This document shows, one piece after another, positions 1 to 33,390 of a DNA stretch of 33,390 nucleotides. The notes beneath the pieces were generated by a model that saw nothing but the letters and a program-made list of their open reading frames with translations, was not told the DNA's origin and ran no database searches. The DNA is from Bradyrhizobiaceae bacterium (GTDB taxonomy: Bacteria; Pseudomonadota; Alphaproteobacteria; Rhizobiales; Xanthobacteraceae), in assembly GCA_947479905.1 (NCBI GenBank), contig CANKBJ010000023.1:1-33390 (forward strand). Direction: 5' to 3'. Numbering within the stretch: position 1 is the stretch's first letter; the number at the start of each line of letters is the position of its first letter. The translations under genes and the position numbers were made by a program.

Positions 1-1554
1 ACGCTGCTGGCGCTTGACGGCAAGACCTACACGCTCGACGCCGCCATGTGCGTCATTGCCGATGAGAAGGGCGTCGAATCGCTCGCCGGCATCATGGGCG
101 GCGAGGAATCCGGCTGCGACGAGAATACCACAGACGTGCTGATCGAATCGGCTTTGTGGGACGAATTCAACATCGCCCAGACCGGCCGCAAGCTCGGCAT
201 CAACACCGATGCGCGCTATCGCTTCGAGCGCGGCGTCGACCCGAATTTCATGATCCCCGGCCTCGAACTGGCGACGCAGATGGTCATCGATCTCTGCGGC
301 GGCGAACCGTCCGAAGTCGTCGTCGCCGGTGACCCGGTGGCGAAAGAAACCATCGTCGATTATCCGGTCAGCGAACTGCCGCGTCTGGCCGGCATCAAGC
401 TGTCGCCGGTGGAAATCCGCCGCACGCTTGAGCGTCTCGGCTTCTTTGTCGCCGGCCAGGGCGACCGCCTCAAGATCGCGGTGCCGTCATGGCGTCCGGA
501 CGTGCATGCACGCGCCGATATCGTCGAGGAGCTTGTGCGCATCGTCGGTGTCGATGCCATTCCCGCGACGCCATTCCCGCGCAGCGCCGACGCCCGCAAA
601 GCCGTGCTGACGCCGATTCAAGTTCGCACCCGCAAGGCCAAGCGCGCGCTCGCCGTGCGCGGCCTGACCGAAGCTGTCACCTGGTCGTTCGTGTCGAAGC
701 GCGAAGCCGAACTGTTCGGCGGCGGCAGCGCTGCCCTCGCGCTCGCCAATCCGATCGCGGCCGAATTATCCGACATGCGGCCGAGCCTGCTTTCCGGGCT
801 CATCGCCTCGGCGCAGCGCAATGCCGACCGCGGCACCGCCGATGTCGCGCTGTTCGAGGTCGGCCAGATATTCAAGGGCGATCAGCCGGAAGACCAATTC
901 ATTGCCGCCAGCGGCGTGCGCCGCGCGCTGGCCAAGGCGGACGGCGTTGGCCGCCATTGGTCTGCCAAGCCACAGCCGGTCGACGTGTTCGACACCAAGG
1001 CCGATGCGTTTGCTGTGCTGGCCGCCGCGGGCGCGCCGATGCAGGCGCTGCAAGTGGTGCCCGGCGCACTGGCATGGTTTCATCCCGGCCGCTCCGGCAC
1101 GATCCAGATCGGCCCGCAGAACATCATCGGCTATTTCGGCGAGTTGCATCCGCGCATTCTCACCGCGCTGAAGGCCGATGGCCCCGTCGTCGCTTTTGAA
1201 GTGATCCTCGACAACATCCCGGCCGCCAAGGCCAAGGCGACGCGCGCCAAGCCTTTGCTGGAGCTGTCGCCGTTCCAGCCGGTCGAGCGCGACTTCGCCT
1301 TTGTCGTCGACAGCAAGGTCAAGGCTTTCGACATCGCCCGCGCCGCGCAGAACGTCGACAAGAAGCTGATCGTCAACGTCACGGTATTCGACGTCTATGA
1401 AGGCACCGGCATCGAACCGGGCAAGAAGTCGGTCGCCATCGCGGTCACCATGCAGCCGCGCGACAAGACGATGACCGATCAGGAAATCGACGCGCTGGCC
1501 GCAAAGATCGTCGCTGAAGTGACCAAGCGCACCGGCGGCGTGTTGCGGGGGTAG
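1..1554 (+). CDS. pheT: Phenylalanyl-tRNA synthetase beta subunit, 3' part
   Basis: PheT is the beta chain of the cytoplasmic alpha2beta2 enzyme that charges tRNA-Phe. The reading frame is open from base 1, so the 5' end lies outside the window; 517 codons are present of a family length near 800. Visible in order are the end of the B3/B4 editing domain (SLAGIMGGEESGC, then RYRFERGVDP), a B5 domain (LSPVEIRRTLERLGF to VPSWRPDVHARADIVEELVRI), the catalytic-like core, and a C-terminal FDX-ACB anticodon-binding domain beginning near SPFQPVERDFAFVVD. It ends in TAG and is followed by two hairpins shared with the convergent trxA. pheS would be expected just upstream, outside the window. The identification is secure; only the missing N-terminus limits it. 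Confidence 0.97.
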   Translation, partial: TLLALDGKTYTLDAAMCVIADEKGVESLAGIMGGEESGCDENTTDVLIESALWDEFNIAQTGRKLGINTDARYRFERGVDPNFMIPGLELATQMVIDLCGGEPSEVVVAGDPVAKETIVDYPVSELPRLAGIKLSPVEIRRTLERLGFFVAGQGDRLKIAVPSWRPDVHARADIVEELVRIVGVDAIPATPFPRSADARKAVLTPIQVRTRKAKRALAVRGLTEAVTWSFVSKREAELFGGGSAALALANPIAAELSDMRPSLLSGLIASAQRNADRGTADVALFEVGQIFKGDQPEDQFIAASGVRRALAKADGVGRHWSAKPQPVDVFDTKADAFAVLAAAGAPMQALQVVPGALAWFHPGRSGTIQIGPQNIIGYFGELHPRILTALKADGPVVAFEVILDNIPAAKAKATRAKPLLELSPFQPVERDFAFVVDSKVKAFDIARAAQNVDKKLIVNVTVFDVYEGTGIEPGKKSVAIAVTMQPRDKTMTDQEIDALAAKIVAEVTKRTGGVLRG

Positions 1555-1556
1555 CT

Positions 1557-1582
1557 GTCGTCCCCGCGAAGCCGGGGGCGAC
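1557..1582. repeat. Short palindromic repeat after pheT
   Basis: The arms at 1557-1566 (GTCGTCCCCG) and 1573-1582 (CGGGGGCGAC) pair over 10 bp with one G-U type wobble around a 6-base loop. The sequence starts 3 bases after the pheT stop. It resembles the GTCCCCGCG..CGGGGAC half of the larger repeat at 13125-13142, which suggests one dispersed intergenic repeat family. It may also help end transcription. Confidence 0.55.
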
Positions 1583-1595
1583 AAAATAGAAAACA

Positions 1596-1614
1596 GCCGG
1601 GGTTTTGCCCCGGC
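1596..1614. terminator. Probable bidirectional terminator between pheT and trxA
   Basis: This is a perfect 7-bp stem, GCCGGGG/CCCCGGC, with the loop TTTTG. Read on the minus strand, after trxA, the stem is followed by TGTTTTCTATTTTG, a good U-rich tail. On the plus strand the tail (CGTTTCAATT) is weaker. It lies 30 bp from the trxA stop and 41 bp from the pheT stop, between two convergent genes. Confidence 0.7.
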
Positions 1615-1644
1615 CGTTTCAATTCAACTCAGGTTCAAGCGCGC

Positions 1645-1965
1645 TCAAACCGCGCCGCTGATCCACGAATGCAGCTTCTGCTTCGGCGCGGCGCCGACTT
1701 GGCGATCGGCGATCTCGCCGTTCTTGAACAAAAGCAGCGTCGGGATCGACATGATGCCGTATTTGGCGGCAATCGCCGGGTTCTCGTCGACGTTCAACTT
1801 GACGATCTTGACCTTGTCGCCGAGCTGACCGGCGATTTCTTCCAGCGCCGGGGCGATCATGCTGCACGGGCCGCACCATTCCGCCCAGAAGTCGACAACG
1901 ACCGGCTCGGAAGCCTTGAGAACATCCGCGTCGAAGCCTGCATCTGTGGTTTTGCCGACGGCCAT
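1645..1965 (-). CDS. trxA: Thioredoxin
   Basis: This small cytoplasmic dithiol oxidoreductase reduces protein disulfides using electrons from thioredoxin reductase. The 106-residue product has the active-site motif WCGPC (Cys31 and Cys34) after VVVDFWAEW, and the cis-proline segment [11 protein letters not shown], both diagnostic. The frame is open further upstream to 2073, but the ATG at 1965 gives the normal thioredoxin N-terminus ([11 protein letters not shown]) and has AAGGG about 7 bases ahead; the upstream extension is Arg/Pro/Gln-rich and unlike the family. It lies 112 bp downstream of addA on the same strand, so it is probably read with addBA; the addB-addA-trxA order is common in alphaproteobacteria. 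A terminator follows. Confidence 0.95.
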
Positions 1966-2077
1966 GGGGAGACCCTTTTCTATTGCGCGTTGTTGTGGCG
2001 CGGGACGGGGCTTTTGGAATCGCCCCACGAATTGCGAGGCTGCGAACCTATGAACGGTACCCCCGAGCGTCAAGGCG

Positions 2078-5000
2078 CTATCGCGCGGACGTGACCCGCG
2101 CCAGCGACTGGTCCAGCGTTTCCGCGGAAAGCTCCATCAGATCAGGCACTTCAGTCCAGATCAAAGCGGCGCGGACGGGCCGGTCCGGGTACAGTTTGCT
2201 CAGTACCGCGCGGTAGAGCGCGAGCTGGCGGATATAGCTCGGCGGCACCTCTTCGAGCGCGCGCGGCGCCGGCCGATTCGTCTTGAAATCGCCGATCAGG
2301 ACAAAGCCTTCGGTCACCACCAGGCGGTCGACCTGGCCGGAGACCAGGAACGGCACTGTCGCCGTGCCGAGCCTGCCGACGATCGGCACTTCGGCCCGGC
2401 TGCCGGGGCCGAACAATTCGGCAAAGCGCGGCTCGTCGAGCAAGCGCATCACTTGCGCCGCCAGTGTCGGCTGGTCGCCCGCCGGCAATCTGGACCGCGC
2501 CAGATAATCCTGCGCGGCTTTCAACCGTCGTTCCCCGGCAATGCCGGGCAACGATTGCATCAACCGGTGAACCAGCGAACCGCGCAACAGCGCCAGTCCG
2601 CCGCCGCCGGTCGCCACCGGGCGGACATCGTCGTCGAGCGCGCCGGACGGCGTCACGGTGCGCGCGGCCTGCTGCTCGCGGGGCGCGTCGCGCAATAGCC
2701 AATCGGGCAGTGAGATGGGCGCCGCCGGCTTCTTGTCATCGGGCGCCGCGGCGGAGGGCGGCAATGCCTCGCCTTTGCGATAGCGTTTGACCTCGCCATC
2801 GCCGTCGTCGGCCGGCTCCGCGATGCTTTTATCCTGCAAGGCATTGTCGACAAGCTGATACCAGCAGCCGTCCGGAATCTTGTTGACGCCTTTGGCGCCG
2901 CAAACGATCAGGCGCTCGGCGGCGCGCGTCATCGCCACATACAAAAGGCGGCGATATTCGTTGCGGGCTTCATCTTGCGCCCGCAGGCGCGCCTCGGTCA
3001 TCGGGCCGATATCTTCCTTCTGGCCCTTGGCCCAGGCCATCGCGCCCTCCGCCAAGGACAATAGACGCGGGTCCTGTTTGCCGGTCGGCTTGCCGACGGT
3101 GTCGGCGAGGATGACGGTGTTGGCTTCAAGCCCCTTGGCGCCATGCACGGTCATCACCCGTACTTCGTCGCGCGCCAGCTCCATGTCGCGCCGTACTTCG
3201 CTCTGCGCCGCGCGCAGCCAGGCGACGAAGCCTTGCAGCGACGGCGTCTGTTGCGTTTCGTAGTTGAGCGCGAGATTGAGAAATTCGTCGAGCGCATCAT
3301 TGGCTTCGGGGCCAAGTCGGGAAAGGAATTGGGCGCGGCCGCGCCGCGCGCCCAGCACATGGGCGAAAAAGCCGAACGGCGTCAGCCGCGGCGCGATGCC
3401 GGCAAGCTCGTCGAGCGCATTCGCCGTCGATGCGAAATCCGCATTCGCCCTTAGCGATGCGCGCAACGATTCATTGCGGCCGAAGGCAAGCGTGAACAAC
3501 TGCGTCTCGCTCAGGCCGAACAAAGGCGATTTGAGCACGCTGGCCAGCGCCAGATCGTCGTCCGGCAACAACAGCGCATCGGCCAGCGCCAGCAGGTCCA
3601 TCACCGCGATATGGCCGGTCAGCACCAGCCGATCGGCGCCGGCGACCGGCACGCCGGCATTCTTGAGGGCGCGGATGATCGCCTCGAACAAAGGCCCGCG
3701 CTGGCGCACCAGCACGAGCACGTCGCCGGCTTTCAAACCGCGCGCCATCCACAGCTTCACGTTCGCGGCGATGCGGCGCGCCAGCCGCACGCGCGGGCTT
3801 TCCTCGCTTTCGGTATCGAACGGCGCGTCCCAGCCCTCCATTTCCTTGCGCTCGGCCGGCTCTAGCAGCGGCCAGACCTCGACCAGGCCGGGCGCGGCGC
3901 CAGGCAGAGACTTGTGCTCGGGAATGCCGACGTCGTCGGTGGTGATGCTGGCGTAGATATCCCTGTCTCGGAAAACCTGATCGACAGAACCGAGCACGTT
4001 CTCGCCGGAGCGGAACGATGAGTGGAATTTGAGATATTTCCAGCCCAGCTCGGGCGTGTCGAACTGGCGCGCGAACAGCCGGCGCATGGCGTCGAATTCC
4101 TTCGGCTGCGCGCCCTGAAAAGAAAAGATCGACTGCTTCTCGTCGCCGACCGCGAACACCGTGCGTTTGACATTCGGCCGCGCGCCGCCGGGCATGAATT
4201 CGGAAACGATTGTTCGGATGATCTCCCATTGCTTGGGGCTGGTGTCCTGCGCCTCGTCGATGAGAACGTGGTCGATGCCGAGGTCGAGCTTGTAAAGAAC
4301 CCAGGCCGCGGACGAGCGCCCGAACAGACTGAGGGTCTTGTCGATCAGATCGTCATAGTCGAGCAGCGCGCGGCGCTCCTTTTCGCCGCGGTAACGCGCG
4401 ATGACATCGGCGGCGATAGTGACAAGGGCGCGAGTGCGGTCGCGCGCGGCGACGGCGCGTTCGCGCGAGAGCAAGGCGCAGACGCGGTCCTGTTCGCGTT
4501 TGAGCCGCTCGAACCATTCGGGATGGTCCTCAACAATCGCTTTGGTGACGATATTTTTTCGCGGCGACAATTCGGCGGTGCAGAAAACGCGCAGATAATT
4601 GTCGACGCGGTCGCGCCCGAAGCTTTGCTGCGCGGCGAGCAGCGCGTCGATATGATTCTTGTCGGTCTTCGAGCCGATCGCCAGCACCTCGATCAGCGCC
4701 GGCCATTCCGTTTCCGGAATGACGGACGCCGCGAAAAATTCATGCTCCAGCGATTCGGCGGTATCCTTCGGATCGACGCCAAAGCCGCGCGACAGCGTGT
4801 CAATCGCGGCGTCGACACTTCCGGCGTTTTCGATCCAACGCGCAATGTCATCACGCTTCTTGATGGCGTCGCCGATAACCTCCTTGAACGTCTGGTCGGC
4901 GGCGACGACGATGGCGGTCGAGAGCGCCTTGCCGAGCGGGCTTTGCGGTGCGGCGGAAGCTTGCAACAAGACGTCGAGCGTCAGCCGGTCGAGGAGTTCG

Positions 5001-5470
5001 GTGGTCTGCGCCTCGTCGAGCACGGTAAAGCGCGCCGCGACATTGGCCTCGAACGGAAATTGATGCAGCAGCCGTGTACAGAAGGCGTGAATGGTCTGAA
5101 CCTTGAGCCCGCCCGGCGTTTCCAGCGCGGAGGCGAACAGCCGGCGCGCGCGGGCGCGTTGCGCCGGGTTGGCCGGCTTTCCGGTCGAGGCCTTTATCTT
5201 CTCGTCGAGGGCGGCATCCGGCAGAGTGCTCCAGTCGGCTAGCGTGCCGAACACACGGTTGGCCATATTGGCCGCCGCCGCCTTGGTAAAGGTGATGCAG
5301 AGAATCTTCACCGGATCGACGCCGCGAAGCAGCAGGTTGATGACGCGCTGAGCGAGAACATGCGTCTTGCCGGAGCCGGCATTGGCCGAGACGAAGGCCG
5401 ACGTATCCGGGTCGGCCGCTTCGACCTGCACGTCGGTGACGTTCTTAGGAATGTTGCGAGGCGCGCTCAT
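2078..5470 (-). CDS. addA: Double-strand break repair helicase-nuclease AddA
   Basis: AddA is the motor subunit of the AddAB complex, the counterpart of RecBCD. It unwinds and resects double-strand breaks so that RecA can load. The product is 1130 residues with a UvrD-type superfamily 1 helicase: Walker A ([10 protein letters not shown], residues about 28-37), Walker [13 protein letters not shown], the motif [13 protein letters not shown], and [12 protein letters not shown]. Near the C-terminus [13 protein letters not shown] carries the D-x-K of a PD-(D/E)XK nuclease. Length and motifs match the alphaproteobacterial AddA subfamily. Its start overlaps the addB stop by 4 bases (ATGA), indicating translational coupling. 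No disruption is seen. Confidence 0.96.
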
Positions 5471-8400
5471 TCGCCGCCCTCATCGCTGCCGCCGCCGGAC
5501 AGCGACCATTCCTTGACGCGCGCGAGATGGTCGTAGTCGCCGTAATGGTTGGTCCACATCGGATGCACCAGCGACAGGTAGGGCGTTTCGGCGTTTTCAA
5601 ATATCGCGGCCAGTTCCTTCAGCCGCTTGAGCGCGTAATCGGCCTGAATGTCCGGCGTGCTGCCCTTGAAAGTGATTTCCTCCGGTTTGCCGGCCGGGTC
5701 GCCGCCTTTCAGTGAGACATAGGTAATTTCCGAAATGGAACCGGGCCGCAAACCCTTGAAACCACCCTGACGCAGAATGGCCCCTTCCAGCGTCAATTGC
5801 GGCGCGAGGCCAGTGCCGACCTGCTTCCTGGTGCGCGCCGCGCCGGTCTTGTAATCGATGATGGCGTAGCTGCCGTCGCGGCGCCATTCGATGCGGTCGG
5901 CAATCGCCGACAATGTGAATTCGCGCGCACCGACGGGAAACTTGATCTCGCCCCTGATCTCGCCATGCAACGTGGCGACGCCGTCGCGGCGTCCGCGATC
6001 CCAGTTGGCGAACCATTGCGCGATGCGCAGGAAGCGCGGCCACCAGAAGGCGCGCGCTTCCGGAAAGTCGATGTGTTCGGCGAAGCGCTTCTCGCCGAGC
6101 GCCAACAATTGCCGTTGCGGATCGGCGGGGAGGCCACCGGCGAACTGCACCGTGAAGTCGCCAATGGCGCCATGAATGATCGTGCCGCGGTCGCGCGCGC
6201 CCGGCGGCGTATCGACGGCGTCGAGCGGCTGCAGCCGCAGAATATATTTGGCATAGACGGTGTAGGGATCGCGCAGCCAGTCTTCGATGGCGGTGACCGA
6301 CAGTTGCGACGGCCGCGCGTCGATCGGCGGCTTCGGCTGCGGCCGTTCGGCGGCCTTCACCTGCGCCGGATGGTCGAGCGCGCGCGCCAGGTCGACCATG
6401 CGATTGCCGCGAGCGAGGACCTGTTGCCAACGTTCTGTGCCGGCAACCGCGGCGATGCGCTGGACGAAGCGTGAGGTCACTGTCGGCGCGCCGGCGAGCT
6501 TGGTTGCGCGCGTCAACATGATCTCGGGCGCGCCGAGGGATTGAGCGAAGTCGTGCGCCGACAGACCGATGCGGCGCTCCGGCGGGTCAAGGCCGAGGTC
6601 GCGGCGCATCGGCCGCGACAGCCATGGATCGCTGCGCGTTTCCGGCGGCCAGGTGGCTTCGTTCAGGCCGCCGAGCACCAGCAGGTCTGCGCTCTGCAAG
6701 CGCGCTTCCAGCGGCCCGTAAATATGCACGCGCACGTCGCGCGTTTCTGGGCGGCGTACGACGCGATCGCCGGTCGTTGCGTGGAACAGTTCGATATAAT
6801 CGCCCCGGCTGACGGCAAGCCCCTGCGCCGACGGGCTGTCGATGATCTTCTCGAGCGCGTCGGCCAGTACGATGCCGTCATTGCCGGAGAAGGCATCGAC
6901 CGTACCGTCGGCGTCGACGCCAAGATTGCGAATGACGTCGCGGTGGTGCGTGGCGAGGGTGGCCAGCGGATGATCGCCGGCCTTCAGCGATTCCAGCGGG
7001 GCCAGCGCGCTTTTCAACCGCTCGACCAGGTCAGCCGCCGCATCGAGTTTCTCCGATTGCAGCGCCTTGCGCGGATCGCTGCGGTGCAAGTCGCCGCGAT
7101 TGGCGCGGAAGCTTGCCAGCGCATGCGCCAATCCGTCGCTACCTGGTTTGGGCCGCGGTCCGCGCAGCACAGCGCGCTCGAGCACGGCAATTGCCTCGCC
7201 ATGGGCGCCCGCCGGCGCGCCGAGCCGCAACAGCGGATGCTTGAGCAGCGCCAACAGCGCGACCGGCTTGACCCCGTCGAGCGCGACTTCGACGGCCAGC
7301 CGCGCAAAGCGCCCGGCCTGCGTATCGGGCAAGGGATCGCCGCCCGAATCGTCGGCCGCGACATGCCAGCGTTCCAATGCCGCGACGACGCGGCGCGCCA
7401 AAGCGCGGTCCGGCGTCACCAAAGCCGCGGTTTTGCCCGGCGTATCGAGCGCCTCGCGCAACGTCACCGCGATGGCGAGCGCTTCTTCCTCCGGATTGGC
7501 GGCCTCGATCATGCTGACTTTTGCCAAGGCCATGTCGGTCGCCGGCCCGAACGCGGCGGCATCGCGCTGCGCCTGCCAGCGGTCGGTGGTCGCGGCCGGG
7601 CGCAGGGCTTCCGACACCAGGCGTTCGCGGCCGTGTGTTGACGGCGCGGCGAGGTCCACAACATCGCTGCGCGCAATGCCGATCGCGGTCAGCAAGGCCT
7701 GCATGGCAAATTGCGCGTGACCGGCCGCCGGCATGCCGTCGTGAGTCTTGTCGTCGGTACTGCCGGCGATGGATTCCCAGGATTCGTCGTCGAGGTCCTT
7801 GTCGAGGCCGGGCAGCACCACGGCGCCCTGCGGCAGCCGGGCGATGGTTGCGAGCAGTTTGGCGGTTGCCGGCATCGAGCCGGTGGAACCGGCGGCGATC
7901 ACCGGCGCGTCGCTGCCCGCAAAACGTCGGGCTTCGGCTTCGATGAGTTTGTCGCGCCGCTCGGCCGCTTCGATGGCGCCGCGCTCGGCGCGGATATTTG
8001 GCCAGACCTCGCGCGCGATCTTGAGAAAATCGAGCGACATTTTCCAGTAACGGTCGAGGTCGTCCGGCACCAGGCCGTCAAGTCGTTTCCAGTCGACCTG
8101 CCGCGTCGTCATGTCGTCCATCAGCCGCGCCAGATCGTCGGCGAGGCCAAGCGCCGCCGGCGGCGTATTGGCAATCAGCGGCGAGCCTTCGGCGCTGCGC
8201 ACCGCGGGCGAATTCGCCACTTGCAGGATCAACTCGGCCAGCAGCAGGCGGCGTTCGAGCGGCGCGATCGCTTCCGGCAAAGCCAACGCCTCGTCAGCAA
8301 GGCCGCCGGTCGCGGCATCGGCGAAAGCAATTTCGTCTTCGTCCAGATCGCCGAGCGCGACGATGCGCGGCAAAATCGCGGCGTCGCCATCGATCTGTTT

Positions 8401-8604
8401 GAGGAATTCGTCGCGCGCCAACCGGCAGGCGCGCCGGGTCGGCAAATAGAGCGTGGCGCGGGCTAGCTCCAGCGGCGCGTCCGAGGCTGGAAAGCCGGCC
8501 ACCAGCCTGCCGTGGCGCAGCGCATCGATCAGCGCCGGCAGGAACGGCACTGAAGCGGGAATGTTGAAGACGTTGGGGCGAATGGCCGGCATCGGCCCGA
8601 TCAT
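5467..8604 (-). CDS. addB: Double-strand break repair protein AddB
   Basis: AddB is the second subunit of AddAB. It contributes a nuclease and, in studied complexes, Chi-like site recognition. The product is 1045 residues. The N-terminus (NVFNIPASVPFLPALIDAL, then LYLPTRRACRLARDEF) is typical of the alphaproteobacterial form. The C-terminal PD-(D/E)XK nuclease is seen as GTIIHGAIGDF, FTLSAIADRIEW and YAIIDYKTGAARTRKQ, followed by LVHPMWTNHYGDYDHLARVKEW. Unlike Bacillus AddB there is no N-terminal Walker A, and the whole protein has a single cysteine (in RRACRL), so it cannot hold the four-cysteine iron-sulfur cluster. The start at 8604 has no clear ribosome site; an in-frame ATG four codons later (8592) is an alternative. 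A response regulator ends 48 bp upstream. Confidence 0.95.
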   Translation of the reverse strand: MIGPMPAIRPNVFNIPASVPFLPALIDALRHGRLVAGFPASDAPLELARATLYLPTRRACRLARDEFLKQIDGDAAILPRIVALGDLDEDEIAFADAATGGLADEALALPEAIAPLERRLLLAELILQVANSPAVRSAEGSPLIANTPPAALGLADDLARLMDDMTTRQVDWKRLDGLVPDDLDRYWKMSLDFLKIAREVWPNIRAERGAIEAAERRDKLIEAEARRFAGSDAPVIAAGSTGSMPATAKLLATIARLPQGAVVLPGLDKDLDDESWESIAGSTDDKTHDGMPAAGHAQFAMQALLTAIGIARSDVVDLAAPSTHGRERLVSEALRPAATTDRWQAQRDAAAFGPATDMALAKVSMIEAANPEEEALAIAVTLREALDTPGKTAALVTPDRALARRVVAALERWHVAADDSGGDPLPDTQAGRFARLAVEVALDGVKPVALLALLKHPLLRLGAPAGAHGEAIAVLERAVLRGPRPKPGSDGLAHALASFRANRGDLHRSDPRKALQSEKLDAAADLVERLKSALAPLESLKAGDHPLATLATHHRDVIRNLGVDADGTVDAFSGNDGIVLADALEKIIDSPSAQGLAVSRGDYIELFHATTGDRVVRRPETRDVRVHIYGPLEARLQSADLLVLGGLNEATWPPETRSDPWLSRPMRRDLGLDPPERRIGLSAHDFAQSLGAPEIMLTRATKLAGAPTVTSRFVQRIAAVAGTERWQQVLARGNRMVDLARALDHPAQVKAAERPQPKPPIDARPSQLSVTAIEDWLRDPYTVYAKYILRLQPLDAVDTPPGARDRGTIIHGAIGDFTVQFAGGLPADPQRQLLALGEKRFAEHIDFPEARAFWWPRFLRIAQWFANWDRGRRDGVATLHGEIRGEIKFPVGAREFTLSAIADRIEWRRDGSYAIIDYKTGAARTRKQVGTGLAPQLTLEGAILRQGGFKGLRPGSISEITYVSLKGGDPAGKPEEITFKGSTPDIQADYALKRLKELAAIFENAETPYLSLVHPMWTNHYGDYDHLARVKEWSLSGGGSDEGGE

Positions 8605-8652
8605 ACACGAAGCGCGCGCCCGGGCACTTTCCGTTTACGCTCGGCGAAACGC

Positions 8653-9147
8653 TTATGTCCCGAGTTCGACCATCTCTCCGGAACCGGCGAGCTTGCGCGG
8701 CGCCGGGACGTAAGCATCGCCGATTTGCATCATCGGCCGCGGATTGACGACGATCGAGGAGAGCCGGTCGTGCAGCGCCTTGGCCGAGGTCGGCTTGACC
8801 AGGAATTCATGAACGCCAGCCTGCAGGGCCTGCACCACCGAGGAGCGGTGCGCGCGGCTGGTCAGCATGATGATCGGCAGGTTCGGGCGTGGGAATACGC
8901 CGGGCGAGCGCACGATGCGCATGACTTCCATGCCGTTGAGCAGCGGCATATCCCAGTCCAGCAGCATGACGTCGGGATCGCAATTGCGGATCTGCTCGAG
9001 CGCGGCGAGGCCGTCGGCGGCTTCGATCACCGATTTGGCGCCGAGATTCATCAGCATCATGCGCGTGATCCGGCGCATATAGGAATTGCCGTCCACGATC
9101 AGGATATTGAGGCCCTGAATCAGCTTCTTGATCGGGGTATTTTGCAT
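8653..9147 (-). CDS. Single-domain response regulator (receiver only)
   Basis: This is a CheY-like receiver protein of 164 residues with no DNA-binding or enzymatic output domain. The receiver spans about residues 13-128, with VMLLDWDMPLLNG giving phospho-acceptor Asp64, IIMLTSRA giving Thr96, and EFLVKPT giving Lys118. The acidic pair normally at the end of strand 1 reads LIVDGN, so Asp19 is present but its partner is Gly20. A tail of about 35 residues (NPRPMMQIGDAYVPAPRKL) follows the receiver. The partner kinase is not in the window. It lies 48 bp upstream of addB on the same strand and could be co-transcribed, though a functional link to repair is only inference. The 147-bp divergent spacer to the DUF427 gene should hold its promoter. 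Confidence 0.9.
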   Translation of the reverse strand: MQNTPIKKLIQGLNILIVDGNSYMRRITRMMLMNLGAKSVIEAADGLAALEQIRNCDPDVMLLDWDMPLLNGMEVMRIVRSPGVFPRPNLPIIMLTSRAHRSSVVQALQAGVHEFLVKPTSAKALHDRLSSIVVNPRPMMQIGDAYVPAPRKLAGSGEMVELGT

Positions 9148-9321
9148 GAAGCGAAATCACCATTGCCTTGCCGCCAGCCAGAAGCTACCGGCAAAACAAT
9201 GTCATTTCACTAAGACCAATCGTTCAATTTTTCGCAATCTGGATACAGTCACGAGATGGTGGGCGGCGTTAGCGAATGGTTAGGCTAAACTGCATTGCCA
9301 AGATCGAAAGGCGATGATGTC

Positions 9322-9681
9322 GTGAAACAACCCGGTCCCGATCATCCGATCTCAATCGATCCTGCGGGTACGCGGGTGCGCGTGCGCTTCGGTAACCGGA
9401 TCGTCGCCGATACCACACAGGCGCTGCTGTTGCGCGAAGCGCATTATCCCGGCGTTTACTATATTCCACGCGCCGACGCCGACAGGAGCCTCCTGCGGCG
9501 GACCGCTCATGCGAGTCATTGCCCGTACAAAGGCGACGCCAACTATTTCACGATTGTCGCGAACGGGCGCAGTACCGACAATGCGGTATGGAGCTACGAG
9601 CGCCCCAATCTGGCGGTCGCCGCGATCAAGGAATACCTGGCGTTCTATCCGAGCCGCGTCGATGCGATTGAAATCGGGTGA
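9322..9681 (+). CDS. DUF427 domain protein
   Basis: This is a small soluble protein of 119 residues matching the DUF427 family, with RVRVRFGNRIVADTTQALLLREAHYPGVYYIPR, then HCPYKGDANYF and NAVWSYERPNLAVAAIKEYLAFYP. The function of this family is not established. I start at the GTG at 9322 because it gives the usual N-terminus (KQPGPDHPISI) and has AAAGG about 11 bases upstream. The frame also allows a TTG at 9295, but that adds nine atypical residues without a ribosome site. It is divergent from the response regulator and is followed after 88 bp by a membrane protein on the same strand. Confidence 0.88.
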   Translation: MKQPGPDHPISIDPAGTRVRVRFGNRIVADTTQALLLREAHYPGVYYIPRADADRSLLRRTAHASHCPYKGDANYFTIVANGRSTDNAVWSYERPNLAVAAIKEYLAFYPSRVDAIEIG

Positions 9682-9769
9682 GGTGCCGCCAGTTTAACGG
9701 TTCGCTCACCGCAACGTTCAACGCTTTTGCAAGCGCGACCGGCATATCGTGCCCTGTCCAGTTCATTGA

Positions 9770-10270
9770 ATGGCGGGCCGGCGCATGGCATTTCGGAACG
9801 CATCATCGCAAAATCGCTCGACCTTCGCGATCGGCTTGGCCGCCTGCGTGTTTGGGCTTTATTTGGGGCTGGTCGGGTTCGGTCTGGTGCCGCCGCCAAG
9901 CCGCATCAATGGTCCGCTCTGGCTCGGCTCGCTCGCCGGGCTGGCCATCTTTTGTGCCGGACTGGCGATCATCGTTGGCGGGCTTGCCGGCATAGATGAC
10001 AGAGCCGGCGATATACCGCCTGGCGCGCCACAATGGATGAAAGTGGTCTATTGGCTTTGCGGCGCGGTTGCCATGGCTTCTCTGGCGGCGATTGGCACAT
10101 GGGTCGCATTCGGCAGCGGCGAACGTGCCTTCAGCATGACTGGCCTGATTGATGGCTCAATTAGCGCCGGCATAGGCCGCGCGATCTTCGGCTTATGCAC
10201 GATCATGACATGGCTGATGGTCATCGCGCTCATGCGCGCGGGCGCAAGGAAGATTTTCGGCAAAAGCTGA
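9770..10270 (+). CDS. Uncharacterised four-helix inner-membrane protein
   Basis: I do not recognise a family. The 166-residue product has four hydrophobic segments, at about residues 19-40, 48-75, 89-113 and 136-155, and a basic C-terminus (ARKIFGKS). The segment between helices 2 and 3 (DDRAGDIPPGAPQW) is hydrophilic. This pattern fits a small integral inner-membrane protein; no catalytic motif is visible. An alternative ATG lies at 9785 (MAFRNASS); neither start has a good ribosome site. The gene converges with the protease-like gene, the stops being only 6 bases apart. Confidence 0.72.
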   Translation: MAGRRMAFRNASSQNRSTFAIGLAACVFGLYLGLVGFGLVPPPSRINGPLWLGSLAGLAIFCAGLAIIVGGLAGIDDRAGDIPPGAPQWMKVVYWLCGAVAMASLAAIGTWVAFGSGERAFSMTGLIDGSISAGIGRAIFGLCTIMTWLMVIALMRAGARKIFGKS

Positions 10271-10276
10271 ATGCGC

Positions 10277-11260
10277 TCAGTGCATCCGCGGGCCCTTGAG
10301 AAACTTCGCGCGATCGGATGAGTTCACGCGCACGTCGAAAGTGACGCCGTCGCGGTGCAGCGTCATCGGCACCTCGACGCCGGCCTCGCCGGTTGCCCAG
10401 ACGCGGCGGTAGAAGCTCGCCAATGTCGAGACGTTTTCGCCGGCGACCGCGACGATGATGTCGCCGGTCCTGATTTCGGCGCGCGCCGCCGGCCCTTTCG
10501 GGGCGATGCCGACGATGACGACGCGGTCTTCGACTTCGGTGCAATAGACGCCGAGCCATGGCCGCACCGGCTTGTTGATACGGCCGAATTTCGTCAGGTC
10601 GCCGAGGATCGGCTTCAACAGGTCGATCGGGATCGTCATGTTGAGATTTTCCGTCGCGCCTTTGCCGCCGCCTTCGCGCACTCGCTCGATCTGCAACGAG
10701 CCGATGCCGATCAAATCCCCTTGCGACGAGATTAACGCAGTGCCGCCCCAGTTCGGGTGGGCCGGAAACGTGAAAATCGCCTCCTCCAGCAGATACTCCC
10801 AATAGCCGGCGAACTCCTGCTTGGCGGCGATGCGGCCGGCCAGCGAGCGGGTGCGCCCGCCGGCGCCGCCGACGACGACACGTTCGCCGATCACGGCGCC
10901 GTTCGACGAGCCGAATTCGAGCACCGGCAGAGACGTGCGGCCAAGCAATTGCACCAGACCGAAGCCGGTTTCGCCGTCGAAGCCGAGCGGGTGTCCCTGC
11001 ACGACGGTGCCGTCCGACAAATGCAGCCAGATGGTTTCCGCCTCGGTGATCAGATAGCCGACGGTCAGCACCAGGCCGTCGCCGATCAGAACGCCATTGC
11101 CGGCGCGTTCGACGCCGAGTGTCTCGGCGGTGAAGGCATTGGGCGGAATGATCGAATGCAGCCCGACCACCGCCGACAGCACCCGCTCGAGATCGTAGGC
11201 GTAATCGCCGGTCCGCGGCTGGACCCCCGGCGGCACTTTCCATTCGATCAGCGATGCCAT
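10277..11260 (-). CDS. HtrA/DegP-like trypsin-fold protein with PDZ domain; catalytic triad lost
   Basis: The fold is that of S1C serine proteases followed by a PDZ domain: GNGVLIGDGLVLTVGYLI, LHLSDGTVVQGHPLGFD, GGRTRSLAGRI and GDLIGIGSLQI, then PDZ at about residues 233-312 (RPWLGVYC to VPMTLHRDGVTFDV). Against DegP all three catalytic positions differ: His (TNNHVV) is Tyr69 in TVGYLI, Asp (DPRSDIAL) is Gly99 in DGETGFGL, and Ser (GNSGG) is Trp171 in PNWGGT. It should therefore be non-proteolytic, perhaps a binding or scaffold protein. No signal peptide is evident from the chosen ATG (MASLIEW, 327 residues), so it may be cytoplasmic, unlike DegP. An ATG-less upstream extension to 11293 is less likely. 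It is divergent from the monooxygenase-like gene. Confidence 0.85.
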   Translation of the reverse strand: MASLIEWKVPPGVQPRTGDYAYDLERVLSAVVGLHSIIPPNAFTAETLGVERAGNGVLIGDGLVLTVGYLITEAETIWLHLSDGTVVQGHPLGFDGETGFGLVQLLGRTSLPVLEFGSSNGAVIGERVVVGGAGGRTRSLAGRIAAKQEFAGYWEYLLEEAIFTFPAHPNWGGTALISSQGDLIGIGSLQIERVREGGGKGATENLNMTIPIDLLKPILGDLTKFGRINKPVRPWLGVYCTEVEDRVVIVGIAPKGPAARAEIRTGDIIVAVAGENVSTLASFYRRVWATGEAGVEVPMTLHRDGVTFDVRVNSSDRAKFLKGPRMH

Positions 11261-11374
11261 CGGGGAACCCTCACATGCGGCGCGGCAGAGCATCGATCAT
11301 AACCGCGGCCGCCTGTTGGCGGAACGGCAAATTGCGCGTTTGCCTCTTGGCCGCGCCATGTTTAGCTAGGCATC

Positions 11375-12373
11375 ATGACCGCGATTTCCATCCTTGATCT
11401 TTCGCCCGTTGCCGCCGGTTCAACTGCCGCGCAGGCATTGCGCAATACGCTCGATATGGCGCGCATGGCCGACGGGCTCGGCTTCACGCGCTATTGGGTG
11501 GCCGAACACCACAATATGGCGTCGATCGCCAGTTCCGCGCCGGAGATCATGATCGGGCAGATCGCGGCGGCGACCAGCCGCATGCGGGTCGGCTCCGGCG
11601 GCATCATGTTGCCCAACCATGCGCCGTTGATGGTGGCGGAACGCTTCAAGGTGCTGGAGGCCTTGTTCCCCGGCCGCATCGATCTCGGCCTTGGCCGCGC
11701 ACCCGGCACCGACCAGATGACATCCTATGCGTTGCGCCGCCGCCAGGGCATCAGCGAGGAAGACGATTTCCTCGACCGCTTCACCGAATTGATGCTGCTG
11801 GAATCCCGCCAGTTTCCAGACGGGCATCCGTTTCACAGCGTTCAGGCGATGCCGACGGATGTCAGGCTGCCGCCGATCTATCTTTTGGGCTCGTCCGATT
11901 ACAGCGCGCAACTGGCCGGCCAGATCGGCGCGGCCTTTGCGTTCGCGCATCATTTCGCGACTTTTCCCGCCGATGAGGCGATGCGGCTTTATCGCGACAG
12001 CTTCCGGCCGTCCGCGTCGCACGACAAGCCTTATGCGATTATCGGCACGCATGTGGTTTGCGCCGACACCGACGCCGAGGCGGAGCGGCTGGCCGCGACC
12101 GTCGATCTCAATATCGTGCGCCGCGCCAAGGGCGAGATACTGCCTCTGGCGTCGCCGGAAGACGCACTCGCCTTTGACTACACGCCGATCGATCGCGCCC
12201 GAATCGCGCAGAACCGCACCAAGCTGTCGGTCGGCTCGCCCGCGACCGTCAAGGCAAAGCTCGACACGCTGATCGCCGCGACCAAGGCCGATGAAGTCAT
12301 GGTGACGACGATGATTCACGACCATGCGGCGCGGAAGCGTTCCTACGAATTGCTGGCGAAGATATTTGCGTAA
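11375..12373 (+). CDS. LLM-class flavin-dependent oxidoreductase (luciferase-like)
   Basis: This is a bacterial-luciferase-fold TIM barrel that would use reduced flavin supplied by a separate reductase; the substrate is unknown. The 332-residue product begins with the characteristic [21 protein letters not shown], then [68 protein letters not shown], and [12 protein letters not shown]. These match the MsnO8/YhbW-type branch of the family. The start follows TAGGCATC, a weak but usable ribosome site. It is followed after 71 bp by a dienelactone hydrolase on the same strand; a shared pathway is possible but not shown. The neighbours give no clue to substrate. Confidence 0.9.
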
Positions 12374-12444
12374 GAAATATTCGTGCTAAATTCGGCGGCG
12401 GCGGCAAATTCGTTTTTCAGTCAATGAAATAACCGGAGGTTCCC

Positions 12445-13116
12445 TTGGGCAAGCAGTTCAAACTCACCACCACCGACCAGCATTCGCTCGGCGCCTATCG
12501 CGCCGATCCGGCAGGCAAGCCCAAGGGCGGCATCGTCGTGGTGCAGGAAATTTTCGGCGTCAATCATCACATCCGCGCGGTCTGCGATCGCCTTGCCGCG
12601 CTTGGCTACGTCGCTGTTGCGCCGGCTATCTTCGACCGTTTCGTGCGCGATTTTGAGTCCGGCTATACGCCGGACGAGATCGCGCACGCGCGCAGCTATC
12701 TCGGCAATCTCGACTGGGACAAGATGATGCTCGATGTCGCGGCGGCGCAGGCCGACCTGAAGGGCGCAGGTCCGCTCGGCGTCATCGGCTTCTGCATGGG
12801 CGGCACCGCGGCCTTTCTCGCCGCCTGCCGGCTGCCCGGCCTTTCGGTCTCCGTGTCGTTCTACGGCGGCATGATCGGCAAGTTCGCCGACGAGAAGCCG
12901 AAATGCCCGATGCAGATGCATTTCGGTGAGAAGGACGAAGGCATTCCGATGGATGTGGTCGACGCCATCAAGGCCAAACAGCCGCAGGCCGAGGTCTATG
13001 TCTATCCGGGCGCGCCGCACGGCTTTTATTGCGACGAACGCGCCAGCTACCGCAAGGAATCAGGCGATCTGGCCTGGAGCCGGACGCATGAATTCTTCAG
13101 CAAGCATATGAAGTAG
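12445..13116 (+). CDS. Dienelactone hydrolase family protein
   Basis: This is an alpha/beta hydrolase of the dienelactone hydrolase family (carboxymethylenebutenolidase type), 223 residues and cytoplasmic. The nucleophile is Cys117 in GVIGFCMGG; Asp164 (HFGEKDEGIP) and His192 (GAPHGFYCDE) complete the Cys-Asp-His triad, and Glu35 in VVQEIFGVN matches the conserved glutamate that positions the nucleophile. Family members open lactone rings in chlorocatechol degradation, but many paralogues have other substrates, and no catechol genes are nearby. The start is a TTG, justified by a strong GGAGG 5 bases ahead and by the normal N-terminal length. A palindromic repeat follows and separates it from the convergent export gene. 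Confidence 0.92.
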   Translation: MGKQFKLTTTDQHSLGAYRADPAGKPKGGIVVVQEIFGVNHHIRAVCDRLAALGYVAVAPAIFDRFVRDFESGYTPDEIAHARSYLGNLDWDKMMLDVAAAQADLKGAGPLGVIGFCMGGTAAFLAACRLPGLSVSVSFYGGMIGKFADEKPKCPMQMHFGEKDEGIPMDVVDAIKAKQPQAEVYVYPGAPHGFYCDERASYRKESGDLAWSRTHEFFSKHMK

Positions 13117-13124
13117 TTGCTGCC

Positions 13125-13216
13125 GTCCCCGCGCAAGCGGGGACCCATACGCCGTGTCTTATCGATAGGCTGCGGCGTATGGGTCCCGGGTCTCGCTAAA
13201 GCTCGCCCGGGACGAC
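13125..13216. repeat. Composite palindromic intergenic repeat
   Basis: A perfect 15-bp inverted repeat has arms at 13140-13154 (GGGACCCATACGCCG) and 13173-13187 with an 18-base spacer. It is flanked by a smaller hairpin at 13125-13142 (TCCCCGCGCAAGCGGGGA) and by CCCGGG...CCCGGGACGAC at 13185-13215. It nearly fills the gap between two convergent genes. From memory, the motif of CCCGGG with a CTCGCT-type core resembles repeats scattered through Bradyrhizobium-like genomes. Confidence 0.8.
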
Positions 13217-13226
13217 ATCTAAAATT

Positions 13227-14180
13227 CTAAAACCACCGCTCCTTCACCACCACGGTATCGCCGGGGCGGAGCGGGAAGTTGAGCGGCACCTCGCCGTTGA
13301 TCTGCTGGCCGGGCGCGTTGCGGGTCAGTTTCACCTTGCCCTTCGACGCGCGCGGGGCAAAGCCGCCGGCGATGGCGATCGCGGTTTCCGCCGTCATGTT
13401 GGCGACGTACGGATACTGGCCGGGTGTTGTGACTTCACCAAGGATGAAGAACGGCCGGTAGGCCTCGACCTCGACGCTGACATGCGGCTCGCGCACATAT
13501 CCTTGCTTGAGACGGTCGGCGATCGCGCGCGACAATTGCTGGGTGGTGGCGCCGCGCGCCGGCACCGTGCCGACCAGCGGTAAATTGACGTTGCCGCCGG
13601 CATCGACCGTGTAGCTGTTGGTGATGCCGTCCTGGCCGAACACAACCACGCGCAGTTTGTCGCCGGAATCGAGGGTGTAGTCGGGCGAATAACTGGCCGG
13701 CGCCGAAGCATAGGCGTTGGGCGCGGCGACATAGGGGCCGCCGACAGCGGGCGCCATTGGCGGCGCGGCCGCGGGCGGTTCGCCGTATTGCGCGGTGTAA
13801 GGTTGTTGAACCGGTTGCCGTCTGGCGGGAGCGGTGCGGCCCGACGTAAACAGGCCGCGCCCGCTGCTTGGCGAGGCCGCGCGTTGTTGCACGGCAGGCG
13901 GCGCGTAGCCGGGTTGGGCATATTGCGGCGGCCCATAGGCCTGCTGGGCGGAAGCCGGCGACGTCGAATAAAGATCGCGCGGATCATTCGGCGGCGCTGC
14001 CGGGGCATAAGGTTGTGGCGCGTATCGCGGCTGCCCGAATTTCTGTGGTTGCTGCACCAAGACCCGCACCGGCTGTCCGGTCTGCGGATCGATGGCGTAA
14101 TAAGTCTGCGCCGGCTGGCGCATGCAGGCGCCGACCGAAAGCGCGGTCAAAACGGCGAATAGAATTCGGGCTCCCCGCAT
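13227..14180 (-). CDS. Polysaccharide export lipoprotein (Wza-type)
   Basis: This is an outer-membrane auxiliary protein for exopolysaccharide or capsule export. A lipoprotein signal peptide ends in the lipobox VGAC, Cys19 from the ATG at 14180; an in-frame GTG at 14213 would add 11 residues and neither start has a clear ribosome site. After the lipobox comes an unusually long low-complexity stretch of about 150 residues rich in Pro, Gln, Ala and Tyr. Then follow a Poly_export domain (YTLDSGDKLRVVVFGQDGITNSYTVDAGGNVNLPLVG to HVSVEVEAYRPFFILGEV) and an SLBB-like segment (GQYPYVANMTAETAIAIAGGF). The C-terminus FPLRPGDTVVVKERWF is typical. No glycosyltransferase, Wzc or Wzx/Wzy gene is nearby, so it is an orphan here. 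Confidence 0.9.
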   Translation of the reverse strand: MRGARILFAVLTALSVGACMRQPAQTYYAIDPQTGQPVRVLVQQPQKFGQPRYAPQPYAPAAPPNDPRDLYSTSPASAQQAYGPPQYAQPGYAPPAVQQRAASPSSGRGLFTSGRTAPARRQPVQQPYTAQYGEPPAAAPPMAPAVGGPYVAAPNAYASAPASYSPDYTLDSGDKLRVVVFGQDGITNSYTVDAGGNVNLPLVGTVPARGATTQQLSRAIADRLKQGYVREPHVSVEVEAYRPFFILGEVTTPGQYPYVANMTAETAIAIAGGFAPRASKGKVKLTRNAPGQQINGEVPLNFPLRPGDTVVVKERWF

Positions 14181-14261
14181 CGAGCGCAATCCGGGCGGCT
14201 TTCTGAAAGTCACGCCCGATTAACGCTTTATATGGTTAAGAAAGTCTGACTATTTTTCTTC

Positions 14262-14296
14262 CCTCTCCCCGCATAGGCGAGCTATGCGGGGAGAGG
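14262..14296. repeat. Perfect 15-bp palindromic repeat
   Basis: The arms CCTCTCCCCGCATAG (14262-14276) and CTATGCGGGGAGAGG (14282-14296) pair perfectly around GCGAG. It lies between msrA and the export gene, both on the minus strand. No U-run follows on the minus strand, so it looks more like a dispersed repeat than a textbook terminator. It shares the CTCTCCCCG core with the array at 22058-22205. Confidence 0.8.
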
Positions 14297-14308
14297 TGAA
14301 TAAGAATG

Positions 14309-14977
14309 TCAGGCGCTGGCGCCCTGGGTCGCCTTGACCCCGGTGCCGATCGGGCAGGACACGCCGGTGCCGCCAAGCCCGCAATAGCCGGACGGGTTCT
14401 TGGCCAGATACTGCTGGTGATAGTCCTCGGCGAAATAGAATTCCGGCGCATCGATAATTTCGGTGGTGATGGCGCCGTAGCGCCTGGCCTTGAGTTCCTT
14501 TTCGTACATCGCCTTGGAGGCTTCGGCCGCCTGCTTCTGCTCGGGCGAGAACGTGTAGATGCCGGATCGATACTGGGTGCCGATGTCATTGCCCTGGCGC
14601 ATGCCCTGCGTCGGGTCGTGGCTTTCCCAGAATTTCTTGAGCAATTGTTCGTAGCTGATTTTCTTCGGGTCATAGACCACCAGCACCACTTCATTGTGGC
14701 CGGTTCGCCCGGAACAGACTTCCTCGTAGGTCGGATTGGGCGTCATGCCGGCGGCATAGCCAACCGCGGTGACGTAAACGCCATCAAGCGACCAAAAGGC
14801 TTTTTCGGCGCCCCAGAAACAGCCGAAGCCGAACAACGCCTTGGCAAAGCCGTCGGGATAGGGGCCTTTGAGCCCATGGTGATTGACGAAATGGGTGGCG
14901 GCCGTTCGGATTTCGTTGGCGCGGCCGGGCAATGCCTGTTCCTTTGAGGGCATGGCAACTTTTTTAAAGCCGAACAT
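14309..14977 (-). CDS. msrA: Peptide-methionine (S)-S-oxide reductase
   Basis: MsrA repairs oxidised methionine by reducing the S-epimer of methionine sulfoxide, with thioredoxin as usual reductant. The 222-residue product has the catalytic GFGCFWGAE (Cys53), the motifs [26 protein letters not shown] and [12 protein letters not shown], and two C-terminal recycling cysteines, Cys199 and Cys208, in [16 protein letters not shown]. The start at 14977 ([19 protein letters not shown]) is chosen because GGGGAGAA lies about 8 bases ahead; the frame is open for 25 more codons upstream without a ribosome site. No signal peptide is seen, so it is cytoplasmic. It is a single-domain enzyme with no MsrB fusion. 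Confidence 0.96.
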
Positions 14978-15086
14978 GATTTTGGTTCTCCCCAAATTGA
15001 TAGACGCAATATAGGCGTCCGCCCCGCGGTACGAAACGGCGGGGACGATCACGTCTCGGACAGGAGCGCGTGAGGGCGCGCGGAAA

Positions 15087-15404
15087 TCAGCGCGCGTAGC
15101 CGATCAGCGGCTTTTTGCGGCGTCCCATTATCATGCAGAGAATGCCAAAGACGCCGAGCAGCGCCCAGCTTGGCGTGCCCAGAATCGCCGTCGCGCCGGG
15201 GTCCCACAACAGGCCGCCGGCATAGGGCTGCAGCAGCGGCTGCATCTTGGCGAGACTCGCGCCGTTAATGAGCTGCCAGAGGTCGCGGACGCTGGTCAGA
15301 TAGACATTATTGCCGGCGATCGATTTGGTGCCGTCATAAATGACCAGGATGAAGGCGGCGGCCAGGCAAAAAAGACCGATTATGCGGAGAAAAAAGCGGA
15401 TCAT
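15087..15404 (-). CDS. Small membrane protein of unknown function
   Basis: I do not recognise a characterised family. The 105-residue product has a hydrophobic segment at residues 4-23 ([20 protein letters not shown]) and a second at about 80-96 ([15 protein letters not shown]) followed by the basic tail [12 protein letters not shown], so two membrane helices with a loop of about 55 residues between them ([29 protein letters not shown]). By the positive-inside rule both ends would face the cytoplasm. AAGAAG lies about 5 bases before the ATG. It is 109 bp upstream of msrA on the same strand and may share its transcript. Confidence 0.75.
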
Positions 15405-15548
15405 GGGATCTTCTTAAGGGCTCAAAGCGGCTAAATTCGGCCATCGGAATGGCCCGGATTACCTCGTGCCGGGTCTTTGTTCAACCTTTGCATGCCAGAC
15501 CGGCGCGGCCGACCTCCGGCGACACCTTGAGCTTGAGGCTGGCCTTCT

Positions 15549-15608
15549 CTAGAGCATACGCACGATTCTGTCCGAAACTGGGTTCCCACCTTTCATAATC
15601 GTGCGCTA
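15549..15608. repeat. Rhizobiales-type imperfect palindrome upstream of malic enzyme
   Basis: The sequence runs GAGCATACGCACGATT, a central CCGAAACTGGGTTCCCACCT and AATCGTGCGCTATG, forming an imperfect palindrome with arms CGCACGATT and AATCGTGCG. It resembles the dispersed Rhizobiales repeat of the form GAGCATGAT...GAAAA...GGTT...ATCATGCTC, which I know from memory. It sits about 45 bp before the malic enzyme start, so it could be in the 5' untranslated region. Confidence 0.6.
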
Positions 15609-15652
15609 TGGTCCCGGCCCGCCGGGCTCGCCGGCCGCGTATTGGAGTAGAA

Positions 15653-17929
15653 ATGTCCGCAAAGCCCCCCGGCCGCACCCGCCCGACCTTTACCGAGCAA
15701 GAAGCCCTTCAGTTCCACAGTGTCGGCCGGCCCGGCAAGCTTGAGGTCATCGCCACCAAGCCGATGGCGACGCAACGCGACCTGTCGCTGGCCTATTCGC
15801 CGGGCGTCGCCGTGCCGGTGCTGGCCATCGCGGAAGACCCCAGCAAGGCTTACGACCTGACGGTAAAAGGCAATTTCGTCGCGGTCATCACCAACGGCAC
15901 AGCGATCCTCGGCCTCGGCAATCTCGGCGCCCTGGCGGCAAAACCGGTGATGGAAGGCAAGGCGGTTCTGTTCAAGCGCTTTGCCGACATCGACTCGATC
16001 GATCTTGAAGTCTCGACCGAGGACCCGGACGAATTCATCAATTGCGTCAAATTCCTTGGCGCCGGCTGGGGCGGCATCAACCTTGAGGACATCAAGGCGC
16101 CCGAGTGCTTCATCATCGAGCAGAAGCTGCGCGAATTGATGGACATCCCGGTGTTCCATGACGATCAGCACGGCACCGCCATCATTTCTGCCGCCGGTCT
16201 GATCAACGCGCTCGATCTCACCGGGCGCGACATCAAGACCACCAAGCTCGTCTGCAACGGCGCCGGCGCTGCCGGCATCGCCTGCCTTGAACTGCTGAAG
16301 GCGATCGGTTTCACGCCGGAAAACCTCATCCTCTGCGACACCAAGGGCGTCATCTATCAGGGCCGCACTGAGGGCATGAACCAGTGGAAGTCCGGCTATG
16401 CGGTGAAAACTGATGCCCGCACCTTGGCCGACGCCATGAAAGGCGCCGACGTGTTCTATGGCCTCTCCGCCAAGGGCGCGGTGACCAAGGAAATGGTCAA
16501 GTCGATGGCGGCAAAGCCGATCATCTTCGCCATGGCCAATCCCGATCCGGAAATCACCGCCGAGGAAGTCGCCGAAGTGCGCGACGACGCCATCATGGCG
16601 ACCGGCCGCTCGGATTATCCGAACCAGGTCAACAACGTTCTCGGCTTTCCTTTCATCTTCCGCGGCGCGCTCGACGTTCGCGCCTCGACCATCAACATGG
16701 AAATGAAGATCGCCGCGGCGCGCGCGCTCGCCGCTCTGGCGCGCGAGGACGTCCCCGACGAAGTGGCGGCAACCTATGGCGGCCGGCCGAAATACGGCCC
16801 GGAATACATCATTCCGACGCCGTTCGATCCGCGCCTGATCTCGCATGTGCCGCCGGCGGTGGCGCAAGCGGCGATGGATACCGGCGTTGCGCGCAAGCCG
16901 ATCGTCGACATGGACGCCTACAAGCATCAGCTCAGCGCACGGCGCGACCCGATCGCCGGCACTCTGGTGCAGGTCTATGCCAAACTGCGCCGCTCGCCCA
17001 AGCGCGTTGTCTTCGCCGAAGGTGAAGAGGAGCAGGTGATCCGCGCGGCGGCGAGCTTCGTCGCGCAAGGCTTGGGCACCGCGCTTCTCGTCGGCCGCGA
17101 GGATCGCGTCAAGGAAGCGGCCCGGGAAGCTGGCATTGGGCTCGGCGAAGGCATCGAGATCATCAACGCCGCTTTGTCCAAGCGCAACAATGTCTATCTC
17201 AACTATCTCTACGAGCGGCTGCAGCGCCACGGCTATCTGCTGCGCGATTGTCAGCGGCTGGTGAATACCGACCGCAATTACTTTGCCTCGCTGATGGTCG
17301 CGCTCGGCGACGCCGATGCCATGGTCACCGGCGTCACCCGCAACTTCTCGGTCGCGCTCGAGGACGTGCGCAAGGTGATCGATCCCAAGCCCGGGCACCG
17401 CGTCATCGGCGTTTCGCTTGTCGTTGCACGCGGCCGCACCGTGGTCGTCGCCGATACGGCGATCACCGAAATGCCGACGGCCGAGGATCTGGCTGACATC
17501 GCCATCGAGGCGGCCGGCGTGGCGCGGCGGTTCGGCTATGAGCCGCGCCTTGCCATGCTGGCCTTCTCGACTTTCGGGCATCCGGCCGGCGAAAGATCGG
17601 CCAAGGTGATCGAGGCGGTGAAGATCCTGGATCACAAGCGCGTCGATTTTGAATATGACGGCGACATGGCCGCCGACGTCGCACTTAACCCGGAACTGGT
17701 CGCGGCCTATCCGTTCTGCCGCCTGTCCGGCCCGGCCAATGTGCTGATCATGCCGGCGTTCCATTCGGCCTCGATCTCGACCAAGATGCTGCAGGAACTG
17801 GGCGGCGCCACGGTTATCGGCCCGTTGCTGGTCGGACTGGACCGCCCGGTGCAGATCGTCCAGTTAGGGGCCAAGGATACGCAGATCGTCAACATGGCGG
17901 CGCTGGCGGCTTATAATGTAAGCGGCTGA
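15653..17929 (+). CDS. maeB: NADP-type malic enzyme with C-terminal phosphotransacetylase-like domain
   Basis: The enzyme oxidatively decarboxylates malate to pyruvate, supplying pyruvate/acetyl-CoA and reduced cofactor during growth on C4 acids. The 758-residue product has a malic N-terminal domain (SLAYSPGVAVPVLAI; GNFVAVITNGTAILGLGNLG), DIPVFHDDQHGTAI, a Rossmann cofactor site NGAGAAG, and MANPDPEIT. From about residue 430 a phosphotransacetylase-like domain follows (VVFAEGEEEQVIRAA; DAMVTGVTRNF; SGPANVLIMPAFHSASIS). In the Sinorhizobium enzymes of this fused type that have been studied, the extra domain is not known to act as a phosphotransacetylase. The start is the ATG at 15653 with GGAG 5 bases ahead. 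NAD or NADP preference cannot be read safely from sequence; the tme/dme distinction is left open. Confidence 0.93.
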   Translation: MSAKPPGRTRPTFTEQEALQFHSVGRPGKLEVIATKPMATQRDLSLAYSPGVAVPVLAIAEDPSKAYDLTVKGNFVAVITNGTAILGLGNLGALAAKPVMEGKAVLFKRFADIDSIDLEVSTEDPDEFINCVKFLGAGWGGINLEDIKAPECFIIEQKLRELMDIPVFHDDQHGTAIISAAGLINALDLTGRDIKTTKLVCNGAGAAGIACLELLKAIGFTPENLILCDTKGVIYQGRTEGMNQWKSGYAVKTDARTLADAMKGADVFYGLSAKGAVTKEMVKSMAAKPIIFAMANPDPEITAEEVAEVRDDAIMATGRSDYPNQVNNVLGFPFIFRGALDVRASTINMEMKIAAARALAALAREDVPDEVAATYGGRPKYGPEYIIPTPFDPRLISHVPPAVAQAAMDTGVARKPIVDMDAYKHQLSARRDPIAGTLVQVYAKLRRSPKRVVFAEGEEEQVIRAAASFVAQGLGTALLVGREDRVKEAAREAGIGLGEGIEIINAALSKRNNVYLNYLYERLQRHGYLLRDCQRLVNTDRNYFASLMVALGDADAMVTGVTRNFSVALEDVRKVIDPKPGHRVIGVSLVVARGRTVVVADTAITEMPTAEDLADIAIEAAGVARRFGYEPRLAMLAFSTFGHPAGERSAKVIEAVKILDHKRVDFEYDGDMAADVALNPELVAAYPFCRLSGPANVLIMPAFHSASISTKMLQELGGATVIGPLLVGLDRPVQIVQLGAKDTQIVNMAALAAYNVSG

Positions 17930-17981
17930 GCAACGCCGGCGCACAATCAGTAACCCATAAACGAATGTCTGGAGAAACGCC

Positions 17982-18875
17982 TTGAGCAAGACCCTGTCCG
18001 GCGTCATCGCCGCGGTTGCGACCCCGATCGACGCGAGCGGCGCGCCCGATTTCAAGCGCGCCACCGATTTGGCGCGCCACCTGCTCGATAACGGCTGCGA
18101 TGGCCTCAATGTTCTCGGCTCGACCGGCGAGGCGACATCGTTTTCGGTCGAAGAGCGCAAGGCGGTGATGACCGCCTACAAGAATAATGGTCTGCCGCTC
18201 GACCGCCTGATGGTGGGAACCGGCGCCGCGTCCGTATCCGACGCCATCGCGCTCACCCGCCATGCCGCGGAACTCGGTTTCGGCGGTGCGCTGGTGCTGC
18301 CGCCGTTCTACTACAAAGGCGTCACCGACGATGGCCTTGCCGATTATGTCGGCGCGCTGGTCAAGGCGACCGAAGCAAGCAAGCTACCAATCTATCTTTA
18401 TCACTACCCGCAGCTCACCGGCATTCTCTGGAACGTTGCCCTCATCGAGCGGCTGCGGAAATCCTTTCCGGCCCGCATCGTGGGCCTGAAGGATTCTTCC
18501 GGCGACATGGCCTTCGCGCGTGCGGCCGCGGCGATCGGAAAGGACTTCGCCGTGTTCCCGTCGACCGAGGCCTGCCTGCTGGACGCTCGCAAGGGCGAGT
18601 TCGCCGGCTGCATCTCGGCCACCGCCAATCTCAATGCCGATCTCTGCCAGCGCGCCTGGGCTAAGGGCGACACCGCCGCGTACGAGGCCGCGGTGGGAAT
18701 CCGTAAGTTGTTCGAGGGCCGACCGCTGGTGCCGGGCGTCAAGACCTTGCTGGCCCATATCCATGGCGATCCGTCGCTGGCGCGGGTGAGGCCGCCGCTG
18801 GCCCCGGTCTCCACCGCCGACCGCGACGCCATTACCGGCGGATACGACGCGATTCGGGCTAAAAAGGCCGCTTAA
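17982..18875 (+). CDS. Dihydrodipicolinate synthase/N-acetylneuraminate lyase superfamily protein
   Basis: This is a TIM-barrel class I aldolase of the DapA superfamily, 297 residues and cytoplasmic. Lys170 in GLKDSSGD is the Schiff-base lysine, Tyr140 in YLYHYPQLTG is the catalytic tyrosine, and GSTGEATSF is the pyruvate carboxylate loop. The position equal to Arg138 of E. coli DapA (YNVPSRTG) is Leu145 here, so it probably does not make dihydrodipicolinate; a sugar-acid or keto-acid aldolase/dehydratase is more likely. The start is a TTG with GGAG about 9 bases ahead. It follows the malic enzyme by 52 bp on the same strand, which suggests joint expression and a pyruvate connection, but this is inference. 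Confidence 0.88.
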   Translation: MSKTLSGVIAAVATPIDASGAPDFKRATDLARHLLDNGCDGLNVLGSTGEATSFSVEERKAVMTAYKNNGLPLDRLMVGTGAASVSDAIALTRHAAELGFGGALVLPPFYYKGVTDDGLADYVGALVKATEASKLPIYLYHYPQLTGILWNVALIERLRKSFPARIVGLKDSSGDMAFARAAAAIGKDFAVFPSTEACLLDARKGEFAGCISATANLNADLCQRAWAKGDTAAYEAAVGIRKLFEGRPLVPGVKTLLAHIHGDPSLARVRPPLAPVSTADRDAITGGYDAIRAKKAA

Positions 18876-19045
18876 CGCCGCCGAAATGGCCTGATTTTCA
18901 AACGTTGACGCACAGGCGAGGGCTGACTATAAGCCACGCCACTGGAGGCGCGTTTTCTCGCCCCCACCTTCTTTTCATCGACCGGTCGCTTTTGCGGACT
19001 GATCCGCCGGCTAAGACCAGTCGCCAGGATACGAACGAGAGTTAA

Positions 19046-19315
19046 ATGGCCAATACCAGTTCCGCCCGCAAAGCCACCCGCAAGATCGCGCGCAAGACCG
19101 AAATCAACAAGTCGCGCCGTACCGTGCTGCGCAATTCGGTTCGCAAGGTCGAAGAAGCGATCGCTTCCGGCGACCGCAACGCGGCAATGACGGCGATCAA
19201 GGAAGCGGAACCGGCGATCATGCGCGCGGCGCAGCGTGGCGTGGTTCACAAGAACACCGCCAGCCGCAAGGTCTCGCGTCTGGTGCATCGCATCGCCAAA
19301 ATCGCTGCGAAATAA
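19046..19315 (+). CDS. rpsT: 30S ribosomal protein S20
   Basis: S20 binds 16S rRNA in the 30S body and is needed for subunit assembly. The 89-residue, highly basic product begins [25 protein letters not shown] reading through the family hallmarks (basic helix, then [46 protein letters not shown]). GAGAG lies about 5 bases ahead of the ATG. The upstream spacer of 170 bp should hold its promoter. rpsT directly before dnaA is a conserved alphaproteobacterial arrangement, here stretched by a long non-coding gap. Confidence 0.97.
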
Positions 19316-19827
19316 TTTTTCCGCATACTTTTGTCGGTCCTTGGACGCGGAACCATCCTTTGTTCTCGCGATCTCTGCGCTGACAGACTACCTGGATGAC
19401 CAGCCGCGCTAAATTGCGTGGCGCTTTCCCAAAAACTGTATGACAATATCGGGCGGCGGTGCGCGGATGCGCGCCGCGCGCCTGCGTTCGTGCGAGTGTC
19501 ATTGTGCTGTCTTGCTAATCTGCGTTGGCAAGATTTTGCTGGACATATCGTAACGCAAGCCGAGCACGCTCCAGCGCCGTCTGTATTTCGCAACGGGAGC
19601 TACCCTTTCAATTCGATCAAAAATTTTTGCGCGCTCTGAACGACTTAGAGCGAAAGCGCAGGCGAGGACCCGGAAATACCTATGCCGCAGGCACTTCTGG
19701 CATCGGCAATTGAAAAAAATCTGACGCATCGCACGCTTGCAAGACTCTGAAACGACTCTCTGATTCCCGCCGACTCATCAACACCTTGGAAACCATGTGG
19801 CGAAAGATGCACCGCCATCGTGGCGCC

Positions 19828-19848
19828 TGCGCGCGCGCACGCGCGCGT
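19828..19848. other. Alternating pyrimidine-purine tract (potential Z-DNA)
   Basis: Twenty-one bases of strict pyrimidine-purine alternation, almost all CG steps with one CA/TG interruption near the centre, making a near-palindromic run. Such tracts can adopt Z-DNA under negative supercoiling. It lies about 790 bp upstream of dnaA. Any function is inference. Confidence 0.5.
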
Positions 19849-20192
19849 TATTGCTCCAAAAGAAATTGCCCCGCCCATCGCCTTGTGTATTTTTGGAATT
19901 GCGCGAGGGTATCCCGAGCGCGATCAGGAACAAGGATTGGTTCTGCGCTCATCAGCAGATGAGACCGGCTATTTATTGTCCGCAGGGAACAAAAATGCCG
20001 TCGATCATTTTGCGAAGAGCCGCTGCCCGGTCATGTTATGCTGCCAAGTCACGTCGTTAGGTTAAATCGCGATACGACGACGCGGTGGACGAAAGACGAG
20101 AAGAAGATCCTGCCGGGTCCGGACGAGAGAGATACGTGGCCGAAAGCCTGAAGACGATGGGCGAAAGCCCGGAGACGACAAAGGGGGGTATC

Positions 20193-20426
20193 ATGACGAT
20201 AGCGGAATGTGGTTCGACGCGGTCTGTGCGTGCGCTTGAAAATGCTTCGCGCAATATCGTTTCGTGCAACGCTTTCGTCGATCATGTCCGTCGGTCGGCC
20301 GATGTCTCGCCGGTTGCCGCCTTTTCCCTTGTCAGCCTTTCCGCTACCCGTACGAGCGCGGCCACATTGCGCGCCTGGTCAGCGGAGATCGTTCGTCCGG
20401 CGACTGCGCCGCCTTTCCTGAATTAG
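20193..20426 (+). CDS. Possible small protein upstream of dnaA
   Basis: An ATG at 20193 is preceded by AAGGGGGG 4 bases ahead, a very strong ribosome-site-like sequence, and opens a 77-codon frame ending in TAG. The predicted peptide (MTIAECGSTRSVRALENASR...) has no recognised family, no membrane segment and an ordinary mixed composition. It resembles no known dnaA leader. The frame continues open upstream to 20085, so the start is judged only from the ribosome site. It could equally be chance in a GC-rich spacer, hence low confidence. Confidence 0.3.
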   Translation: MTIAECGSTRSVRALENASRNIVSCNAFVDHVRRSADVSPVAAFSLVSLSATRTSAATLRAWSAEIVRPATAPPFLN

Positions 20427-20619
20427 CCGCGCGGCGTCTCGTTTCATGTCGATGACGTCTCCCCGGCCCTTCGATGCTTAAAGCGGCTCCGACGCATCGC
20501 ACCGACCCCTTCGAGTGAGTTTAGTTGCGGCCCGTATTCCCGGTGCGTGGGTAGCCTCATGCCGCCAGCCGAGCCAATCAATGTCCGTTCAATCGATTCA
20601 GCCAACAGAGAATAAAAAA

Positions 20620-22047
20620 ATGTCCAACGACGATGAGAGCTGGTTGCGGGTAAAGGCACGTCTGCGCGCCGAAGTCGGCGACGACGTCTTCTCCAGCTGG
20701 TTTGCGCGCATGGATCTCGAGCAGCTTGCCGACGGCGTCGTGCGGCTGTCGGTGCCGACGCGCTTTCTGAAGAGCTGGATTCAGTCGCATTATGCCGAAC
20801 GAGTATTGGCGTGCTGGCAAGCCGAACAGGAGCAGGTCGGCCGTATTGAACTGATCGTGCGGTCGGCGGTGCTCAAGACCACGGCGCAGCCGAAGCCGAA
20901 GGCCGAATTGATGGCCGCCAGCGATGGCGCCAGCCGTTTCAGCAACGGCGCCGGCGCGGGCCGTCCGATGTCGGCCGGCGATCCGGGCGTGCACGAGGCG
21001 CTCGGCGGTTCGCCGCTCGATGCCCGTCTAACCTTCGACAGTTTCGTCGTCGGCCGTTCCAATACGTTGGCGCAGGCCGCTGCGCGACAGGTCGCCGCCG
21101 CGCGCCGCGGCGATCCGGTGATGTTCAACCCGCTCTACATCCATGCCGGCGTTGGCCTCGGCAAGACGCATCTGTTGCAGGCGATCACCTGGGCCGGCAA
21201 TGCCGCCAATGAGCGCAAGGTGCTTTATCTCACCGCCGAGAAGTTCATGTACGGCTTCGTCTCGGCGCTGCGCACGCAGACCGCGCTCGCCTTCAAGGAA
21301 GCGCTGCGCGGTATCGGTGTGCTGGTGATCGACGACCTGCAGTTCCTGCAAGGCAAATCGACGCAGGCCGAGTTCTGCCACACGCTCAACGCGCTGATCG
21401 ATGCGGGGCGCCAGGTCGTCATCGCCTCCGATCGTCCGCCGTCGGAACTGGAAAGCCTCGACGACCGCGTCCGTTCGCGGCTGGCCGGCGGGCTCGTCGT
21501 CGAGATGGGCACGCTCGGCGAGGAACTGCGTTTTGAAATCCTCAAGGCGCGCGTCGTGTCGGCGCGCTCGCATCATCCGTCATTCGACGTGCCGCTGCCG
21601 GTGCTGGCCTATATCGCCAAGACTGTCACCCATAACGGCCGCGATCTGGAAGGCGCGCTCAACCGCTTGCTGGCGCATAACAAGCTGACCGGACAGTCGG
21701 TGACTTTGGAAATGGCCGAGCGCGAAGTGCGCGACCTGATCCGGCCGCAGGAACCCAAGCGGGTCAAGATCGAGGACATCCAGCGCATCGTCGCGCGCCA
21801 GTACAATGTCAGCCGTTCCGACCTTTTGTCGTCGCGCCGCACCGCCAATGTCGTCCGCCCGCGCCAGGTGGCCATGTACCTGGCCAAGACCCTCACGCTG
21901 CGGTCACTGCCGGAAATCGGCCGGCGTTTCGGTGGCCGCGACCACACCACGGTTCTGCACGCGGTGAGGAAGATCGAGGGCCTGGTCGGCAACGACATGG
22001 CGCTGGCCGAGGAGATCGAGATTTTGAAGCGGCAGTTGCAGGAGTAG
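20620..22047 (+). CDS. dnaA: Chromosomal replication initiator DnaA
   Basis: DnaA-ATP binds the origin, melts it and helps load the helicase. With the start at 20620 ([20 protein letters not shown]) the product has 475 residues: domain I (about 1-85), a variable linker (about 86-130), AAA+ domain with Walker A at 176-183 (AGVGLGKT), Walker [17 protein letters not shown] and arginine-rich [13 protein letters not shown], and DNA-binding domain IV ending in the DnaA signature [16 protein letters not shown]. The first Walker A glycine is Ala; I believe this occurs in other alphaproteobacterial DnaA proteins. ATGs at 20581 ([13 protein letters not shown]) and 20515 are in frame upstream; 20620 gives the usual N-terminus and has AGAGAA ahead, but 20581 is a fair alternative. 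Confidence 0.96.
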
Positions 22048-22057
22048 CGTTCTTCTT

Positions 22058-22205
22058 CCCTCGCCCCGCGCTTGCGGGGAGAGGGTGGCGAGGACCGAAG
22101 GGCCGAGCCGGGTGAGGGGCAGCCGCAATCGCAAGAGCCCCTCACCCGCCCGGCAGCGCTATACGCGCTGCCGGGCGACCTCTCCCCGTAAGCACGGGGA
22201 GAGGT
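22058..22205. repeat. Array of four hairpin repeats between dnaA and dnaN
   Basis: Four successive inverted repeats are seen: 22058-22085 (CCTCGCCCCGC..GCGGGGAGAGG, imperfect); 22109-22120 with 22137-22148 (CGGGTGAGGGGC, perfect 12 bp); 22149-22159 with 22165-22175 (CCCGGCAGCGC, perfect 11 bp, loop TATAC); and 22178-22189 with 22194-22205 (ACCTCTCCCCGT, perfect 12 bp, loop AAGC). The outer two share the CTCTCCCCG core with 14262-14296. Together they occupy about half of the 316-bp dnaA-dnaN spacer. No U-run follows. Confidence 0.85.
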
Positions 22206-22363
22206 GAAAGAAGGGCTGGGGAAATTTCGACGCACCCCGCCACCGCCCTTGCTTAAATGGCGCGCTCTTGCCACCTTTGCCCCCCGGCTCCGCATGCGCG
22301 GATGACCGGCTTGCCGTTGCGCCTGGTTTAGGGGCTCATTTTAGGCGCTGAAGCGGGTCTTCC

Positions 22364-23482
22364 ATGAAAGTGACTGTCGAGCGTGCTGAACTCTTGAAAT
22401 CCTTGGGCCACGTCCATCGCGTGGTCGAGCGGCGCAATACAATTCCCATTCTCGCCAACGTGCTGGTCCGCGCCGACAAGGGCAAGCTCAGCATGAAGGC
22501 GACCGACCTCGACCTCGAGGTCACCGACTCGATTTCGGCCGAGGTCGCACCCGGCGGCTCCACCACCGTGCCGGCGCATATGTTCTACGATATCGTGCGC
22601 AAGCTGCCCGAGGGCTCGCAGATCGTCATCGAAGGTTCCGGCGACCGCGCCGTGCTGTCGATCCGCGCCGGGCGCTCCCGCTTCACGCTGCAGACCTTGC
22701 CGGAAAGCGACTTTCCCGATCTCGCCGCCGGCGAGATGAGTCACAAGTTCTCCGTGCCGGCTGCCGACCTCAAGCGGCTGATCGACAAGACCCAGTTCGC
22801 GATCTCGACCGAGGAGACGCGCTATTACCTCAACGGCATCTATCTGCATGCTGCGGGCTCCGCCAAGGCCGCGACCTTGCGCGCGGTAGCGACCGACGGA
22901 CACAGGTTGGCGCAGGTCGAATTGCCGCTGCCGGAAGGCGCCGCCGGCATGCCGGGCATCATCGTGCCGCGCAAGACGGTTGCCGAAGTGCAGCGCCTGA
23001 TCGAGACCGGCGAAGGCGAGGTGCTGATCGAACTGTCGGCCGGGAAAATCCGTTTCTCGATCGGTAATGTGGTTTTGACCTCGAAGCTGATCGACGGCAC
23101 CTTCCCGGATTACGGCCGGGTCATCCCGGCCAACAACGACAAGAGCCTGATCGTCGACAAGAAGGATTTCGAAGCCGCGGTCGATCGCGTCTCGACCGTA
23201 TCGAGCGAGCGCGGCCGTGCCGTGAAACTGTCGATCACCGGCGGACGGCTGGTGCTGTCGGTGACCAATCCGGATTCGGGCTCGGCGACGGAAGAACTCG
23301 AGGTCGAGTACGAGTCCGATCCGCTCGATATCGGCTTCAACTCGCGCTACCTGCTCGATATCGCGGCGCAGATCGAAGGCGAAATGGCGGTTCTCAAGCT
23401 CGCCGATCCGGGTTCGCCGACTTTGGTTCAGGACAAGGACGCCAAGGGCGCGCTGTACGTCTTGATGCCGATGCGGGTGTGA
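22364..23482 (+). CDS. dnaN: DNA polymerase III sliding clamp, beta subunit
   Basis: DnaN forms the ring-shaped dimer that tethers DNA polymerase III and repair proteins to DNA. The 372-residue product matches family length and begins MKVTVERAELLKSLGHVHRVVERRNTIPILANVL, reading through the typical first domain, with TDLDLEVTDSI, the middle domain motif FAISTEETRYYLNGIYLH and AVATDGHRLA, and the C-terminal LADPGSPTLVQDKDAKGALYVLMPMRV. The C-terminal MPMRV is the conserved clamp terminus that forms part of the partner-binding groove. It lies 37 bp before recF, with which it is likely co-transcribed, and 316 bp after dnaA, separated by a repeat array. The ribosome site is weak. Confidence 0.97.
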   Translation: MKVTVERAELLKSLGHVHRVVERRNTIPILANVLVRADKGKLSMKATDLDLEVTDSISAEVAPGGSTTVPAHMFYDIVRKLPEGSQIVIEGSGDRAVLSIRAGRSRFTLQTLPESDFPDLAAGEMSHKFSVPAADLKRLIDKTQFAISTEETRYYLNGIYLHAAGSAKAATLRAVATDGHRLAQVELPLPEGAAGMPGIIVPRKTVAEVQRLIETGEGEVLIELSAGKIRFSIGNVVLTSKLIDGTFPDYGRVIPANNDKSLIVDKKDFEAAVDRVSTVSSERGRAVKLSITGGRLVLSVTNPDSGSATEELEVEYESDPLDIGFNSRYLLDIAAQIEGEMAVLKLADPGSPTLVQDKDAKGALYVLMPMRV

Positions 23483-23519
23483 TTTTCCGAATTCACGGCG
23501 AAGATGGTAAGCCTCGCCG

Positions 23520-24665
23520 ATGACCGCCGCCTTCATTCGCCGCCTGACGCTCAGCAATTTCCGCAGCTATCACGCCGCGCAAATGGCGCTGGATGAAGCC
23601 GGCCCGGTGGTGCTGACCGGCGTCAACGGCGCCGGCAAGACCAATCTGATCGAGGCGATATCGATGCTGGCGCCGGGGCGCGGCCTGCACCGCGCCACCA
23701 TGGACGAACTGGCGTTCTCGGAAGGCGACGGTTCGTGGGCGGTCTCGGCCGAGATCGAAGGCATGCTTGGCCTTTCCACGCTCGGTACCGGCATCGATCC
23801 GCCAACTGGCGAAGACGCCGCGACCAACCGCAAATGCCGCATCGACCGCGAGAATGTCGGCTCGGCGGTCGCCTTCGCCGATCATCTGCGCGTGGTCTGG
23901 CTGACGCCGTCGATGGACCCTTTGTTCAACGGTCCGGCTTCCGAACGCCGGCGCTTTCTCGATCGGCTGGTGCTGGCGGTCGATGCGCAGCATTCCAGCC
24001 GCGTCAATGCGCTGGAGCGGTCCTTGCGCTCGCGCAATCGTCTGCTGGAAGACAGAAGCAGCGACGCGCACTGGCTCGACGCCATCGAGCACGAGACGGC
24101 GGAAGTCGCCGTGGCAGTCGCCGCGGCACGCGCCGAGACTGTCAACCGCCTTGCCGGCGCGCTTGCCGCGACGCGCGAGCAGGCGCCGGCCTTCGCGCTG
24201 CCCGACATCGCGCTCGACGGCTGGATGGAAAAGATGCTGCCGGCGCATTCGGCGCGCGAGATCGAGGATCGCTACCGCGAACTGCTGCGCGACAATCGCG
24301 CCCGCGATGCCGCCGCCGGCCGCACGCTCGACGGACCGCACCGTTCGGATTTTCTCGTCACTCATGCGGGCAAGGGCATTCCCGCAGCCGAGGCGTCGAC
24401 CGGCGAGCAGAAGGCGCTGCTGATCCGTCTTGTGCTGGCGCATGCGCGGCTGATCAAGGAGATGACCGGCTATGCGCCGGTGATGCTGCTCGATGAAGTG
24501 GTGGCGCATCTCGATCCGCTGCGCCGCGCCGCTTTGTACGACGCGCTGTCGACGCTCGGCGCGCAAGTCTGGATGACCGGCGCCGATCCGGCCGCCTTCG
24601 GCGACATTGCCGGCCGCGCCGCGATGTTCGAGGTGCGCAGTGGCAGCGTCGCGCCGCTGCGGTAA
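23520..24665 (+). CDS. recF: DNA replication and repair protein RecF
   Basis: RecF is an SMC-like ATPase that with RecO and RecR loads RecA at single-strand gaps. The 381-residue product has the N-terminal LTLSNFRSYHAAQ, Walker A GVNGAGKTNLIEAIS (about residues 37-51), VVWLTPSMDPLFNGPASERRRFLDRLV, the DGPHRSDF motif, the ABC-type signature ASTGEQKALLIRLVLAHA, and Walker B VMLLDEVVAHLDPLRR. Length and motifs are normal for the family. It follows dnaN by 37 bp in the conserved dnaN-recF order and is separated from gyrB by a small gene and a convergent ClC gene. Confidence 0.96.
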   Translation: MTAAFIRRLTLSNFRSYHAAQMALDEAGPVVLTGVNGAGKTNLIEAISMLAPGRGLHRATMDELAFSEGDGSWAVSAEIEGMLGLSTLGTGIDPPTGEDAATNRKCRIDRENVGSAVAFADHLRVVWLTPSMDPLFNGPASERRRFLDRLVLAVDAQHSSRVNALERSLRSRNRLLEDRSSDAHWLDAIEHETAEVAVAVAAARAETVNRLAGALAATREQAPAFALPDIALDGWMEKMLPAHSAREIEDRYRELLRDNRARDAAAGRTLDGPHRSDFLVTHAGKGIPAAEASTGEQKALLIRLVLAHARLIKEMTGYAPVMLLDEVVAHLDPLRRAALYDALSTLGAQVWMTGADPAAFGDIAGRAAMFEVRSGSVAPLR

Positions 24666-24809
24666 GTGTTGCGCAACAGTGCGTCCGGGCGGCGCTTACG
24701 GTTCATTAATCGCGTTATTTTGAAATAATCGAAAACAGGAACTATAGCTGGCGCAATGGCTTAACCTCCCACATGGCGGCCAGATAACATATGGTCAGCC
24801 AGGAAATGG

Positions 24810-25028
24810 ATGTGGGCTATGTCAAAGGAAAATGGGACCGCAACCGACCGGCTGAAGCGTGAATTGCAGCGCGCGGTGGAGCGTATTCGGACCGAACTCG
24901 ACAAGATCGAAATTCTCTCGGCGGCAATGTCCGCCTTCAGCAAGCCGGTTCCAGACTATGAACCCGGGTTTCGTCATTTGCGGCATTTAACGGCGAGCGC
25001 GCTCGAGTTGAACAGCGCACGGCGCTGA
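24810..25028 (+). CDS. Small hypothetical protein
   Basis: The frame encodes 72 residues, or 69 from the second ATG at 24819 (MSKENGTATDRLKRELQ). AGGA lies 5 bases before the 24810 ATG, which favours that start. The N-terminal half (DRLKRELQRAVERIRTELDKIEILSAAMSAF) is a strongly amphipathic, charged helix that could form a coiled coil; the C-terminal half (PVPDYEPGFRHLRHLTASALELNSARR) is less regular. I know no family. It sits in the 376-bp gap between recF and the convergent ClC gene, 13 bp from the latter's stop. The composition and ribosome site support a real gene, at moderate confidence. Confidence 0.55.
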   Translation: MWAMSKENGTATDRLKRELQRAVERIRTELDKIEILSAAMSAFSKPVPDYEPGFRHLRHLTASALELNSARR

Positions 25029-25041
25029 ACAGCGCAAAAGA

Positions 25042-26799
25042 TCAAACCTCGCCCAGCAGTTCCCGCCTTTGCCGCTCCGAAGCGTCGGAGAACCGCCGCA
25101 AGGCATGGGCTTCGCTGAGCAGGCCGAGAACCTGGCGGCGCTCAATCGAATCGACGACCGCAAGAGCTTCGGCCTCGAATTTGCCAAAGGCGGCGATGGC
25201 TTCCTGCGCAGTCATTTGCGGCAGCACGACATGATTGGCGTGGTGCAGAATGCCGCGCAGCGGCGTGACCGAAGGCAGCTCAGCCGCATGCGCTTCCGCG
25301 ACCAGCACCATGCCGGCATAGCGCCCTTCTTCATCGACCGCGATCACCTGATTGGTCGAACCGAGCGGAAAGGCCTGCCGGAAGGCGGCGACATCGGCTT
25401 CGACCGGCGTCGTGCGCACGTCGGCGCGCATCATCTGTGCCACCGTCAGATCCCTGATCCAGCCGACGTCGGCGGCGCCACGGATGGTCTCGCCGCGCAG
25501 ATGGAAGCGCCAGGTGGTGAAGGAGTAGCCGAAGAATTCGCGCGTCACCTGCATGGACAGAATGACGGCGATCAGCACAGCCGTGGTCAGCCACAGATCG
25601 CCGGTGGTTTCCAGCGCGATGAAGGTCATCGTCAAAGGCCCGCCGATCACGGCGACCGACAGCGCGCTCATGCCGATGATGGCGTAAGCGTCGGGATTGA
25701 GCGCCAGCGACGGCCAGAGCGTATTCATGCCGACGGCGAAGAGTTGCCCGCCGAGCGCGCCCAGCAGCAATGAGGCGAAGAACAGACCGCCGCGAAAGCC
25801 GCTGCCGAGCGAGACGATCGAGGCCAGCGCTTTCAGGGCAAAGATGGTGGCGATAGCGGCGATCGGCAGCTTGAAGATGCCGGTCAGATGCAGCGCGCCA
25901 TGGCCGGACGACATCACCTGCGGCGACACCAGCGCCATCAGGCCGACCAGAACGCCGCCCAGCATCGGACGCAAGACCGGCCGCACGCGCGCCTTGGTAA
26001 ACAGCAACTCGCAGGCGGCGACGCCGCGCATCAGCAAAATGCCGAACACGGCGGCGATGAGGCCGAGGCCGCCGGCGATGAGAATATCGTGCAGCGTAAG
26101 TGTCGATATCGCGCCGGTCTCGATGCCGAGCCGGACCGGCGTGAACACCTGCGCGGTGAGGTAGCCGAGCAAAGCCGCCATTCCGACCGGCGCCAAGCTC
26201 GCTACCGCATAGCTGCCGATGATCAATTCGAAGCCGTAGAACGCCCCGCCCAGCGGCGCGCCGAAAGCGCCGGCGATGGCGCCGGCGGCGCCGCAACCGA
26301 CCAGCATGCGCATGTCGCCGCGCCGCAGCCGGAACGCCTGGCCGATCTTGGAGGCAATGCCGCTGGCGAGCTGGGTATAGCCGGCTTCCAGCCCGACCGA
26401 GGCGCCGACGCCGCTCGACCACACGGTCTGCGCCGCCACGATCAGGCTGCCGCGCATCGACATGCGGCCGCCATGCAAGGCATTGGCCTCGACCGGGTCG
26501 ACTTCGCTGCCGCGCCAGCGGGCGATGGCCGTCGTCGCCAGACCGAGCAGCAGGCCGCCGACGCACGGCACCACCAGGGCATAGACCGGATTGAGCGTCA
26601 GTTGGCCCGATAGCCGCGCACCTGGCTCGATGCCGAACAACACCAGGTGCATATAGGCGACGGCCGCGCCCATGCCGGCCACGACCAGCCCCGCGGTGGC
26701 GCCAGCCAATGCCGCGAGCACGATGACGCTCGACTCGCGCGCGCGCACGATGGCGCGCAGGCGGTGTGGGACTTCAAAGTTCCGGTTGAGCCAGAGCAT
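25042..26799 (-). CDS. ClC-family chloride channel/transporter with C-terminal CBS region
   Basis: This is an inner-membrane ClC protein of 585 residues. The membrane part covers about residues 25-440, with GSEVDPVEANAL at the place of the GSGIPE filter motif, GLEAGYTQ in place of GREGPxxQ (gating Glu138 kept), GAPLGGAFYGFELI, and GFRGGLFFAS for the GGIFAP motif. The intracellular proton glutamate Glu203 of the E. coli exchanger aligns with Leu192, so this may conduct chloride passively rather than exchange it for protons. The last 140 residues form a CBS-type pair (LTVAQMMRADVRTTPVEADVAAFRQAF and HHANHVVLPQMTAQEAIAAFGKF). It is inserted on the minus strand within the replication gene cluster, divergent from gyrB. 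Confidence 0.9.
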   Translation of the reverse strand: MLWLNRNFEVPHRLRAIVRARESSVIVLAALAGATAGLVVAGMGAAVAYMHLVLFGIEPGARLSGQLTLNPVYALVVPCVGGLLLGLATTAIARWRGSEVDPVEANALHGGRMSMRGSLIVAAQTVWSSGVGASVGLEAGYTQLASGIASKIGQAFRLRRGDMRMLVGCGAAGAIAGAFGAPLGGAFYGFELIIGSYAVASLAPVGMAALLGYLTAQVFTPVRLGIETGAISTLTLHDILIAGGLGLIAAVFGILLMRGVAACELLFTKARVRPVLRPMLGGVLVGLMALVSPQVMSSGHGALHLTGIFKLPIAAIATIFALKALASIVSLGSGFRGGLFFASLLLGALGGQLFAVGMNTLWPSLALNPDAYAIIGMSALSVAVIGGPLTMTFIALETTGDLWLTTAVLIAVILSMQVTREFFGYSFTTWRFHLRGETIRGAADVGWIRDLTVAQMMRADVRTTPVEADVAAFRQAFPLGSTNQVIAVDEEGRYAGMVLVAEAHAAELPSVTPLRGILHHANHVVLPQMTAQEAIAAFGKFEAEALAVVDSIERRQVLGLLSEAHALRRFSDASERQRRELLGEV

Positions 26800-29578
<2,779 letters not shown>

Positions 29579-29591
29579 TTCGGCCGCGGCT

Positions 29592-29768
29592 TTACGACGT
29601 CAGCCTCGCCCCGATCGCCAAACCGATGGCGACGGCGCCGAGGAACAGAAACAGGAAAATGCCGAACAGCCATTTGGCAATTGTTGCGGACGCTTCTTCG
29701 ACGCCGGTGAAGCCGAATAGGCCGGCGACGATGGCGATCAGCAAAAAGACGACGGCCCATTTCAGCAT
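29592..29768 (-). CDS. DUF1328 small membrane protein (YtjA family)
   Basis: This is a 58-residue integral membrane peptide with two helices: MLKWAVVFLLIAIVAGLFGF and, after TGVEEASATIAKW, LFGIFLFLFLGAVAIGLAIG. The glycine-rich first helix, GVEEASA loop and length match the DUF1328/YtjA family, whose function is not established. The ATG at 29768 is chosen because GGGAG lies 7 bases ahead; a TTG two codons upstream is possible. It is too small for many gene callers but the family match is good. It lies just downstream of the alpha/beta hydrolase gene (33 bp) on the same strand. Confidence 0.85.
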   Translation of the reverse strand: MLKWAVVFLLIAIVAGLFGFTGVEEASATIAKWLFGIFLFLFLGAVAIGLAIGARLTS

Positions 29769-29801
29769 CGGCAAACTCCCGTTCTAATCCAGTTTAACCG
29801 G

Positions 29802-30701
29802 CTATGCCGGCTTGCGGTTCCATATCGGGCTCGGCGGATTAGGCGCCAGCGAGCGCGGGTCGCGCGCCAGCCAGCGGCCGGCCTCGACGCGGCCCAGAAA
29901 GTCCGCGACGACGGCGTTGAAGAGGTCCGGTTCTTCCAGATTGACCACATGGCCGGTCTTGGGAAACATCACCAGACCGGAAGCGGCAATCGCGCTCTTC
30001 AAGAACAGGCTCGATTCAATGCAGCGCTCGTCCTCGTCGCCGACGACGATCAGCGCCGGGATCGTCAGCTTGCGGATCGCGTCCTCGAAGTCGAGCAGCG
30101 ACGGCCGCGACCCTTGAAAGCCGCGCGATGTGTTGGCCGAACCGCGCGCATCGTGCTCGGCGAAACGCGCCAAGAATTCGGCAAAGCCGCGCGGGTCCTT
30201 GATCTCGAACGGAACGCGGCTCGGACCGCGACCGTAAGTGTCGGCAACGCGCGCCGAGCCTTCGCTCTCGAACAGGTCGGCGACCGCGCGCGAACTCTTG
30301 TGATGCTCAGCGACATAATCGCGCTCGAAGCCCGAGCCGGTACCGGCCAGCACCAGAGAACGCACGCGTGCGGGATGATTGAGCGCGACTTGCAAGGCGG
30401 TGTAGCCGCCCATCGACAGGCCAATCAAATGCGCCTTGTCGATTTTCAGATGATCGAGCACGGCGACGCAATCGCGCATCACATGCAGGTAGGAATAGGC
30501 GGTCGGATCGCTCGGCACGTCCGACGGCGTATAGCCGCGCGCGGAATAGGTGATGCAGCGATGGCGCTTGCCGAACTCGCGCATCTGCGGCTCCCAGCCG
30601 CGGTAGTCGGCGGCGAATTCATGCACGAACAGGATCGGCGTCCCCTTGCCGGCTTCTTCGTAGTAGAGCTTCACGTTGTCGGCTGTCGTTGCGTAGGGCA
30701 T
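29802..30701 (-). CDS. Alpha/beta-fold hydrolase
   Basis: This is a soluble alpha/beta hydrolase of 299 residues. The nucleophile is Ser96 in HLIGLSMGGYTAL; the likely acid is Asp222 or Asp224 in VVGDEDERC and the base His251 in FPKTGHVVNLEEP; the oxyanion strand is ILFVHEFAADYRGWEPQ. It resembles the 3-oxoadipate enol-lactonase/C-C hydrolase group, but the substrate cannot be read. The start at 30701 has GAGGAA about 7 bases ahead. It lies downstream of the GS-like ligase and Rieske oxygenase genes on the same strand, separated by a palindromic repeat, so a shared catabolic role is plausible. The C-terminal 30 residues are Pro/Arg-rich (DPRSLAPNPPSPIWNRKPA). Confidence 0.88.
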   Translation of the reverse strand: MPYATTADNVKLYYEEAGKGTPILFVHEFAADYRGWEPQMREFGKRHRCITYSARGYTPSDVPSDPTAYSYLHVMRDCVAVLDHLKIDKAHLIGLSMGGYTALQVALNHPARVRSLVLAGTGSGFERDYVAEHHKSSRAVADLFESEGSARVADTYGRGPSRVPFEIKDPRGFAEFLARFAEHDARGSANTSRGFQGSRPSLLDFEDAIRKLTIPALIVVGDEDERCIESSLFLKSAIAASGLVMFPKTGHVVNLEEPDLFNAVVADFLGRVEAGRWLARDPRSLAPNPPSPIWNRKPA

Positions 30702-30718
30702 TGGGCAATTCCTCACTC

Positions 30719-30821
30719 GTCATTCCGGGGCGAGGCCGAAGGCCGAGAACCCGGAATCCAGACACATCAACCATCCTCTGGATTCCGGGTTCGCTCGCAA
30801 GTGCTCGCGCCCCGGAATGAC
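30719..30821. repeat. Nested palindromic repeat between hydrolase and ligase genes
   Basis: The outer arms GTCATTCCGGGGCG (30719-30732) and its perfect complement at 30808-30821 enclose inner arms AACCCGGAATCCAGA (30748-30762) and TCTGGATTCCGGGTT (30777-30791), also perfect. The whole 103-bp element could form a double-stemmed cruciform. It ends 3 bases before the stop codon of the GS-like gene and begins 17 bases before the hydrolase start, so it fills the whole spacer of two same-strand genes. Confidence 0.85.
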
Positions 30822-30824
30822 GGA

Positions 30825-32306
30825 TCAAAACAAATCCAGATATTCTTTCTGTTCCCAGGCGGTGACGGCGGTTGGATCGTCCGTCTCGTTCGCATCCTTC
30901 TTGTAGCGCGCGAACTCGGCGTCCTTGATGTGCGCGTAATAATCGACGAAAGCGCCGCCGAAACCGGCGCGGAAGGCGTCGTCGGCGCGCAACGCGGTGG
31001 TGGCTTCGCTCAGGGATTTCGGCAGCAAGGCCGCGTCCATCTCGTAGGGCGTATCGGCTGACGGCCCCGGCTCGCTGCGTCTGGCGATACCGTCGAGCCC
31101 GGCATAGATTTGCGACGCCATATAGAGATAAGGGTTGGCGGCCGGTTCGCCGACGCGGTTTTCAAGATGAGTCGCAGCATCGCCCGGCTGGCCCATCAGG
31201 CGCATCATTACGCCGCGATTGTCGCGGCCCCAGATAGCGCGGTCGGGCGCGAGCGAATAGGAACGGTAACGCTTGTAGCCGTTGATCGTCGGCGTGGTGA
31301 AGGCGGCCGCCGCGCACGCGTGGTTGAGAACGCCGCCGAGATAGTAACGGCCGAGCGTGGACAGTCCGTCCGGATCGGCGAAGGCGTTGCGTCCGGATTT
31401 TGTCTCGATCAGCGACTGATGCAGGTGCCAGCCGCTCGATACGATATTCGGCATAGACGGACGGCACATGAAACTCGCAAGGTAACCGTTGCGGCGTGCG
31501 ATCTGCTTCACCGCCGAGCGAAAAAGAATCATCGTGTCGGCGGCGTCCATGCCGATCTGCGGGCGGAAGGTGAACTCGACCTGGCTCGGGCCGATTTCAA
31601 TTTCGACCGAGCGCAGCGGCAGGCCGAGCGCCAGCAATCCGCGCCGCAAGATCTCGATTGCCGGATCGAGCATGTCGAAACGCGATTCGGTCAGATACTG
31701 ATAGCCTTGCGTCAGCAGGCTGACCTCGGGCGCTTCCGGCGGCCAGGTGGCCTCGGCCGGCGCAAGGCGCGGGTTGTCGAGCTTGAACAGGTGGAATTCC
31801 ACCTCCAGCCCTGCCATGAAATCGAATCCGGCTTTGCCGAGCGTCGTCAAAGCGTTGCGATAGATCGCCCGGGTCGAAAATGGCACCGGTCTACCATTGC
31901 TGAAGACGATGTCGCACAGAACCCAGCCGGTGTTGGCGGCCCACGGCAAAACGCGAAATGTCGTCGGGTCGGCGACCATGACGAAGTCGGCGCCGCCCTG
32001 CATTTCTTCCATGCCGAAGCCGCCGCCGGCGGTGAAAACCGGAAACACGCTTTTGTGCGACGTATCCTTGGCGAGCAAGGTTGTCGTCATGGTGACGCCG
32101 TTGCGCAACGCGCCGGCGACTTCCGACGCCAACAGCGTCTTGCCGCGCAACACGCCGTGCTGATCGGCGAAAGAGAAACGCACGACTTCGAGTTTGTCGC
32201 GCTTGATCGCGCGGTCGATCTCGGCCGCTGCTTTTTCTTGGCGCGAGGTCCACAGATTGTGACGCTCGACGAAGCTGGCGGGCGATTTTCGTTTGGGCGG
32301 CGCCAT
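30825..32306 (-). CDS. Glutamine synthetase family protein (gamma-glutamyl ligase-like)
   Basis: The protein belongs to the GlnA fold family but not to housekeeping GlnA. Its 493 residues read FSFADQHGVLRGKTL (N-terminal beta-grasp), then GLEVEFHLF, EIEIGPSQVEFTF, SGWHLHQSL and LENRVGEPAANPYLYMAS, which retain metal- and glutamate-binding positions. GlnA's highly conserved NRSASIRIP-like segment reads GRDNRGVMMRL, as in divergent paralogues such as PuuA-type enzymes. Such enzymes often glutamylate an amine (polyamine, aniline). It lies 112 bp after a Rieske oxygenase gene on the same strand, reminiscent of but not the same as aniline dioxygenase clusters. The start is the ATG at 32306; no good ribosome site is seen, and a TTG precedes it. 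Confidence 0.87.
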   Translation of the reverse strand: MAPPKRKSPASFVERHNLWTSRQEKAAAEIDRAIKRDKLEVVRFSFADQHGVLRGKTLLASEVAGALRNGVTMTTTLLAKDTSHKSVFPVFTAGGGFGMEEMQGGADFVMVADPTTFRVLPWAANTGWVLCDIVFSNGRPVPFSTRAIYRNALTTLGKAGFDFMAGLEVEFHLFKLDNPRLAPAEATWPPEAPEVSLLTQGYQYLTESRFDMLDPAIEILRRGLLALGLPLRSVEIEIGPSQVEFTFRPQIGMDAADTMILFRSAVKQIARRNGYLASFMCRPSMPNIVSSGWHLHQSLIETKSGRNAFADPDGLSTLGRYYLGGVLNHACAAAAFTTPTINGYKRYRSYSLAPDRAIWGRDNRGVMMRLMGQPGDAATHLENRVGEPAANPYLYMASQIYAGLDGIARRSEPGPSADTPYEMDAALLPKSLSEATTALRADDAFRAGFGGAFVDYYAHIKDAEFARYKKDANETDDPTAVTAWEQKEYLDLF

Positions 32307-32313
32307 CAAGCAC

Positions 32314-32400
32314 CGTCATGCCCGGGCTTGACCCGGGCATCCACGTCTTGCTTTTCGGAGTTGAAAGACGTGGATGGCCGGGTCAAGCCCGGCCATGACG
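32314..32400. repeat. 36-bp near-perfect inverted repeat in the oxygenase-ligase spacer
   Basis: The arms at 32314-32349 and 32365-32400 match in 34 of 36 positions around a 15-base loop. The unpaired positions fall in the CCCGGG-type inner blocks. This occupies most of the 112-bp spacer between the Rieske oxygenase and the GS-like gene, leaving only 7 bases before the ligase start. It shares the GTCATG..CCGGG core style of the other repeats here. No U-run follows on the minus strand. Confidence 0.85.
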
Positions 32401-32418
32401 AGGATGGGGATTTTGCGC

Positions 32419-33390
32419 TCATCCCTCGCTCTTCCAACTCATCGTCGCGCGCTTTTTGGCCTCGGTCGTCTGCCAGTAGCCTTGCCAGTCATTCGTCGGG
32501 CCGATGCCGTCAATGGCGGCGGGCCCGGTGATGGATGCCGCGCGCGCCGCATCGACGACGAGGATGGGCGTCTCGCCTTTGCCGGTTTGTTCAATCGATT
32601 GCCGCAGCAGCCGGCGATAGGCGGCGATCGCCTTGTCCGAGGTGCCGAGATGTTCCTCTGTGCGATCCTGGATCGCACCCATCGACTCGCAGGCCCACTG
32701 GTCATGCACGTTGATGTCGGCGCCCATGCCGGTATAGGTCTCGTGCTCCTGCTCGTGCGGATCGAAACCGTAATCGTTGTTTTTGTTCTTGTTCGGGATG
32801 TAGTCGGGCAGTTGATAAAGTTCGAGACGCTGGTTGCGCATCTGCTCCTTGTTCACCGGCTCGCCGAACGAGGTGAAGATCGCGTACCAATAATGCTTGT
32901 GATCGTCGATCGGCACGTGCCACTGCGAGATCGTCATCTCGCGGCTCATCGGGATCATGAAGGCATTGGGGAACACCAGATTGGTGACGCGCACATGCGT
33001 CGAGGCGTCGCTGATCTGGCGCAAGGTCACCAGCCGGAAGCCGTAATCGGTATCCTCCACTTCGATGCGCGGCCGCGTTACCTCGCGCATGATCTGCGTC
33101 ATCGGCATGTCCGAATCGCGCGTCGTATCGCGAAACATCTTGCCATAGGCCTGCGCCGGATCTTCGTCGTGAAAAAAACGATGCAGGAACGAGGTGTGCA
33201 CCGGGTCGATGCCGACCTCGAGCGATTGCAGCCAGTTGCAATCGATCATGCCCTTGAACGCGAAGGTGTGGCTGTCGGGCGCGACGAAGCAATCGAAATG
33301 CGGAAAGGCCGGCGGCTCACCATCGCCGAGAAAAGCGAACAGGATGCCGCTCTTCTCTATCACCGGGTAGGATTTCTGTTTGATGTTGGC
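32419..33390 (-). CDS. Rieske-type aromatic ring-hydroxylating oxygenase alpha subunit, C-terminal part
   Basis: This is the catalytic C-terminal domain of a non-heme iron oxygenase; the N-terminal Rieske [2Fe-2S] domain lies beyond the window. The frame is open to base 33390, giving 323 residues of an expected 430 or so, and starts ANIKQKSYPVIEKSG. CNWLQSLEVGIDPVHTSFLH has the HxxxxH iron pair (His65 and His70 of the partial) with bridging Asp62. Further on, NVHDQWACESMGAIQDRTEEHLGTSD gives the third ligand Asp230 and the phthalate-dioxygenase-like EHLGTSD signature. It would need a reductase, not visible here. The substrate is unknown. It is first in a run with the GS-like ligase and alpha/beta hydrolase. 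Confidence 0.9.
   Translation of the reverse strand, partial: ANIKQKSYPVIEKSGILFAFLGDGEPPAFPHFDCFVAPDSHTFAFKGMIDCNWLQSLEVGIDPVHTSFLHRFFHDEDPAQAYGKMFRDTTRDSDMPMTQIMREVTRPRIEVEDTDYGFRLVTLRQISDASTHVRVTNLVFPNAFMIPMSREMTISQWHVPIDDHKHYWYAIFTSFGEPVNKEQMRNQRLELYQLPDYIPNKNKNNDYGFDPHEQEHETYTGMGADINVHDQWACESMGAIQDRTEEHLGTSDKAIAAYRRLLRQSIEQTGKGETPILVVDAARAASITGPAAIDGIGPTNDWQGYWQTTEAKKRATMSWKSEG

Follow-up and report, generated by a model that had tools for sequence, protein, structure and literature searches.

Two described systems pair a glutamine-synthetase-like enzyme with an oxygenase in a way that resembles the locus analysed here. In the first, NpaA1 gamma-glutamylates aromatic amines, and both this reaction and the Rieske step that follows it were shown biochemically (PMC11335346). 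The same work assigns E232/E234 of NpaA1 as the acidic pair that binds the amine. Phe75 of NpaA1 touches the ring of the amine. In the second, the sulfanilate-degrading Hydrogenophaga (PBC), sadA encodes an oxygenase and sadB a glutamine-synthetase-like protein; the authors of that work suspect a natural original substrate resembling sulfanilate, without naming it, and argue against a synthetic chemical in that role (PMC5632844). An earlier note on the DNA studied here had suggested that its pathway could be undescribed, which does not hold, since sadA/sadB are the same two components.

The window, a stretch of 33,390 nucleotides, comprises positions 1–33,390 of contig CANKBJ010000023.1 from a Bradyrhizobiaceae bacterium (GCA_947479905.1), and the locus lies at its right end. 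The host is a soil bacterium. The ORF listing and Pfam matches confirm the three same-strand genes that the earlier note had placed here. On the minus strand, open reading frames for a Rieske oxygenase (33390..32419), a glutamine-synthetase-like ligase (32309..30825) and an alpha/beta hydrolase (30716..29802) follow one another in this order, and gyrB adjoins the pair. The start codons of the ligase and the hydrolase were corrected because close relatives begin at the equivalents of window positions 32306 and 30701. The TTG at 32309 sits one codon upstream of the ATG at 32306, from which the ligase, a predicted gamma-glutamyl-amine ligase, is 493 residues long (30825..32306, minus strand); the hydrolase starts from the ATG at 30701 (29802..30701, minus strand). 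At three other loci (L010–L012), the gap between oxygenase and ligase is 3 bases, and the stop codon of the ligase shares bases with the start codon of the hydrolase (TAATG). The window differs in that a palindromic repeat, multicopy in the genome and unstranded, lies at each junction: 87 bp between oxygenase and ligase (32314..32400; RNA hairpin of −68.7 kcal/mol) and 105 bp between ligase and hydrolase (30718..30822; −70.2 kcal/mol).

The oxygenase frame runs off the window, with no stop upstream within it. The window part (32419..33390, minus strand) encodes the catalytic domain and C-terminus of the alpha subunit, residues 115–437 of 437, and matches Pfam LigXa_C with 111 bits. The Rieske [2Fe-2S] domain is absent from this part and present on contig C246 (L009:3532–3873, plus strand), which has 149 identical bases in common with the window end. 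The joined gene encodes 437 amino acids, in which CPHRG...CAFHGW and NWLQSLEVGIDPVHTSFLH can be read. In a contiguous orthologue that is 98% identical (L011), Pfam Rieske (68 bits) and LigXa_C are both matched. With the Rieske cysteines and histidines, the mononuclear iron ligands and LigXa_C all in place, the protein shows every defining feature of the phthalate-dioxygenase/LigXa type, to which it had been assigned from the window alone. Its relatives in the PDB score only 213–225 bits; 7fhr is named phthalate 4,5-dioxygenase, and 9ina and 7fjl are named only Rieske domain protein. No beta-subunit gene was found beside it, in contrast to the two-subunit aniline type. Among the plasmid matches listed, identity drops from 50% within the oxygenase clade to 40% for the next relatives. 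Of the frames in the 3.5 kb upstream of the window (L009), one encodes a kinase of the PfkB type, one a member of the beta-lactamase superfamily, and two have no Pfam match. The earlier note had proposed a search beyond position 33390 for a reductase, an amidotransferase or a transporter; these 3.5 kb contain none that is recognisable, whereas genes of this sort do occur in some relatives.

The ligase contains the glutamine synthetase catalytic domain (Pfam Gln-synt_C, 253 bits), but with each of the five NCBIfam models that it matches, for glutamine synthetases or PuuA, its score stays under the cut-off, as for GlnA (210 against 429), type III (217 against 470) and PuuA (213 against 650). A GS catalytic domain outside the type I/III GS and PuuA equivalogs is a feature that the ligase shares with the GoaS-type organic-amine gamma-glutamyl synthetases (NpaA1, AtdA1, TdnQ). 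The closest PDB chain is 8wwu, NpaA1, at 453 bits, with the next structure at 173; identity is 43.7% to NpaA1 and 48.5% to the TdnQ-type enzyme of Delftia pLME1. The suggested parallel with aniline degradation, in which a ligase acts before an oxygenase, is thus well supported.

We compared the amine pocket with that of NpaA1. The acidic pair is present as E236 and E238 (codons 31596..31604, minus strand), equivalent to NpaA1 E232/E234, and is retained in 162 of 162 Lys-type rows and 20 of 21 others, the exception (L237) having Asp at NpaA1 position 232. The entry loop near the N-terminus, which belongs to the '15th motif' (V68–M81), aligns to NpaA1 without gaps; the residues differ. The aromatic bottleneck of the NpaA1/AtdA1 subgroup, whose members act on uncharged anilines and naphthylamines, consists of F75, F86 and a Trp (at 235 or, in AtdA1, at 81) and is not retained: the window has K81, F92, I239 and S87 at these positions, so that F86 alone is conserved. 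The amine pocket of the ligase is built from two subunits. The codons for K81-D-T-S-H85-K86 (P0001 numbering), the cationic motif of the loop, lie at 32052..32069 on the minus strand. Lys occupies the Phe75 position in 162 of the 183 aligned homologues (34 representatives at 70% identity), a count that covers all aligned rows, the window included, four of them containing X. These rows are not independent: L163 and L204 both come from genome G331, L089 is identical to L133, and L206 is L010 by coordinates; others of L206–L212 are probably duplicates too. Four residues after the Lys, the sequence is mostly His-[Lys/Arg]; for the comparison of the loop between Lys and non-Lys groups, L154, L163 and L165 were excluded from both. 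The alignment to NpaA1 suggests that K81 contacts an acid group of the substrate. With Lys in place of the ring-contacting Phe75, the Lys/His/Lys patch predicts an anionic aromatic amine as the substrate.

The earlier note's evidence for a shared pathway was adjacency alone, and the ligase has weak matches to several glutamine synthetase models, which would allow the two genes to be neighbours without a common pathway, the ligase acting on polyamines or ammonia and the oxygenase on its own. We regard this as very improbable, given those sub-threshold scores and the conservation of the pair. Of 80 public relatives, 76 have the oxygenase next to the ligase and the remaining four are cut off by a contig edge; the absence of conserved linkage that could have overturned the proposal was not seen. 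The pairing recurs in 24 of 29 loci sampled across the class and in 43 of 45 further loci, which partly hold the same genes as the other sets. Among the plasmid records listed, 13 contain an oxygenase with identity of 50% or more; every one of these 13 has the ligase too, and in 10 the two genes are directly adjacent. Presence of this oxygenase type cleanly separates Lys-type loci (153/161) from non-Lys loci (0/21), and at 150 of the 161 the two genes are adjacent on the same strand. Lys-type loci without the oxygenase comprise five at contig ends (L033, L034, L055, L077 and L144), one whose contig stops 2.6 kb upstream (L129), and L163/L204 from one genome, where no oxygenase occurs within the 18.5-kb locus. 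Trees of the two proteins, for which one in six of the Bradyrhizobium-range loci L036–L084 was kept and proteins shorter than 400 residues were omitted, show broadly similar groups. They conflict in places: the Nitratireductor oxygenase groups with Methylobacterium, but the Nitratireductor ligase does not. The linkage is far beyond chance, already contradicts a chance neighbourhood across locus sets and plasmids, and defines the pair as a widely conserved unit. What is new here is the Phe75-to-Lys signature and its tie to the oxygenase type.

The third gene does not belong to this unit. The hydrolase (Pfam Abhydrolase_1, 91.5 bits) is present in the window as the earlier note had it, but it occurs at only 13 of 130 loci and is a local addition outside the conserved core, accessory in part of the group. 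Its best NCBIfam match is PcaD (3-oxoadipate enol-lactonase, TIGR02427); this assignment was rejected, as the score of 117 bits falls below the cut-off of 256 and another gene in the genome scores 310.

We think it probable that the pair forms a SadA/SadB-like two-step entry system for some anionic aromatic amine. By homology, the ligase would use ATP and glutamate to convert the amine into its gamma-glutamyl amide. E236/E238 would hold the amino group, and in the entry loop K81 and H85/K86, which are specific to the clade, would face a carboxylate or sulfonate. The Rieske oxygenase would then dihydroxylate the ring at the carbon bearing the nitrogen and at the adjacent carbon, a step that would free the gamma-glutamyl group and leave a catechol.

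Which amine this might be is suggested by the genes around the pair in some relatives. In L140, the gene run is oxygenase, ligase, pcaH, lyase and pcaDC, with pcaG and pcaB matches within it; in Palleronia (L166), pcaB, D, G, H and C lie beside the ligase; and in L150, pcaHG lie at a distance of 8–9 kb. Clear pca genes are nearby at only these 3 of 119 loci, a fourth match (L151) being weak. Matches to pcaDC were found at 7 of 119 loci and at 3 of the 11 aniline-type loci. Of these, the one in L140 is the sole real match; the other nine, at 24–36% identity, were not counted. PnbB, which yields protocatechuate, is encoded at 3 of 119 loci. A regulator match of the PcaR/PcaU/PobR type is present at 62 of 119 loci, in 56 of them with identity of at least 45%, versus 0 of 11 aniline-type loci; it occurs in 5 of the 26 window-type loci (L010–L035), and no such regulator was recognised in the 3.5 kb preceding the window operon. 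In Bradyrhizobium, the neighbours comprise a benzoate-CoA ligase (at 42 loci with at least 60% identity) with its regulator and, judged by eye, a Liv-type transporter, and give no pointer to protocatechuate. The genome of the window itself encodes pcaH, G, F, J and I on contig C5 and pcaD on C164.

Co-occurrence across genomes adds little to this. With kinship ignored, pcaH exceeds its cut-off in 21 of 34 ligase-positive versus 51 of 351 other genomes (odds ratio 9.5), and hmgA, an unrelated aromatic control, is found in 15 of 34 versus 35 of 351 (odds ratio 7.1). Within each of the two hmgA strata the pcaH association persists, with odds ratios of 21 and 4.4 (again ignoring kinship). Ligase-positive here means any match with E ≤ 1e-100, and at least two of the 34 genomes have non-Lys-type copies. 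Because the co-occurrence is hardly above the control, the argument for the substrate rests on the physical neighbours and the loop motif. The pca, PnbB and PcaR-type neighbours point to conversion of 4-aminobenzoate, via gamma-glutamyl-4-aminobenzoate, to protocatechuate. This product would enter the beta-ketoadipate pathway, for which the genome has genes at other sites. 4-Aminobenzoate is a folate building block, used by FolP. It is our leading candidate for the native substrate, at about an even chance.

The same mechanism could instead serve another anionic amine, such as sulfanilate, 3- or 2-aminobenzoate, aminosalicylate or 4-aminophenylacetate, a possible but less probable reading. The Lys/His/Lys patch suits any acid group. 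In the sulfanilate degrader N. resinovorum SA1, the pair belongs to the same clade and is located, on a plasmid, 2 kb away from a gene for maleylacetate reductase. Bradyrhizobium carries the pair, and a 2016 paper by Hayase reportedly concerns a sulfanilate-degrading Bradyrhizobium. Sulfanilate is a dye chemical. Because the pair lies beside gyrB and 30 of the 43 genomes from the window's genus have the ligase, the original substrate is unlikely to have been a synthetic chemical. A carboxylated ring at the level of protocatechuate is favoured by pcaDC in L140 and by PnbB at other loci. The two components do match those of sad, which acts on sulfanilate (PMC5632844).

For electron transfer, no ferredoxin or reductase gene was recognised beside the pair in the window end and the 3.5 kb upstream. 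Some relatives have ferredoxin and reductase genes near the pair, and in Polaromonas, Caballeronia and Cupriavidus ferredoxin and FAD reductase genes follow it directly. The 86.85%-complete genome yielded no Reductase_C-type ferredoxin reductase. Its best match to the Polaromonas reductase, on contig C97, was set aside as a dedicated reductase; by eye, it lies in an apparent nitrate/nitrite-assimilation operon. Three ferredoxin homologues were found, the best at 53% and 49% identity. That on contig C34 adjoins an oxidoreductase of the pyridine-nucleotide-disulphide type, and the two are one candidate electron donor; the homologue on contig C81 has no obvious redox partner by eye.

The window operon, adjoining gyrB with no regulator, transporter or redox partner recognised beside it, might also be taken to have a non-catabolic role, for example in the detoxification or salvage of a secondary metabolite that bears an amine; the oxygenase would then demethylate or monooxygenate the glutamylated compound without ring deamination. 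LigXa is an O-demethylase, and the LigXa_C family includes such enzymes. We consider this role unlikely: pca, PnbB and PcaR-type genes neighbour the pair in some relatives, and the closest functional analogues, NpaA and Sad, are catabolic deaminating dioxygenations.

Returning to 4-aminobenzoate, none of the open-licence papers listed was presented as describing a pathway for it with this ligase–oxygenase pair. We tentatively propose, at a little under even chances, that the pair represents a large family, proteobacterial as sampled, that ancestrally degraded 4-aminobenzoate aerobically to protocatechuate via gamma-glutamyl-4-aminobenzoate, with K-D-T-S-H-[K/R] in the ligase as the specificity signature for acidic aromatic amines and sulfanilate degradation as a recruitment from this natural pathway. 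If so, a single motif would distinguish, in any genome, glutamylating enzymes of the aniline type from those of the aminobenzoate type. Such a pathway would also explain genetically how soil bacteria break down pABA, and would sharpen the annotation of genes labelled only 'glutamine synthetase family protein' beside a 'ring-hydroxylating dioxygenase'. The pairing, the loop signature and the protocatechuate neighbourhoods make the suspected natural substrate directly testable, with one compound, 4-aminobenzoate, and one residue.

Compared with the known systems, the window locus shares with NpaA1, AtdA1 and TdnQ the ligase family, the acidic amine-binding pair, the entry loop and a Rieske oxygenase partner, but Lys replaces the ring-contacting Phe75 of NpaA1. 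The npa/atd/tdn layout of alpha/beta dioxygenase, amidotransferase and reductase was not recognised in the window end and the 3.5 kb upstream: no AtdA2-like amidotransferase lies beside the pair, the oxygenase gene precedes that of the ligase, and the oxygenase is not alpha/beta. It is instead a single alpha subunit with Rieske and LigXa_C domains, as in the phthalate dioxygenase/LigXa type. Unlike sad, reportedly cloned by Gan et al. in 2012, the window pair is accompanied by an extra hydrolase and by no recognised ferredoxin or reductase genes. SadA (WP_009515254.1) and SadB (WP_009515256.1) of PBC are likened to the window pair by description, not by sequence. As in that Sad 4-aminobenzenesulfonate 3,4-dioxygenase system, the oxygenase gene of the window is paired with a glutamine-synthetase-like gene.

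The final 3.6 kb of the window is filled by a minus-strand trio in the order oxygenase, ligase, hydrolase. The 5' part of the oxygenase gene lies beyond the window edge and was found on contig C246 of the same genome; this contig and the window end overlap by 149 identical bases. Joined across the overlap, the gene codes for a 437-residue protein with a Rieske motif (CPHRG...CAFHGW) and the iron-binding motif NWLQSLEVGIDPVHTSFLH. The join is confirmed by the orthologue at locus L011, which is contiguous, 98% identical and carries Pfam Rieske and LigXa_C domains. A Pfam search identifies a glutamine synthetase catalytic domain in the ligase, which scores far under the cut-offs of all five matched NCBIfam glutamine synthetase/PuuA models. 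The third gene encodes an alpha/beta-fold hydrolase, and gyrB (27149–29578) lies downstream of the trio on the opposite strand. Upstream of the oxygenase, C246 encodes a PfkB-type kinase, a 329-aa frame, a beta-lactamase-superfamily protein and a 121-aa frame; neither frame has a Pfam match. The earlier note advised looking past the window edge for a reductase, an amidotransferase-like gene or a transporter, and none was recognised upstream of the pair on C246.

The closest solved structure to the ligase is that of NpaA1 (8wwu; 453 bits, against 173 for the next structure), consistent with the earlier suggestion that amine activation would precede oxygenation. NpaA1 is an aromatic-amine gamma-glutamyl synthetase, and a Rieske dioxygenase then oxidises the glutamylated 1-naphthylamine (PMC11335346). 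In the midpoint-rooted ligase tree, TdnQ-type enzymes, NpaA1 and the Sphingobium YBL2 enzymes form a separate group. The window sequence falls in a 56-row clade (support 99) with Bradyrhizobium copies and that of Novosphingobium resinovorum SA1, a strain listed as a sulfanilic acid degrader (PMC6167471). Groups in the oxygenase tree largely follow those of the ligase tree, with exceptions; in Nitratireductor, the oxygenase groups with Methylobacterium and the ligase does not.

In NpaA1, a loop from the neighbouring subunit packs on the amine ring, with F75 among the contacts (PMC11335346). Across 183 aligned homologues, including the window ligase, this position is Lys in 162 and another residue in 21 (F 11, L 7, M 1, V 1, H 1). 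Among the 162 Lys-type sequences, 154 carry His at position 79 and 154 carry Lys or Arg at position 80. All 162 retain the acidic pair E232/E234, as do 20 of the 21 others. Close relatives make up many of the aligned rows, and reduction to 70% identity leaves 34 Lys-type and 13 other representatives. The Lys/non-Lys split agrees with gene context. With the window left out, the phthalate-type oxygenase is found at 153 of 161 Lys-type loci, adjacent and on the same strand at 150 of them, and at none of the 21 non-Lys loci. Genome G399 carries a ligase of each kind, of which only the Lys-type one adjoins this oxygenase. From the alignment, the substrate is predicted to bear an acid group, since a cationic patch takes the place of the Phe that packs on the ring. 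A related non-Lys ligase on a Streptomyces tendae plasmid (L165:7998–11198) adjoins a carbon-nitrogen hydrolase and an amidotransferase. The annotated genes of this 17-kb stretch, whose gene table is incomplete, include no Rieske oxygenase, and nothing in it matches the oxygenase of the window; possibly this is a different use of amine glutamylation.

The pairing of ligase and oxygenase proposed in the earlier note is conserved. The same oxygenase lies directly upstream of the ligase in 76 of 80 loci from named genomes, the contig ending there in the remaining four. It is within the 1.5-kb flank in 24 of 29 loci sampled across the class, and present in 43 of another 45 loci, a set that partly repeats genes already counted. 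Searching from the oxygenase side, among the plasmid matches listed, 13 records match almost the full-length protein at 50% identity or more, and identity falls to 40% at the next match. All 13 also carry the ligase, directly adjacent by coordinates in 10; in the other three (Palleronia, Pseudooceanicola and Nitratireductor plasmids) the two genes lie within 7 kb. The hydrolase, which the note had included in a three-gene module, does not share this linkage, being present in only 13 of 130 loci (14 of 45 in the further set); at L021, L035 and L078 it sits elsewhere within the same neighbourhood. At E ≤ 1e-120, the window's genus has ligase matches in 30 of 43 genomes and the phylum-wide sample in 20 of 398; at E ≤ 1e-100, the class-wide sample has them in 34 of 385, at least two of which are not Lys-type. 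Six of the 43 genus genomes (G784, G782, G785, G770, G747 and G760) contain a second paralogue, 46–47% identical to the window ligase.

Palindromic repeats from two different multicopy families occupy the oxygenase-ligase junction (32314–32400) and the ligase-hydrolase junction (30718–30822), and computed folding gives very stable RNA hairpins for both. A third, different palindrome lies at the same oxygenase-ligase junction in L014 (1768–1950). In the closest relatives, L010–L012, the genes abut or overlap. Given these different palindromes, the junctions look like favoured insertion points for repeats.

What is the natural substrate? For the sad system of sulfanilate-degrading Hydrogenophaga, the authors suggest a natural look-alike of sulfanilate as the original substrate and leave it unnamed (PMC5632844). 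Neighbours of the pair in some relatives point to protocatechuate, the would-be product from 4-aminobenzoate. At L140, the ligase is immediately followed by pcaH, a lyase gene and pcaDC, a run that also includes matches to pcaG and pcaB; in Palleronia, pcaB, D, G, H and C lie beside the ligase. L150 has pcaHG at a distance of 8–9 kb, L151 a weak pcaH match, and L120, L123 and L132 have PnbB. A PcaR/PcaU/PobR-type regulator is matched in 62 of 119 loci (56 at ≥45% identity, six below 40%; the M. nodulans protein scores 298 bits against a cut-off of 285) and in none of 11 aniline-type loci; among window-type loci, just 5 of 26 have a match. Bradyrhizobium loci have as neighbours a benzoate-CoA ligase with its regulator and what reads by eye as a Liv-type transporter, and these count against the protocatechuate pointer. 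Of the 385 genomes, 34 are ligase-positive, and pcaH exceeds its cut-off in 21 of these, compared with 51 of the 351 others. This link persists inside both strata of the control gene hmgA, but it is no more than suggestive, because hmgA itself gives 15 of 34 against 35 of 351. The window's own genome encodes pcaH on contig C5 (371 bits; cut-off 296) next to genes that, from Pfam dioxygenase, thiolase and CoA-transferase matches, were interpreted as pcaG, F, J and I, with pcaD on contig C164. The case for 4-aminobenzoate as natural substrate and the loop signature are the most useful new points.

Two further observations concern the neighbourhoods. One is a dihydropteroate synthase gene, folP, on N. 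resinovorum SA1 plasmid pSA3 (L189:25768–26598), which sits amid transposase genes some 8.5 kb away from the pair; the enzyme it encodes uses 4-aminobenzoate. The other is that, at four distant loci (L122:9569–9910, L148:9982–10329, L166:9400–9753 and L169:7362–7700; Pfam-tested in L148), the ligase is followed by a small protein similar to 5-carboxymethyl-2-hydroxymuconate isomerase.

By analogy, the pair would resemble SadAB and the aniline systems in principle, through gamma-glutamylation of an aromatic amine followed by oxygenation. It is not an aniline-type system. Where NpaA1 has the ring-contacting F75, the window ligase has Lys. The window pair differs from the Sad-type pair in that no ferredoxin, reductase or other redox partner was recognised beside it. 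Some relatives do have such neighbours, namely a 2Fe-2S ferredoxin in 9 of 119 loci and an FAD reductase also in 9. The window's genome encodes ferredoxin homologues (best 53% and 49% identity), and its 86.85%-complete assembly contains no Reductase_C-type reductase. The window pair would be best compared with the Sad-type pair (SadA and SadB of Hydrogenophaga).
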